Source: Hyphomicrobiales bacterium
GTDB taxonomy: Bacteria > Pseudomonadota > Alphaproteobacteria > Rhizobiales > Beijerinckiaceae
Reading direction: 5' to 3'
Length of the DNA: 64,000 nt
NCBI GenBank assembly: GCA_027484605.1
Contig: JAIXSR010000139.1
Location: 1 to 64,000 of the forward strand
Position 1 is the first letter of the stretch, and every line of letters begins with the position of its first letter. Positions 1 through 64,000 of the stretch are shown piece after piece. The notes beneath the pieces were generated by a model. It saw only the letters and a list, made by a program, of their open reading frames with translations. It had not been told where the DNA came from and ran no database searches. The translations under genes and the position numbers were made by a program.

Positions 1-28
1 GCGGCCGGATCATGCAGTGTTCCGCGCG

Positions 29-1153
29 TCAGCGTGTCCTGCGGTTGTAGATGTAATTGTCGTAGCTCGCCTCGCCCACGCGGGCATAGAGCTCGTTCTC
101 CTCAAGGAACTTCTTCCAGTGCGGATAGATCTTCGCGAAATCGGGGCTCCTGGCACGCAATTCCTCGAAGGTCTTGAACGACGCGTCATAGGCGGCATCG
201 AGGATCGGCTTCGAGAAGAAGCTGATCTTGGCGCCGGCCGCAGCCAGCTGGCGGAGGCCACCTGAATTGATCGCGTCGTAATGCGCCACATGGCCGGTCC
301 AGGTCGCTGTTGCCGCTGCCTCGAGGATGGCCTTGTAATGCTTCGGCAATTCGTCCCACTTGCCCTTGTTGACGAAGACCATGATCGTCGCCTGGGGTTC
401 CCACCAGCCCGGGGCGTAGTAGTAGGGCGCGACCTTGTGCAGCCCGAACTTGAAGTCGTCGTAGGGGCCGGCCCATTCCGCGGCATCGATCGTGCCGCGC
501 TCGAGAGCGGGATAGATATCGCCCGGCGACAATTGCTGCGGCACCACGCCTAGCTTGGCCATCACCGTGCCGCCAAGGCCCGGGATGCGCATCTTGAGGC
601 CCTTGAGATCCTCGAGCGTATTGATTTCCTTGCGGAAGAATCCACCCATCTGGGCCGTCGAATTGCCGACCGGCAGGCCATGCGTACCACGGGCATTGAA
701 GAACTCGTTCAGCAGGGCGAGGCCGCCGCCCTTGAACAGCCAGGCTGCCTGGCCGCGCGTGTTGAAGCCGAAGGGCAGGGTCGCCCCGAAGGCATAGGCC
801 GGATCCTTGCCGAATGAATAATAGGACAATGTGAAGGCGCATTCCACCGTCCCGGTCTCGGCGGCATCGAGCAGGGCCGGGCCGCCGGGCACGATCTCGC
901 CAACGCTGAAGCGCTGGATCTGGAATTTCCCGTCCGTCGAATCGGCCACGCGCCGGGCAAAGTCATTGGCAGCCTCGACAACGGAATCGACCGTCCGGGG
1001 TACGAACATCGGCATCCGCCAGGTCAGCGCCGGATTGCTCTGCGCGATGGCCGGTGCCGCGATCACCGAACCGGCTGCCGCCGTCCCGCCGACAAGCAGG
1101 TTCCTCCGTGAAGTCATGGGCGCGGCCGCACCGGCCCCCTTGGTGTCCGTCAT
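29..1153 (-). CDS. TRAP transporter solute-binding protein (DctP family)
   Basis: ORF 374 aa; Tat/Sec-like signal (SRRNLLVGGTAAAGSVIAAPAIAQ) and DctP-type body (LKGLKMRIPGLGGTVMAKLGVVPQQLSPGDIYPALERGTIDAAEWAGPYDD). Confidence 0.92.
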   Translation of the reverse strand: MTDTKGAGAAAPMTSRRNLLVGGTAAAGSVIAAPAIAQSNPALTWRMPMFVPRTVDSVVEAANDFARRVADSTDGKFQIQRFSVGEIVPGGPALLDAAETGTVECAFTLSYYSFGKDPAYAFGATLPFGFNTRGQAAWLFKGGGLALLNEFFNARGTHGLPVGNSTAQMGGFFRKEINTLEDLKGLKMRIPGLGGTVMAKLGVVPQQLSPGDIYPALERGTIDAAEWAGPYDDFKFGLHKVAPYYYAPGWWEPQATIMVFVNKGKWDELPKHYKAILEAAATATWTGHVAHYDAINSGGLRQLAAAGAKISFFSKPILDAAYDASFKTFEELRARSPDFAKIYPHWKKFLEENELYARVGEASYDNYIYNRRTR

Positions 1154-1192
1154 GGTCGTCCTCCCTCCGGAATGCGGCTTCTGCCGACTATT

Positions 1193-1211
1193 TCGTTATA
1201 GGATATGACGA
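1193..1211. promoter_or_regulatory. Putative MarR-type operator, copy 1
   Basis: TCGTTAT-AGGAT-ATGACGA, an imperfect 7-bp inverted repeat upstream of the TRAP SBP gene; same half-sites as copy 2 at 1853-1871. Confidence 0.6.
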
Positions 1212-1223
1212 CCGTGGAATTTG

Positions 1224-1811
1224 TCAATCCGCGTCGGAATCCGACAGATTCGGCTCGACGGCATTCACCGTGGCAACGCGGATCAGCGGTTCGAACAACG
1301 CCTCGTAGGCTTCGATGCCGATCACCTCGCGCAGCCTGGCCTCGTGATCTTCGGAAAGGCGGTCCAGCTCCGCATAGGCAAGCCTCCCGGCCGAAGTCAG
1401 GTGCAGCGCCAGCGATCTCTTGTCCCCGGGGATGTTGCGCCGTTCGACAAAGCCGCGCTGCTCGAGTTCCCGGGCGAGAGCCACGAAATTCGCCTTCTTG
1501 ATCGCCAGTGCCTGGGCCACCCGGGTTTGCGAAAGACCGGGATTCCGGGCGATGATCACCAGGGCCGAATACTGTGCCGGGCTGATCTGCGCCCCGCTCA
1601 TCGTTTGGAAGAAGCTCTGGAAAATGGCGATCTGGGCCCGACGGACAACATAGCCGAGGCGCCGCGTCAGGGGCCCGAAATCGAGATCGGCATCGAACGT
1701 CGCCGGGCTGCCTGCGGCCGGGTGGACGGGGAGGTTCGACATCTTGGACATTGCGCGTTCTCGGCACCGGGTTTCGCTTGTTGTGCCCGAACTGGCTCTC
1801 CGGTCAACCAT
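1224..1811 (-). CDS. MarR family transcriptional regulator
   Basis: ORF 195 aa (an internal ATG at 1751 is also possible); winged-HTH MarR pattern ISPAQYSALVIIARNPGLSQTRVAQALAIKKANFVALARELEQRGFVERRNIPGDKRSLALHLTSAGR. Confidence 0.92.
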   Translation of the reverse strand: MVDRRASSGTTSETRCRERAMSKMSNLPVHPAAGSPATFDADLDFGPLTRRLGYVVRRAQIAIFQSFFQTMSGAQISPAQYSALVIIARNPGLSQTRVAQALAIKKANFVALARELEQRGFVERRNIPGDKRSLALHLTSAGRLAYAELDRLSEDHEARLREVIGIEAYEALFEPLIRVATVNAVEPNLSDSDAD

Positions 1812-1852
1812 CCGGCATGCCCGGCCGCATCCCCTGCCTTGACCCGATTGTA

Positions 1853-1871
1853 TCGTTATGCATTATGACGA
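1853..1871. promoter_or_regulatory. Putative MarR-type operator, copy 2
   Basis: TCGTTAT-GCATT-ATGACGA in the divergent MarR/crotonase intergenic region; half-sites identical to copy 1. Confidence 0.6.
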
Positions 1872-1911
1872 TCATGTGGATCGCGTCGTTCCGAGGGCGC
1901 GGGGAGGGGTC

Positions 1912-2697
1912 ATGACCGATCATCTGCCGTCGACGCTCGTGCTGGAAAGGGATGGCCCTGTCGCCCTGCTGGCGCTGAACCGGTCCGGGAAGCGCAATGC
2001 ACTGGACGATGCGACCATCCTCGGCCTGGCCGCTTTCTTCCGCAACCTGCCGGACGGAGTGCGCGCTGTGGTCATCCACGGCCATGGCGATCATTTCTGC
2101 GCCGGCCTCGATCTCGGCGAGGTCACCGGCGAGCCGGATCTCTTCAGGGGCATCCTCCATTCGCGCATGTGGCATGATGCCTTCCACGCGATCCAGTTTG
2201 CGGCGGTGCCGGTCTTCACGGTCCTGCACGGGGCGGTGGTCGGCGGTGGCTTCGAACTGGCCGCGGCCTCGCATATCCGGGTGGCCGAGGCTTCGGCCTA
2301 TTTCGCCTTGCCGGAAGGGCAGCGCGGCATCTTCCTCGGCGGCGGCGGGTCGATGCGGATCCCCCGCCTGATCGGCGTCCCGATGGTGCAGGACCTGATG
2401 CTCACCGGGCGCACGCTTTCGGCCGAGGAAGGCCATCGGATGGGCGCGGCGCAATATCTCGTGCCGGCCGGGCAGGGCAGGGCCAAGGCGGTCGAACTGG
2501 CCCACAAGGCGGCCGGCAATGCCCGGATGACGAACTATGCCGTTCTGCAGGCCCTGCCCCATATCGCGGAATCAAGTCCGGAGGCAGGCCTGTTCACGGA
2601 ATCGCTGATAGCCGCGATCGCGGAAGCCACGCCGGAAGCCCAGGAACGGCTGCGCGCCTTCCTCGAGAAGCGTGCCAGGAAGATCACGCATGGCTAG
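1912..2697 (+). CDS. Crotonase/enoyl-CoA hydratase family protein
   Basis: Start at internal ATG 1912; crotonase motifs (GDHFCAGLDLGE, HGAVVGGGFELAAASHIRVAE). Confidence 0.9.
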   Translation: MTDHLPSTLVLERDGPVALLALNRSGKRNALDDATILGLAAFFRNLPDGVRAVVIHGHGDHFCAGLDLGEVTGEPDLFRGILHSRMWHDAFHAIQFAAVPVFTVLHGAVVGGGFELAAASHIRVAEASAYFALPEGQRGIFLGGGGSMRIPRLIGVPMVQDLMLTGRTLSAEEGHRMGAAQYLVPAGQGRAKAVELAHKAAGNARMTNYAVLQALPHIAESSPEAGLFTESLIAAIAEATPEAQERLRAFLEKRARKITHG

Positions 2698-2755
2698 GCC
2701 ATGAGGCAATCGGGTTTCGACGGCGCCAGAACCGGTCGGACCCAGGGGAGAAACA

Positions 2756-4600
2756 ATGGCTGTGTATCGGGATGTTGCCCTCGGCATGTTGACACCCGCC
2801 CTGAGCGAGAAGCCGGGTGGCGTTCGGATCATCCGTTCGGTTGAAGGGCTGGAGGCCCTGCCCGCCCGGATGACCGATCCGCTGGATTATTGGGCTGTCG
2901 CGGCGCCGGAACGGGTGTTCCTTGCCCAGCGCGACCGTGGCGGAGACTGGCGCAAGCTGACTTTTGCCGAGGCGCATTCGGCTTCGTCCCGCATCGCATC
3001 GGCGTTGATCCGACGCCGTGTCTCGGCCGAGCGTCCGGTTGCCATCCTCTCCGGAAACGATATCGAGCAGGGCCTTCTGGTGCTGGCTGCGATGCGGATC
3101 GGCGTGCCCGTCGCACCGGTATCGCCGGCCTATTCGCTTGTCTCGACCGATTTCGAGAAGCTCCGCTACATCCTCGCCAAGCTGACGCCGGGCCTGATTT
3201 TCGTCGCGCGGGCGGCGCCCTTCGAGCGCGCCTTGCGGGCTGCTGCGCCGCCGGATTGCGAGATCGTCTGCACTGAGGGCCGGATCGACAGCATGGCCAC
3301 CACCCCGTTTTCGGCATTGCTGGAGGGGGACGCGGATGACCTGCAGGTGGCACGGGTGCGCCAGGGCGTCGGTCCCGACACGATTGCGAAGGTGCTCTTC
3401 ACCTCGGGTTCGACAGGCCAGCCCAAGGGCGTGATCAACACCCACCGGATGCTGACCGCCAACCAGGCCATGCTGCGGCACTGGTTGCCTTTTGTGAAGG
3501 ACGAGCCGCCGGTGCTGGTCGACTGGCTGCCCTGGCACCACACCTTCGGCGGCAACCACAATTTCGGGCTGGCCCTGACCAATGGCGGCTCGCTCTATAT
3601 CGACCATGGCAAGCCACTGCCGGGCGGCATCGACGAGACCGTCCGCAATCTCAAGGAGATCTCGCCGACCTTCTACCTCAACGTGCCGAAGGGCTTCGAG
3701 GAACTGGTCGCCCGGCTCCGCACCGATTCCGGATTGCGCGACAGCTATTTCCGCCGGCTCCGGGCGAATTTCTATGCAGGCGCCGGCCTCCCGCCGCATG
3801 TCGCGAAGGCGCTCGACGAGATCGCGCTGGAGACGATCGGCGAACGCATCCTGATGGTGACCGGCCTCGGCGCGACCGAGACGGCACCGGCCGCTCTGGC
3901 CTGCACCAAGGAAACGGCGCGGCCGGGCCTTGTCGGCTTGCCCCTGCCGGGACTCGAACTGAAGCTGGTGCCGAATGCCGGCAAGCTGGAGGCGCGGCTC
4001 CGGGGCCCGACCATCATGCCGGGCTACTGGCGCGATCCGGCCCAGACTGCCAAGGCTTTTGATGAGGACGGCTTCTACTGCCTCGGCGATGCGCTCCGTT
4101 ATGCCGAGCCCGGGCGCCCGGAGGGCGGCTTCATCTTTGACGGCCGTGTCTCGGAGGATTTCAAGCTTGTCACCGGCACCTGGGTCAGCGTCGGCCCCTT
4201 GCGTGCGCAACTGATCTCCGCCTTTGCGCCGCTGGCGAAGGACGTGGTGATCGCCGGCCATGATCGCGACGATATCCGCGCGCTCGTCTTTCCGGACTTC
4301 GAGTCCTGCCGCGCCGCCCTCGGGGCGTCGCCATCGGTATCCGATGCCGCCTTGCTGGCCGAACCCGCCCTGCGCCGGCTTTTCGCTGCGCGCCTCGGCC
4401 AGCTGGCGAAGGGCAGCACCGGTTCCTCGAACCGCGTGACCCGCCTCATACTGCTCGTCGATCTGCCCTCCATCGATGCCAGCGAGATCACCGACAAGGG
4501 CTCGATCAACCAGCGCGCCGTGCTGACCCGGCGTGCCGCCCTGGTCGAGGCGCTCTATGCCGAGCCGCCCGGCCCCGACCCCATCCTGCCCGAGAGCTGA
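2756..4600 (+). CDS. AMP-binding acyl-CoA ligase, feruloyl-CoA-synthase-like
   Basis: 614 aa; AMP-binding motif VLFTSGSTGQPKGVINTHRML; overall pattern of feruloyl-CoA synthases. Confidence 0.85.
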   Translation: MAVYRDVALGMLTPALSEKPGGVRIIRSVEGLEALPARMTDPLDYWAVAAPERVFLAQRDRGGDWRKLTFAEAHSASSRIASALIRRRVSAERPVAILSGNDIEQGLLVLAAMRIGVPVAPVSPAYSLVSTDFEKLRYILAKLTPGLIFVARAAPFERALRAAAPPDCEIVCTEGRIDSMATTPFSALLEGDADDLQVARVRQGVGPDTIAKVLFTSGSTGQPKGVINTHRMLTANQAMLRHWLPFVKDEPPVLVDWLPWHHTFGGNHNFGLALTNGGSLYIDHGKPLPGGIDETVRNLKEISPTFYLNVPKGFEELVARLRTDSGLRDSYFRRLRANFYAGAGLPPHVAKALDEIALETIGERILMVTGLGATETAPAALACTKETARPGLVGLPLPGLELKLVPNAGKLEARLRGPTIMPGYWRDPAQTAKAFDEDGFYCLGDALRYAEPGRPEGGFIFDGRVSEDFKLVTGTWVSVGPLRAQLISAFAPLAKDVVIAGHDRDDIRALVFPDFESCRAALGASPSVSDAALLAEPALRRLFAARLGQLAKGSTGSSNRVTRLILLVDLPSIDASEITDKGSINQRAVLTRRAALVEALYAEPPGPDPILPES

Positions 4601-4611
4601 GGAGCGCCGCG

Positions 4612-5475
4612 ATGAAGATCGATGACCTTGTCGCCATTGATGTCCACACCCATGCGGAAGTGTCCTGCCGCCAGGATGCCGATGTCTACTGGGCACCCTA
4701 TGACGAGGCGGCGAGCCGGTATTTCAAGGTCGGCAAGCGCCCGACCATTGCCGAAACGTTGAAACTCTACCGGGAATGGAAGATCGGCCTCGTGATGTTC
4801 ACGGTGGATACCGAATTCCAGATCGGCAATCGGCGCATCCCCAACGAGGAGATCGCCGATGCCGCGCGCGAGAACAGCGACATCATGATCGCCTTCGCCT
4901 CGATCGATCCGCACAAGGGCAAGATGGGCGTGCGCGAGGCACGGGACCTGGTCGAGAGCGGGGCGGTGAAGGGCTTCAAGTTCCACCCGACCTGCCAGGG
5001 CTTCTTCCCGAATGACCGCCTCGCCTATGGCCTTTACGAGCTGATCAACCACTACAAGCTGCCGGCAATCTTCCATACGGGCCATTCCGGCATCGGCACG
5101 GGCATGCGCGGCGGTGGCGGCATGCGGCTGAAATACTCCCAGCCGATCCACATCGATGATGTCGCCGTCGATTTTCCGGACATGACGATCATCCTCGCCC
5201 ATCCCTCGTGGCCATGGACGGACGAGGCGCTGTCGATGGCCCTGCACAAGCCGAATGTCTATATCGACCTCTCGGGCTGGATGCCGAAATACTTCCCCCA
5301 GCAGATCGTCCAGTACGCCAACAGCCAGCTCAGGACGAAGATGCTGTTCGGGTCCGATTTCCCGCTGATCCGCCCGGATCGCTGGATCGAGCAGTTCCGG
5401 GAGGCCGGTTTCAAGCCCGAGGTGCATGACATGATCCTGAAGCAGAACGCGATCCGCGCTCTGGGCCTGGGCTGA
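4612..5475 (+). CDS. Amidohydrolase-2 family metal-dependent hydrolase
   Basis: 287 aa; N-terminal DVHTHAE, central GFKFHPTCQGFFPND, C-terminal LFGSDFPLIRPDRW. Confidence 0.88.
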   Translation: MKIDDLVAIDVHTHAEVSCRQDADVYWAPYDEAASRYFKVGKRPTIAETLKLYREWKIGLVMFTVDTEFQIGNRRIPNEEIADAARENSDIMIAFASIDPHKGKMGVREARDLVESGAVKGFKFHPTCQGFFPNDRLAYGLYELINHYKLPAIFHTGHSGIGTGMRGGGGMRLKYSQPIHIDDVAVDFPDMTIILAHPSWPWTDEALSMALHKPNVYIDLSGWMPKYFPQQIVQYANSQLRTKMLFGSDFPLIRPDRWIEQFREAGFKPEVHDMILKQNAIRALGLG

Positions 5476-5486
5476 GGAGCGGGCGC

Positions 5487-6248
5487 ATGGACCTTAACGG
5501 CAAGGCCGTCATTGTCACCGGGGGCGGTTCCGGCCTCGGCGCCGCCACGGCGGAATTCCTGGCCGCGCGCGGGGCGCGCATTGGCATCGTCGATCTCGAT
5601 CCCGCAGCCGCAGAGCACGTGGCCACGAAGACCGGCGGCATTGCCCTGCCGGGCGACGTGGCCGACGAGGGGGCGATGGTCGCGGCGCTTGCCCGTGCCC
5701 GGGCTGCGCACGGGCCCTGCCGCGTCCTGGTCAATTGCGCCGGGATCGGCACGGCAAAGCGTGTCGTCGGGCGTGACGGGCCGATGCCGCTGGCCGAGTT
5801 CGAACGTGTCATCCGCGTCAATCTCGTCGGATCCTTCAACATGCTGCGGCTGGCCGGCGCGGAAATGGCAAGCCTCGATCCGCTCGAGGATGGCGAGCGC
5901 GGGGTCATCATCTCGACCGCCTCGGTTGCGGCTTTCGAGGGGCAGGTCGGTCAGGCCGCCTATTCCGCCTCGAAAGGCGGGATTGCCGCGATGACGCTGC
6001 CGATCGCGCGCGAGTTCGCCGGCTTCGGAATCCGCGTGCTCACCATCGCGCCGGGCCTTTTCCTCACCCCGATGATGCAGACCCTCCCGGCAGAGGTCCA
6101 GAAAAGCCTCGGCGATTCCATCCCCTTCCCGCGGCGCCTCGGCGGGGCCGGGGAATATGCCAGCCTTGTCGGCCACATGATCGAGAACCGCTTCCTCAAT
6201 GGCGAGATCGTGCGCCTCGATGGCGCGCTCCGTCTCCCTCCGCGATAG
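5487..6248 (+). CDS. SDR family oxidoreductase (3-hydroxyacyl-CoA dehydrogenase type 2-like)
   Basis: 253 aa; TGGGSGLG, NCAGIG, YSASKGGI motifs. Confidence 0.9.
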   Translation: MDLNGKAVIVTGGGSGLGAATAEFLAARGARIGIVDLDPAAAEHVATKTGGIALPGDVADEGAMVAALARARAAHGPCRVLVNCAGIGTAKRVVGRDGPMPLAEFERVIRVNLVGSFNMLRLAGAEMASLDPLEDGERGVIISTASVAAFEGQVGQAAYSASKGGIAAMTLPIAREFAGFGIRVLTIAPGLFLTPMMQTLPAEVQKSLGDSIPFPRRLGGAGEYASLVGHMIENRFLNGEIVRLDGALRLPPR

Positions 6249-6255
6249 GTCCGCC

Positions 6256-7971
6256 ATGCCCTATCGAGCTCCGGTCGACGCTGTCCGCTTCTCCCTCGAT
6301 GTCCATGCCGGCCTCACGCCGGACCGCTCGGAGGGCATCCTCGAGGAAGCCGCGCGCTTCGCGGAGGAGAGGCTGGCGCCCGGGAACAGGCCCGGTGACA
6401 GGCAGGGTTCACGCATGGAGGCTGGCGCCGTGGTGACCCCGGAAGGCTGGCCGGCTCTGTACCGGGAATGGGCCGGAAGCGGCTGGAACAGCGTCGACAT
6501 GCCCGAAGAATGGGGCGGGATGGGCCTGCCGACGCGGCTCGCCACGGCCACGATGGAATTCTGGACCTCGGCCTGCATGGCCTTCGCGCTGGGCCCGGTC
6601 CTGACGCAGGGCGCTGTCGATACACTGGAGATCCATGGCAGCGCTGCACTCAAGGGAATGTACCTGCCGCGCCTCGTCTCCGGTGAATGGACCGCGACGA
6701 TGAACCTGACCGAGCCGCAGGCTGGATCCGATCTCGGCCTTTTGCGCAGCAAGGCCGAGCCGGCGGGCGACGGCACCTATCGCATCCGTGGCTCGAAGAT
6801 CTTCATTACCTATGGTGAGCACGATCTGACGGAGAACATCCTCCATCTCGTGCTCGCGCGGCTGCCCGGAGCACCGGAGGGGACGAAAGGTATCTCGCTG
6901 TTTCTCGTCCCGAAATTCCTCGTCCATGCCGATGGAACGCTCGGCGCGCGGAACGATGTGGCCTGCACCGGTCTCGAGCACAAGCTCGGCATCCATGGCA
7001 GCCCGACCTGCTCGATGGCTTTCGGGCAGGGCGCCGGCGCCATCGGCTGGCTGGTCGGCGAGCCGCATCGCGGCCTTGCCTGCATGTTCACGATGATGAA
7101 CAAGGCCAGGCTTTTCACCGGGCTCCAGGGCGTAGCCATTGCCGAGCGGGCCTTCCAGCATGCCCTCGCCTTTGCGCGGGAGCGGAAGCAGGGGCGGGCA
7201 CCGGGTACGCGCCAGACCAGCCCGATCATCGACCATCCCGATGTGCAGCGGAACCTGCTCCGGATGCGCGCCCTGACGGCAGCTGGCCGGGCGCTTGCCC
7301 ATCGCGCCGCCGCGGCCATCGACCGCGCGCGTGAAGGCGGGCCCGGCGGCGAGGAGGCGGGCGAACGGGCCGCCCTGCTGACGCCCATCGTCAAGGCCTA
7401 TTGTTCCGATCTCGGTTGCGAGGTCACTTCGCTGGGGGTCCAGATCCATGGCGGCATGGGCTATGTCGAGGAAACCGGCGCTGCGCAGTTGTTCCGCGAT
7501 GCGCGCATCACGCCGATCTATGAAGGCACGAATGGCATCCAGGCCATCGATCTCGTGCTCCGGAAGGTCCTTCGGCCCGGCAGTGGACTGGCAGAGGTGA
7601 TGATCGCCGAGCTTGCCGCCACCGCCGCAGCCGCCCGATCTGCCGGGCTGCCGCGGCTCGCGGAAGCCTGTTCCGATGCGGGATCGGTCCTTGCGGAAGC
7701 GATTGAGTGGCTGCGGCAGAATGCCGGTGCGCCGGAGCGCCTCCTCGGGAGTGCGACGCCCTTCCTGCGGCTCTTCGCCACCGGCCTCACCACCGGCTTC
7801 CTCACCGAGGCCGCGATTGTCGCCGCGCGGCGGCGCGCGGCAGGCCAGGATCTGGCCATTTACCGGCAGGCCCTCGATGATGCGCGATACTACACCGAGA
7901 ACGAAACCGTCCTGATGCCGGGCATGGGCAGAATCGTCATGCAGAGCGAGATCCTTGCTGAATTCGCCTGA
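6256..7971 (+). CDS. Acyl-CoA dehydrogenase
   Basis: Start at ATG 6256 inside ORF 6199-7971; ACAD motifs MNLTEPQAGSDLGLLRSKAEP, QIHGGMGYVEETGAAQLFRDARITPIYEGTNGIQ. Confidence 0.92.
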   Translation: MPYRAPVDAVRFSLDVHAGLTPDRSEGILEEAARFAEERLAPGNRPGDRQGSRMEAGAVVTPEGWPALYREWAGSGWNSVDMPEEWGGMGLPTRLATATMEFWTSACMAFALGPVLTQGAVDTLEIHGSAALKGMYLPRLVSGEWTATMNLTEPQAGSDLGLLRSKAEPAGDGTYRIRGSKIFITYGEHDLTENILHLVLARLPGAPEGTKGISLFLVPKFLVHADGTLGARNDVACTGLEHKLGIHGSPTCSMAFGQGAGAIGWLVGEPHRGLACMFTMMNKARLFTGLQGVAIAERAFQHALAFARERKQGRAPGTRQTSPIIDHPDVQRNLLRMRALTAAGRALAHRAAAAIDRAREGGPGGEEAGERAALLTPIVKAYCSDLGCEVTSLGVQIHGGMGYVEETGAAQLFRDARITPIYEGTNGIQAIDLVLRKVLRPGSGLAEVMIAELAATAAAARSAGLPRLAEACSDAGSVLAEAIEWLRQNAGAPERLLGSATPFLRLFATGLTTGFLTEAAIVAARRRAAGQDLAIYRQALDDARYYTENETVLMPGMGRIVMQSEILAEFA

Positions 7972-7973
7972 AT

Positions 7974-8792
7974 TCAGGCCTTCATCGACGCCGGGTCATG
8001 CGGCCAGGCGGCATCCGGCCCTTCCATGCCCAGCGCGAGATGGTAACGGAACCGCCGTGCCTCCGCCCGTGAGAGCCGCCATTCAAGCGGCTCGCCGACG
8101 GCATTGCGGGCGATGCGCGCGATCTCCACCGCCAGGGCGCCCGGCCCGAGGCCGAGCCGCGCCCGGTCGGGCCCGGCGGCATCGCGGATGACGATGTCCT
8201 CCTCGATCCCGTAGACGACCTGCCCGCAGAGACGCTCATAAGCGGGATAGAGCAGCGGGCCGATCGACGATTCCTCGGCCTCCAGCAGGGCGGCGAAGGG
8301 GACGGCGGGGAGGTAGATGTCCTCGATCAGCCGCACCTGGCCCTCCCAGGAACGCTCGCGGGCGAGATGGATCATCTCGGCTTCGGGGATCGACCAGCGC
8401 TGCGCGAGCGCTGCTGGCAGGCATATCACGCCGCGGTGCAGGATCCGGCTCTCCGGCAGGACCGGTGCGCCGCGATCGTCGCGGAACCGGAAGAAGCGCA
8501 GCATGGCATTGTCGAAATTGGGCCGGGCGATGAATGTCCCCTGCCCGTGCCGGCGATCCACAAGGCGCCGGTCGGCGAGCTCGTCAATGGCCTTCCGGAC
8601 CGTGCCCGGCGCGATCCGGTAGAGTTCGGCGATCCGCGTTTCCGCCGGCAGGCTGTCGCCCGGGCGCCATGCCCCCCGGGCGATCTGCTGCGCGAAGGCC
8701 AGGTAGAGCCGGCGATAGAGCGGCAGATGCGGGTCGCCATCCAGCGGGGGCAGCAGGGCCGGGCTTTGCCGGAGCGGGGGCTCGATGGCCAT
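7974..8792 (-). CDS. GntR family transcriptional regulator (HutC/UTRA-type)
   Basis: 272 aa; HTH PLYRRLYLAFAQQIARGAWRPGDSLPAETRIAELYRIAPGTVRKAIDELADRRLVDRRHGQGTFIA plus UTRA-like C-terminus. Confidence 0.92.
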   Translation of the reverse strand: MAIEPPLRQSPALLPPLDGDPHLPLYRRLYLAFAQQIARGAWRPGDSLPAETRIAELYRIAPGTVRKAIDELADRRLVDRRHGQGTFIARPNFDNAMLRFFRFRDDRGAPVLPESRILHRGVICLPAALAQRWSIPEAEMIHLARERSWEGQVRLIEDIYLPAVPFAALLEAEESSIGPLLYPAYERLCGQVVYGIEEDIVIRDAAGPDRARLGLGPGALAVEIARIARNAVGEPLEWRLSRAEARRFRYHLALGMEGPDAAWPHDPASMKA

Positions 8793-8825
8793 GCGACGGC
8801 GCGTCCTTCGTTGCTCGATCTTGCC

Positions 8826-9797
8826 TTACTCGATCTTGATATTGCCCTCGCGGATCAGCGTGCCGATCGTCTCGCGCTGGCTGGCAATGAACGCCCGGGC
8901 TCCGGCAGGGTTGCCGTCGCCGATGATGTCGCCGCCGAGATCGGCGATCCGCTGCTTCACCTCCGGTGATTGCAGGGCGAAGGCGAGAGCGGCCGCCAGC
9001 GTATCGACGACCGGATCCGGCGTTCCCGCTGGCACAAACATGCCATTCCACTCATAGATCGAGCTGCCCTTGATGCCGAACTCGCTGAGCGCCGGAACAT
9101 CCGGCAGGGCATTGCTGCGGGTATCGCGCGCCAGCGCCAGCGGCCGAAGCTTGGCGCCCTTGATGAGCGGCAGGCCCGAGGCGATGTTGGCGAAGAAGAC
9201 CGGCACATGGCCGCCCATCACATCGTTCATGGCCGGGCCGCCACCCCGATAGGGGATATGCGTCATCGGCGCATTCGCGGTCTTCACGAAAGCCGCGCCG
9301 GCCAGATGCTGGGCCGAGCCGGTCCCGGACGAGGCATAGTTGATCGCGTTCGGCTTCGCCTGGGCCATCGCGACCAGATCCTTCACGGTTTTCGCCTCGA
9401 AGCCGGGCGTCACCACAAGGACATGCGGGAAGGCAGCGATCACGCCGACAGGGCGGAAGGCCTTCTCGGTATCATACGGCAGCTTCGCATAGAGATGCGG
9501 GTTGATCACGAACGAGGCCGCATCGATCATCACCGTGTAGCCGTCCGGCGCCGCATTGGCGACGCTTGCCGCACCGACCTGCCCGGCCGCGCCGCCCTTG
9601 TTCTCGACAATGACGGTCTGGCCGAGCTTCTCGCTCATCCTCGGCGCGATCAGCCGCGCCATGATGTCGGCGCCGCCGCCGGCGGGGTAGGTCACGAGGA
9701 GGGTCACTGTCCGTGCCGGAAAGGACTGGGCGGTGGCGCCACCAGCCAGCAGGCCGAGAGCCAGGGCGATGAGGCCCGATTTCACACGCGTCTTCAT
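8826..9797 (-). CDS. Tripartite tricarboxylate transporter (Bug/TctC) solute-binding protein
   Basis: 323 aa; signal peptide then FPARTVTLLVTYPAGGGADIMARLIAPRMSEKLGQTVIVENKGGAAG, typical of Bug proteins. Confidence 0.93.
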   Translation of the reverse strand: MKTRVKSGLIALALGLLAGGATAQSFPARTVTLLVTYPAGGGADIMARLIAPRMSEKLGQTVIVENKGGAAGQVGAASVANAAPDGYTVMIDAASFVINPHLYAKLPYDTEKAFRPVGVIAAFPHVLVVTPGFEAKTVKDLVAMAQAKPNAINYASSGTGSAQHLAGAAFVKTANAPMTHIPYRGGGPAMNDVMGGHVPVFFANIASGLPLIKGAKLRPLALARDTRSNALPDVPALSEFGIKGSSIYEWNGMFVPAGTPDPVVDTLAAALAFALQSPEVKQRIADLGGDIIGDGNPAGARAFIASQRETIGTLIREGNIKIE

Positions 9798-9810
9798 GGT
9801 TGCGCCTCGT

Positions 9811-9846
9811 TCTTGTCAGGGTCCCGCCACGGCTCTTGTCAGGATC
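9811..9846. repeat. Tandem direct repeat TCTTGTCAGG(G/A)TC x2
   Basis: TCTTGTCAGGGTC at 9811-9823 and TCTTGTCAGGATC at 9834-9846, offset 23 bp. Confidence 0.6.
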
Positions 9847-9867
9847 GGCCGCCGGAGATATGGCTAG

Positions 9868-9887
9868 TCTTATATAACTCTATAAGA
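9868..9887. promoter_or_regulatory. Putative GntR-type operator
   Basis: Perfect 7-bp inverted repeat TCTTATA-TAACTC-TATAAGA in the divergent SBP/amidohydrolase intergenic region, with a GntR gene next door. Confidence 0.5.
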
Positions 9888-9898
9888 AAGGCAAGGCC

Positions 9899-10720
9899 GT
9901 GAAGGCATCGCCAGATCTGCCGGATTCGGCTGTCTTCGACACGCATGTCCATGTCTTCCGGCGCGGCGAGGGGCTCGTCGAGGGCCGGCGCTATACGCCC
10001 GGCTATGACGCCCTGCCGGAAACGCTGCTCGCGAAGATGGCCTCGAGCGGAATTGACCGGGCCATTCTCGTGCAGCCGAGCTTTCTCGGAACCGATAACC
10101 GGTTCCTCCTTTCGGCGATCGAGGATCATCCGGGCCGCTTCCATGGCGTGGCGGTAACCGCGCCCGACCTGCCCGAAAGCGCGCTCGCCGAATTGAAGGC
10201 GCGGGGCGTGGTGGGAATCCGGCTCAACCTGATCGGACTGCCGGTCGACGATTTCGCGTCTCGCCATGGCGGCCTTGTCGCAGCCCTGGCTCGGCAGGAC
10301 ATGGTGCTCGAAATCCAGGCTGAGGGCGTGCAATGGCAAACCATCCTGCCGGTGCTGGAGCAGGGTGAGACGCGGGTGCTGATCGACCATTTCGGGCGGA
10401 CCGCGCCGGGGGCTTCCTCGCGGGGCTTCGAGGCCCTGCTCGCGGCGGCGGTCCGGAACACCGCATTCTGGTTCAAGGTCTCTGCACCCTACCGTCTTGC
10501 GCCCGGCATGGCGGCCCGCTGTGCCGAGCGGCTCGTCGGGACGCTCGGGGTCGACCGGATCGTCTGGGGCAGCGACTGGCCCGCGACACAATTCGAGGGC
10601 CGTCACGACTATGCGGACACGCTGTCCTGGCTTGAGGAGTGGATCCCGGATGCAGAGGCGCGCCAGCAGGTTCTGGCACGCAATCCCGGGTTGCTTTACC
10701 GGTTCGCCACGATCGGGTGA
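9899..10720 (+). CDS. Amidohydrolase family protein (PDC-lactonase-like TIM barrel)
   Basis: 273 aa, GTG start; AVFDTHVHVF and VDRIVWGSDWPATQFE motifs. Confidence 0.85.
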   Translation: MKASPDLPDSAVFDTHVHVFRRGEGLVEGRRYTPGYDALPETLLAKMASSGIDRAILVQPSFLGTDNRFLLSAIEDHPGRFHGVAVTAPDLPESALAELKARGVVGIRLNLIGLPVDDFASRHGGLVAALARQDMVLEIQAEGVQWQTILPVLEQGETRVLIDHFGRTAPGASSRGFEALLAAAVRNTAFWFKVSAPYRLAPGMAARCAERLVGTLGVDRIVWGSDWPATQFEGRHDYADTLSWLEEWIPDAEARQQVLARNPGLLYRFATIG

Positions 10721-11886
10721 AGCGCCGCCCTCGGGCTCGCCCCTTCCTTCTCGCCTGCGCCTGTCAGCCGGGATTTCAGCCTCAGGATCGGCGCCTCCAC
10801 GACATGATAGGAGAGGGCGGCAAGACCGAAGCTGAGCAGGAGGAAGGCCGCCACCAGGAGGGCCGGAGCGCCGTGAACCTGCGAATGGTGCAGCGGAATG
10901 CCGAGCAGGTACAGGATCAGACTACGGTAGATATAGAGACCGTAGGAGATCTTCCCGACGGCGCGCAGCCATCGTGCCGTAAGCCACGACTGGAGATGCG
11001 GGGCGAAAGCGCCCGATGGCGCGAGGATCAGGGCAACGACGCCTGCGCTCACCAGCGTGAAGCCGAAGGTGGCGAGAACCTGGAAATCGCCCTGGGCATC
11101 GATCAGGCCGCGGGCCCGGAGCCATGTCCCCATCGCCAGGATGGATACGCCGCCGGCCATCAGCAGCCAGCACGCGCGTTCGGGGAGCGGCCGGCCGGCC
11201 AGCTCGCGATAGGCGAGCGCGGCGCCGAGCGACAGCGACATCATCCGCACGGGGGTCGAGCGGTAGATCAACTCGCCCGCCAGCGGGCCCTCGACGATCA
11301 GCGCGATGGCGATGGCGATCGCCAGCGCGATGCCGGGAACGAAAAAGGCCGTGACCCGCCAGCCCGCCGCACGGGGCAGGGCGGCGATCAGGAAGGGCCA
11401 GACAAGGTAGAATTGTTCCTCGACCGAGAGCGACCAGGTGTTTTCCAGCGGATGCGGGCCCGGATTGAACGGGTGGTAGATATTGAAGGTGTAGGTCAGG
11501 AGGGACCACAGCCCTTTCGCCTCGAAGCAGAGCAGATAGACCGCGATGCTGATCAGATAGGCGGGGAAGATGCGCAGCATGCGCCGGATATAGAAGTTCC
11601 GGAACCCGATCCGGCCTTGCGTGTCGATGTCGCTGAGCAGGATCCGCGTGATCAGGAAGCCGCTGAGCACGAAGAAGAGGTCGACACCGAAATGCCCCAG
11701 GGAGAGCCGGAGGGCCAGGTCCTGCAGGGCGCGCGTCGCCGGCCATTCGAGGATGAAGGGCGTCTGGGCGAAGATGACAAGCAGAACCGCGACGCCCCGA
11801 AGGCCATCGAGAGGGGCGAGATGGGAAAGGCCGGGAGGTGAGCCAACAACGGGCGACTTCACTTCGGCGGATCCGGCTTTGGACAT
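10696..11886 (-). CDS. Membrane acyltransferase 3 family protein (OafA/YrhL-like)
   Basis: ORF extends to 12003; likely start ATG 11886 (MSKAGS). LAPLDGLRGVAVLLVIFAQT, FGVDLFFVLSGFLITRIL, NTWSLSVEEQFYLVWPFLI. Confidence 0.9.
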   Translation of the reverse strand: MSKAGSAEVKSPVVGSPPGLSHLAPLDGLRGVAVLLVIFAQTPFILEWPATRALQDLALRLSLGHFGVDLFFVLSGFLITRILLSDIDTQGRIGFRNFYIRRMLRIFPAYLISIAVYLLCFEAKGLWSLLTYTFNIYHPFNPGPHPLENTWSLSVEEQFYLVWPFLIAALPRAAGWRVTAFFVPGIALAIAIAIALIVEGPLAGELIYRSTPVRMMSLSLGAALAYRELAGRPLPERACWLLMAGGVSILAMGTWLRARGLIDAQGDFQVLATFGFTLVSAGVVALILAPSGAFAPHLQSWLTARWLRAVGKISYGLYIYRSLILYLLGIPLHHSQVHGAPALLVAAFLLLSFGLAALSYHVVEAPILRLKSRLTGAGEKEGASPRAALHPIVANR

Positions 11887-11923
11887 GGAGGCTCCGGTTC
11901 GGCCGGCAGGTATCCGGCCAGGG

Positions 11924-12116
11924 CAGGTCTTGTTGACCCCACGCTCGTGCCGACGGCTTAACAGCGGGATAATGCGACCGGCAGAGGCTTCGGCTTCGCT
12001 CAAATTGTCGGGATCTTGGTTCAGGTCTTGCTGACGGGCTCCCGAAGAAATGGTGAAGATCCGTTAACCCGCAGGTTGGAGCAGCTTGCGATGCAAGATC
12101 CTCAGGTCTTGTTCAC
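11924..12116. repeat. Three direct repeats of CAGGTCTTG(T/C)T(G/C)AC
   Basis: CAGGTCTTGTTGAC (11924-11937), CAGGTCTTGCTGAC (12022-12035), CAGGTCTTGTTCAC (12103-12116), all on the + strand. Confidence 0.6.
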
Positions 12117-12262
12117 TGTAACAGGATGGGCCTGCCCGGATTTTGGGCATCTGCACCCTTTCTTAAGGCCCGGACCTTTGACTGTTCGGCATTCTTGGCG
12201 GGCTGGGGCCGCGGAGATCGTCGCTCTCCGTCGATCTTGCCACCTGCTCGGAACGATCTGGG

Positions 12263-13327
12263 ATGGGTTGGACGGTGTCATCGGGCTGGATTGTTGTCGG
12301 CGAAAAGCATGCCGCCGGTTCCTGGGATGGATGGGCAAGCCAAATGCCATCCAGCAGTCCCTTCCAGTCGTTTGCCGTCGGTCAATACTACAAGAGGATC
12401 GGCTGCGACCCGCTTTTCTGCGTCTGCTTCGGCCCTGATGGCAGGGTCCTTGCCATGGCGCTCTGCACGGTCAAGGCGCGGTTCTGGAACACAGTGATCC
12501 TCGCCTGTATCGGCGGGCCGAGCGGGGATCCCGCGCAATGGGCAAACCTGCCGGATGCCGTACGCCGGCATCTTCGCCTGAAATGGGTCTATCTGCGCTT
12601 CCGGTGTGACCAGGGCTCCTGCGAACGGGCCCAGTCCGTGATCGAGGCCACCGGATGGCGCCGCGTGCCGGTCGCCTCCGGCTCCGGTCTCACGATGATG
12701 ATCGATCTCGCGCGGTCGCTGGACGAGGTCAGGGCCGGCCTTTCGCGAACCTGGCGGCAGCATCTCAACGCCGCGCATCGGCATGAGCTGACCATCGAGA
12801 CCAATGCCGCCCTTGATCCGCGCGAGCTGGATCGCATCTTCGGCGAAATGGTCGCCGTCAAGCAATTCGCCTCGACGATCGACGAATGGAAGATCCGCGC
12901 CCTGCTGGACCGGAAGGGTGCGAACATCCTTTTTGCCAGCGCCCGCAATGCGCGCGGTGCCGTGCTGGCCTTCCGCTGCACGATGGTGCTGGGCAGCCAG
13001 GCGGTCGATTTCATTGCGGCCTCGTCGCCCGAGGGCCGGCAGACCCGGGCTTCCTATGCCGTGTTCTGGCATCAGCTCGCGATGCTCCAGCAACTCGGCG
13101 TGACCGAATTCGATCTCGGCGGAATCGACCCCGAGGGCAATCCCGGCGTCTACCAGTTCAAGGTGCGGACCGGTGGCGTGAGACGTGCGTTGATGGGCGA
13201 ATACGAGATGGCAAATGCCGGATTTCTTCTGGATCTCGTCAATTATGCTCTCCAGGCGCGGGAGCTGAAATTCCGGCTTAGCCGGTGGCCCGATCTGGCG
13301 CCGGCACCGGCAGGCCTCGCCACATAA
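12263..13327 (+). CDS. FemAB/FemX-like peptidyltransferase, GNAT superfamily
   Basis: 354 aa; LSRTWRQHLNAAHRHELTIE and VFWHQLAMLQQLGVTEFDLGGIDPEGNPGVYQFKVRTGG, characteristic of Fem-type proteins. Confidence 0.8.
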   Translation: MGWTVSSGWIVVGEKHAAGSWDGWASQMPSSSPFQSFAVGQYYKRIGCDPLFCVCFGPDGRVLAMALCTVKARFWNTVILACIGGPSGDPAQWANLPDAVRRHLRLKWVYLRFRCDQGSCERAQSVIEATGWRRVPVASGSGLTMMIDLARSLDEVRAGLSRTWRQHLNAAHRHELTIETNAALDPRELDRIFGEMVAVKQFASTIDEWKIRALLDRKGANILFASARNARGAVLAFRCTMVLGSQAVDFIAASSPEGRQTRASYAVFWHQLAMLQQLGVTEFDLGGIDPEGNPGVYQFKVRTGGVRRALMGEYEMANAGFLLDLVNYALQARELKFRLSRWPDLAPAPAGLAT

Positions 13328-13421
13328 TCCGGTCGCTCATCCCGCCGGGATGGAAAGCGGGGCTCACCCGGCCGGTCTGCTGCGGGCGGTTTTTTCCAGA
13401 ATGATCGGAATGGCAGGATGG

Positions 13422-13495
13422 CGCGCCCGAAAGGATTCGAACCTCTGACCCCCAGATTCGTAGTCTGGTGCTCTATCCAGCTGAGCTACGGGCGC
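13422..13495 (-). tRNA. tRNA-Arg(ACG)
   Basis: Minus strand GCGCCCGTAGCTCAGCTGGATAGAGCACCAGACTACGAATCTGGGGGTCAGAGGTTCGAATCCTTTCGGGCGCG folds as a 74-nt cloverleaf with anticodon ACG; no encoded CCA. Confidence 0.95.
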
Positions 13496-13594
13496 AACGC
13501 CTCCGCTTGGGAGGAGGCGGTCTGATAGCGGGTTGGCGGGCAAAGGGCAACCCCCTTCCCGGGGCATCGGGAGAAATTTCGCGAGGCGCTTCCG

Positions 13595-15058
13595 CTAGCC
13601 GGCTTTCGGCAAGGTGATTTCGAAGACGGCCCCGGTGCCGGCCTGCTCGTCGTGCCTGTCCAGCAACCGGATCGTGCCGCCCATGCCGCGGACAAGCTCA
13701 TGGGCGATGGCGAGCCCGAGCCCGGTGCTGCCCGGCCGGGCCGATCCGCTGAAGGCCTTGAACAGCCGTTCCCGGACGGCGGCAGGTACGCCCGGCCCGG
13801 TATCGATCACGGCAATGCGCGTGGCACCGGCGCCATCCCGGGCGATGATCCGGATGTTGCGCCGGCCCCCGGGCGTTGTGGCCATGGCCTCGAGCGCCGA
13901 CCGCGCATTGCGCAGGAGATTGGTGAGAACGCGGGCCAGGTGATCGGGATCGGCGAGGACGTGAAGACCCGTCGGGATCTCGATAAGGAGAGCCGGTTCG
14001 GTTTCCGGCGAGAGCATCAGGAGTTCGCCGACTTCCTCCACGAGCGGTCCCAGATCGACGAGCATCAGGTCGGCTGCCTTCTCGCTCGCCTTTCCATAGG
14101 CCAGCGTCGACTGGCAGAAGGTGATGGCCCTGTCGAGCGCACTCATCAGCTTGGGGACAAAGCGCTGCACATTCGGGTCCGGCAAGGTGCTGATCCGGTC
14201 AGCCATCAGCTGGGCCGAGGCCAGCATGTTGCGGAGGTCGTGGTTGATCTTGGCCACGGCGAGGCCGAGATTGGCCAGGTGCTCGCGTTGGCGAAGTTCC
14301 TGCTGCAGGCTCTTCTGCATCTCGGCAAGGCTGGTTTCCAGCGCCCCGAGTTCGTCGGACCGTTGCGAGGGCCGCAGGATCGACCGTGCATCTTCCGGAT
14401 GGCTCTGGAAAGCTTTCATCGTTGTCGCGAGCCGCTTGACCGGGCGGACAATCAGGCCGTTCAGCGAGACGAAGACCAGCACGGCGGTAATGACCGAGAT
14501 GATCAGCGACAGGCCGAGAATGCCCCAGGAGAACCGCAGCATGGCCTGCCGGAGCGGCAGCTCGCTGATGACGATTTCCACGAAATCGCCGCCGCGCGGC
14601 GGCGGTCCGACCACACGGATGGTGCGCTTTTGGCCGAACAGCAGGATATCGAAGGCATTGCCGATATCCCGCACCACCGAGCGCTTGCGAAGATCGATCT
14701 CGAAATCGACCATCGGCGGCATGTCCGCAACGGCCAGCAGCCGCCGGGCATTGTCGATCCTGAGCGCGATCATCGAGGTTTCCATGCCGGCCAGCAATTC
14801 CTCGACGAGTGCACGCGGCAGGGCATCCGGCGGGCTCTTCTCGAGGATGAGCGCGGCAGCCCGCGCCTGGGCGAGGCGCTCGCTCAGCCAGTTGTTCCGG
14901 AAATTGGCCACCGAGGGCACATAGATCAGCACTTCCGCGATCAGCACGAACAGCACGGTGAGCAAGAGCAGCCGCGCCGAAAGACCCGCGCGCAGGCGTT
15001 GCCCGGCCCGGGCGAGGGGCTTGGACGGGACGCGGGTTTCCGTGGGCGAATCGAGCAT
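13595..15058 (-). CDS. HAMP-containing sensor histidine kinase
   Basis: 487 aa; N-terminal TM segments, HAMP (RPVKRLATTMKAF), KINHDLRNMLASAQLMADR H-box variant, HATPase GPGVPAAVRERLF...STGLGLAIAHELVRGMGG. Confidence 0.9.
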   Translation of the reverse strand: MLDSPTETRVPSKPLARAGQRLRAGLSARLLLLTVLFVLIAEVLIYVPSVANFRNNWLSERLAQARAAALILEKSPPDALPRALVEELLAGMETSMIALRIDNARRLLAVADMPPMVDFEIDLRKRSVVRDIGNAFDILLFGQKRTIRVVGPPPRGGDFVEIVISELPLRQAMLRFSWGILGLSLIISVITAVLVFVSLNGLIVRPVKRLATTMKAFQSHPEDARSILRPSQRSDELGALETSLAEMQKSLQQELRQREHLANLGLAVAKINHDLRNMLASAQLMADRISTLPDPNVQRFVPKLMSALDRAITFCQSTLAYGKASEKAADLMLVDLGPLVEEVGELLMLSPETEPALLIEIPTGLHVLADPDHLARVLTNLLRNARSALEAMATTPGGRRNIRIIARDGAGATRIAVIDTGPGVPAAVRERLFKAFSGSARPGSTGLGLAIAHELVRGMGGTIRLLDRHDEQAGTGAVFEITLPKAG

Positions 15059-15068
15059 TCCCGCGACT

Positions 15069-16244
15069 TTACCCGAAAAGACGGCGCAGCCGCATCAGGC
15101 GCTTCGCGGCCGGGCTCTTCAGCAGGTCGACCAGCGGCTGCCGGGCGATCTGCGCCAGCAGGTCATCCTCTCCCTCGACGGACAGGCCAAGACCGGCAAG
15201 CGCCGTGACGGGCAGGCCCTGTCGAGCCAGAAGAAGCAGCGGCACCATGAGTTCCGGGGCCCGCTGGCCATAGGCGGAGGCTCCGACCACGCGCGATCTG
15301 CGGTCCGTCACGACGAGCAGGGCCGCCTTGTTCTCCGGTCCTCCGGGGTGGCGCGTCGCGCGCAGGAGGCGATGGCGGTTGCGCTCCTTCTCGCCCAGAC
15401 GGTCCGGGGTGAGCCCGAATTCCGCCAGTCCCGGGCGGGTCGGAACCTGCCGCAGGTCGAGCGCCGGATCCGCCCGGTCACGCTTGCCGAACAGGGCCTG
15501 TCCCAGCACCAGGCCGATCTGGTTCCGCGGCGGCGGGACGCCATCCGCTTCGCCGAGGGCTTCCCCGACCATGAAGAGGCGGGACCGCCCGAGCCGCAAC
15601 CCGCGATCCGGGGTCAGGGGGCTGCCGGCGACGCGCCCGATCTCCAGCCCGTCCAGCCTGGCAATGCGGGGCAGGCAATTGATGACGGGGCCGATCTCCG
15701 CGACCGCGAGGCTCTGTCCGCCGGCAAAGCGCATGCGCTCTTCACCCTCGGTCCGGGCAAGCGGCAAGCCGCATTCCTCGATCACGCTGATGCCCCGCGC
15801 ACCCATATGGAGGAGCAGCCATTCCACGTGATCGCGGTGGAACTGGGAAAGGAAAGGCCCGGGGCTCGCCAGCACGACACGGCGACCGGCCTCGCTGGCG
15901 GCCAGCGCTTCGGCGCAGGCTTCCGCGCCATCGCCGAGGACAAGTGTCACCGGGCCCTGTCCTGTGGGAATGCCCGGTTCCGGACGGTTAGCCCCGTTCG
16001 CCAGCACGATCCAGCGCGGGGCCCAGCGTTTGTCCTCCGCCACGAAATGCCGGCGATCCGCCATCTGCCCGCGCGCTGCCACAAGGGTGACACCGACGGC
16101 GCCGAGCCGCGCCCGGCGGGCCGGATCCGGCGGGCAATCCTGCTCGACAAGGACGACCCGCGCACCGAGCCCTGCCGCGGCAAAGGCAATCTCGAAGCCG
16201 ACGGGATCGCAGCCGATGACAAGAAGATCGGGCTTCACGGACAT
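15069..16244 (-). CDS. Degenerate FAD-dependent pyridine nucleotide-disulfide oxidoreductase-like protein
   Basis: ORF to 16262 (TTG), ATG at 16244; Rossmann-like LLVIGCDPVGFEIAFAAAGLGARVVLVEQ and the FMVGEALGEADG region, but no CxxxxC redox motif. Confidence 0.65.
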   Translation of the reverse strand: MSVKPDLLVIGCDPVGFEIAFAAAGLGARVVLVEQDCPPDPARRARLGAVGVTLVAARGQMADRRHFVAEDKRWAPRWIVLANGANRPEPGIPTGQGPVTLVLGDGAEACAEALAASEAGRRVVLASPGPFLSQFHRDHVEWLLLHMGARGISVIEECGLPLARTEGEERMRFAGGQSLAVAEIGPVINCLPRIARLDGLEIGRVAGSPLTPDRGLRLGRSRLFMVGEALGEADGVPPPRNQIGLVLGQALFGKRDRADPALDLRQVPTRPGLAEFGLTPDRLGEKERNRHRLLRATRHPGGPENKAALLVVTDRRSRVVGASAYGQRAPELMVPLLLLARQGLPVTALAGLGLSVEGEDDLLAQIARQPLVDLLKSPAAKRLMRLRRLFG

Positions 16245-16455
16245 GGAGAGAACCTTGTTCAATCACCTGTTGCCAGAGATGGCGCCCTGTCGTCATGCCG
16301 CAAGGTGCTGTTCTTGGCAAACGCGCACGAACAGGCGTTGACTTTTCCGACCGTTTGATGTTTCTGCGCCATCTCAATTCTATTCGGAGTGGGTCCGAGG
16401 CGCCGGCTTGGTGTCCTGTCTCGGTTTTCTCCTCCAAAGCCAGTAGAGATCGACG

Positions 16456-16590
16456 ATGAAGCGCACCTATCAGCCGAGCAAGCTCGTTCGTAAGCGCCGC
16501 CATGGTTTCCGTGCGCGCATGGCCACCAAGGGTGGCCAGAAGGTCATTGCGGCCCGCCGCAACCGTGGCCGCAAGCGTCTTTCCGCCTGA
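16456..16590 (+). CDS. rpmH: 50S ribosomal protein L34
   Basis: Not in ORF track (44 aa); [44 protein letters not shown]. Confidence 0.98.
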
Positions 16591-16633
16591 GCGTCCGGCA
16601 TCCGCGCCCGGTTTGGCGCGTGGTTTTCCGGCC

Positions 16634-17050
16634 ATGGATATCGTGAAGGAACAGGGGCGCGAGACCCGACAGGGCGCGCCCCCTTTCTGTTTTGAAAGCC
16701 TCAGGAAGCGATCGGATTTCAAGGCGGCCTCGGCCGGCTTCCGCTTCTCGACGCCCGGATTCACGCTGCTGCGCAAGCCCGGCATTGCAGAAGACGGCAG
16801 GGTGCGGATCGGCCTCACCGTCACGCGGAAGATCGGCAATGCCGTGGTCAGGAACCGGATCCGCCGCCGGTTGCGGGCAGCGATCCAGGGTCTCGCCAGA
16901 AGCCATCAGGGTCCGGCGATGGATCTGGTCATCCTCGCCCGGTCCGGGCTCCTCACCCAGCCCTTTGGCAGCATCGAGGCCGATCTTGCCCGGGCCGTCG
17001 CCGCCCTCGGCATGCGCCCGGAAGCCGGCCCGGGCCGAAAACCGGCGTGA
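16634..17050 (+). CDS. rnpA: Ribonuclease P protein component
   Basis: ATG 16634 inside ORF 16502-17050; LRKRSDFKAASAG, RVRIGLTVTRKIGNAVVRNRIRRRLR; directly after rpmH. Confidence 0.95.
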   Translation: MDIVKEQGRETRQGAPPFCFESLRKRSDFKAASAGFRFSTPGFTLLRKPGIAEDGRVRIGLTVTRKIGNAVVRNRIRRRLRAAIQGLARSHQGPAMDLVILARSGLLTQPFGSIEADLARAVAALGMRPEAGPGRKPA

Positions 17051-17165
17051 TTCTTGACCTTGCTGCAAGGCAGCGCTTGGCAACCAGCCCCCCTTCGGCA
17101 TAGAAGGCGGCAGCGAATTCATGAGGGTGCCCGGGAGGGCGCCCGCAAGCAGGCAAGGCAGGGCG

Positions 17166-18944
17166 ATGCAGTCCGAAGACAACAGGAACCTCCTACTGGC
17201 GATTGTGCTGTCGGTCGGGGTGATGGTCGGGTGGAACTATTTCTACGGGGCCCCCAAGATCGATCAGCAGCGCCAGGCCGCCCAGCAGACGCAGGCGGCC
17301 CAGACCCCGGCTGCCCAGGCACCGGGTTCCACGGTCCTGCCGTCGGGTACGCCAGCCGCCACGCCGGCAGCTCCGGCGGCCGGTGCATCGGTTTCCGCGC
17401 TGGTGACGCGGGAAGCCGCGCTGGCGAAGTCGCCGCGCGTGCGGATCGAGACGCCGTCGCTGACCGGCTCTGTCGCCCTTGTCGGCGCGCGCATCGATGA
17501 CCTCAGCCTCGTACGCTATCGCGAGACGGTCGACCCGAAGAGCCCCAACATCGTCCTCTATGTGCCGGATGGCGCGAAGGATGCCTATTTCGCCGATTTC
17601 GGCTGGCTCGGCGGGCAGAACCTTCCGGACCAGAACACGGCCTGGCAGGCTTCCGGCAATGTGCTGAAACCCGGCACGCCGCTCACGCTCACGCATGATA
17701 ACGGCCAGGGCCTCGTCTTCACCCGGCGCATCGAGGTGGATGACAAATACCTCTTCACCGTTACCGACAGCGTCCGGAACAATGGCGCTGCCGCCGTCGC
17801 GCTGCAGAATTACGGCCGCGTCACCCGCAAGGGCACCCCGACGGTGCTCGGCTTCTACATCCTGCATGAGGGCCTGATCGGCTATGTCGCCGACAAGCTG
17901 CAGGAAGTCTCGTTCGACTCGATCCGCAAGGACAAGTCCAAGACCTTCGCCCGCAGCGAGGGCGGCTGGCTGGGCCTGACCGAGAAATACTGGGCCTCGG
18001 CCCTCATCCCGGACCAGAAAAAGCCGTTCTCCGCCGCGTTCGGCGCCAATGGCACCGATCCGGTTTATGAATCCGCCGCCATCACCGAGGTGCAGCAGGT
18101 GGCGCCGGGCGCAAGCATCGAAAGCACGATCCGGCTTTTCGCCGGCGCCAAGGAAGTCAATGCCATCAACGGCTATGGCGAGGCGTTCGGGGTCAAGAAT
18201 TTCGACCTGATGATTGACTGGGGCTGGTTCTACTTCATCACCAAGCCGATGTTCTGGGTGATGGACAAGGTGTTCCACCTGATCGGAAACTTCGGCGTGA
18301 CGATCCTGATCGTCACCGTCCTGATCAAGCTGCTCTTCTTCCCGCTGGCGAACAAATCCTACGAATCCATGGCCAAGATGAAGGCCGTGCAGCCGGAAAT
18401 GCTCGCCATCCGGGATCGCTTCGCCGATGACAAGATGAAGCAGCAGCAGGCCATGATGGAGCTGTACAAGAAGGAAAAGATCAATCCGATGGCCGGCTGT
18501 CTGCCGGTCCTCATCCAGATCCCGGTCTTCTTCGCGCTCTACAAGGTGCTCTTCGTCACCATCGAGATGCGGCACGCCCCGTTCTTCGGCTGGATCAAGG
18601 ATCTCTCGGCGCAGGATCCGACGAACCTGTTCAACCTGTTCGGCCTGCTGCCCTTCACGCCGCCGTCGCTGTTCCATCTCGGCGTCTGGCCGATCATCAT
18701 GGGCATCACGATGTGGGTCCAGATGAAGATGAACCCGGAACCGACGGATCCGATCCAGAAGACCATGTTCGCCTGGATGCCGGTGATCTTTACCTTCATG
18801 CTGGGCTCGTTCCCGGCCGGCCTTGTGATCTACTGGGCCTGGAACAACATCCTCTCGGTCGCCCAGCAATATCTGATCATGAAAAAGATGGGCACCAAGA
18901 TCGAGCTCTGGTCCAATCTCAAGGGCACGTTCCGGCGGGGGTGA
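17166..18944 (+). CDS. yidC: Membrane protein insertase YidC
   Basis: ATG 17166; N-term [27 protein letters not shown]-term [28 protein letters not shown]. Confidence 0.98.
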
Positions 18945-18968
18945 CCCCGCCGGCTCCGGGAGGCCGGC

Positions 18969-19616
18969 ATGCGCATTCCCGACCCGCTCGAACGCCATCC
19001 GATCCAGGGGTGGCACGGCACGGCCTATCTCAGGGCTGTTGTCAACGACCCGAGGATAGAGGTCGGCGATTTCAGCTACTATGACGACTCGCGGGGGCCC
19101 GAGCATTTCGCCGCCCGCTGCGTGCGGTACCATTTCGACTTCGTCGGCGATCGGCTGATCATCGGCAGGTTTGTCGCCATCGCGCAGGGAGCGCAGTTCA
19201 TCATGAATGGCGCCAACCATCCGATGGGAGGCTTCTCCACCTTCCCCTTCGGCACCATGGGCTTCGTCCCCGGCGAACCCCATGGCGAGGAAGGCGATCC
19301 CCCTCGGGGTGACACGATCATCGGCAACGATGTCTGGATCGGGCGCGAGGCCGTGATCATGCCCGGGATCCGGATCGGCGATGGCGCCATTATCGGCGCG
19401 CATGCGGTCGTCGCCCGGGATGTCGCGCCCTATGCGATCGTTGTCGGCAATCCGGCACGGGAAACACGGCGGCGCTTCGACAGCGCGACCATCGAGGCCC
19501 TGCTGGAAATCCGCTGGTGGGATTGGCCGGTGGAGCAGATCATGCGGCATGTGGCGGCCATCCGGGGAACGGATCTCGCAACCCTCCGCAAGGCGGCGAG
19601 GGAGATCGGAGGATGA
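18969..19616 (+). CDS. CatB-related (xenobiotic-type) O-acetyltransferase, left-handed beta-helix
   Basis: 215 aa; hexapeptide repeats [66 protein letters not shown]. Confidence 0.9.
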
Positions 19617-20287
19617 GCATGGACCAGGTGGACGAACCCGATTTCGCCGAAGCGGGCCGCCGTCTCTTCGCGCGCGAATGCGAATTCTATTGGGCGGCTG
19701 CCAAGAAGGATGGCCTTCCGCCACCGCGCGGGATCGAGATCGCCTTTGCCGGCCGTTCGAATGTCGGCAAGTCCTCGCTGATCAATGCGTTGACGGGCCG
19801 CAATGGCTTGGCGCGCACCTCGAACACGCCCGGTCGGACGCAGGAACTCAATTTCTTCGATATTGCCGGCGCCTTTTCGATCGTTGACATGCCGGGCTAC
19901 GGTTATGCTGCTGTGGGCAAGGAAAAGGTCTCGGCCTGGACGGGGCTGATCCATCACTATCTCCGCGGCCGCGTCGAGCTCGCCCGCGTCCTGCTGCTGA
20001 TCGATGCCCGGCATGGCCTCAAGGATACGGATGACCCTGTGCTCGAGACGCTGAGCAAGGCGGCGGTCTCCTTCCAGCTCATCCTCACCAAGGCCGATGC
20101 CCTGTCCGAACGGGAGGCCGCGCAGCGCGTCGGCGCCATCCGCGAGATCCTGCGCAAGAAGGCAGCGGCTCATCCCGAGATCATCCTCACCTCCAGCAAG
20201 ACCGGCATGGGCATCGAGACCCTGCGGGCCAGCCTTGCGCGGCTACTGCATGACCGGCACCAGCTTCCCGGCTGGACGCTCGAATGA
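19613..20287 (+). CDS. engB: Ribosome biogenesis GTP-binding protein YihA/EngB (YsxC)
   Basis: ATG 19613 overlaps upstream stop (ATGA); [46 protein letters not shown]. Confidence 0.97.
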
Positions 20288-20646
20288 CGATGCGGATCCC
20301 GCTGGTTCTCGCCGGGCTGTGCGGTGCTCTGGGCGTCGCGCTTTCGGCCATGGGCGCGCATATTCCGGGCGGCGCCTCGCTGGGCACGGCTGGCCTGTTC
20401 CTCCTGCTGCACGGCGCTGCCTTCCTCGCGCTGGCGGCACTGGCGGGGCGGGACGGGATGGCGAGGCCGTTTGTTGCGGCGATCCTGATCGGCTGGACGC
20501 TGGGCCTCGGCCTGTTCTGCGGCGATCTCGCGGCGCGCGTCTTCCTCGGTTTCCGCCTCTTTCCGGGCGCAGCCCCGACCGGCGGCGTGCTGCTCATCCT
20601 GACCTGGCTCGGGCTTGCCCTGGCCGGGTTGCGGACACACCGATGA
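20284..20646 (+). CDS. DUF423 family membrane protein
   Basis: 120 aa, 3-4 TM; LAGLCGALGVALSAMGAH and GGVLLILTWLGLAL typical of DUF423. Confidence 0.85.
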   Translation: MTMRIPLVLAGLCGALGVALSAMGAHIPGGASLGTAGLFLLLHGAAFLALAALAGRDGMARPFVAAILIGWTLGLGLFCGDLAARVFLGFRLFPGAAPTGGVLLILTWLGLALAGLRTHR

Positions 20647-20728
20647 AATATTGTCTGCGGGCGGTTGAGCCGGCCCGCGGCATTGCCTAAAGAAGGCGCC
20701 GTTCCTGCTGCGCGGAGACCCGAACGTC

Positions 20729-21625
20729 ATGTCCGACAAGATCCTGCCCGATGTCCATGTCCGCGCCGAGGTGATCAGCCAGGCCCTGCCGTTCATGCAG
20801 CGCTATGATCAGGAAGTCGTGGTCATCAAATATGGCGGGCATGCCATGGGCGACCGTGCCGCGGCGGAGGATTTCGCCGAGGATGTCGTGCTGCTTGAAT
20901 TGCAGGGCGTGAAGCCGATCGTGGTTCATGGCGGCGGCCCGCAGATCGGCAAGATGCTCGACAAGCTCGGCATCAAGAGCGAGTTCCAGGGCGGCCTCCG
21001 CGTGACTGACCGCGCCACGGTCGAGGTGGTGGAAATGGTGCTGGCCGGCTCCATCAACAAGCAGATCGTCGGCTGGATCGCCGCCGAAGGCGGCAAGGCG
21101 ATCGGCCTCTGCGGCAAGGACGGCAAGATGGTCACGGCCCGCAAGCTGACCCGCACGGTCCGCGACCCGGATTCCCTGATCGAGCGAGAACTCGATCTCG
21201 GCTTCGTCGGCGACCCCTACAAGGTGGATCGTTCGGTGCTGGATGCGGTCCTGAAGGCTGAATTGATCCCGGTTCTCGCACCGGTGGCGATCGGCGAGGA
21301 TGCCGAGACCTACAATGTCAACGCCGATACCTTTGCCGGCGCGATTGCCGGCGCCATGCGGGCGAAGCGCCTGCTGCTCCTCACGGATGTTCCCGGCGTT
21401 CTGGACAAGGACAAGAAGCTCATCCCGCAGCTCACCGTCGATGAATGCCGCCGCCTGATCGCGGACGGTACCGTCACCGGCGGCATGATCCCGAAGATCG
21501 AGACCTGCATCTATGCGATCGAGCAGGGGGTCGAGGGCGTTGTCATCCTCGATGGCAAGGTGCCGCATGCCGTCCTGCTCGAATTGCTGACCGAGCATGG
21601 CGCCGGCACGCTGATCACGGGTTGA
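20729..21625 (+). CDS. argB: Acetylglutamate kinase
   Basis: 298 aa; [47 protein letters not shown]. Confidence 0.97.
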
Positions 21626-22379
21626 AGGCCTCGGCGGGATAATCCACTGCCAGGAAATACAGCCCGTCCGGCGGGGCAACCGGGCCGCATCGGGCCCGGT
21701 CCTGCGCATCGAGCGCTTCGCGCATGGCCGTGGCCGGCCATGCGCCATGTCCGACCCGCGCCAGCGAACCGACCATCGAGCGCACCTGATGGTGCAGGAA
21801 CGAGCGGGCGCTGGCCACGACATGGATTTCCTCGCCCTGCGTGATCACGTCGAGCCGCTCGAGCGTCCGGATCGGGCTGTTCGCCTGGCAGGACGAGGCC
21901 CGGAATGTCGTGAAATCATGCTTGCCGAGGATGCCCTGCGCCGCCTCGTGCATCGCCGCCGCATCGAGCGGCCGCGCCACATGCCAGACACGCTGGCGGC
22001 CGAGCGCCGATGGCGCGCGGCGATTGAGGATCCGGTAGCGGTAATGCCGCCGGATCGCGCTCAGCCGGGCATCGAAAGTCTCCGGCACTTCCGCCGCGTC
22101 GAGGATGGCGATGCTCTCGCCATTCTGGGTCAGATGGGCATTGAGCGCATCGCGCAGCGTATCCGGGCGCCAGCTCTTGGTGAGCGCGACATGGGCCACC
22201 TGTCCCAGGGCATGCACGCCGGCATCGGTGCGGCCGGCGCAGATGATGCGGACCGGCGGTTCCCCGAGCCGCGCGATCATGCGCTCGATCGCATCCTGGA
22301 CGGTGCGGCCGCCGGCCTGGCTCTGCCAGCCGTGATAGGGCGCGCCGAAATACTCGATCAGCAGGCGGTAGCGCGGCAT
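21615..22379 (-). CDS. truA: tRNA pseudouridine(38-40) synthase
   Basis: 254 aa; [43 protein letters not shown]. Confidence 0.97.
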
Positions 22380-22380
22380 G

Positions 22381-23331
22381 TCACGCGGCCGGACCGGCCA
22401 GGGCGCGAACGCCTGGTCCGATGGCAGCGCCCCGCAGGAATTCGGTGGCGCTCATCATGCCCTTGCCGGCGGGCTGGACCTCGAGCAGTTGCACCGCGCC
22501 TTCGCCGCAGGCGAGGGTCAGCGCGTGATCGAGAACGGTGCCCGGCGGGCCATGGCCCTCGACCTTTCGCGCCCGCCCCACCTTGATCCGCTTCGGCCCG
22601 GCGCCCCAATCGAGTTCGAGATAGGCACCCGGGAAAGGGAAGAGCCCGCGGATCTGGTCATGCACCGCCTGGCTGTCCGCCGTGAAATCGATCCGGCATT
22701 CGGTCTTGCTGATCTTGTGAGCATAGGTCACGCCGGCTTCGGCCTGCGGCTGGAAACCCAGCGAGCCGCGTTCCAGCGCGGCCAGCGCGCGGGCCATCAG
22801 GTCGGCGCCGATCACCCGCATCCGGTCATGCAACTGGCCGGTGGTCATGTCAGGGCCGATGGCGATGCGCTCGGCCATGGCGACGGGCCCGGTATCCAGC
22901 CCCTCATCCATCTTCATGACCATCACGCCGGTCTCGCGATCGCCGGCCATGATCGCCCGGTGGATCGGTGCCGCCCCGCGCCAGCGTGGCAGCAGCGAGC
23001 CATGCAGGTTGAGGCAGCCGAGTGCAGGGGCGTCGAGGATGGGCCCGGGAAGCAGAAGGCCATAGGCCACCACCACCGCGACATCCGCGGCATGGCCCGC
23101 GAAGACGGCCTGCGCATCCGGGTTCCGCAGCGACTTTGGCGTCAGGACGGGAATGCCGAACCCGCTGGCGCAGCGATGGACCGGGCTTTCGACAAGGTCG
23201 AGACCGCGCCTGCCCCCCGGCGCCGGTGCGCGGGTATAGACGGCGACAACCTCGTGGCCCTGCCCGATGATCTCCGTCAGGGTGGGCACCGCGAAATCCG
23301 GGGTGCCCATGAAGACCACGCGGAGGCTCAC
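22381..23331 (-). CDS. fmt: Methionyl-tRNA formyltransferase
   Basis: 316 aa; [38 protein letters not shown]. Confidence 0.97.
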
Positions 23332-23849
23332 GCTTCCGGCTCCTTCAGCTTGGCCTGCTTGGCGAATTTCTTGAGCACACGGTCCCGCTTCAGCTTCGAG
23401 AGATAGTCGATGAAGAGGACGCCGTTGAGATGGTCCACCTCGTGCTGGATGCAGGTGGCAAGGATCCCGTCGGCCTCCAGGATTTTCGACTTCAGGTCGA
23501 CATCCTGATACTGCACGCGGATCCTGTCCGGGCGTTCCACCGTCTCGTAATAGTCGGGGATCGAGAGGCAGCCTTCTTCCATCTCGCGCCGTTCCTCCGA
23601 CGACCAGACGATTTCCGGGTTGATCAGCACCAGCGGCTGCGCGGCTTCTTCCTTCCGGGCGAGATCGATCGTGACGATACGACGCGGCACGCCGATCTGG
23701 ATCGCAGCGAGGCCGATGCCCGGCGCGTCATACATCGTCGCGAACATGTCATCGACGAGCATGCGGAGTTCGCGGTCGGCGCCGGCGACAGGGTTCGAGA
23801 TCAGGCGCAATTGCGCATCGGGAACAATGACAAGGGGTCTGACGGCCAT
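23328..23849 (-). CDS. def: Peptide deformylase
   Basis: 173 aa; [28 protein letters not shown]; 4-bp overlap with fmt. Confidence 0.98.
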
Positions 23850-23943
23850 GGATAACTCTCTTTGCCGTTCACATAGGCATTGACGGAAGCCCGGTCAACA
23901 TGTTCATTTTTTGTTCCTGCCGCACGATTCCCGAGGGCCATTC

Positions 23944-25128
23944 GTGGACGCCACGCTCTTCCATCTGGGCAGCCAGGCTGTAACGATCCTCCACGCCCTG
24001 GCGGGCGCGGTGGGGGTCGTGGTCTGCCTGCTGCTGGTCCAGGTCATCGGGGGAATGCGCCACCGGCGCGAACGGTTGATGGCTGCGGCGCGGGAAGAAG
24101 AGCGGCAGCGGGAACTGGACGACAAGGTCGAGTCGATCAACCGGCTGCAATCCGAAATGACCGGGCGCATGCAGACCCTTGCCGAGATTCTTGGCACAAG
24201 GCAGGCGGATCTCGCCCGGCTGGTCAGCGAGCGGATGGATTCCGTGCGGCACAGCATGACCTCGAGCCTGACCGAAACCGCCCAGCGCAGCCAGGAATCG
24301 CTCGCGCGCCTGCAGGAAAGGCTGGCGGTCATCGATGCCGCGCAGGCCGATCTCAAGGGCTTGACCAGCGAGGTCCTGAGCCTGAAGGACGTGCTGCAGA
24401 ACAAGCAGGCGCGCGGCGCCTATGGACAGGGCCGGATGGAGGCCATTGTCCGGGATGCGCTGCCGGCTTCCGCCTATGCCTTCCAGCCGACCCTGTCGAA
24501 CCGCTCGCGGCCGGATTGCACCATTCTGCTGCCTGGGGATGACCGGCCGCTGGTCATCGATGCCAAGTTTCCGCTGGAGGCCTTCGTGCTGCTGCGCGAG
24601 GCGCGCACGGACGAGCAGCGCGCCGCCGCCGAGAAGCAGGTCCGGACCGATCTCGGCACCCATTTGCGGGATATCGCGGGAAAATACCTGATCCCGGGCG
24701 AGACGCAGGACATCGCGATGCTTTTCGTGCCGTCCGAGGCCATCTATGCCGATCTTGGCGAGCATTTCGACGATATCATCCAGAAGGGCCATCGCGCCCG
24801 GATCCTTATTGTCTCGCCCTCGCTGCTGATGATGGCGATCCAGGTCGCGCAATCGATCGTGCGCGATGCCGCCGTGCGCGAGCAGGCGCGCGTCATCCAG
24901 TCGGAACTGGGCAAGCTGCTCGAGGATGTCCGCCGCCTTACCGAGCGTGCCGGCAAGCTGGAACAGCATTTCCGTCAGGCGCAGGAGGATGTGCAGGGCA
25001 TCCTCGTCTCCTCCGAGAAGGTCAACCGCCGCGGTCAGCGCATCGAAAGCCTCGAATTCGAGCAGCCGAACCTCCCGGCATCCCCGCGCGAGGAGGGTGG
25101 CGAGCCGCGCCTCCGCAACGTGATCTGA
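23944..25128 (+). CDS. rmuC: DNA recombination protein RmuC
   Basis: ORF from TTG 23911, probable GTG start 23944; coiled coil, RPDCTILLPGDDRPLVIDAKFPLEAF, ILIVSPSLLMMAIQV. Confidence 0.93.
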   Translation: MDATLFHLGSQAVTILHALAGAVGVVVCLLLVQVIGGMRHRRERLMAAAREEERQRELDDKVESINRLQSEMTGRMQTLAEILGTRQADLARLVSERMDSVRHSMTSSLTETAQRSQESLARLQERLAVIDAAQADLKGLTSEVLSLKDVLQNKQARGAYGQGRMEAIVRDALPASAYAFQPTLSNRSRPDCTILLPGDDRPLVIDAKFPLEAFVLLREARTDEQRAAAEKQVRTDLGTHLRDIAGKYLIPGETQDIAMLFVPSEAIYADLGEHFDDIIQKGHRARILIVSPSLLMMAIQVAQSIVRDAAVREQARVIQSELGKLLEDVRRLTERAGKLEQHFRQAQEDVQGILVSSEKVNRRGQRIESLEFEQPNLPASPREEGGEPRLRNVI

Positions 25129-25147
25129 CGTTGCGGCCCACCGCCGG

Positions 25148-26314
25148 TCAGACGCCGAGGAACCGGTCGATCACCCGGCCATAGATCGCCTTTAGACAAT
25201 CGATATCGGCAATTGCCGCATTCTCGTTGACCTTGTGCATCGTCTTGCCGACGACGCCGAACTCGACCACCGGGCAATAAGCCTGGATGAACCGCGCATC
25301 CGAGGTTCCGCCGGTCGTGGAAAGCACCGGGCGCCGCCCGGTTTCGGCCTCGACGGCCGCCGCCACGAGTTCGACGAAGGGGCCGGGCTCGGTCAGGAAG
25401 GCTTCCGCATTGGTCGGCAGCAAGGTCAGTTCGTAACGGGGCGCATCATTCACGCCGGCCAGCCGGCGGCGCAGTTCCGCGCCCAGCGTCTCGCTGGTCC
25501 AGAGATCATTGAAGCGGATGTTGAACTTGGCGCCGGCGCGGGCAGGAATGACATTCCGGGCGGGATTGCCGCAATCCAGCGCGGTGAATTCAAGATTCGA
25601 CGGCAGGAAATGCGGCGTCCCGGCATCCAGCGGCTCCTTGAGGGCCGCCATCAGCCGCATCAACCCGTCGATCGGGTTCCGGGCGAGATCCGGATAGGCG
25701 ACATGCCCCTGCACCCCGTCGACATGGAGATCGCCTGAAAGGGACCCGCGCCGGCCGATCTTGACCATGTCGCCCATGGTCCGTGGGTTGGTCGGCTCGC
25801 CCAGCACACAGGCGCTGAACACTTCCCCTCGGGCCTTTGCCCATTCCAGCAGCCGGACGGTTCCATCGACCGCATCGGCCTCCTCGTCACCGGTGATCAG
25901 GAAGGCGATCGAGCCTTGCTGCGGCGCCCCGTGCTGATCGAGATGGTCAAGCACGGCGGCCAGGGCAGCCGCCACGCCGGATTTCATGTCGCTCGCCCCG
26001 CGCCCCCAGACGGCGCCCTCGGCGATCTCGCCGGAAAAGGGCGGGCGCGACCAGCCCGAAACATCCCCCGGGGGAACGACGTCCGTATGGCCGGCAAAGA
26101 CCAGGCAGGGCGCGCCGGAACCGATCCGCGCATAGAGATTTTCGACAGCATAATGGCCCTCGGTCTGGAAGACCGGGCGGTGGATCTCGAACCCGTAGGG
26201 CTTCAGCCAGGCCTCGATCAGGCCGAGGGCACCCCCTTCTTCCGGGGTTACCGAAGCACAGCGAACGAGTTCGGCGGTCATGATGACCGCGCGGGACGGA
26301 GCGGAAACCGTCAT
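25148..26314 (-). CDS. dapE: Succinyl-diaminopimelate desuccinylase
   Basis: 388 aa; LVFAGHTDVVPPGD, GRGASDMKSGVAA, ITGDEEADAVDGT, STTGGTSDARFI. Confidence 0.95.
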   Translation of the reverse strand: MTVSAPSRAVIMTAELVRCASVTPEEGGALGLIEAWLKPYGFEIHRPVFQTEGHYAVENLYARIGSGAPCLVFAGHTDVVPPGDVSGWSRPPFSGEIAEGAVWGRGASDMKSGVAAALAAVLDHLDQHGAPQQGSIAFLITGDEEADAVDGTVRLLEWAKARGEVFSACVLGEPTNPRTMGDMVKIGRRGSLSGDLHVDGVQGHVAYPDLARNPIDGLMRLMAALKEPLDAGTPHFLPSNLEFTALDCGNPARNVIPARAGAKFNIRFNDLWTSETLGAELRRRLAGVNDAPRYELTLLPTNAEAFLTEPGPFVELVAAAVEAETGRRPVLSTTGGTSDARFIQAYCPVVEFGVVGKTMHKVNENAAIADIDCLKAIYGRVIDRFLGV

Positions 26315-26317
26315 GGC

Positions 26318-27067
26318 TCAATGGCCCTTGTTCTTGCCATAGGGCGGCGCGGGAATGTCGTTATGGGCCTTGCGCAAGGCGGCGGACCAGCGCTCCCGCA
26401 GGTCATGGAAATAGGGCTCGCCGGCCTCGATCCGGTGTTCGACCTCCGGAACGATCGCATCCCGGCGCATCACCAGGATGTCGATCGGCAGGCCGACGCC
26501 GAGATTCGACCGCATGGTCGAATCCATCGAGATCAGGCCGAGCTTGAGCGCATCATAGAGATCGGAGGAAAAGGTGACCGCGCGGTCGAGGATCGGCTTG
26601 CCGTATTTGTGCTCGCCGATCTGGAGATAGGGCGTGTCCTGCGTTGCTTCGATGAAATTGCCGGCCTTGTAGAGCATGTAGAGCCGCAGGCTCCGCCCCT
26701 CGATCTGGCCGGCCAGCAGCATCGAGATATCGAGCGAGGCGCCGATATGCTCGATCGCGCTGCCATCGATCCGGTAGACATGCCGGATGACCTCGCCGAC
26801 AAACTGCGCGGCGCGGAACATCGAGGGCTGGTCGATCAGCCGTTCGATCCGGCCGTCCTCGCGTTCGAGCCCTTCGCGCAGGATCGAGATGACCGATTGC
26901 GTGAAGCCGAGATTGCCGGCCGTCGCCAGGGCAAAGAGCTTCTTGCCCGGATCCCGGAAGATGTGGAGCTTGCGGAAGGTGGCGATGTTGTCGAGCCCGG
27001 CATTGGTCCGGGTATCCGCCATCATTACCAGGCCTCCGGCAGTCAGAATGCCGACGCAATACGTCAT
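26318..27067 (-). CDS. Proteasome-type protease, Anbu family
   Basis: ATG 27067 inside ORF to 27109; MTYCVGILTAGGLVMMADTRTNAGLDNIATFRKLHIF (N-terminal Thr after Met, conserved Asp17, Lys near 32); neighbourhood typical of anbu. Confidence 0.92.
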   Translation of the reverse strand: MTYCVGILTAGGLVMMADTRTNAGLDNIATFRKLHIFRDPGKKLFALATAGNLGFTQSVISILREGLEREDGRIERLIDQPSMFRAAQFVGEVIRHVYRIDGSAIEHIGASLDISMLLAGQIEGRSLRLYMLYKAGNFIEATQDTPYLQIGEHKYGKPILDRAVTFSSDLYDALKLGLISMDSTMRSNLGVGLPIDILVMRRDAIVPEVEHRIEAGEPYFHDLRERWSAALRKAHNDIPAPPYGKNKGH

Positions 27068-27138
27068 GAAGAAGCTCCCCGGCCTGTTCGCGGCCCCGTC
27101 TCCGCCCATAATCGGGCGTCCGGCCCCTGTCTATTGAT

Positions 27139-27963
27139 CTATTGGTCCATCAGCGATTTTCCCTCGTGCAGGGAAATCGCGACATCCATCGCCTCGCCGG
27201 CGCCGCCCAGCCGGGCGCCACGGATCGGAGCGGCCTCCAGATAGTCCCGCCCGACCGCGATGCGGATATAGCGGGAATCCGTGCACAGGCCATGGGCGGG
27301 GTCGAACCCGATCCAGCCGAGGGCGGTCACATAGGCCTCAACCCAGGCATGGCCAGCTTCCTGCTCGGTTGTGTCCGAGCGCAGGTAATACCCGCTGACA
27401 TAGCGGGCCGGGATGTCGCGCGCCCGGGCGGCGGCGATGAAGACATGGGCGAAATCCTGGCAGACGCCCTTCCGGCTGGCAAAGGCCTGCTCGGCCGACG
27501 TGGTGGCATCGGTGGCGCCGGTTTCGAAGGCGAATTCCTTGAAGATCGTCGCCACCAGGCGGTGCAGGAAAGCGAGCGGGTCGCCGCCTTCCTGCCCGGC
27601 CAGATCGGCCGCGAAATCACGGATCGCGAGATCCGGCCGCGTCAGCGCGGTTTCACTCGCCCAGTAGCCGGGCGGAAAGCGCTCCAGCGATCCCTTCACC
27701 ATGCCGGCATCGGCGGCCACATCCACCTCGCCATCGACGAGGATGCGAAGCCCCTCCAGCGGACCATCGATCGAGAAGGTATGGATGATGTTGCCATAGG
27801 CATCCTCATCCCGGTAGAGGCGGCAATCGGCATCGATCTCCACCCGCCACGACCGGATGAACTGCCCGGCATGGTTCCGCGGCGTGAGGCGCAGGATCTG
27901 GATCGCGCCGCGGGCCGGCTCGTCGTAGATGTAGCGTGTTTCGTGGTGAAGCTTGAGCCGCAT
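27139..27963 (-). CDS. Transglutaminase-like family protein (with bacterial N-terminal domain)
   Basis: ATG 27963 (MRLKLHHETRYIYDEPA); Cys-His-Asp triad region RKGVCQDFAHVFIAAAR...AGHAWVEAYVTALGWIGFDPAHG. Confidence 0.93.
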   Translation of the reverse strand: MRLKLHHETRYIYDEPARGAIQILRLTPRNHAGQFIRSWRVEIDADCRLYRDEDAYGNIIHTFSIDGPLEGLRILVDGEVDVAADAGMVKGSLERFPPGYWASETALTRPDLAIRDFAADLAGQEGGDPLAFLHRLVATIFKEFAFETGATDATTSAEQAFASRKGVCQDFAHVFIAAARARDIPARYVSGYYLRSDTTEQEAGHAWVEAYVTALGWIGFDPAHGLCTDSRYIRIAVGRDYLEAAPIRGARLGGAGEAMDVAISLHEGKSLMDQ

Positions 27964-27991
27964 GATCCGGGCCTTGTCCGCTGGAGGCCCG

Positions 27992-28933
27992 TTATTGCAG
28001 GTACTGGTCGTTGATCGCCAGCCCCAGGCGGTTGTTATCCGCGATGAACTGCTCGAGGAACTCGTGCAATCCGGTCTGGAACAGCGTGTCGATATCCATG
28101 TTCTGCAACTGGGAATAGGTTTGTCGGGCGAGGCGCTGGCTGGGTCCCTGACGGCCATAGCGCTCGGCCAGCAGGTCGAGCACGCGGTTCAGCGTCTCGT
28201 AGGACGAGATCAGCGAGCGGGGCTGCTCGGGCTTGAGGATCAGGAAATCCGCCACCAGCCACGGCTTGATTCCGCCCCGGTAGATCAGGTGGAACGAGTT
28301 CAGCGCGGAGACGGCGCGCAGCAGCGCCGACCACTGGAAGTAATCGAGGCCACCGCCGACCGGCTCCGTTTCCGGCAGGACGACATGGTACTTCACGTCG
28401 AGCAGGCGCGCCGTGGTGTCGGCCCGCTCGATCAGCATGCCGAGCCGCTGGAACCAGTAATGGTCGGTGCGGAGCATGGTCCGGTAGGCGGCGCCGTCGA
28501 AGCGGAGCGAGACCTCGCGCACGAAGGCGAGAAACTTGGTCAGGTCCTTCGAGGTGAAGCTCTGGAAGCGGAGCCGCTGCATCTCGTTCCAGGCATCGTT
28601 GAGGATTTCCCACATTTCCGTGGTGATCGCGGTGCGGACGGCGCGGGCATTCTGCCGGGCAACCTCGATGCAGGCGCGGATCGATGAGGGATTGTCGGGC
28701 CCGGCAATGATGAACTGGGTCACATTCGCCTGGTTGGCCACGTCATAGTGGCGGAAGAAGGCGTCGCGACAGACGGCGATGTCGATCGCGCTTTCCCATT
28801 CATTCGAAGTGCCGGCATAGGCCGAGGGCAGGGTGGCAAGGCGCAGGGCCACGTCGAGAATCCGCGCGAGGCTCTCGGCGCGTTCGACATAGCGGGACAG
28901 CCAGTAGAGATTGTCAGCGGTGCGGGCGAGCAT
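27992..28933 (-). CDS. Alpha-E domain-containing protein (DUF403)
   Basis: 313 aa; MLARTADNLYWLSRYVERAESLARILDVALRLATLP, a hallmark N-terminus of this family. Confidence 0.93.
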   Translation of the reverse strand: MLARTADNLYWLSRYVERAESLARILDVALRLATLPSAYAGTSNEWESAIDIAVCRDAFFRHYDVANQANVTQFIIAGPDNPSSIRACIEVARQNARAVRTAITTEMWEILNDAWNEMQRLRFQSFTSKDLTKFLAFVREVSLRFDGAAYRTMLRTDHYWFQRLGMLIERADTTARLLDVKYHVVLPETEPVGGGLDYFQWSALLRAVSALNSFHLIYRGGIKPWLVADFLILKPEQPRSLISSYETLNRVLDLLAERYGRQGPSQRLARQTYSQLQNMDIDTLFQTGLHEFLEQFIADNNRLGLAINDQYLQ

Positions 28934-28936
28934 CGG

Positions 28937-30406
28937 TCACGCTCCTGCCTTCTGGGACTGCGACTGGCTGGCGCGCGGGGGCCCGTCCTCGATCACCCAG
29001 GTATCCTTGGTCCCGCCACCCTGGCTCGAATTCACCACCAGAGATCCTTTCTTCAACGCGACGCGGGTCAGCCCGCCCGGAACAATGCGTACCTTGTCCG
29101 CGCCGGACAGCACGAACGGCCGGAGATCGACATGGCGGGGCGCCAATCCCTCCTCGACATAGCAGGGCACGGTGGACAGCGCGAGCGTCGGCTGCGCGAT
29201 GTAGTTGCTCGGGTTGTTGCGTACCTTGGCGGCGAAGCTCTCGCGCTGGGCCTTCGTCGCATGCGGGCCCACCAGCATGCCGTAGCCGCCCGAGCCATTC
29301 ACTTCCTTGACCACGAGATCGCCGATATGGGCGAGGACATGGGCCAGCGCCTCGGGTTCGCGGCAGCGCCAGGTCGGCACATTGGAGAGGATCGCCTCCT
29401 TGCCGGTATAGAATTTCACGATCTCGGGCATGTAGCTGTAGACCGCCTTGTCATCCGCGACACCGGTGCCCACTGCATTCGAAATCGTCACATTGCCCGC
29501 CTTGTAGGCAGACATGAGCCCCGGCACGCCGAGGGTGCTGTCCGGCCGGAAGGCCAGCGGATCGAGGAACTCGTCGTCGACGCGGCGATAGATCACGTCC
29601 ACGCGCTGCGGCCCTTCCGTCGTCCGCATATAGACGACATTGGACCGGACAAAGAGATCGCGGCCCTCGACCAGTTCCACGCCCATCCGGTCGGCCAGGA
29701 AGGAATGCTCGTAATAGGCCGAGTTGAACGGCCCCGGCGTCATGACCACGACGGTCGGCTCGCGCGAGGCCGAACTTGGGGCCACCGAGCGCAGGGTCGT
29801 GAGCAATTCATCCGGATATTGATCGACCGGCTTGATCCGCAATTTTCCGAAAAGCTCCGGGAAAAGGCGCAGCATCGCCTCCCGGTTTTCCATCATGTAG
29901 GACACGCCGGAAGGCGTGCGGGCATTGTCCTCGAGCACGTAGAATTCGTCCGGCCCGGTGCGGACGAGATCGACGCCCGCGATATGGGTATAGAGCCCGG
30001 ACGCCGGCTTGATCCGCGTCATTTCGGGGCGGAAGGCCGGGTTCGACAGGATCAGGTCTTCCGGCACGATGCCGGCCCGCACGATTTCCCGCGCGCCGTA
30101 GACATCGCCGATAAAGGCATTCAGCGCCCGCACGCGCTGTTCGAGCCCTTCGGAAAGGCGCGCCCACTCGCCGCTCGAAAGGATCCGGGGCAGGATATCG
30201 AAAGGGATGATGCGCTCCGCACCCTGCTCGTCGCCATAAACGGCGAAGGTAATGCCGATCCGGCGGAAGAAGGCTTCGGCTTCGGCCTTGCGGTTGGCGA
30301 TCAGATCGGGACTTGCTTGTCGGAACCAGTGGGCAACTTCGGCATAGATCTGTCGCGGGTCACCCTCGACGCCACCCATTTCGTCAAACACCAACTGGTT
30401 CGCCAT
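28937..30406 (-). CDS. Circularly permuted type 2 ATP-grasp protein (DUF404/DUF407)
   Basis: ATG 30406 preceded by GGGGGAGAG; VLEDNARTPSGVSYMMENREAMLRLFPELF, VKEVNGSGGYGMLVGPHATKAQRE, STVPCYVEEGLAPRHVDLRPFVLSG. Confidence 0.95.
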   Translation of the reverse strand: MANQLVFDEMGGVEGDPRQIYAEVAHWFRQASPDLIANRKAEAEAFFRRIGITFAVYGDEQGAERIIPFDILPRILSSGEWARLSEGLEQRVRALNAFIGDVYGAREIVRAGIVPEDLILSNPAFRPEMTRIKPASGLYTHIAGVDLVRTGPDEFYVLEDNARTPSGVSYMMENREAMLRLFPELFGKLRIKPVDQYPDELLTTLRSVAPSSASREPTVVVMTPGPFNSAYYEHSFLADRMGVELVEGRDLFVRSNVVYMRTTEGPQRVDVIYRRVDDEFLDPLAFRPDSTLGVPGLMSAYKAGNVTISNAVGTGVADDKAVYSYMPEIVKFYTGKEAILSNVPTWRCREPEALAHVLAHIGDLVVKEVNGSGGYGMLVGPHATKAQRESFAAKVRNNPSNYIAQPTLALSTVPCYVEEGLAPRHVDLRPFVLSGADKVRIVPGGLTRVALKKGSLVVNSSQGGGTKDTWVIEDGPPRASQSQSQKAGA

Positions 30407-30667
30407 ACGCTCTCCCCCGGGGCATGCCGGTTTTTCCCGACAGCCTTTCGATCCCCGGATCGGCAGCAAATGCCGGGCCAAAGATCGCCTCCCCTCGGTT
30501 GCATAGTGAGGGTTCTGGGAAAGAATTCAATCTCCCTCGCGGTGATCGTGCAAGGGGCGGCGCCAGACCGCAGGTGCGCTGCTTGCGCGCGCAACCAATT
30601 CGGTTAAGGGTGGCGCAACCTCGCACACGCGCGCGATCCCCCTTTTCTTTCGAGGAAGGCTCCTGCC

Positions 30668-31861
30668 ATGACCAAATCGACTTTCGCACCCTTCGTCTGG
30701 TCCGATCCCTTCGATCTGGAGAGCCAGCTGACCGAAGACGAGCGCATGATCCGCGATGCTGCCCGGGCCTTTGCCGAGGGCGAGCTGCAGCCCCGCGTGC
30801 AGGAAGCCTATCTCGAGGAAAAGACCGACCCGGCCCTGTTCCGGCTGATGGGCGAGCAGGGCCTGCTCGGCGTGACCCTGCCGGAGGAATATGGCTGTGC
30901 CAATGCCTCCTACGTCGCCTATGGCCTCGTCGCGCGCGAGGTCGAGCGCGTCGATTCGGGCTATCGCTCGATGATGAGCGTGCAATCGTCGCTCGTCATG
31001 TTCCCGATCTATACCTACGGCTCGGAAGCCCAGCGCAAGAAGTACCTGCCGAAGCTGGCTTCCGGCGAGTTCATCGGCTGTTTCGGCCTGACCGAGCCCG
31101 ATGCCGGCTCCGATCCGGGCGGGATGAAGACCCGGGCCGAGAAGGTGGCCGACGGCTATCGCCTGACCGGCTCGAAGATGTGGATCTCCAATTCGCCGAT
31201 CGCCGATGTCTTCGTCGTCTGGGCGAAGAGCGCCGCGCATGACAACCAGATCCGCGGCTTCATTCTCGAAAAGGGGATGAAGGGCCTCTCCGCCCCTAAG
31301 ATCGGCGGCAAGCTTTCCCTGCGCGCCTCGATCACCGGCGAGATCGTGATGGATGGCGTGATCGTCCCCGAGGAGAACCTGCTGCCGAATGTCTCGGGCC
31401 TCAAGGGCCCGTTCGGCTGCCTGAACCGTGCCCGTTACGGTATTTCCTGGGGCGTTCTCGGCGCGGCCGAGGATTGCTGGCACCGCGCACGGCAATACGG
31501 GCTCGACCGCAAGCAGTTCAACCGGCCGCTGGCGCAGACCCAGCTCTTCCAGAAGAAGCTGGCGGACATGCAGACCGAGATCACGCTCGGCCTTCAGGCC
31601 TCGCTGCGGGTCGGCCGCCTGATGGACGAGCATCGCGAGGCGCCAGAAATGATCAGCATCGTCAAGCGGAACAATTGCGGTAAGGCGCTCGACATTGCCC
31701 GCATGGCGCGTGACATGCATGGCGGCAACGGCATCCAGGTCGAGTACCATGTCATGCGCCATTCGCAGAACCTCGAGACCGTCAACACCTACGAAGGCAC
31801 GCATGATGTCCATGCGTTGATCCTCGGGCGTGCCCAGACGGGGCTCCAGGCCTTCTTCTGA
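30668..31861 (+). CDS. gcdH: Acyl-CoA dehydrogenase, glutaryl-CoA dehydrogenase type
   Basis: 397 aa; [82 protein letters not shown]. Confidence 0.88.
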
Positions 31862-31864
31862 GCC

Positions 31865-32290
31865 ATGCTTCGGCAGGGCTCGGTTCCGGCAGGGGCGGGG
31901 CTCTTCGGCCTCGTCTTTGCCGCGGGCTTCGTCCTCGGCACGATCCGCGAACTGGCCCTCCGCCCGGCCATCGGCCCGGATGCTGCCCGCCTGCTTGAAT
32001 TGCCGGTAATGATCGCCCTGTCCTGGCTCGCGGCCCGCTGGATCCTCCGCCGGGCCGGGCCCGGCTCGGCGATCTGGCAGTTCGAGGTCGGCCTTGTCGC
32101 TTTCCTCCTGCTGATGGCGGCCGAACTGGCGCTCGGCATCCTGCTCCTCGGTGGCAGTCTTTCGGCTTTCATCGCCGACCTTTTCACGCTAACCGGCTTG
32201 CTGTCCTTTCTCGCCCAAGCCCTCCTGATCGTGATGCCGCGTCTTGCGGCCTCCGGAACCGGTTCCTCCCATGACCGCCCAGAATCCTGA
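31865..32290 (+). CDS. Small hydrophobic membrane protein of unknown function
   Basis: 141 aa with about four TM segments; start 3 nt after gcdH stop. Confidence 0.65.
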   Translation: MLRQGSVPAGAGLFGLVFAAGFVLGTIRELALRPAIGPDAARLLELPVMIALSWLAARWILRRAGPGSAIWQFEVGLVAFLLLMAAELALGILLLGGSLSAFIADLFTLTGLLSFLAQALLIVMPRLAASGTGSSHDRPES

Positions 32291-33233
32291 TCCCCGCCGC
32301 GAATGCGCCGAACTCTCGACCCTGCGCGACATGCTGCGCTATGCGGTCTCGCTCTTCCGTTCGACGGATCTGCATCATGGCCATGGTGCGACCAATGCGA
32401 TGGACGAGGCCGCCTTCCTCGTCCTGGAGACGCTGCATCTCCCGGTGGATGACTTCAACGCCTTCGCGGAGGCCCGGCTGACGGCGCGGGAAAAGGCCCT
32501 GCTCGGCGAGCGTCTGGCCCGCCGGGTCGAGGAGCGCATCCCTGCCGCCTACCTGACCGGCCGGACCTACCTCAAGGGCTTCTCGTTCCGGAGCGATGCC
32601 CGCGCGATCATCCCCCGGTCCTTCATCGCGGACCTGCTCTTCAGCCCGCTTTTCGATGGAACCGGCGATGCCGCCGCGCTCGTCGTCGATCCGGACGCAA
32701 TCCATCGCGTGCTCGATCTCTGCACCGGCGGCGGCTCGCTGGCGATTCTCGCGGCGCAGGCTTTCCCGGAAGCCCGGATCGATGCGGTCGAACTCTCCCC
32801 CGAGGCGGCATCCCTGGCGCGCGAGAACATCGCGGATTACGGGCTCGGGGATCGTATCACGCTGCACGAGGGTGATCTTTTCGCGCCGCTCCGGGGCCGG
32901 ACCTATGACCTGATCCTCTCGAACCCGCCCTATGTCGATGCCGAGACGATGGCCATGCTGCCCGCGGAGTTCCGCCACGAGCCGGCCATGGCACTTGGAT
33001 CGGGGGCGGACGGGCTGGATGTCACCCGGCGGATCCTGGCCGAAGGTGCGCGGCATCTCGCGCCCGGGGCCGGCCTGCTGTGCGAGGTCGGTCTGGCCCG
33101 CCCGGCGCTCGAGGCGGCCTTTCCGGAAACACCTTTCCTGTGGCTCGATACCGAGGAGAGCGAGGCGGAGGTTTTCTGGCTGCCGCGGGAGGACTTCCCG
33201 GCCGCGGGCAAACCCAAGGGCGGCGCGCGCTAG
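32271..33233 (+). CDS. prmB: 50S ribosomal protein L3 N5-glutamine methyltransferase
   Basis: ATG 32271; [30 protein letters not shown]-terminal domain [33 protein letters not shown] is PrmB-like. Confidence 0.88.
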
Positions 33234-36058
33234 CCGGCTGCACTGGCCGGCAGCGTCCCGGCCTCCTCGGTGAGACCTTCCCCGGCGATCAGCGCCAGGA
33301 TGGCGGTCTCCGTATCGGCGAGCACGGAATCGAGCTGCGCCAGCATTTCGGGGTACCGCGCCACCAGTTCCACCCGTGCGGCCTTCTCGATCTCGCCGGC
33401 CGCATGGCCGGACCTGCTGGCTCCGAGCGAAAGGCTCATCGATTTGAGCGCATGGGCCGCCTTGCCGAGGCGAACCGAATCCTTCGCCTGGATGGAAGCG
33501 GCGATCTCGTCGCGGGTGAGGGGCGCATTCTCGAGGAACAACTTATAGATGCGCAGGATGGCCTGCTTGCCGCCAACGGGGATCATGCCGAGCAGTTGCT
33601 GCGTCATGTGCGGATCCAGCAGGGCGCCCTCGACGGAATCCTCGGTGCCGGCCTGATCTGCCCGGGCCTCGACCGGGGATGTTTCCGGGATCTGCACGGG
33701 GTGATGATCCGGACTTTCCGTCAAGGAAGCTCCGGCGGGGCGCGGCAGGCCCGCATTCCGGGAGCGCTCCTGCCTTGCTGCGCCGGCAGCCGGGGCGAGA
33801 TGCTGCAACAGCGTCTCGCTCATGGCCTGCAAGGTGAAGGGCTTGTGCAGGACGCCATCCATGCCGGATTGCTTCCATGCCTCGGCATGCGCGCCGACAA
33901 CATGCGCGGTGAGCGCCACGATCGCCGTTCGCGCCATGCCGGTTTCCTGCTCCCAGCGGCGGATATGGCTGGCGGACTGGAACCCGTCCATCTCGGGCAT
34001 GGAGCCATCCATGAACACGAGATCGTAGCGTTTGGCCTTGACGGCCTCGAAGGCCGCCCGGCCATCGACCACCGTGTCGCAGGGCAGGTCGAAGCGCCGC
34101 AGCGTTTCGATGATGACCTCGCGGTTGACCGGATTGTCATCGGCCACCAGCACGAGATTTTCGGGATAACGCGCGAAGGTCTCACCCGTCTGGCCGGAAG
34201 AGCCGCGGCTCTGCGTCCGGCCGGCGAGCAGGTCGCCGATGACCTGCCGCAGGTCCCGCCGGCTGATCGGCTTGATGATCTGCCCCTGGGCGGTTCCCTG
34301 TTCCATAAGCCGGTCCGTTTCGGCATCGCCGAAGGCCCCGACGGCGATGGTCGGCGCGCGCTTCAGCAGCGGCCTGAGGCCAGGATCGCTGAGCAGGGCG
34401 GCATCGGCAATCACGAGGCGGATATCGCTGAAGCCGGGCATCCGGCTTTCCGAGACGGGATCGGCCACGTCGAAGCCGAGCTCCGAGAGATAGGCCCCGA
34501 GATGGCGTGCTGTCGCCTCGCCGGAAACCGCAAGCAGCACACGGCCATGGCCGAGGGGTCCGACCTGCCGGACCAGTTCCTTCTGGTCGACGGGGATGAT
34601 GGGGATCGAGACCGTGAAGGTCGTTCCGACTCCGACCGTGCTCCGGACGCGGATCGACCCCGTCATCGCTTCGACGAGGCGCCGCGAGATTGCGAGGCCG
34701 AGACCCGTCCCGCCGAACCGCCGTGTTGTAGTCTGGTCGGCCTGGCTGAAGGATTCGAAGACGGTGGCGAGCTTGCCCTCCGGGATTCCGATGCCGGTAT
34801 CCGTGACCTCGAACAGCAGGTTCGCCATCCGCCCGGGATCGCGCTGGACAGTGAGGCTGACCGAACCGTTCTCGGTGAATTTCAGCGCATTGTTGACGAG
34901 GTTCGACAGGACCTGGTTCAGCCGTACAGGGTCGGCGCCGATCCGCAGCGGCACGTTGAGCGCGATATGCGTGGCGAGGTCCAGCCCCTTCGAACGGGCC
35001 TTTTCCTCGAAAAGCTGGGCGATGGTCTCGACGAGGTCGTCGGTCTGAACCGGGATCGTCTCCAGCTCGATCTTCCCGGCCTCGATTTTCGAGAAGTCGA
35101 GAATGTCGTTGATGATCGCGAGGAGCGACGAGCCCGACCGCGCGATCACGTCGGCGAAACGCTTCTGCTTCGGCTGGAGATCGGAAGCCGCCAGAAGTTC
35201 CGCCATCACGAGGATGCCGTTCATCGGCGTGCGGATCTCATGGCTCATCGTGGCCAGGAATTCGGACTTGGCGGCATTGGCCGCATCGGCCTGCTCCTTG
35301 GCGATCCGGTAGTCGCGCGTCCGTTCGGCCACCTCGTCCTCGAGCATTTCCCGGTGGCGGGCGAGTTTCGAGTCCCGGATGTCGATCTCGTCGAGCATGG
35401 CGTTGAAGCTGGTCGCCATCCGGCCGAACTCGTCCTGCGCCTGCGGTTCGATGCGGAGCGAGTAATCATGGCGACGGCGGACATGCTCCATCGTGTCCAC
35501 CATGGTGCGGATGCGCGAGACCAGGCTCCTTTGCAGCTGAAGGGCCATTGCCAGGCCGGCCAGCAGGGCGACGAGGCCGCCGATCACCGCGGCCTTGACG
35601 CTGGCGAGGGCATTGTCGAGGACCTTCGAGGTATCCGCCACGACGGCGATCTCCCCGACGGTTTCGCCCCCGGCAACAACCGGCACCGCAATGTGCATCT
35701 GCTGGCGGACCAGCGTGTCGATCCAGGAATGGAGTCCGTGCCGCGGGGTTTCCCGGATGAGCAGAACCGCGTCGCCGAGCGAGGCGATGATCCGGCCTTC
35801 GCCATCCTGGAGCGTCGCGCTCTGCAGGCCCGGAATGCGGGCAACGGCCCGGAGGACCCGCAGGGCCTGCCCCTGGTCCCGTGCGGTCACCGCATCGGCA
35901 ACAACGGAGGCGAAAACATAGGCCGTGGCTTCGATCTCGGCCTTCCGCGTTTCCCGGTAGTTTCCCGCTTCCCGCATGACCGAAAGACCCGTGACGATGA
36001 CGGTAGCTGTCAGGGTCGAGATCAGGATCAGAAGGAGGAGTCGGGTGCGGATCGACAA
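33230..36058 (-). CDS. Hybrid sensor histidine kinase (TM sensor-HAMP-HisKA-HATPase-REC-like-REC-Hpt)
   Basis: 942 aa; [44 protein letters not shown]...[14 protein letters not shown], Hpt [14 protein letters not shown]. Confidence 0.93.
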
Positions 36059-36177
36059 GGCTCACTCGCAGGGCGCGGAATCCCTCCCGGATTTACGGCA
36101 AATCCCTGATGTTCAGGTTAATGGCGTAACTTCGGCTTAAACGCTTCTCGGCTAGAACAGGGTAGAAGGGGCCCAGA

Positions 36178-37332
36178 ATGTTTGACGCCGTATCCTCTCG
36201 GCAGGGCGCTGCATCGAAGGCGCCGGACGCCATGCGCATTCTCGTGATCGACGATGATCCGGTCTATCGGGAAACCGCGCGCATGTTCCTGTCCATGTTC
36301 GGGCGGCAGGTTGTGCTGGCGGAGAACGGGACGGCGGGTCTCGCCCGGGTCGCCAACGAGGATTTCGACGTCATGATCGTCGATCTCGAGATGCCCGACA
36401 TGACCGGCCTCGAGGTGATCGCCGCGACACGGGCCATGCCCCGGCAGCGCGATCTGCCCATCATCATGGTCACTAGCCGCGACGATGCCCCTGCCATCGA
36501 CCGCGCCTACGAACTCGGTGCGTCGTCCTTCATCGTCAAGCCCGTGAACTGGACCCTGCTCGATCACGCCATCCGGTTCGTCCGTCGTGCCGCCATGAAC
36601 GAGGTGATGGCCCGGCGTGCCCATGCGGATGCCGAGGCCCTGTCCCGGGCGAAGGACAACCTCATCTCGGTGATCCGCCACGAGATGAAGACGCCGCTCA
36701 GCGCCATTACCGGCTTCACCCAGCTCGCTGTGGAGGCACAGGGCTCCGGAGATCTTTCCGGCCTGAAGGAGCATCTCGAATTTGTCCGGCAATCGGGCGA
36801 GCGGCTCATGGCCAGCTTCCTCGACATGTCGACCTATTCGGACCTGATTGCCCAGAAATCCCTGGACAAGGCAGTCACGGTCAACCCGAACTGGATCCTG
36901 GGCGAGGCCATCGAGCATCGCCAGCGCAAGATCGATCAGGCCGGCCTGAAGCTCGTGATCCATGAGGAACCCCGGGTCCTCCGGATGCTTGCAGACCAGA
37001 CGCTGCTGGTTTCGGCCATGGTCAGGCTGATCGACAACGTCATCGGCCATGCCGCGCAGGCCAGGACCATCACCGTGGCCAGCGCGCACAGGGACGGGCG
37101 CATCCTCTTTTCGGTCATCGATGATGGCATCGGCATGGCGCCGGATCGGGTTGCGGCCTGCCTCGCGCCCTTCTCGCAGGAGAACATGTCACTGGCCCGC
37201 ATGCGCGAGGGGCTCGGGCTTGGGCTGCCGATCACCACCGAGATCGTGCGCCTCCATCGGGGCCAGCTCACCATGCAGTCCCAGCCCGGCCAGGGCACCC
37301 AGGTGACGATGTCCCTGCCTGTCGAGCCATGA
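36178..37332 (+). CDS. Response regulator/histidine kinase fusion (REC-HisKA-HATPase)
   Basis: 384 aa; ILVIDDDPVYRET...DVMIVDLEMPDMTG, VIRHEMKTPLSAITG, LGLGLPITTEIVRLHRG. Confidence 0.9.
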   Translation: MFDAVSSRQGAASKAPDAMRILVIDDDPVYRETARMFLSMFGRQVVLAENGTAGLARVANEDFDVMIVDLEMPDMTGLEVIAATRAMPRQRDLPIIMVTSRDDAPAIDRAYELGASSFIVKPVNWTLLDHAIRFVRRAAMNEVMARRAHADAEALSRAKDNLISVIRHEMKTPLSAITGFTQLAVEAQGSGDLSGLKEHLEFVRQSGERLMASFLDMSTYSDLIAQKSLDKAVTVNPNWILGEAIEHRQRKIDQAGLKLVIHEEPRVLRMLADQTLLVSAMVRLIDNVIGHAAQARTITVASAHRDGRILFSVIDDGIGMAPDRVAACLAPFSQENMSLARMREGLGLGLPITTEIVRLHRGQLTMQSQPGQGTQVTMSLPVEP

Positions 37333-37355
37333 AAAAGGGCGGCACGCGGCCGCCC
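37332..37355 (-). terminator. Rho-independent terminator downstream of soxF-like gene
   Basis: Minus strand GGGCGGC-CGCGT-GCCGCCC followed by TTTTT. Confidence 0.75.
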
Positions 37356-37380
37356 TGTCATGACGCCGTTCCGGATGGGA

Positions 37381-38682
37381 TCAGGTGAACATGTCGGCAA
37401 TGATGCCGTCATACCAGCCCATATTCTCGGCCTGGACCTGCTTGCGGTATTCGGCGGTCTCGTCGGTCTTCGAGACGAAGGTCTCCGATGCCGTGATCTT
37501 GTCCGGCTTCGGCTCGTACCGGCCACCGACCTTCACGGTATCGTCCGGCGCGATCAGGCTCCAGCAGGTATTCGCATAGCGGGCCGGGAAGGTCCGGGCC
37601 TTGATCAGCTCGCCACGGATCATCATGGCGGCGACCTTGGCCTGGCTGTTCGCCGAGAAGCCCGATTTCGGCATGTCGCCGGCGATCGAGGCATCGCCGA
37701 GCACATAGATGTTCGGGTCCTGCGTCGACATCATGGTCTCGGCATTGATCGGGCAGTAGCCCGAGGCATTGGCGAGGCCGGCATCGACCGCGATCTTGCC
37801 GGCGCGCTGGGCCGGGATCACGTTGACGAGCGCGCAGTTCTTGTATGTCTCGAAACCGGTTGTGACGGTCATCGTCTTGGGATCGACCGACTTGATCCCG
37901 TCATGGATCTTGGGGCCGAGCCATTCGACCATTCCGGGATAATGCCGTTCCCAGCCCTGCTGGAACAGGCCCTGCTTGGAGAAGGTTTCCTTCGGATCGA
38001 GCACGACGATCTTCGACTTGGTGCGGCCGGTCGTCTTGAGCTGATGCGCCATCATCGAGACGCGCTCGTAGGGGCCCGGCGGGCAGCGATAGGGGTTCGG
38101 CGGCGCGATCATCACGATGACGCCGCCATCCTTCACCTCGTCGAGCTGCTTGCGCAGCAGCTGCGTCTGCGGACCGGCCAGCCAGGCATGCGGCATGGTT
38201 TCCTCATGCTCCTTGCCCCAGCCCGGTACGCTGTCATAGCGCAGGTCGATGCCCGGCGAGACGACGAGCCGGTCATAGCCGATACGCGTCCCGTCGCCGA
38301 GCACGACCTCGCGCTTGTCACGGTCGATCGCATTGGCCCATTGGCGCACATGGCGGATCCCGTAGGCCGAGCTCAACTTGTCATAGCGATGGGTGATCTC
38401 GTCGAACTTCTTGAACCCGCCCAGATAGAGGTTCGAGTGGAAGCAGGTGACGAAGGTATCCTTCGGTTCGACCAGGACCACGTCGATCGCGCCCTGGCTG
38501 TCCTTTGCGATGTATTTGGCGGCGGTGGCCCCGCCCGGACCGCCGCCGATCACGACGACGCGCGGTTTGGCCTGGGCTCTCACCACCGGCATGCCGAGCC
38601 CGGCCACGGCGGCAATGGCGCCTGTGCCGGCCAGGATATGTCTGCGGTTGATCATCATCGTGCTCTCCTTATCATCCGGCAC
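37381..38682 (-). CDS. soxF: Flavocytochrome c sulfide dehydrogenase flavoprotein, FccB/SoxF type
   Basis: 433 aa; Tat-like RRHILAGTGAIAAVAGLG, VVVIGGGPGGATAAKYI, FVTCFHSNLYLGG, GKIAVDAGLANASGYCPINAETMMST; adjacent to sox genes. Confidence 0.88.
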   Translation of the reverse strand: MPDDKESTMMINRRHILAGTGAIAAVAGLGMPVVRAQAKPRVVVIGGGPGGATAAKYIAKDSQGAIDVVLVEPKDTFVTCFHSNLYLGGFKKFDEITHRYDKLSSAYGIRHVRQWANAIDRDKREVVLGDGTRIGYDRLVVSPGIDLRYDSVPGWGKEHEETMPHAWLAGPQTQLLRKQLDEVKDGGVIVMIAPPNPYRCPPGPYERVSMMAHQLKTTGRTKSKIVVLDPKETFSKQGLFQQGWERHYPGMVEWLGPKIHDGIKSVDPKTMTVTTGFETYKNCALVNVIPAQRAGKIAVDAGLANASGYCPINAETMMSTQDPNIYVLGDASIAGDMPKSGFSANSQAKVAAMMIRGELIKARTFPARYANTCWSLIAPDDTVKVGGRYEPKPDKITASETFVSKTDETAEYRKQVQAENMGWYDGIIADMFT

Positions 38683-38694
38683 TTCTCTGGTGCC

Positions 38695-39207
38695 TCAGCC
38701 GACCTTGAGATAGGCAAATCCCTTGCCCTGCAGCGCAGCCACCGTGGCCACGCCGGAGGGAACGAAGGCGATCGCATCGTTCTTCCGCACCTTCGCCCGG
38801 TCAAGCTTCAGCCGCTCGAACGTGATGGCGCAAAGATAGATCTTCAGCCCGTTGGTGATCTGGGCCTCCACGCGCTCGAAGATCTTCGGCACGGTGAGTT
38901 CCTCGGCCCAGGGCGTGCCCTCCATCGTCTCGAGGAAGAACTTCACCCCGGCCGAATGGGCCACGATGCAGAGCTGGGCATCGAACGGGTTCGCCCCGAA
39001 AACCGAGTAATGGTTCCCGATATTGTTGATCATCTGCGAGAAGCGCGGCGCCTCGCCGAAATCGCAATGATAGAGGCAGGCCATGTCGGCCTCCTTGCGG
39101 ATATCGGCCAGACCGAGCTGCTTCGGGACGGATTGCGCCCGCGCGATGCCGGCGGCACCGGCCAGCACGGCCCCGCCGATGACGGCACGACGATCGAAGG
39201 GTCCCAT
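38695..39207 (-). CDS. Exported DsrE/F-like family protein
   Basis: Tat-like FDRRAVIGGAVLAGAAG; IVAHSAGVKFFLETMEG...ITNGLKIYLCAITFERL resembles DsrE-fold periplasmic proteins; sox context. Confidence 0.75.
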   Translation of the reverse strand: MGPFDRRAVIGGAVLAGAAGIARAQSVPKQLGLADIRKEADMACLYHCDFGEAPRFSQMINNIGNHYSVFGANPFDAQLCIVAHSAGVKFFLETMEGTPWAEELTVPKIFERVEAQITNGLKIYLCAITFERLKLDRAKVRKNDAIAFVPSGVATVAALQGKGFAYLKVG

Positions 39208-39221
39208 TCCCCGCCTCCCTG

Positions 39222-39593
39222 TCATTTCTTGGTATCGGGTTGCAGGATGAGGCCGCCGAAATAGGCGGCGAGTGCAGCAATTTCCTCGTCGTTGAGCGCG
39301 GCGGCGATGGTCCGCATGACCTGGTTCTCGCGATCCTTGGACCGGTAGGCATTCATCACGGCGATGAACTGGTCTTCCGGCCAGGCCACGATCGGCGGGA
39401 TGCCGCCGGTTGCCTTGCCGGAAACCTGGTGGCAGGTGACGCAGGTGCCGGAGAGATACTCGCCGAAGGCGGCATCCCCCTTCGGCGCATTCTTCGCATC
39501 GGAACTGGCCTGGACCGGGGCGGCGAGGATCAGGAGGGCGAGCGCGAGCGAAGGGCTGGCTCGGCCGGGGATCGGTCTGACCAGTGCTTTCAT
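39222..39593 (-). CDS. Monoheme c-type cytochrome (FccA/SoxE-like)
   Basis: 123 aa with signal peptide; single CVTCH heme site; next to soxF-like gene. Confidence 0.85.
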   Translation of the reverse strand: MKALVRPIPGRASPSLALALLILAAPVQASSDAKNAPKGDAAFGEYLSGTCVTCHQVSGKATGGIPPIVAWPEDQFIAVMNAYRSKDRENQVMRTIAAALNDEEIAALAAYFGGLILQPDTKK

Positions 39594-39600
39594 CGGCTGC

Positions 39601-40254
39601 TCACTCCACCTTGATCGACTTGCCGTCTTCCGGTGTCACGTCCACCATGCGTGCGCGTCCGGTGACCTTAGCATCGGGCTTGCAGTTCTTCATGCAAGGG
39701 TCTTTCTGCCAAAAGTGACGTTCGGCCTTTTCACGGTCGTCATCATAGAAAGACTGTTCGTTCGGAAGCTTGACCTTGGAAAAGTTCTCTTTCGACAGGA
39801 CGAAGTCATCCTTCACGATGCCGTTCTGATTCAGCAGGAAGGCCGTGATCGCGTAGACATCATCATCGGAGAGCGACCGCGCATTGCCATAGGGCATGGC
39901 CCGTTTGATGTAGTCGAAGGTTGTCGATGCATAGGGCCAGAACGAACCGATCGTCTTCTCCGGTCCCTCGCTTTTCAGCGAGCCCTGGCCCCCGACCAGG
40001 ACCGGCCAGCGCCCGGCACCTTCGCCGAATTCGCCGTGGCACGAGGCGCATTGCTGGAGGTAGAGCTGCTCGCCATCCCCGACCGAGCCCTTGCCCGGCG
40101 GAAGCCCGGCACCATCCGGCCGGACATCGATATCCCAGGCCGCGACCTCCTCGGGCAGGGCCTCGCGCCCCAGCCCGACCTTGCCGGCCAGCGCCGGTGC
40201 CGTGACGAGAGCAGCGAAAAGCGCGAGCCCGGCGGCCTTACGAAATTTCGACAT
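39601..40254 (-). CDS. soxD: SoxD cytochrome c subunit of sulfane dehydrogenase
   Basis: ATG 40254; CASCHGEFGEGAGRWPVLVGGQGSL; 3' of and overlapping soxC. Confidence 0.9.
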   Translation of the reverse strand: MSKFRKAAGLALFAALVTAPALAGKVGLGREALPEEVAAWDIDVRPDGAGLPPGKGSVGDGEQLYLQQCASCHGEFGEGAGRWPVLVGGQGSLKSEGPEKTIGSFWPYASTTFDYIKRAMPYGNARSLSDDDVYAITAFLLNQNGIVKDDFVLSKENFSKVKLPNEQSFYDDDREKAERHFWQKDPCMKNCKPDAKVTGRARMVDVTPEDGKSIKVE

Positions 40255-41515
40255 TTTCCGTCTCCCCGTTGCTCCGGACGAGCCAGGTCTGGATCCCGTT
40301 ATTGTGGTAGATCGAGTTGAGACCGCGCACCTTGCGCAGCTCGTCCTTGGTCGGCTGCACATAGCCGGTATCGTCCATCGCCCGGGACTGGATGAGCATC
40401 TCCCGTCCATCCCAGTTGAAATCGACATAGAAGCGCGTCAGCGACATCGGCAGGACCGGGCCATCGATCCGGGCCGTCTGCCAGTTCTTGCCGCCATCGA
40501 TCGTGACATCGACGCGCCGGATCGTCCCGCGTCCGGACCAGGCGAGACCGGACAGCACGTTCGGACCCTTGTGCTTCAGCGGAGCCTGCGGCGAGGGGCT
40601 GGTCACCACGGATTTGGCATCCATGATCCAGGTGAAGCGACGCGAGCGTCCGTCCGCCAGCAGGTCGGTGTATTTCGAGGTCTCCTCGCGGTGATGCCAC
40701 GGCTGGTCACCCACTTCGAGGCGGCGGAGCCATTTCACCCACATGTTGCCTTCCCAGCCCGGCACGACGATGCGCAGCGGATAGCCTTGCTCCTGCCGGA
40801 GTGCCTCGCCGTTCATCCCCCAGACCACAAGGCAATCCTGCATCGCCTTCTCGATCGGGATGGAGCGCGTCATGGCCGAGGAATCGGCGCCTTCCGGCAT
40901 GACCCACTTGCCGTTCGTCTTCACCCCCGCTTCGTCCAGGAGGACCTTCAGCGGGAGGCCGGTATACATCACGTTGTGGACCATCCCGTGCGTGAACTGG
41001 CAGCCATTGAGCTGGGCGCCCTTCCATTCCATGCCGCCATTGGCCGCGCATTCGAGGAAGAAGACCTTGTTCACGCGACCGGGGAAGCGCTTGAGGTCAT
41101 CCATGGTGAAGACCAGCGGCTTGTCGACCAGCCCGTTGATCATCAGCCGGTGCTTCGACGGATCGATCTCCGGTGATCCGCCGTGATGCCGTTCGAAACA
41201 GAGGCCGTTCGGCGTGATGATGCCATCCAGCGCATGGAGCGGCGTGAAATTCACCGAGGATTCCCGGCTGGCTGTCAGCCATTCGACATCCCGGCGGACC
41301 ACGCCCTTCTCGAACTTCGAGGGCTTGCCATAGGGGTTGGCGGCCACGCCATCGCCGAGATAGCGGTTCCAGTCCTGGATTTCCGTGATGGCCGGATCCG
41401 GCTTGGCCTGGGCGCGGGCGGCGCCGGCCTGGGCCAGCGAAAGGCCGGCTGCGGTGGCACCGAGCCCGCCGAGGAACCCGCGCCGTGATTTCTGGAATTG
41501 GGGATCGTGATCCAT
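40238..41515 (-). CDS. soxC: Sulfane (sulfite) dehydrogenase molybdopterin subunit SoxC
   Basis: 425 aa; RRGFLGGLGATAAG Tat signal; FFLECAANGGMEWKG, YPLRIVVPGWEGNMWVKWLRRLEV. Confidence 0.95.
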   Translation of the reverse strand: MDHDPQFQKSRRGFLGGLGATAAGLSLAQAGAARAQAKPDPAITEIQDWNRYLGDGVAANPYGKPSKFEKGVVRRDVEWLTASRESSVNFTPLHALDGIITPNGLCFERHHGGSPEIDPSKHRLMINGLVDKPLVFTMDDLKRFPGRVNKVFFLECAANGGMEWKGAQLNGCQFTHGMVHNVMYTGLPLKVLLDEAGVKTNGKWVMPEGADSSAMTRSIPIEKAMQDCLVVWGMNGEALRQEQGYPLRIVVPGWEGNMWVKWLRRLEVGDQPWHHREETSKYTDLLADGRSRRFTWIMDAKSVVTSPSPQAPLKHKGPNVLSGLAWSGRGTIRRVDVTIDGGKNWQTARIDGPVLPMSLTRFYVDFNWDGREMLIQSRAMDDTGYVQPTKDELRKVRGLNSIYHNNGIQTWLVRSNGETENVEIS

Positions 41516-41531
41516 AGCGATGTCCTGACGG

Positions 41532-43229
41532 TTAGCCGGCCCCCACGACCTTCACCGCATCGAGCGGGCGAGGCGTGATGACCTTCTTCTGTTGCAGATA
41601 GGTGCTGACGACGTCCCAGATGGGCGGACCTTCGGTGGCCTGGTTGATCGAGGCCCAGCCGGCGACCGTGTAGTCCCGCCCGGCATCAAGGGCCTGCCCG
41701 TTCCGGGCGAGCCTCAGATCGGAAATCCGGCGCCCGCTGGTCTGGTAGGGATCGACCGAGAAGGTCAGCCCGCCGAGGCGCACCATGTCGCCGCCGCCCT
41801 GTGCATAGGGATCGGGGTTGAAGATGTTGTCGCCGATATCCTCGAGTACGGCCTTGATCTGGCTGCCCTTCATCGAGATGCGGTAGCAGTTCGGATAGGT
41901 CATCGCGCAGGCGTTGGTCACGTCCTCGAACGTGATGTCCTGTCCGGGAATGAGGCTTGCGCCCCAGCGCACGCCGGGCGAGAGCGCGATTTCCGCATCC
42001 CGGACCTGCAGCATCGCATCGGTGAAGACATCGTCCAAAGTGCCCTGGAAATTCCCCCGCCGGTAGAGCAGGCCATCGGTCTTGCCGAGAACGCGGCCGA
42101 GATCTGCCTCGAACGGGGCCCGGACCTTCTTCACCAGAGCGGCCATCTCGGCATCCGGTGTGATGGCATCCGAGAAGATCGGGATCAGGCGATAGCGGAA
42201 GCCCTTCACGCCGCTCTTGTCGACATCGAGATCCAGCCGGGAGACGAATTTGCCATGGCTGCCCGTCGCAACGAGCAGCGTCTGCCCGACCTGCACCGCT
42301 TCGGGCAGCGCGTCATGGGTATGGGCAGTGAGGATGACATCGATGCCCTTGACGCGCCCGGCCATCTTCCGGTCGATGTCGAACCCGTTATGCGAAAGCA
42401 GCACGACGAGCTGTGCGCCCGCCGCCCGCGCGGCATCGGCTTCCTTCTGCACGTCGTCATCCTTCAGGCTGAAGGTCCATTTCGGGAACATCCAGCGCGG
42501 ATTGGCAATGCCGGTATAGGGATAGGCCTGCCCGATCACGGCTACCTTGACGCCGCCGCGCTCGAACATCTTCTGCGGTTCGAAGACCCTGTCCTCGAAT
42601 TCGCTCTCGCGCACATTCTGCGCGAGGAACGGGAAATCGAGGCTGTCGGTGATTTCCTTCACGCGGTCGGCCCCGAGCGTGAATTCCCAGTGCCCGGTCA
42701 TGGCATCAGGCTTCAGCAGGTTCATCGCCTCGACCACATCGGCGGCCTTGGTCTGCAGGGAGGTCCAGCTGTTCGTCCAGGTATCGCCGCCATCGAGCAG
42801 CAGGCAACGATCGCCGCGTTCCGCACGGATGCTCTTGATGACACGGGCGATGCGGTCGAAGCCGCCCATCCGGCCGTAATTGCGGGCGAGGGCCGCGAAA
42901 TCCTCGCTGGTCAGGGCATAGGCCATCGGCGAGCCGGCCGGGATCTTGTAGTGGGCGAGAAAATCCTTGCCCGTGATGTGGGGAACAAGGCCTTTGGCCT
43001 CGCCGACGCCGAGATTGATCGACGGTTCCCGGAAATAGATCGGAACCAGCTGGGCGTGCAGATCCGTGACATGGATCAGCGTGACATTGCCCAGCGGTTC
43101 GAACCGCAGCAATTCCGCCTCCGAAAGGCGCTGCTGGGCTGCCAGCCGGCCGATCGAGCCAAGGCCGCTGCCGGCCAGCAGGGCCGAGCCGGCCAGGCCG
43201 GCCTGGATAAACTCGCGTCGCGAGACCAT
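41532..43229 (-). CDS. soxB: Thiosulfohydrolase SoxB
   Basis: 565 aa; Tat signal SRREFIQAGLAGSALLAG; LIHVTDLHAQLVPIYFREPS, LLLDGGDTWTNSWTSLQTK, LSHNGFDIDRKMAGRVKGIDVILTAHTHDALP. Confidence 0.97.
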   Translation of the reverse strand: MVSRREFIQAGLAGSALLAGSGLGSIGRLAAQQRLSEAELLRFEPLGNVTLIHVTDLHAQLVPIYFREPSINLGVGEAKGLVPHITGKDFLAHYKIPAGSPMAYALTSEDFAALARNYGRMGGFDRIARVIKSIRAERGDRCLLLDGGDTWTNSWTSLQTKAADVVEAMNLLKPDAMTGHWEFTLGADRVKEITDSLDFPFLAQNVRESEFEDRVFEPQKMFERGGVKVAVIGQAYPYTGIANPRWMFPKWTFSLKDDDVQKEADAARAAGAQLVVLLSHNGFDIDRKMAGRVKGIDVILTAHTHDALPEAVQVGQTLLVATGSHGKFVSRLDLDVDKSGVKGFRYRLIPIFSDAITPDAEMAALVKKVRAPFEADLGRVLGKTDGLLYRRGNFQGTLDDVFTDAMLQVRDAEIALSPGVRWGASLIPGQDITFEDVTNACAMTYPNCYRISMKGSQIKAVLEDIGDNIFNPDPYAQGGGDMVRLGGLTFSVDPYQTSGRRISDLRLARNGQALDAGRDYTVAGWASINQATEGPPIWDVVSTYLQQKKVITPRPLDAVKVVGAG

Positions 43230-43289
43230 GCGTTTCCCTTCACGCCAGCAATGGCTGGCATGCCCTTGTCATTCTTGCTTTTGAAAGAT

Positions 43290-43313
43290 CGCCGGCACCC
43301 GGAGGCGCCGGCG
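43290..43313. repeat. Inverted repeat (hairpin) between soxZ and soxB
   Basis: CGCCGGC-N10-GCCGGCG in the otherwise co-directional soxZ/soxB gap; weak T-richness follows on the minus strand. Confidence 0.5.
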
Positions 43314-43325
43314 GGAGCTGCGGAA

Positions 43326-43655
43326 TCAGGCGACCGTCAGCTTGGCCTTGGACTCGTAGACCGACCCGTCATCATCCTTCCAGGAGAAGGCGAATTCGCC
43401 GCTCTCGGAGGCGCGGAAGAACATCGACTGGTACGGATTTGCCGAGACGGCGGGATGCCAGGTCGCCTCGAAGAACACCTTGCCGTTGAAGGCGGCGGTG
43501 AAGGTATTGATGATCTTGCGCGGGATGGTCTTCCCGTCGGCGGCACGACGCTGGCCGGATTCCATCTCGTGGCTGATCAGCGTCTTGATCTCGACGATCT
43601 CGTCCTTCTTGGCATTGGCCGGGACGCGGACGCGGGGTGTGGGCTTGTTGCTCAT
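43326..43655 (-). CDS. soxZ: Thiosulfate oxidation carrier complex protein SoxZ
   Basis: 109 aa; PTPRVRVPANAKKDEIVEIKTLISHEMESGQRR...NTFTAAFNGKVFFEATWHPAVSANPY. Confidence 0.97.
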   Translation of the reverse strand: MSNKPTPRVRVPANAKKDEIVEIKTLISHEMESGQRRAADGKTIPRKIINTFTAAFNGKVFFEATWHPAVSANPYQSMFFRASESGEFAFSWKDDDGSVYESKAKLTVA

Positions 43656-43673
43656 GATTGTGTCTCGCTTCTC

Positions 43674-44135
43674 TCAGCCGCCGCAACCGCCGATGGTGAC
43701 CTTCACTTCCGACTTGGCCGTGAAGATCTTGCCATCCGCCATTTCCGCGACGCAGATGATATTCTGCGTCTGGGCAAGGCGCATGCGTGCCGAAGCCGCA
43801 GCGCGGCCGCTTTCCGGCGTGAACGTGTAGCTCACGATGCCCGGCAGCGGGTTGCCATCGGCAAAGACATGCACCGATTTCACATGGTCTGCGGCCGTCA
43901 TCGGGCTCTCGACCTCGATATTGATCGGCACGACGAGGCCGTTCTCGGCGATCTGCGGAACGTCGAGCTTGATCTTGCCGGCTTCGACCTTCTTGTCGCC
44001 GTAGAGCTTCTTGATCTCCGCCTCGACGGCGGCTGCATCGGCAAGGGCCAGTGACGGGGCAATCGCTGCCGCCGCAAAGCTGGCCATGCCGGCAATCAGG
44101 GTTTCCCGGCGCGTCTGCGCCGCACGCTGTGCCAT
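43674..44135 (-). CDS. soxY: Thiosulfate oxidation carrier protein SoxY
   Basis: ATG 44135; Tat-like RRETLIAGMASFAAAAIAP; C-terminal VTIGGCGG swinging arm. Confidence 0.97.
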   Translation of the reverse strand: MAQRAAQTRRETLIAGMASFAAAAIAPSLALADAAAVEAEIKKLYGDKKVEAGKIKLDVPQIAENGLVVPINIEVESPMTAADHVKSVHVFADGNPLPGIVSYTFTPESGRAAASARMRLAQTQNIICVAEMADGKIFTAKSEVKVTIGGCGG

Positions 44136-44319
44136 CAGGCTTCTCCTTGTTTTTCCGAGAGCGGCATCTTGACGGATGCAACGCTCCTCCCTCAACCTAA
44201 CATATAGAAACATAGTTTTTTTTGAATGTAAAGTATGCTAGCGTCCCCGCTGCATGATCATGACGAAGGTCGAATGGGGCATCAGAACCCCGCCAACGAC
44301 CCTGAAGAGGAGAGAAACG

Positions 44320-45135
44320 ATGAGGGTGTTCATGGCCTTGGCCATGTCGATCACACTGGGCGCGGGTTTGGCCCGGGCGCAGCAGCCGGTCGACACCGAG
44401 AAGGAACTCGAGAAGTACCGGCAGATGATGTCGGACCCGATGTCCAATCCCGGCTTCCTGAATGTCGACCGGGGCGAGGTGCTCTGGGCGCAGAAGCGCG
44501 GCAGCAAGAACGCCTCGCTGGAGGCCTGCGATCTCGGCGAGGGCCCGGGCAAGCTCGAGGGTGCCTTTGCGAAGCTCCCCCGCTTCTTTGCCGATACCGG
44601 CAAGGTCATGGATCTCGAGCAGCGCCTCGCCCATTGCATGGAAACCCAGCAGGGCCTCGACATGGCGGATATCATCCGCCGCCGCTTCGGCGCGCCCGGC
44701 CGGACCTCCGACATGGAGGATCTCGTCGCCTTCATCGCCAACAAGTCGAGCGGGATGAAGTATTCGGCTCCGCTGGCGCATCCGAAGGAAAAGGAAGCCT
44801 TCGCCATCGGGCAGGAACTCTTCTTCCGGCGGTCCGATTTCATGGATTTCTCTTGCGCCACCTGCCATGCCGAGGAAGGCAAGCGGATCCGCCTCCAGGG
44901 CCTGCCGCAGCTCAACAAGGCCGGCAAGGATGCGCAGGCCACGATGGGCTCCTGGCCGACCTACCGCGTCAGCCAGAGCCAGACCCGGACGATGCAGCAT
45001 CGCCTCTGGGACTGCTATCGCCAGATGCGCTCGCCCGAGCCCGTCTATCTCTCGGAAGGTCTCACCGCCCTGACCCTGTATCTCGTGAAACAGGCCGAGG
45101 GTGGCGAGATCCAGGTTCCGTCGATCAAGCGCTGA
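44320..45135 (+). CDS. soxA: Sulfur oxidation c-type cytochrome SoxA (single CXXCH)
   Basis: ATG 44320; [74 protein letters not shown]. Confidence 0.95.
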
Positions 45136-45147
45136 GGGGGATGGATC

Positions 45148-45765
45148 ATGAAGACGCTCTCGATTTCCGCCCTCCTCCTCGCTGGCCTCTGCATCCTTGG
45201 CCCCGCCAGGGCGCAGGATGCGCCGAAACCTGACGCCAAGCGCCTCGAGGAAGTCACGAAGGCCATGTGGCCCAAGACCCCCGAAGGTTGGGAGAAGCGC
45301 ATCTCCTACGACGAGACCCAGGCGGTCTGCTCGCAATTCCGGAACGATCTGCCCCAGGCCGAGTTCGACAAGGTCAGGGCGCGCGAACTGGCCACGATCA
45401 AGCTTCCGGCCGACGGCAAGGTGATGGGCGACTGGAAGGCCGGCCAGCGCTTCGCCAATGATGGCCGTGGCGGGACCTTCACGGACAGGCCGATGACCAA
45501 TGGCGCGAATTGCTATGCCTGCCACCAGATGGATCGGTTCGAGCTGAGCTACGGGACGCTCGGGCCGTCTTTGGTCAATTACGGCAAGGATCGCAAATAC
45601 GCGGCCGAAGAGGCGAAGGCCGCCTACGCGAAAATCTACAATTCGATGGCAGTCATGCCTTGCTCGACCATGCCGCGCTTCGGCTATCACGGCTTCCTGA
45701 CGGAACAGCAGATGAAGGACCTGACCGCCTTCCTCTTCGATCCGGAATCTCCGGTGAACAAGTAG
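45148..45765 (+). CDS. soxX: Sulfur oxidation c-type cytochrome SoxX
   Basis: 205 aa; signal peptide, GANCYACHQMDRFELSYGTLGPSLVNYGK, MPRFGYHGFLTEQQMKDLTAFLFDPESPVNK. Confidence 0.96.
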   Translation: MKTLSISALLLAGLCILGPARAQDAPKPDAKRLEEVTKAMWPKTPEGWEKRISYDETQAVCSQFRNDLPQAEFDKVRARELATIKLPADGKVMGDWKAGQRFANDGRGGTFTDRPMTNGANCYACHQMDRFELSYGTLGPSLVNYGKDRKYAAEEAKAAYAKIYNSMAVMPCSTMPRFGYHGFLTEQQMKDLTAFLFDPESPVNK

Positions 45766-45793
45766 ATTTTTTGACGGAACACGCCAGTATAGA

Positions 45794-45820
45794 GGGAGGC
45801 TGCCCGGCCTCCCTTTTTTT
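45794..45820 (+). terminator. Rho-independent terminator after soxX
   Basis: GGGAGGC-TGCCCG-GCCTCCC followed by TTTTTTT. Confidence 0.9.
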
Positions 45821-45826
45821 CGTTGC

Positions 45827-47134
45827 ATGGGGTTTTTCGTGCTGACTGTTGCCTCGACCCCGCCCTTTGAACCGCATCCGGCCCGCCACGCCATCCTTTC
45901 GGAGGCGCATGCCCGGCCCTTCTTCCGGCTGGAAACACCGTCGCGCGTGCTGGGGCTGGCCTTTCTCCGCGGCTCCGCCTCGCCGGATGAGGTGCGGGCC
46001 CGGCTCGATGCCTTTGCCCGGAGCCACGGCGCGGCGCCGGCACCACCCTCGGCGCGCCATCACCGCATGAACCTGCCGCAGGGCCTGTTCCGCTGGGAAC
46101 AGCATACCGAGTTCACCACCTATGTGTTCATGCTCAGCGGCGAGGCTGCCCGGTTCGACCTGACCGGCGGCGAGATCCTGAACGCGCTGGCGCTTCCCGA
46201 GCAGCCCGGCCCGCATCTCGTCTCGGTCGACATGTCGCTGATCGGCGACGACCAGAGCGATGCCGCGATGAGCCATGTCCAGTCGGGCGTGATCTCCGTC
46301 TCGGATGTCGAGGAGGCCCGGGCACGGATCGCTTCGGATTTCGTGCCTGACGAGGCGGGGTTCGTCCGCTTCGTGATCGTCAATCGCGGCCTGCCGGATC
46401 GCCGTCTCGGCTCTCTCGCCCGCGACGTGATGGAAATCGAGGTCTATCGCAACCTGGCCCTGATGGGCCTGCCCGAAGCACAGCGGATCGGCCCGATCGT
46501 CCGCGAGGTGGAGCAGGGGCTGGCGGATCTCATGCGCGACCTCGTGCACCAGACCACGCTCGGCGAGGGGGACGAATTGCTGGCCCGCCTGACCAACATG
46601 ACCGCACGGGTCGAGAGCGAGATCGCCACCACGAAGTTCCGCTTCGGCGCGACCCGCGCCTATGGCGCGATCCTCAATGACCGGCTCTCGGCCTTCACGG
46701 TCCCGGCCAGCCAGGATGCGCCGACCATCGAGGCCTTTCTCACCCGGCGGAACGCGCCGGCTTTGCGCACCTGCGAGACCATGGAAGCCAACCTGCTCGA
46801 CCTCGCAGCGCGCCTGACGCGCGCCTCGGGCCTGCTGCGGACGCGCATCGATGTCGAACTGGCCAAGCAGAACAATGCCCTGCTGAGCGGGATGAGCGAG
46901 CGCACCCGCATGCAGTTGCGCCTCCAGCAGACCGTCGAGGGGCTCTCGGTTGCGGCGATCAGCTATTACGTCATCGGGTTGGTCGGCTATCTGCTCAAGG
47001 CAGCCAAGGAAGGCGGCTGGCTTCGGCTTCCGCTCGATGTCGCCATCGGCCTGTCGGTTCCGCTGGTTGTCGCCGTCATGTGGGTCATCATGCGCCGCCT
47101 TCGGCGCCTGCATACCCGCGCCGACGGATTCTGA
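45827..47134 (+). CDS. DUF3422 family protein
   Basis: 435 aa; HPARHAILSEAHARPFFRL, WEQHTEFTTYVFM, two C-terminal TM segments. Confidence 0.88.
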   Translation: MGFFVLTVASTPPFEPHPARHAILSEAHARPFFRLETPSRVLGLAFLRGSASPDEVRARLDAFARSHGAAPAPPSARHHRMNLPQGLFRWEQHTEFTTYVFMLSGEAARFDLTGGEILNALALPEQPGPHLVSVDMSLIGDDQSDAAMSHVQSGVISVSDVEEARARIASDFVPDEAGFVRFVIVNRGLPDRRLGSLARDVMEIEVYRNLALMGLPEAQRIGPIVREVEQGLADLMRDLVHQTTLGEGDELLARLTNMTARVESEIATTKFRFGATRAYGAILNDRLSAFTVPASQDAPTIEAFLTRRNAPALRTCETMEANLLDLAARLTRASGLLRTRIDVELAKQNNALLSGMSERTRMQLRLQQTVEGLSVAAISYYVIGLVGYLLKAAKEGGWLRLPLDVAIGLSVPLVVAVMWVIMRRLRRLHTRADGF

Positions 47135-47169
47135 GGCCACTGGCCAACATATTCATCTTGCGCTATATC

Positions 47170-47589
47170 ATGCGGATGCTGCCGGATATCCGCCATCCTC
47201 GCATCACGTTGCATCGTGCCGCCTTCCGGGGCGGGCTCGCGGGAATCCTGCTCGCCCTTACGGGAATGATGCAGGTCCAAGCGGCCGAACTGGTGATGTA
47301 CGAAAGGCCCGGCTGCCCCTGGTGCGTGCGCTGGCACAAGGAGGTCGGCAGCATTTATCCGAAGACGCCGGAAGGCGAGCGGGCGCCCCTCAAGGCGCTG
47401 ATGCTCGACCGCCAGTCACAATCCGCCTACCGCCTGAAAGAGCCGGTCTTCTACACGCCGACTTTCGTTCTGGTGGAAAAAGGGGAAGAAATTGGCCGGA
47501 TAACCGGCTATATGGGAGACGATGCCTTCTGGAGCCTGATGAAGATGCTGGCTGGCAAGCTGGATTCGGTAGATCAAGCGGGAAAGTAA
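47170..47589 (+). CDS. soxS: SoxS-like periplasmic thioredoxin-fold protein
   Basis: Probable ATG 47170 in ORF 47080-47589; signal peptide, ELVMYERPGCPWCVRWHKEVGSIYPKTPEG (CPWC motif). Confidence 0.85.
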   Translation: MRMLPDIRHPRITLHRAAFRGGLAGILLALTGMMQVQAAELVMYERPGCPWCVRWHKEVGSIYPKTPEGERAPLKALMLDRQSQSAYRLKEPVFYTPTFVLVEKGEEIGRITGYMGDDAFWSLMKMLAGKLDSVDQAGK

Positions 47590-47592
47590 CCA

Positions 47593-47955
47593 ATGTCCTT
47601 GATTGAAGCAGGCCTTGAGACCGAATTGCGGGATGGCGACGAATTCTCGCCCGAACTTGACCAATTGATGCGCAAGGCCCGCAAGGCCAGCGATTTCCTG
47701 AAGGCGCTCAGCCACGAGAACCGGCTGCTGCTGCTCTGCCTTTTGTCGGAAAAGGAACGCTCGGTCAGCGATCTCGAGAACATCCTGTCGCTCCGGCAGC
47801 CGACGGTCTCGCAGCAACTGGCCCGCCTGCGGCTCGACGGCCTCGTGACCACACGGCGCGATGGCAAGACCATCTATTACAGCCTCGCCAACAACGATGT
47901 GAGGCAGGTGATCTCGATCATCTACCGCATCTTCTGCGACCCTCCGAAACCCTGA
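47593..47955 (+). CDS. ArsR-family regulator, SoxR/SqrR/BigR-like
   Basis: 120 aa; KALSHENRLLLLCLLSEKERSVSDLENILSLRQPTVSQQLARLRLDGLVTTRRDGKTIYYSL; Cys49 and Cys115. Confidence 0.9.
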   Translation: MSLIEAGLETELRDGDEFSPELDQLMRKARKASDFLKALSHENRLLLLCLLSEKERSVSDLENILSLRQPTVSQQLARLRLDGLVTTRRDGKTIYYSLANNDVRQVISIIYRIFCDPPKP

Positions 47956-47968
47956 GGAACGCGACGGA

Positions 47969-49042
47969 ATGTCTTCGATCGCCACCGGTCTGTTGGGATT
48001 TCTGACCGGGCTGGTTATTGGTGCGCTGGTCTACCGTGCGCGGCTTTGTACCTTCGGCGCGATCGAGGACGGCCTGATGGGCCAGGACTGGCGTCGCGCC
48101 AAGGTTTTCGGGCTGGCGCTCGCCGTTGCGCTGGTCCTGACGCAGGGCATGATCCTTTTCGGCTTCCTTGATGCCGACCGCACGACCTATCTGCCCCAAT
48201 CTGTTCCCGTCATCGGCCTGATCATCGGCGGCACGATGTTTGGCATTGGCATGGCGCTGGTCGGCACCTGTGGCTTCGGCTCCCTGGTCAGGCTCGGCAG
48301 CGGGGATCTGCGCAGCCTGATCGTGATCATGGTCTACGCGCTTTTTGCCTATGCGATGCTGCGCGGCCTGCTCTCCGCCTTCCGCATCGGGGTGGTCGAG
48401 GGCTGGGCCTGGCCGATGCCGGGGCCAAGCCGTTCGGATCTCGCAACCCAGCTTCAGCGCTTTCTTGGTTTCGACATCCGCGTGGTGCTGACCCTGGCCC
48501 TGGCCTTCGGCCTCTTCATCCTCGTCCTGAGGGATGCGCGGCTCCTCCGGGCCCGCCGCCTGCTGACAGCGGGCGTGGTCCTGGGGCTGGCTGTGGCCAT
48601 GGGCTGGGCCGTGACCGGTTGGTGGAGCGATCCGTTCGAACTGCACCAGCGGCTGCAGAGCCTGACCTATGTCGCGCCGGTGGCCCGCGCCATGTTCGGG
48701 GTCCTTGCCGGCCAGGATGACGGGCTCGATTTCGGCGTGGCGAACATCGTCGGGGTGGTCGCCGGAGCGCTCCTGGCCAGCCTGAAGGCGGGCGAGTTCC
48801 GCTGGGAGGCGTTCGATGATCACCACGAGATGAAGCGGCACCTGATCGGGGCGGTCTGCATGGGCACGGGTGGCGTGCTCGCGGGCGGCTGCACGATCGG
48901 TCAGGGCCTGACCGCGGGCTCGCTGCTCGCCTTGTCGATGCCGGTCGTCATCATCAGCATGATGTTCGGAGCCCGGATCGGAATCGCGATCCTGATGGGG
49001 GATGCCGGAGACTGGATGCGGCGCCTGGCCAGCCGCGCCTGA
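47969..49042 (+). CDS. YeeE/YedE family sulfur-compound transporter (SoxT-like)
   Basis: 357 aa; GALVYRARLCTFGAIEDGLMG, GMALVGTCGFGSLVRLGSGDLRSL, GTGGVLAGGCTIGQGLTAGSLLALSMPV. Confidence 0.92.
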   Translation: MSSIATGLLGFLTGLVIGALVYRARLCTFGAIEDGLMGQDWRRAKVFGLALAVALVLTQGMILFGFLDADRTTYLPQSVPVIGLIIGGTMFGIGMALVGTCGFGSLVRLGSGDLRSLIVIMVYALFAYAMLRGLLSAFRIGVVEGWAWPMPGPSRSDLATQLQRFLGFDIRVVLTLALAFGLFILVLRDARLLRARRLLTAGVVLGLAVAMGWAVTGWWSDPFELHQRLQSLTYVAPVARAMFGVLAGQDDGLDFGVANIVGVVAGALLASLKAGEFRWEAFDDHHEMKRHLIGAVCMGTGGVLAGGCTIGQGLTAGSLLALSMPVVIISMMFGARIGIAILMGDAGDWMRRLASRA

Positions 49043-49201
49043 GTTCACGGCGATGCCCTGCTGCCGGCGAGCGCACAAGCACCGCACCCTCACCATGATT
49101 CCGACAGGAATTTCGGTTGATAGCCATCGCAACATCAACGATACGCTACGCCGAATGCAGTACCGTGCCCGGAAGGGGCATGCCCCGGGGCGGAGGAAAG
49201 G

Positions 49202-50227
49202 GTGAACAACGTGGACCAAGCCGCCGCGCGGGAAGATACCGCCGTCATGGCCCGTCGTGCCCGGATTATGAAAATCGCCGGCACCCTCGCCAGTGCCGCG
49301 CTGTTTGCCGTGTCGCTGGCCGTTCTTTACTGGCTGATTACCGAACTGGATGCGGCCGAGGTGAAGGCCGCCTTCGGTCGGGCAACCGCCAGCCAGATCT
49401 GGCTGGCACTTTTCTTCACGGCCATCTCCTATCTGATGCTGACCGGCTATGACTGGGTCGCCCTGCCGGCCGTCACGACGCAGAAGGTCCGCTACCGGAT
49501 TGCCGCCCTGGCCTCCTTCACGTCCTACGCCGTCAGCTTCACCCTGGGCTTCCCGCTTCTGACCGCGGCAACGGTGCGCTACTGGATCTATTCCAGCGTC
49601 GGGCTTGGCGCGAAGGCGATCGCCAGCCTCACGCTCATTGCGGGAATCACCTTCTGGCTCGGCATGGGTGTCGTGCTCGCGACCGTGATGATCATCCTGC
49701 CCGGTTCCGCCTCGACGTTCACGCGCTTGCCCTTGACCATGAATGTGCTGATCGGGCTCGCCGTCATGCTGGCCATCGGCATTTACCTCCTGGTGGTCAA
49801 GCGCGGCAATCGCAGCCTTTCCGTCCAGGGCTGGCAGCTCCGCCTGCCGGGCGTTCGGATCACCTCGCGCCAGATGGCCCTCGGCGCGGCCGATGTCTGT
49901 GCCGGCGCGGCCGTCCTCTTTGTCCTGTTGCCACCCGAGGCGCAGATCCCCTTCGCAACCATGCTGGCGGCCTATGTCTTCGCCTGCACGCTGGGGATTG
50001 CCAGCCATGCGCCGGGTGGAATCGGCGTCTTCGAGGCCACGATGCTGCTGGCCCTTCCCGGCGTCCCGCGGGAACAGCTCCTCGGCGCGCTGATGGTCTA
50101 TCGGCTCTGCTACTATGTCGTGCCCTTCATTCTTGCGCTCGTTCTGCTCGGCGTCCGCGAACTCATGATCCGGGCCGGCATGCTGCAACGCCAGCTTTCG
50201 GCACCCGACGAGGGCGACCATGCCTGA
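49202..50227 (+). CDS. Lysylphosphatidylglycerol synthase-like / UPF0104 integral membrane protein
   Basis: 341 aa polytopic; SYAVSFTLGFPLLTAATVRYWIYSSVGL and SHAPGGIGVFEATMLLAL motifs. Confidence 0.88.
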   Translation: MNNVDQAAAREDTAVMARRARIMKIAGTLASAALFAVSLAVLYWLITELDAAEVKAAFGRATASQIWLALFFTAISYLMLTGYDWVALPAVTTQKVRYRIAALASFTSYAVSFTLGFPLLTAATVRYWIYSSVGLGAKAIASLTLIAGITFWLGMGVVLATVMIILPGSASTFTRLPLTMNVLIGLAVMLAIGIYLLVVKRGNRSLSVQGWQLRLPGVRITSRQMALGAADVCAGAAVLFVLLPPEAQIPFATMLAAYVFACTLGIASHAPGGIGVFEATMLLALPGVPREQLLGALMVYRLCYYVVPFILALVLLGVRELMIRAGMLQRQLSAPDEGDHA

Positions 50228-51560
50228 TCCCGGGCTGCCCTCCGATCCCGCCGAGGATGTGCCGGAGGCACCGACCCTGCGTTCCATCGTCATGCGCTCG
50301 AATGTCCTGCGCCTGCTGGCCATCGCGGCGCTGGGCGGGCTGCTCCTCATGGCGCATCTCTCCAGCCTGCCCTGGCTGGCCCATCTCCTCGCGATCCTCG
50401 CGCTGGTTTTCGTCTTCCTCGGCTGGCGCACGCTCGAGCCTTCCGCGTTGCGCCGGGCCGATCCGGTCCGGGCGCTGCGCAATCTGCCGGACATGCGGCT
50501 GAATGCCGTGCTCGATGCCATGGTCTCGCCGACGATCCTGATCGACCATCGCGGCAACATGGTCCACGGCAATGCCGCCGCGCTGCGAACCTTGGGGGGG
50601 CTCCGGCTCGGGCATCCGGTTTCCTTTGCCCTGCGCGCGCCTGCCATGCTTGCCGCGCTCGAGACAGTTCTGGCCGGGCAGGCCGAGGCCCGCGCCGAGA
50701 TTGTCGAGCGCGTGCCGATCGAGCGGAGCTACGACATCGTCATCCGCCGTCTCGCCCAGGGCCCCGTCCTGCCGGCGAACGGGGTGGCCTACGCGGTGAT
50801 CTTCATGACCGATACGACCTCGGCGCGGCGCCTGGAGGCGATGCGCGCGGATTTCGTCGCGAATGCCAGCCACGAATTGCGCACGCCGCTGGCCTCGATC
50901 CTCGGCTTCATCGAGACGTTGCAGGGGCCCGCACGGGACGATGCGACCGCCCGCCGCAATTTCCTCGGCATCATGGAGAAGCAGGCCCGTCGCATGGCGC
51001 GCCTGATCGAAGACCTGCTCTCTCTCTCGAAAATCGAACTCAACGCCCATATCCCCCCCGCGGACACGGTCGACCTTCCGCTGCTGCTGCGTTCGGTGTC
51101 GGACGCGCTCGGCGGGCTCGCCCGGGATCGTGGCGTCCAGCTCCGGTTCGCGCTCGCCGAGGGGATGCCGCCGGTGACCGGAGATCGCGACGAACTGGTC
51201 CGGGTCTTCGAGAATCTCATCGAGAATGCGATCAAGTATGGCCAGAGTGGCGGCAAGGTCGATATCGTGCTCGAACCGGGCGAAGGGGAGTCGCCGGCCG
51301 ATCTGGTTGTCCATGTCCGTGATTACGGGCCCGGCATCGCCGAAGAACATCTCCCGCGCCTGACCGAGCGGTTCTACCGGGCCGATATCGGCGAAAGCCG
51401 CGTGCTGGGCGGGACCGGCTTGGGTCTGGCCATCGTCAAGCATATCGTGACCCGCCACCGGGGCCGCATGGCCATTGCCAGCACCTTGGGCGAGGGGGCT
51501 ACCTTCTCGGTTACATTGCCGGTAAGCAGGGAAGAAATCCGATTAAGTTCAGCAGGTTGA
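50220..51560 (+). CDS. phoR: Phosphate regulon sensor histidine kinase PhoR
   Basis: 446 aa; two N-terminal TM, PAS, FVANASHELRTPLASILGFIETLQGPARDD, ENLIENAIKYG; directly 5' of pst operon. Confidence 0.93.
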   Translation: MPDPGLPSDPAEDVPEAPTLRSIVMRSNVLRLLAIAALGGLLLMAHLSSLPWLAHLLAILALVFVFLGWRTLEPSALRRADPVRALRNLPDMRLNAVLDAMVSPTILIDHRGNMVHGNAAALRTLGGLRLGHPVSFALRAPAMLAALETVLAGQAEARAEIVERVPIERSYDIVIRRLAQGPVLPANGVAYAVIFMTDTTSARRLEAMRADFVANASHELRTPLASILGFIETLQGPARDDATARRNFLGIMEKQARRMARLIEDLLSLSKIELNAHIPPADTVDLPLLLRSVSDALGGLARDRGVQLRFALAEGMPPVTGDRDELVRVFENLIENAIKYGQSGGKVDIVLEPGEGESPADLVVHVRDYGPGIAEEHLPRLTERFYRADIGESRVLGGTGLGLAIVKHIVTRHRGRMAIASTLGEGATFSVTLPVSREEIRLSSAG

Positions 51561-51561
51561 A

Positions 51562-51579
51562 CTGTCATCGTTTTGTCGT
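51562..51579 (+). promoter_or_regulatory. Pho box upstream of pstS
   Basis: CTGTCAT-CGTT-TTGTCGT matches the CTGTCAT-N4-CTGTCAT PhoB site with 2 mismatches; TAGAAG (51590-51595) lies 10 nt downstream as possible -10. Confidence 0.8.
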
Positions 51580-51652
51580 CCGGACCCGCTAGAAGCGTCT
51601 GTGCCGGTCGCCTTTCCCCCTTCGCGATCGGGCTAACAAGGAGAGTCCCCAG

Positions 51653-52705
51653 ATGGGTTCGAAATTCCTCGGCGTGTCCGTGATTGCCCTCGCCATGGCC
51701 GTGAGTGCCGGCGTTGCGTCCGCGCGCGACCAGATCCGTATCGTTGGTTCGTCGACTGTTTATCCGTTCACGACGGCGGTGGCCGAGCAGCTCGGCAAGA
51801 CCGGCGGCGTGAAGACTCCGGTGGTTGAGTCCACCGGCACCGGCGGCGGCATGAAGATGTTCTGCGACGGCGTCGGTGTGAACTTCCCCGATGCCACCAA
51901 TGCCTCGCGCCGCATGAAGGCCGGCGAGTTCGAGTCCTGCCAGAAGAACGGCGTCAAGGACATCATCGAACTGATGGTCGGCTATGACGGCCTGACCCTG
52001 TCGCATTCCAAGAAGTCGGCCCCGATGAAGCTGACCCGCGCTCAGGTCTTCCTGGCGCTGGCCAAGAACGTCCCGGGTCCGGATGGCAAGCTTGTTCCGA
52101 ATCCCTACAAGACCTGGAACCAGATCGACCCGTCGCTGCCGAACAAGCCGATCGAGATCCTCGGCCCGCCGCCGACCTCGGGCACGCGTGACTCGCTCCA
52201 TGAACTGGTGATGGAGCCGGGTGCCGAACAGATTGCGGTGCTGAAGGCCCTCAAGGCTTCGGATCGCAAGGCTTTCGACGCCGCCTGGAAGACCATCCGT
52301 GAAGACGGTGCCTATGTCGAAGCTGGCGAGAACGATAACGTCATCGTGCAGAAGCTCGAATCCAACCCGAATGCCTTCGGCGTCTTCGGCTTCTCGTTCC
52401 TTGAAGAAAATGCCGCCAAGATCCAGGGCGTGACCATTGACGGCGTCGTGCCGGAAATGGACACCATCTCCGCGCTGAAATACGGCCCCTCGCGTGAGCT
52501 CTTCGTCTATGTGAAGAAGGCCCATGTCGGCGTCGTTCCGGGTCTCGACAAGTTCGCCTTGGAATATGTTTCGGATCGTGCTGCCGGCGACGGCGGCTAT
52601 CTCGAGAAGAAGGGCCTCGTGCCGGTGCCGAAGGCCAAGCTGGCGGAAGCCAAGGCCAATGTTGCCGCCATGAAGGTCATGACGGGCGAAGGCCTGCCGA
52701 AGTAA
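51653..52705 (+). CDS. pstS: Phosphate ABC transporter substrate-binding protein PstS
   Basis: 350 aa; signal peptide, DQIRIVGSSTVYPFTTAVAEQLG, ESTGTGGGMKMFCDGVG, GTRDSLHEL. Confidence 0.95.
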   Translation: MGSKFLGVSVIALAMAVSAGVASARDQIRIVGSSTVYPFTTAVAEQLGKTGGVKTPVVESTGTGGGMKMFCDGVGVNFPDATNASRRMKAGEFESCQKNGVKDIIELMVGYDGLTLSHSKKSAPMKLTRAQVFLALAKNVPGPDGKLVPNPYKTWNQIDPSLPNKPIEILGPPPTSGTRDSLHELVMEPGAEQIAVLKALKASDRKAFDAAWKTIREDGAYVEAGENDNVIVQKLESNPNAFGVFGFSFLEENAAKIQGVTIDGVVPEMDTISALKYGPSRELFVYVKKAHVGVVPGLDKFALEYVSDRAAGDGGYLEKKGLVPVPKAKLAEAKANVAAMKVMTGEGLPK

Positions 52706-52730
52706 GGCTGCGACAGCAGTCGAAAACCTG

Positions 52731-52751
52731 ACCGGCGCCGCTGGCGCCGGT
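52731..52751. repeat. Strong stem-loop between pstS and pstC
   Basis: ACCGGCGCC-GCT-GGCGCCGGT, perfect 9-bp stem, followed by CTTTGTC. Confidence 0.8.
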
Positions 52752-52772
52752 CTTTGTCAGCGGGGGTCGGCA

Positions 52773-54140
52773 GTGACAGGTCTGTATTACGCGCTCATGA
52801 TCGCGCTTGCCCTCGGGGCGTATATCCTCGTGAGAGGGCGTGCAACCACGCTCGCCAACGGCCAGGTCCTGCATTCCCGCCCGAATTATCACGGCCTGCT
52901 GGCCGCTTCGCAGGTCGTCCTGCCGATGATCCTGATCCATCTTGTCGGATCGATCTTCGCCTCACGCTTCGTCGAGCATCAGGCGCTGACAGCGATGGAC
53001 CCGGCGCTCCTGAGCGACGAGTTGCGCCGGGGTGCAGCCTTCCGCGAGATCCGTGAATTTGCGGCCGGCCGCGGCGCGGCAACGGCTACGCAGGCGCTCC
53101 AGGCTGGCGCCGCGATGTACGCCTATCTCGCCGCCCTGACCAACTGGGCGGTTCTCGGCCTTGGCCTCGCGGTCGGTATCGCCATGGCCATGTTCTCCAT
53201 GCGCAGCATCTCGACCGAGTTCCGCGCGCGGAACCGGTTCGAGAAGGTGGTGCGGTATCTCCTCCTGGCCTGCGCGACCGTCGCTGTCATCACCACGATC
53301 GGGATCGTCTTCTCGGTCCTGTTCGAGACCTTCCGGTTCTTCCAGAAGGTGTCGCCGATCGATTTCCTCTTCGGCACCCACTGGTCGCCGCAAACCGCGA
53401 TCCGCGCCGATCAGGGCGGTTCATCGGGCTCCTTCGGCATGGTGCCGCTGCTGGTCGGCACGCTGCTGATCTCCACCATCGCGATTCTTGTCGCCGGCCC
53501 CATCGGCCTCTTCGCGGCGATCTACATGGCCGAATACGCGTCGCCGAAATTCCGCGCCTTCGCCAAGCCGCTCCTCGAGATCCTGGCCGGCATTCCCACC
53601 GTGGTGCTCGGCTTCTTCGCGGCCCTTACCGTGGCACCGCTGATCCGCGAGGTCGGGACATCCCTGGGCCTCAGCGTCGCCTCCGAAAGCGCCCTCGCGG
53701 CCGGCCTCGTTATGGGGATCATGATCATTCCCTTCGTGTCATCCCTTTCGGACGACGTGATCACCGCTGTACCGCAATCGCTGCGGGACGGTTCCTACGG
53801 CATGGGCGCGACCCGGTCGGAGACGATCAAGAAGGTCGTCCTGCCGGCGGCGCTTCCAGGCATCGTCTCGGCCTTCATGCTCGCGATCTCGCGCGCGGTC
53901 GGCGAGACCATGATCGTCGTGATGGCCGCCGGCCTTGCCGCCAACCTGTCCTTCAACCCGCTCGACGCGGTGACGACCTTCACGGTGCAGATCAAGACGA
54001 TCCTCGTGGGCGACCAGGAATTCGACAGTGCCAAGACATTGTCGGCCTTCGCGCTCGGCTTCGTGCTCTTCTTCTTCACCCTTTCGCTCAACGTCATCGC
54101 GCTCGCGATCGTCCGGAAGTATCGGGAACAATATGACTGA
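52773..54140 (+). CDS. pstC: Phosphate ABC transporter permease PstC
   Basis: 455 aa; PLLEILAGIPTVVLGFFA, GATRSETIKKVVLPAALPGIVSAFMLAISRAVGETMIV. Confidence 0.96.
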   Translation: MTGLYYALMIALALGAYILVRGRATTLANGQVLHSRPNYHGLLAASQVVLPMILIHLVGSIFASRFVEHQALTAMDPALLSDELRRGAAFREIREFAAGRGAATATQALQAGAAMYAYLAALTNWAVLGLGLAVGIAMAMFSMRSISTEFRARNRFEKVVRYLLLACATVAVITTIGIVFSVLFETFRFFQKVSPIDFLFGTHWSPQTAIRADQGGSSGSFGMVPLLVGTLLISTIAILVAGPIGLFAAIYMAEYASPKFRAFAKPLLEILAGIPTVVLGFFAALTVAPLIREVGTSLGLSVASESALAAGLVMGIMIIPFVSSLSDDVITAVPQSLRDGSYGMGATRSETIKKVVLPAALPGIVSAFMLAISRAVGETMIVVMAAGLAANLSFNPLDAVTTFTVQIKTILVGDQEFDSAKTLSAFALGFVLFFFTLSLNVIALAIVRKYREQYD

Positions 54141-55881
54141 CACCTCGATCGCTCCGCCCGCGACGGGCACCCGCACGTTCGACTATGGTTCCGACGAAGC
54201 CCTTGCACGGGTGAAGCGGCGCTACCAGGCGGAAGGCCGGTTCAAGCTCTATGGTCTGCTTGCCGTGCTCTTCGCCGGAGCCTTCGTCTTCGTGCTGCTG
54301 GCGGATATCGTCCGCAAGGGCATGCCGGCCTTCTTCGAGCATCGCGTGGTCATGACGCTGGACCTCGATGCCAGCCTCATCGATCCGACGGGACGCCGGG
54401 AAGTCGATGCCCTGCGGAACGGCGACTACAACAAGATCGTCATGGATGCATGGCGCGCGAACTTCCCGGAAGTGACGCAGCGTGCCGAACGCCGCCGGCT
54501 GGAAGCGCTCGTCTCCAGTGGCGCTGCCGACGATCTGCGCGGCGCCATCCTGCGGGATCCGTCCCTGATCGGCAAGAAACTCCGCTTTCCGGTTCTCCTC
54601 TCGGATGATGCCGATCTCCACTTCAAGGGCCTCTCGACCGGCATGTCCGCTGTCGCCGGAAACGGCGCTCTCGATGTCCAGGTCAATGGCCGCGAGGTCA
54701 CTCTGATCGGTTCGGGCCAGCCTTTCGCAACCATCCTCGCCGATGTGAAGGCGGGCCTGCTGCGGGATGCCGATCGGGCCAATGCCGAGCTTGCCCGCCT
54801 GCCGGCCTCCCAGCAGGGCGGGCAGAACGTGGCCCTGGACGCCAAGCGCGCCGAACTCACCGCACGCGTGGCGGATCTGAAGCGCCGCGCGGGCGATGCC
54901 GGTGGTGCGGAAATGATCGATTTCGCCGCCATGCCGAGCCGGATCGTCCGGGCAGAAGGTGCCTTCATCCAGCTCCGCGAGATCGGGCCGGCCTCGGCGA
55001 AAGGCTTCCTCCTCGTTGCGCCGCAGCGCGCGATCACGCGTCTCGATGCATGGACCGTGACGACCTTCGCGACCCCGGAAAGCAACCGGAAGGCCAGCGA
55101 TGCCGATATCGCCTGGCTTGAATCCCTCAATGCGCGCGGCGTCATCGAGAAGGCCTTCGCAACGCGGTTCTTCACCAGCGGTGACAGCCGCGAGCCCGAA
55201 CTGGCTGGCATCCGCGGTGCCTTGATTGGCTCGGCCCTCACGCTGCTGGTGACTTTGATCGTCTGCCTGCCGCTTGGCGTCGGTGCAGCGGTCTATCTCG
55301 AGGAATTTGCCCCGAAGAACCGTTTGACCGATATTCTCGAGGTCAACATCAACAATCTGGCGGCCGTGCCGTCGATCGTCTTCGGCCTGCTCGGCCTCGC
55401 GATGTTCCTCAACTTCTTCGGCCTGCCACGATCCGCGCCGCTGGTCGGCGGGCTTGTCCTGGCGCTGCTGGTCCTGCCGACGATCATCATCGCCAGCCGC
55501 GCGGCCTTGAGTGCCGTGCCGCCCTCGATCAAGGAAGCGGCGCTCGGCGTCGGAGCCTCACATCAGCAGGCGATCTTCCATCATGTCCTGCCGCTGGCGA
55601 TGCCGGGCATCATGACCGGCACGATCATCGGCATGGCCCATGCGCTCGGCGAGACGGCGCCCCTGCTGATGATCGGCATGGTCGCCTTCATCGTTGACAT
55701 TCCGCAGGCCGTCACCGATCCGGGCACGGTTCTCCCGGTCCAGATCTATCTCTGGTCGGACCTGCCCGAAATCGCCTTCCAGGCCAAGACGGCCGGGGCC
55801 ATCCTCGTCCTGCTGGCCTTTCTCTTCATCATGAATGGCGCGGCCATTCTCCTGCGGCGTCGCTTCGAGCGGCGCTGGTAA
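54133..55881 (+). CDS. pstA: Phosphate ABC transporter permease PstA with N-terminal extension (DUF3333-like)
   Basis: ATG 54133 overlapping pstC stop; NINNLAAVPSIVFGLLGLAMFL, GASHQQAIFHHVLPLAMPGIMTGTIIGMAHALGETAPLLMIG. Confidence 0.96.
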   Translation: MTDTSIAPPATGTRTFDYGSDEALARVKRRYQAEGRFKLYGLLAVLFAGAFVFVLLADIVRKGMPAFFEHRVVMTLDLDASLIDPTGRREVDALRNGDYNKIVMDAWRANFPEVTQRAERRRLEALVSSGAADDLRGAILRDPSLIGKKLRFPVLLSDDADLHFKGLSTGMSAVAGNGALDVQVNGREVTLIGSGQPFATILADVKAGLLRDADRANAELARLPASQQGGQNVALDAKRAELTARVADLKRRAGDAGGAEMIDFAAMPSRIVRAEGAFIQLREIGPASAKGFLLVAPQRAITRLDAWTVTTFATPESNRKASDADIAWLESLNARGVIEKAFATRFFTSGDSREPELAGIRGALIGSALTLLVTLIVCLPLGVGAAVYLEEFAPKNRLTDILEVNINNLAAVPSIVFGLLGLAMFLNFFGLPRSAPLVGGLVLALLVLPTIIIASRAALSAVPPSIKEAALGVGASHQQAIFHHVLPLAMPGIMTGTIIGMAHALGETAPLLMIGMVAFIVDIPQAVTDPGTVLPVQIYLWSDLPEIAFQAKTAGAILVLLAFLFIMNGAAILLRRRFERRW

Positions 55882-55911
55882 TCGCACGCGGCGTAAACAA
55901 GGAAAGAGTCG

Positions 55912-56724
<813 letters not shown>

Positions 56725-56750
56725 TCCTGCGGCGATACGGAAAGCATGAC

Positions 56751-57464
56751 ATGACCCAGCATATCGTACGGGCCTATGACGAGGAACTCGGCATCCTCTC
56801 GGCCAAGATCAACCAGATGGGTGGCCTCGCCGAAGCCATGCTGACCGATGCCGTCGACTCGCTCGCGCGCTACGATGTCAGCAAGGCCCGGAGTGTCGTC
56901 GAGCGCGATGGCCAGCTTGATCTCCTGCAGAACGAGATCGAGGAACTGGCGGTCATTGTCATCGCCAAGCGTCAGCCCATGGCTAATGATCTGCGCCACA
57001 TCATGGGCGCGATCCGTATCGCCTCGGATATCGAGCGCATCGGCGACCTGATGAAGAACATCGCCAAGCGCGTGACCGTGATGGAGGATCGCTTCGTCGG
57101 CACGCGGTCGCTGGCGGGCATCCAGCACATGGCGCATCTCGTCCTCGGCCAGGTCAAGGCAGTGCTGGACAGCTTCGCCCAGAAGAGCCCTGATCTCGCC
57201 CGCCATGTCTGGCTGCATGATGGCGAGGTGGACCAGCTCAACAATTCGCTGTTCCGCGAGCTGCTCACCTACATGATGGAAGACCCGCGCTCGATCACCT
57301 TCTCGACGCATCTGCTCTTCATCGCCAAGAATATCGAGCGTGCCGGCGACCATGCGACCAATATCGCGGAAACGGTGTATTTCATCGAGACCGGGCAGCA
57401 GCTGAGCGGCCCGCGTCCGAAGGGCGATTCCTCGGTCTTTGCGGTTTCCGCGCCGGGCAAGTGA
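56751..57464 (+). CDS. phoU: Phosphate signaling complex protein PhoU
   Basis: ATG 56751; HIVRAYDEELGILSAKINQMGGLAEAMLTDAVDSL, RIASDIERIGDLMKNIAKR. Confidence 0.96.
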   Translation: MTQHIVRAYDEELGILSAKINQMGGLAEAMLTDAVDSLARYDVSKARSVVERDGQLDLLQNEIEELAVIVIAKRQPMANDLRHIMGAIRIASDIERIGDLMKNIAKRVTVMEDRFVGTRSLAGIQHMAHLVLGQVKAVLDSFAQKSPDLARHVWLHDGEVDQLNNSLFRELLTYMMEDPRSITFSTHLLFIAKNIERAGDHATNIAETVYFIETGQQLSGPRPKGDSSVFAVSAPGK

Positions 57465-57471
57465 GGCCAGC

Positions 57472-58173
57472 ATGGCACCCCGCATCATGGTTGTGGAAGA
57501 CGAGGAGGCGCTGGCCATCCTCCTGCGCTACAACCTGACCGCCGAGGGCTACGAGGTCGATCATGTCGCCCGGGGCGACGAGGCGGATCTCCGCCTGAAG
57601 GAATCGGTGCCGGATCTGCTGATCCTCGACTGGATGCTGCCGGCGCTTTCGGGGATCGAGATCTGCCGGCGCCTCCGGGCGCGGCCGGAAACAGCCCGCC
57701 TGCCTGTGATCATGCTGACGGCGCGCGGGGAGGAATCCGAGCGCATCCGCGGCCTGAGCCAGGGCGCCGACGATTATGTGGTCAAGCCCTTCTCGGTGCC
57801 GGAACTGGTGGCTCGCGTGCATGCCCTGCTGCGGCGGGCCAAGCCCGAGCATGTCGCCCATCGGCTCATGATCGGCGATATCGAGCTCGACCGGGTGACC
57901 AAGCGCGTGCGCAGGGGCGAGCGGGAACTTCATCTCGGCCCGACGGAATTCCGGCTGCTCGAATTCCTGATGAAAAGTCCGGGCCGTGTCTTTGCCCGCG
58001 ACCACCTGCTGGATTCCGTCTGGGGGCAGGATGTCTATGTCGACGAGCGCACGGTGGACGTGCATGTCGGTCGCCTGCGGAAGGTGCTGAACCGGCGTGG
58101 CCAGGCGGATCCCATCCGCACCGTGCGCGGCGCCGGCTATGCCTTCGACGAGACATTCGGCCGCAGGGCCTGA
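57472..58173 (+). CDS. phoB: Phosphate regulon response regulator PhoB
   Basis: ATG 57472; MVVEDEEALAILLRYNLTAEGYEV, LDWMLPALSGIEICRRLR, C-terminal winged helix RTVDVHVGRLRKVL. Confidence 0.95.
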   Translation: MAPRIMVVEDEEALAILLRYNLTAEGYEVDHVARGDEADLRLKESVPDLLILDWMLPALSGIEICRRLRARPETARLPVIMLTARGEESERIRGLSQGADDYVVKPFSVPELVARVHALLRRAKPEHVAHRLMIGDIELDRVTKRVRRGERELHLGPTEFRLLEFLMKSPGRVFARDHLLDSVWGQDVYVDERTVDVHVGRLRKVLNRRGQADPIRTVRGAGYAFDETFGRRA

Positions 58174-58182
58174 AATATCCGC

Positions 58183-58204
58183 AAAAAAGGGGCGTTGCCG
58201 CCCC
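58183..58204 (-). terminator. Rho-independent terminator downstream of gcrA
   Basis: Minus strand GGGGCG-GCAA-CGCCCC-TTTTTT. Confidence 0.85.
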
Positions 58205-58233
58205 CTCTGACCCTCAAGTCACTCCGATTTGTC

Positions 58234-58713
58234 TCAGCCGCCCCGGCGCCGGTCACCCTGCGGCTGGAACGCGACCCGGGCATGGGCCTCGCAATAGGTC
58301 CGCCCCGCGCCGCAATCGGCACCGCAATAGACGAAATCGGCATGAAGCGGATCGCCGATCGGCCAGCGGCAAAGGCCTTCGCGCAATTCCATGATCGAGA
58401 TCCGGCGCGAGATCGGAATCACGACATTCTCCCGCACCGGGACCACCTCGGTCACGGCTTCCATCATCTCGACCACGGCAAGGTTGCCCCGCACGGAAAT
58501 GGTGGTCGTACGCGCAGCGGTCTTCACCACCTTGCGGGGGCGCGCCACGCTGGCCGGCTTGGCCTTGGCCCGGCCTGACAGGCCGAGGCGATGCACCTTG
58601 CCGATGACGGCATTCCGGGTGACACCGCCCAGTTCGGCGGCAATCTGGCTGGCGCTCAACCCTTCGCTCCACAGTTTCTTCAACTGCTCGATGCGGTTGT
58701 CGTCCCACGACAT
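58234..58713 (-). CDS. gcrA: GcrA family cell cycle regulator
   Basis: ATG 58713; MSWDDNRIEQLKKLWSEGLSASQIAAELGGVTRNAVIGKVHRLGLSGR; C-terminal LCRWPIGDP...FVYCGADCGAGRTYCEAHARVAFQP. Confidence 0.96.
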   Translation of the reverse strand: MSWDDNRIEQLKKLWSEGLSASQIAAELGGVTRNAVIGKVHRLGLSGRAKAKPASVARPRKVVKTAARTTTISVRGNLAVVEMMEAVTEVVPVRENVVIPISRRISIMELREGLCRWPIGDPLHADFVYCGADCGAGRTYCEAHARVAFQPQGDRRRGG

Positions 58714-58764
58714 TGTTGCCTCCTCGCCTGCCTGCGCGGCGACCTGGCAGAATCCCTCACCGTG

Positions 58765-58860
58765 GCTTGCAAAGACGCAAGCAACCAACCGGAACATCCG
58801 GAGGGGAGAAACCTGACCAGAGACCGCACGCCGTGTCGGCGCTTCTTGACCTGCCGACAC
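58765..58860. repeat. Series of three perfect inverted repeats upstream of gcrA
   Basis: GCTTGC-N6-GCAAGC (58765-58782), CCGGA-ACA-TCCGG (58789-58801), GTGTCGGC-N12-GCCGACAC (58833-58860). Confidence 0.65.
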
Positions 58861-59039
58861 CTTGCCTCTGCCCGGGACACTAGCCGAAGCTGCGCCCAAG
58901 GTTGAGAGTCGGGGCTGCAACAGCACCCGTTTTCAACAGGCATAATCAGCAATCGCTCAACTCGCCCGCCGTGAGTCGGAACTGTGGCAGACGCGTGAAT
59001 TATTGACTTTTCGGTCGTTCTCTCGCAAAGAAACAACAT

Positions 59040-59070
59040 GCCGCCCGGTTCGAGGCGGCCTTCTTTTTTT
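59040..59070 (+). terminator. Terminator-like hairpin in the argD upstream region
   Basis: GCCGCC-N8-GGCGGC followed by CTTCTTTTTTT; 5' of argD, downstream of a TTGACT element. Confidence 0.7.
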
Positions 59071-59150
59071 GGCGAGGATTTTCGCCAATGGCCGGCCGCG
59101 GGAGCGGGCCAATTGGCCAGCCGGCAGGCCCAACCCGGCAGGAGGGTATC

Positions 59151-60404
59151 ATGAGCATGACGTCCAAGAGCGAAGCCGCCCATCTTTCGGCCCGCGCTGG
59201 GCGATCGGCCGCCTCCAGCCTGATGCCGACCTATGCACGCGCCGCGCTTGAGTTCGAGCGGGGCGAGGGCCCCTGGCTGATCACACCGGACGGCCGGAGA
59301 TATCTCGATTTCGGCAGCGGCATCGCCGTGAATGTCCTCGGGCATTCGCACCCGCACCTTGTTTCGGCGCTTGTCGGGCAGGCCGGCAAGCTCTGGCATG
59401 TCTCCAACATCTACAAGATCCCGGAGGGCGAACGTCTCGCCGAGCGCCTCTGCAGCCTGACATTTGCCGACCGCGTCTTCTTCACGAATTCCGGCGCTGA
59501 GGCGCTGGAATGCGCCATCAAGACGGCGCGGAAGTACCATTCGGTCAACGGGCAGCCCAATCGCTACCGCATCATCACCTTCGAAGGCGCCTTCCATGGC
59601 CGTACCCTCGCGACGATCGCGGCGGGCGGCCAGCAGAAATATCTCGACGGCTTCGGCCCCAAGGTCGAGGGCTTCGACCAGGTGCCCTTCGGTGACCATG
59701 CCGCCCTCGAGGCCGCGATCGGCCCGGATACCGGCGCCATCCTGATCGAGCCGGTGCAGGGCGAGGGCGGGCTGCGCCCGGTTCCGCCGCAATGCCTGCG
59801 GGGCCTGCGCGAATTGTGCGACAAGCATGGCCTTTTGCTGATCCTCGACGAGGTTCAGAGCGGGGTCGGCCGGACCGGCAAGCTCTTCGCGCATGAATGG
59901 TCGGGCATCCGGCCGGATATCATGGCGATTGCCAAGGGAATTGGCGGCGGCTTTCCGCTCGGCGCCTGCCTTGCGACCGAGGAAGCGGCCAAGGGCATGG
60001 TGGCGGGGACCCATGGCTCGACCTATGGCGGCAATCCGCTGGCCATGGCTGTCGGCAATGCCGTTCTCGATGTCGTGTCCGATCCCGATTTCCTCGAGAA
60101 GGTCCGCCAGACCGCCCGTGATTTCGCCCAGCGCCTCGCCGAACTGAAGGATCACTATCCGGATATCGTCGAGGAGGTCCGCGGCTCCGGTCTGCTGATC
60201 GGCCTCAAGATGCGTGTGCCCAATACGGCTTTCGTTGCCGAGGCGCGGGAGCAGGGCATCCTGACCGTGGGGGCCGGGGACAATGTCGTCCGTCTGCTGC
60301 CCCCGCTGATCATCGGCGAGCCGGAAATCCAGGAAGCCTATCGCCGGCTCGATGCAACCTGCATCGCCCTGCGTGCGGCCCAGGCGCCCGCCAAGGCCAG
60401 CTGA
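59151..60404 (+). CDS. argD: Acetylornithine/succinylornithine-type aminotransferase
   Basis: ATG 59151; [70 protein letters not shown]; followed by argF. Confidence 0.93.
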
Positions 60405-60427
60405 CCTATCCGAATGGTACGAGACAG

Positions 60428-61375
60428 ATGAGTTCCGCATTCTCGCTTCCGGCCTCCCACAGGCATTTCCTCGACCTCGGCGATCTCCGCGCCGAGGAAG
60501 TCCGCCACATCCTCGACGGTGCGCGCCGCATCAAGGCGCGCCGCCGCACCCCCCTGCCGGGGGACAAGCTGCTGGCCGGAAAGTCCATCGCGATGATCTT
60601 CGAGCAACCCTCGATGCGCACGCGCATGTCCTTCGACATGGCGATCCGCGAGCTCGGCGGTGAATCAATCATGGTCACCGGCAAGGAGATCGAGCTCGGC
60701 GAGCGGGAGAGCATCGCCGATACGGCCCGCGTCCTTTCGCGCTATGTCGATGGCATCATGATCCGCATTCTCGATCACCGCCAGTTGGTGGAACTGGCCG
60801 AGAACGCGACGGTTCCCGTCCTCAACGGGCTCACCAAAACCTCGCATCCCTGCCAGGTCATGGCCGATATCCTGACCTTCGAGGAACATCGCGGCCCGGT
60901 CGGCGGCCGGACGGTGACCTGGGTCGGCGACAGCAACAATGTGCTCCGCTCGTGGATCGAGGCGGCCGGCCGCCTCGGCTTCTCGATCCGCGTGGCGACG
61001 CCCGAGGAATTGCAGCCCAAGGCCGATATCGTCGACTGGGCACGCAAGAACAAGGTTGATCTGACGCTGATGCGGGACCCGCAGGAAGCCGTAAAGGGCA
61101 CGGATTGCGTCATCGCCGATGCCTGGGTTTCCATGGGGGACAAGGATGCCGGCCGCCGGCATAACCTTCTGCGTCCGTACCAGGTCAATGCGGAGTTGAT
61201 GCGTGCTGCAGGCCCGCAGGCCATTTTCATGCATTGCCTGCCGGCCAAGCGCGGTGAGGAAGTGACCGACGAAGTCATGGACGGGCCGCAATCCGTCGTG
61301 TTCGACGAGGCCGAGAACCGTCTTCATGCCCAGAAGGCCATTCTCGCCTGGGCCTATGGCGAGAGCTTTGCCTGA
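60428..61375 (+). CDS. argF: Ornithine carbamoyltransferase
   Basis: 315 aa; [56 protein letters not shown]. Confidence 0.97.
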
Positions 61376-62337
61376 TGGCCGTTGAGGCGTCACCGGGTTC
61401 CGGCTCGATCTTCGGGGCGGACGATATCGTCCTGCCCTTCCATGTCGAGCCGCTGGACACGCGCGGCCGGGCCATCCGGCTCGGGCGCGTGCTCGACGAG
61501 ATCCTCGCCCGCCATGCCTATCCGCCCTCGGTGGAGCGCTTGCTGGCCGAGGCCATCGCGCTGACGGCCCTGATGGGGTCTTCCCTGAAATTCGACGGGC
61601 GTTTCCAGCTTCAGGCCAAGACCGACGGCCCGGTCTCGATGCTTGTTGTCGATCTCGGCACGCCCTCGTCCCTGCGCGCCTATGCCCGTTTCGATGCCGA
61701 GAAGGTCGCCGCCTCGGGCGAGCGCGCCGATGCCGCGACGCTGCTCGGCCAGGGCTATCTCGGCCTGACAGTGGAGCAGACGGCGCTCCAGTCCCGCTAT
61801 CAGGGGATTGTCGCCCTGGAAGGCCAGGGGCTCGAGGCCGCCGCCAAGCAGTATTTCCGGCAATCCGAGCAGATCCCGACAGCCCTGCGCATTGCCGTGG
61901 CCGAGCATCAGCAACCCGGTGGCCAGCGCCGTTGGCGCGTCGGCGGCGTGCTCGCGCAGTTCCTTCCCGCCGCGCCGGAGCGCATGCGCCAGGCCGATCT
62001 CGATCCTGGCGATGCGCCGGCCGGCACGATCCGTCATGTCGTCCAGGAGGATGATGCCTGGATCGAGGCCCGATCCCTGGTCGAGACGACCGAGGATATC
62101 GAGCTCGTCGATCCCGGCCTCGGCCTCGACCGCCTGCTCTACCGCCTGTTCAACGAGCGCGGCGTGGCGGTTTCCGAGCCGATCCCCATGGCGGACCAGT
62201 GCCGCTGCTCCGAGGCGCGCATCCGCGAGACGCTGGCACAGTTCTCGGCGGAAGACCTGGCCGATATGCGCGAGGAGGACGGCGAGATCGCGGTGACCTG
62301 CGAATTCTGCAGCCGGCGCTACCGACTCGCGCTTTGA
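61375..62337 (+). CDS. hslO: Redox-regulated chaperone Hsp33
   Basis: 320 aa; C-terminal zinc site CRC...CEFC; overlaps argF stop by 1 nt. Confidence 0.95.
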   Translation: MAVEASPGSGSIFGADDIVLPFHVEPLDTRGRAIRLGRVLDEILARHAYPPSVERLLAEAIALTALMGSSLKFDGRFQLQAKTDGPVSMLVVDLGTPSSLRAYARFDAEKVAASGERADAATLLGQGYLGLTVEQTALQSRYQGIVALEGQGLEAAAKQYFRQSEQIPTALRIAVAEHQQPGGQRRWRVGGVLAQFLPAAPERMRQADLDPGDAPAGTIRHVVQEDDAWIEARSLVETTEDIELVDPGLGLDRLLYRLFNERGVAVSEPIPMADQCRCSEARIRETLAQFSAEDLADMREEDGEIAVTCEFCSRRYRLAL

Positions 62338-62376
62338 GCAGCCATCGGCGTTCGGTCCCGGCCGGCCCGCCGGGCC

Positions 62377-62769
62377 TCAGTTCAGCACGCGCTTGTCCGC
62401 CGGCATGTCGAGCGAGAAGGCCGGGATCTCGACCTCGAAACGCTCGCCGCTGGCCGAGACCATCTCGAAGGTGCCCACCATGATCCCGTGCGAGGTCGTC
62501 AGCGGGCATCCCGACGCATAGCGGTAGAGATCGCCCGGCCGCAGGATCGGCTGTTCGCCGACCACGCCGAGGCCGCGCACATGCTGCACCTGGCCATCGG
62601 CATCGGTGATGATCCAGTGTCGCGCCCGGAGCTGGACCGTCTCGGTCGAAAGGTTGCGGATCTCGATGGCATAGGTCCAGAAAAACTGCCCGGCCTCGCC
62701 TCGGGAGCGTTCCGGCGAGAATTCCGGCTCCACCGTCACCTCGATCCCTCGCGTGCTCTTGCGGTACAT
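62377..62769 (-). CDS. apaG: ApaG domain protein
   Basis: ATG 62769; GIEVTVEPEFSPERS, FFWTYAIEIRNLSTETVQLRARHWIITDADG, GVVGEQPILRPGDLYRYASGCPLTTSHGIMVGTFEM. Confidence 0.95.
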   Translation of the reverse strand: MYRKSTRGIEVTVEPEFSPERSRGEAGQFFWTYAIEIRNLSTETVQLRARHWIITDADGQVQHVRGLGVVGEQPILRPGDLYRYASGCPLTTSHGIMVGTFEMVSASGERFEVEIPAFSLDMPADKRVLN

Positions 62770-62960
62770 GGCGCCCCTCATCCTGCCCGCGCGAAACCGG
62801 CTCCTGACCATGCCGAGCAGCCTCCGGGCCGTCAATGGCCGAAATGCCTGCCGGGCCGGGCCGGCGCCCATGGAGATCTGTGGGCATTCGCGCGACGAGG
62901 CGGCGCCCGAAGCTTGTCAGGGGAAGGCGGCTCCTGTAGCCAGATCGAAGACAAGGGAGA

Positions 62961-64000
62961 GTGGCTGTGCCGCAGGTGGCGCCGGGGATCTATTCCGATG
63001 CGATGATCGAGGGTCTCGTCCGCTCGGGGGCCATCCGCGTGCCCGAACCGCTGGCCCGCGGGCAGGTCCAGCCGGCCAGCCTCGACCTGCGCCTCGGGCG
63101 GCGCTGCTGGCGCATGCGCGCGAGTTTCCTGCCCGGCCATGGCGGCGATGTCGCCAGCCGCATCCGCGATTACGCGCTGCACGAGATTGACCTGAGCCAG
63201 GGAGCCGTCCTGGAAACCAGCTGCGTCTATGTCGCGGAAATTCTCGAATCCGTGAACCTGCCGAAGGATCTCGCCGCATCGGCCAATCCGAAGAGTTCCA
63301 CCGGCCGGCTCGATGTCTTCACCCGGGTGATCACCGATGGAGCGGCCGCGTTCGATGTCGTCGCGGCGGGCTATGACGGACCCATCTATGCCGAGATTTC
63401 GCCCCGGACCTTCCCCGTTCTCGTCCGGCAGGGAAGCCGCCTTTCCCAATTGCGCTTCCGCGCCGGCCAGCCGCGGATCGACGATGTCGCGCTGAAGGCC
63501 TTGCACCAGCGCGAGCGGCTGGTCGACCGCGATTCCGCGCTGATCCAGGACGGCGTGGTGCTTTCGGTCGATCTTTCCGGCTTTGGCGGCACCTCGCTTG
63601 TCGGCTATCGCGGCAAGCGCCATACCGGCCTGATCGATGTCGACCGTGTCGGCGCCTATCGCGTCGAGGATTACTGGGAGCCGATCTCCCTGCATGACCG
63701 GCGCGAGCTTGTGCTGGATCCGGACGAATTCTACATCCTCGCCTCGAAGGAAGCGGTCCATGTTCCGCCGGATCACGCGGCGGAAATGGTGCCTTTCGAT
63801 GCCATGATGGGCGAGTTCCGCGTCCATTATGCCGGCTTTTTCGATCCCGGTTTCGGCCATGCCGCTGCTGGCGGTGCCGGCGCCCGGGCCGTGCTCGAAG
63901 TGCGCTCGCGCGATGTGCCCTTCATCCTCGAGGACGGGCAGGTCGTCGGCCGCCTGATCTACGAGCGCATGGCCGGCCCGCCTCAGCGCCTCTACGGCGA
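62961..64000 (+). CDS. dcd: 2'-deoxycytidine 5'-triphosphate deaminase, double-length form (truncated by window end)
   Basis: Open frame not in the ORF track, GTG start at 62961 or 62967; VQPASLDLRLGRRCWRM, ANPKSSTGRLDVFTRVITD, GPIYAEISPRTFPVLVRQGSRLSQLRFR; runs off the end. Confidence 0.85.
   Translation, partial: MAVPQVAPGIYSDAMIEGLVRSGAIRVPEPLARGQVQPASLDLRLGRRCWRMRASFLPGHGGDVASRIRDYALHEIDLSQGAVLETSCVYVAEILESVNLPKDLAASANPKSSTGRLDVFTRVITDGAAAFDVVAAGYDGPIYAEISPRTFPVLVRQGSRLSQLRFRAGQPRIDDVALKALHQRERLVDRDSALIQDGVVLSVDLSGFGGTSLVGYRGKRHTGLIDVDRVGAYRVEDYWEPISLHDRRELVLDPDEFYILASKEAVHVPPDHAAEMVPFDAMMGEFRVHYAGFFDPGFGHAAAGGAGARAVLEVRSRDVPFILEDGQVVGRLIYERMAGPPQRLYG

Follow-up and report, generated by a model that had tools for sequence, protein, structure and literature searches.

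The window, i.e., the whole 64-kb stretch of DNA analyzed here, carries a standard Anbu operon, and two features of such operons give a handle on their function: a nearly universal C-terminal tail ending in Gln and a frequent promoter of the nitrogen-starvation type. The sigma-54 promoter and the end-anchored Gln tail were recognized here; the four-gene operon itself, encoding an ATP-grasp ligase, an alpha-E protein, a transglutaminase-like protein (TGL) and Anbu, was already known.

Five genes lie head to tail on the minus strand in the order ATP-grasp, alpha-E, TGL, Anbu and dapE, with gaps of 3, 28, 71 and 3 nt, exactly to the base as given in an earlier note on this DNA. The first gene (28937..30406) encodes a circularly permuted type 2 ATP-grasp ligase of 489 aa (PF14403, 559 bits; PF04174, 501 bits), with a full-length match to PF14403 (positions 1–374 of 374) and a match to PDB entry 3n6x (E 2e-199). 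The second (27992..28933) encodes the all-helical alpha-E protein (DUF403) of 313 aa, which matches PF04168 over its full length (positions 1–294 of 294; 301.5 bits). Its AlphaFold2 model (pLDDT 87) found no counterpart in a fold search of the PDB at E ≤ 0.001 (best 0.41), and thus the fold gives no functional hint. The third gene (27139..27963) encodes the TGL, a protein of 274 aa that ends in Gln and matches PF01841, PF08379 and PDB entry 3isr. The fourth (26318..27067) encodes Anbu, an Ntn-hydrolase proteasome homologue of 249 aa, which matches the solved Anbu structures 5loy, 5nyj, 5nyf, 5nyw and 5lox (E 3e-79 to 6e-65) and scores 21.2 against Pfam PF00227, just under the cut-off of 22.4. 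The fifth (25148..26314) encodes the succinyl-diaminopimelate desuccinylase DapE (388 aa). In an alignment of 19 Anbus, including that of the window, Thr1 (directly after Met), Asp17 and Lys32 (33), the residues named in PMC6376114, were invariant. By sequence comparison, the triad Cys168/His205/Asp221 of the window TGL is intact as well, and the earlier claim that both proteins keep their catalytic residues was borne out. An AAA+ unfoldase cognate to the protease was found neither in the operon nor adjoining it, and an Rfam scan of the 64-kb window returned one tRNA only and nothing at the Anbu locus.

The order ATP-grasp, alpha-E, TGL and Anbu on the same strand was observed at 146 of 198 Anbu loci in a neighborhood survey centered on Pseudomonadota; from other phyla, only three plasmid loci were seen (Deinococcus, Tsukamurella and Granulicella). 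Because the same order recurs at so many loci, the four-gene arrangement is not due to chance. The operon was reportedly described by Valas and Bourne in 2008 and by Iyer in 2009. To our knowledge, no ligase product and no Anbu substrate, activity or partner is known, although Anbu crystal structures exist. With the structural studies of the operon (PMC5666114, PMC6376114), the arrangement at the window locus was thus already described between 2008 and 2018. The earlier note had rightly called the four genes a known conserved set without an explained function, and its proposal of an undescribed system does not stand.

In comparison with the Anbu operons of Yersinia bercovieri, Pseudomonas aeruginosa and Hyphomicrobium (PMC6376114, PMC5666114), the window agrees in the four gene families, their order and their orientation, and the catalytic residues are kept. 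Unlike these operons, it has dapE directly after anbu, which is a trait of this genus only; in addition, a sigma-54 promoter was recognized, and the Gln-rich tail is found mainly on the ATP-grasp protein and not on TGL. The ATP-grasp protein of Y. bercovieri frees phosphate from ATP, whereas purified Anbus cleaved none of the tested peptides, and no complex was found in co-expression pull-downs of the operon proteins, in which TGL bore a C-terminal FLAG tag (PMC6376114). A tag in this position would cover the tail. A second, fused ATP-grasp–alpha-E system is present in the same genome (contig C44) and comprises a short TGL, a fusion protein of 794 aa and a TGL of 1125 aa. It shares its domain families with the window operon but differs by the fused ligase, the large TGL and the lack of both Anbu and a Gln tail.

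A putative sigma-54 (−24/−12) promoter, TTGGCCCGGCATTTGCT, is located at 30465..30481 on the minus strand, 58 nt upstream of the ATP-grasp start codon. It shows one mismatch to the consensus YTGGCACGRNNNTTGCW (−24 GG/−12 GC), i.e., 13 of the 14 specified positions agree, and it is the only match with two or fewer mismatches in the 64 kb. The core TTTGGCC.G...TTGCTGC is invariant in 8 members of the genus while the flanks have diverged, which is the pattern of a footprint. At a threshold of at least 11 of 14 positions, 30–190 nt upstream, the motif was found for 16 of 54 non-redundant operons as compared to 16 of 1306 other genes (1.2%; p = 1.4e-15, a value not fully corrected for phylogeny). 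From shuffled upstream sequences, 0.68 motif-bearing operons were expected, with a maximum of 4 in 40 sets. Thus, the motif is enriched, with only about a third of the operons reaching the threshold. RpoN (410.8 bits) and NtrC (671 bits) are encoded in the genome. Since the operon appears to be read from a sigma-54 promoter, NtrC most likely turns it on upon nitrogen shortage, and control by nitrogen limitation in this species is considered highly probable. In PMC5491218, the DUF404/407-DUF403-TGL-TGL cluster of Burkholderia cenocepacia H111 (I35_5080-83), with homologous ATP-grasp, alpha-E and TGL genes, is under nitrogen-starvation control by NtrC and sigma-54, and when ntrC was mutated, its expression dropped by a factor of 6 to 9.4. 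This cluster differs from the window operon by an extra large TGL, and the passages on it in that source mention no Anbu. Anbu of Pseudomonas putida was induced under nitrogen limitation, as cited in PMC5666114 and PMC6376114, and in marine metagenomes the domains of these operons correlate with domains for urea use (PMC3597751). Laboratory strains with the operon include P. putida KT2440 and Sinorhizobium meliloti.

The second feature is the tail. Gln was found at position −1 or −2 of TGL in 66 of 78 clusters (85%), as compared to 92 of 1462 neighboring proteins (6%; binomial p about 1e-66, with phylogeny not fully corrected and the tail definition drawn from part of the data). In a phylum set fetched after the tail idea had been noted, the respective values were 48/51 and 33/339. 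The tail stays anchored to the end of the protein regardless of how far the chain extends beyond the last conserved position (10 or 57 residues), and its composition is conserved, but its sequence is not. It is absent from the TGLs of the fused paralogue systems (0/15) and present in 9 of 16 clusters without Anbu; therefore, the tail is not tied to Anbu. Gln at −1/−2 was also retained by 16 of 26 TGLs with partial loss of the triad, in nearly all of which Cys is lost, which makes it unlikely that the tail is needed for the catalysis of TGL itself. Most other lineages carry the tail on TGL; occasionally it is found on the ATP-grasp protein instead, as in the window, where the C-terminus reads SQSQSQKAGA (codons at 28940..28969, minus strand). 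With a relaxed definition, an ATP-grasp tail occurred in 5 of 19 operons with a tailless TGL and in 0 of 59 with a tailed TGL; strict mutual exclusion of the two tails is suggestive only (p = 0.03 with the strict definition). In five members of the genus (G003–G005, G007 and G008), the ATP-grasp protein lacks the Gln-rich tail and TGL carries just one Gln at its end. The tail is likely to be essential to the function of the operon. In a literature search that did not extend to the full text of Iyer 2009, no mention of a sigma-54 promoter or of Gln tails was found for this operon; both had also been missed in the earlier note.

The reading favored here, with moderate confidence, is that of an amide ligase/hydrolase module for nitrogen limitation that would be organized by the tail, with dapE uninvolved; it is partly observed and partly inferred. 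The ATP-grasp protein, helped by alpha-E, would make an amide bond. The Gln-rich tail, carried by TGL or, here, mainly by the ATP-grasp protein, would organize the ligase, either by serving as a tethered acceptor for ligation or deamidation or by keeping the enzymes together as a docking element. Amide or isopeptide bonds would be cleaved by TGL and Anbu, whereby the product would be trimmed or recycled. A role for Anbu as hydrolase of the product is an evenly balanced proposition. Points against the reading as a whole are the negative peptidase assays and pull-downs (PMC6376114), the occurrence of the tail without Anbu, the five congeners with a tailless ATP-grasp protein, and the sigma-54 motif, which reaches the threshold in only about a third of the operons.

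Regarding the tail, a chemically unchanged docking element, falling somewhat short of even, fares best. Such an element would attach the subunit that bears it to a second one (ATP-grasp/alpha-E or Anbu) and could sit on TGL, ATP-grasp or alpha-E, provided that one of them has it. This is consistent with its conserved composition, its presence on different subunits depending on the lineage, the ATP-grasp tails confined to operons with a tailless TGL (5 of 19 versus 0 of 59) and its retention in inactive TGLs. In the AlphaFold2 model of a short TGL, the tail is the ordered last beta strand, which also fits docking. The pull-downs without a complex speak against it, although the FLAG tag on TGL weakens this objection.

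It is possible, but only tentatively proposed, that the tail is a covalent substrate. In the doubtful full version of this idea, the tail of TGL or ATP-grasp would be the true substrate, to which (or to deamidated Gln of which) ATP-grasp/alpha-E would add an amine or amino acid under nitrogen limitation, and TGL and Anbu would remove it. Ligases acting on C-terminal tails are known from Pup/PafA/Dop, RimK–S6 and tubulin–TTL, and a ligase with a partner protein bearing a tail is common to these systems and the window. Unlike the Pup system, the operon comprises no Pup, PafA/Dop or AAA+ ATPase, the ligase fold (circularly permuted ATP-grasp) and the tail sequence differ, and ligation to the tail is a hypothesis. 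Neither Pup nor PafA/Dop was present among the genes identified in 21.6–36.1 kb. The C-terminus of Pup is Gln in many species, but this shared Gln is a resemblance only.

One of the hypotheses in PMC6376114 is that Anbu acts as a general protease during nitrogen starvation. Anbu would degrade proteins for amino acids, with TGL and the ligase as loosely related helpers. The sigma-54 promoter with NtrC control and the conserved Thr1/Asp17/Lys32 are compatible with this, but it is improbable given that the operon lacks an unfoldase, that peptidase activity was not detected for several Anbus (PMC6376114) and that ATP-grasp/alpha-E/TGL operons with a like promoter and tail occur without Anbu, which indicates that Anbu is not the core.

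It is very unlikely that the tails are neutral low-complexity sequence arising from repeat slippage or stop-codon context. Some are indeed short repeats (SQSQSQ, QQQQQ); however, their synonymous codons are mixed (CAG/CAA 116/52) as in the protein bodies (2044/734), which points to selection on the protein and not to a DNA repeat, and rules out slippage. The enrichment over neighboring proteins and the absence of tails from paralogues encoded in the same genome or in related ones also argue against neutrality. Since the tail occurs irrespective of the TGL–anbu gap, an overlap with the anbu ribosome-binding region was rejected as well.

The gene dapE, which is probably essential, is a housekeeping bystander that has no part in the Anbu system, and its adjacency to anbu arose by accident of gene order within a single genus. 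DapE scored 466.6 bits for NF009557 (cut-off 284) and 367.9 for TIGR01246 (cut-off 361.8), and it is the only DapE of the genome above the curated cut-off (next best match 101 bits). In the window, dapE is followed by rmuC (23911–25128, plus strand) and def, fmt and truA (minus strand), assigned by Pfam and together spanning 21615..25128. This is its conserved neighborhood in relatives without anbu, with the same order in L087 and proximity in L089, L093–L095 and L103. In one genus, the Anbu operon came to lie between the end of this cluster marked by dapE and a gene for an acyl-CoA dehydrogenase. A sigma-70 and terminator scan, which is not informative for this organism, returned no promoter or terminator in the anbu–dapE gap. 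In the neighborhood survey, dapE was found near 16 of 198 Anbu loci, all in this one genus, a lineage restriction named beforehand in the earlier note as a refuting outcome, and the suggested functional linkage was therefore abandoned. That DapE hydrolyzes an amide made by the operon, as the 3-nt gap and the adjacency conserved within the genus might suggest, is ruled out for practical purposes by this lineage restriction, the synteny elsewhere, its status as sole DapE, a gap varying up to ~500 nt within the genus and the congener G014, which lost the whole four-gene block yet kept dapE.

If the tail were indeed the substrate, the operon would represent a bacterial modification cycle of C-terminal tails with its own proteasome-type hydrolase, analogous but unrelated to pupylation. 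Together, the tail and the sigma-54 promoter indicate where and when to look for Anbu function, i.e., at untagged C-termini, at defined residues to mutate and in nitrogen-starved cells, and thus make the role of the Anbu operon directly testable.

Five minus-strand genes made up the gene set at 25148-30406 of the window: the gene of a circularly permuted type 2 ATP-grasp ligase (30406-28937; family profile and solved structure), the alpha-E (DUF403) gene (28933-27992; family profile), the gene of a transglutaminase-like protein (TGL; 27963-27139; family profile and solved structure), the gene of the proteasome-related Ntn hydrolase Anbu (27067-26318; solved structures) and the succinyl-diaminopimelate desuccinylase gene dapE (26314-25148; family profile). 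Their order and the intergenic gaps of 3, 28, 71 and 3 nt were exactly as the earlier note had given them. Its view of intact active sites also held, as Thr1, Asp17 and Lys32 of Anbu (by alignment) and Cys168, His205 and Asp221 of TGL were all kept. Alpha-E was predicted to be all-helical (pLDDT 87; model of 27995-28933), and no significant match to it was found in the PDB by sequence or by fold. The sole Rfam match in the window was a tRNA gene (13422-13495, minus strand). The genome was placed within one genus of the order Hyphomicrobiales.

The Anbu system was reportedly first described in detail by Iyer in 2009. The order ATP-grasp, alpha-E, TGL, Anbu is that of the already published Anbu operon (PMC6376114, PMC5666114), and the set is not an undescribed system, for which the earlier note had called it the strongest candidate. 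According to these papers, Anbu structures have been solved, the ATP-grasp of one Anbu operon releases phosphate from ATP, and no peptidase activity of Anbu was found. Among the surveyed loci, nearly all from one phylum, all four genes occurred in this order in 146 of 198 Anbu loci; of 398 genomes sampled across the phylum, 145 carried Anbu. The genome of the window carries a second system on another contig (L071:6433-13078), consisting of a short TGL, a fused 794-aa ATP-grasp–alpha-E protein and a TGL of 1125 aa; it lacks both Anbu and a Gln tail.

The earlier note had left open whether dapE belongs to the operon by chance or by function. dapE lay near anbu in this lineage only, in 16 of the 198 Anbu loci and all in a single genus; two of the 16 were duplicate contigs of two others, leaving 14 genomes plus the window. 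In these genomes, rmuC, def, fmt and truA came after dapE, with rmuC undetected in two. The series dapE-rmuC-def-fmt-truA was also present without anbu in genome G018, whose anbu sits on a different contig, and several others had rmuC/def/fmt/truA near dapE; the loci are L087, with the same gene order, and L089, L093-L095 and L103. With 367.6 bits, the DapE of the window was the sole match in its genome over the DapE cut-off (next, 101). Genome G014 had neither Anbu nor an ATP-grasp of the Anbu-operon family. Its dapE directly adjoins, divergently, an acyl-CoA dehydrogenase gene, the one found at the edge of the operon in other genomes, and this junction (L085:10600-10813) is the empty site of the operon. 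Since a DapE/Fmt/TruA/Def tree nested G014 inside the Anbu-bearing genus, the most likely history is loss of the four-gene block in one piece with dapE retained, which, with the restriction to one genus, speaks against dapE as a functional partner. Within the genus, the anbu-dapE gap ranged from overlap to about 500 nt. Thus, the adjacency is gene-order history. The 3-nt gap suggests that dapE is co-transcribed with anbu in the window's species, and this possibility matters when making knockouts.

Nitrogen limitation induces Anbu in Pseudomonas putida, according to statements cited in PMC6376114 and PMC5666114. A DUF404/407-DUF403-TGL-TGL cluster of B. cenocepacia H111, homologous to genes of the window's operon, needs NtrC, with 6- to 9.4-fold lower values in the mutant, as given in PMC5491218. 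The whole 64 kb was searched for the -24/-12 consensus YTGGCACGRNNNTTGCW with up to two mismatches. The single match, TTGGCCCGGCATTTGCT (30481-30465, minus strand), is a putative sigma-54 promoter on the same strand as the ATP-grasp gene, 58 nt before its start. Such matches in the window were not above chance (1 versus 2.75 expected), and it is the position that counts. The core TTTGGCC.G...TTGCTGC was invariant in eight congeners, with diverged flanks. Of 54 non-redundant operons, 16 had a site (at least 11/14, 30-190 nt upstream). Dinucleotide shuffles gave an expectation of 0.68 (maximum 4), and for other genes the count was 16 of 1306 upstream regions (p = 1.4e-15). Genes for both RpoN and NtrC are present in the genome. 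From this, we infer nitrogen-limitation control of the operon in the window's species.

The TGL of relatives usually carried a Gln-rich C-terminal tail, such as VQVQQ, QSQSQS or QQQQQ; in the window, it is the ATP-grasp that ends in SQSQSQKAGA. The tail idea was recorded before most data were collected, with part of its definition drawn from the first locus set. Gln stood at either of the last two TGL positions in 66 of 78 clusters (65% core identity, which reduces but does not remove phylogenetic dependence) versus 92 of 1462 neighbouring proteins, and in 48 of 51 versus 33 of 339 neighbours in a later phylum-wide set. Among the other operon proteins, the counts were 3/78 for ATP-grasp, 9/78 for alpha-E and 4/78 for Anbu. 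The Gln was anchored to the protein end, 10 or 57 residues past the last conserved residue alike, and codon use in the tail was that of the protein body. The AlphaFold2 structure predicted for a short TGL (pLDDT 92.5) placed these Gln residues within the last beta strand. TGLs of fused systems had a Gln tail in 0 of 15 cases, and tails were found in 9 of the 16 clusters that lack Anbu, compared with 67 of the 78 that have it (p = 0.01). ATP-grasp was sometimes tailed where TGL had no Gln-rich tail (the window, L047, L055, L082, L107, L120); in Tsukamurella (L349), poly-Gln occurs close to the end of this protein. Under a relaxed definition, tailed ATP-grasps occurred in 0 of 59 operons with a TGL tail versus 5 of 19 without; since the strict definition gave p = 0.03, mutual exclusion of the two tails is only suggestive. 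In a Yersinia co-expression, TGL bore a C-terminal FLAG tag (PMC6376114), which would cover the tail. In an operon variant without Anbu (L296, L297, L307, L308, L335), TGL ran on for about 50 residues beyond its last conserved position where measured (L296, L308, L335) and still ended in QQQQ to QQQQQQQ. Some operons lacking a detected adjacent short TGL had Gln-containing alpha-E ends, not all meeting the strict definition: TQSQSQGT (L301), MTQSQSQ (L351), TQRQTQSH (L294) and NQSQATQ (L332).

The catalytic triad was partly lost in the TGL of 26 of 174 operons, including several Bosea and Methylobacterium (L108, L117, L119-L122, L126, L138, L140, L144, L150, L157 and others). Nearly always Cys was replaced (by Pro, Ala, Gly or Ser), with His and Asp usually retained, and 16 of the 26 kept the C-terminal Gln. 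Such TGLs may be pseudo-enzymes acting as scaffold or carrier. In many Hyphomicrobiales, alpha-E terminates in [E/D/K]QYLx, at the close of its last helix. The mycobacterial proteasome ATPase Mpa ends in GQYL, and by this resemblance the alpha-E end is a candidate lead for docking to Anbu.

Beyond the observed families, residues, gene order, promoter motif and tail, ATP-grasp and alpha-E would form an amide ligase, the tail would serve as a docking element or tethered substrate, and TGL and Anbu would hydrolyse the ligase product. The preferred reading of the operon, leaving its chemistry unspecified, is that of an amide ligase/hydrolase module for nitrogen limitation, with the tail as its organiser.
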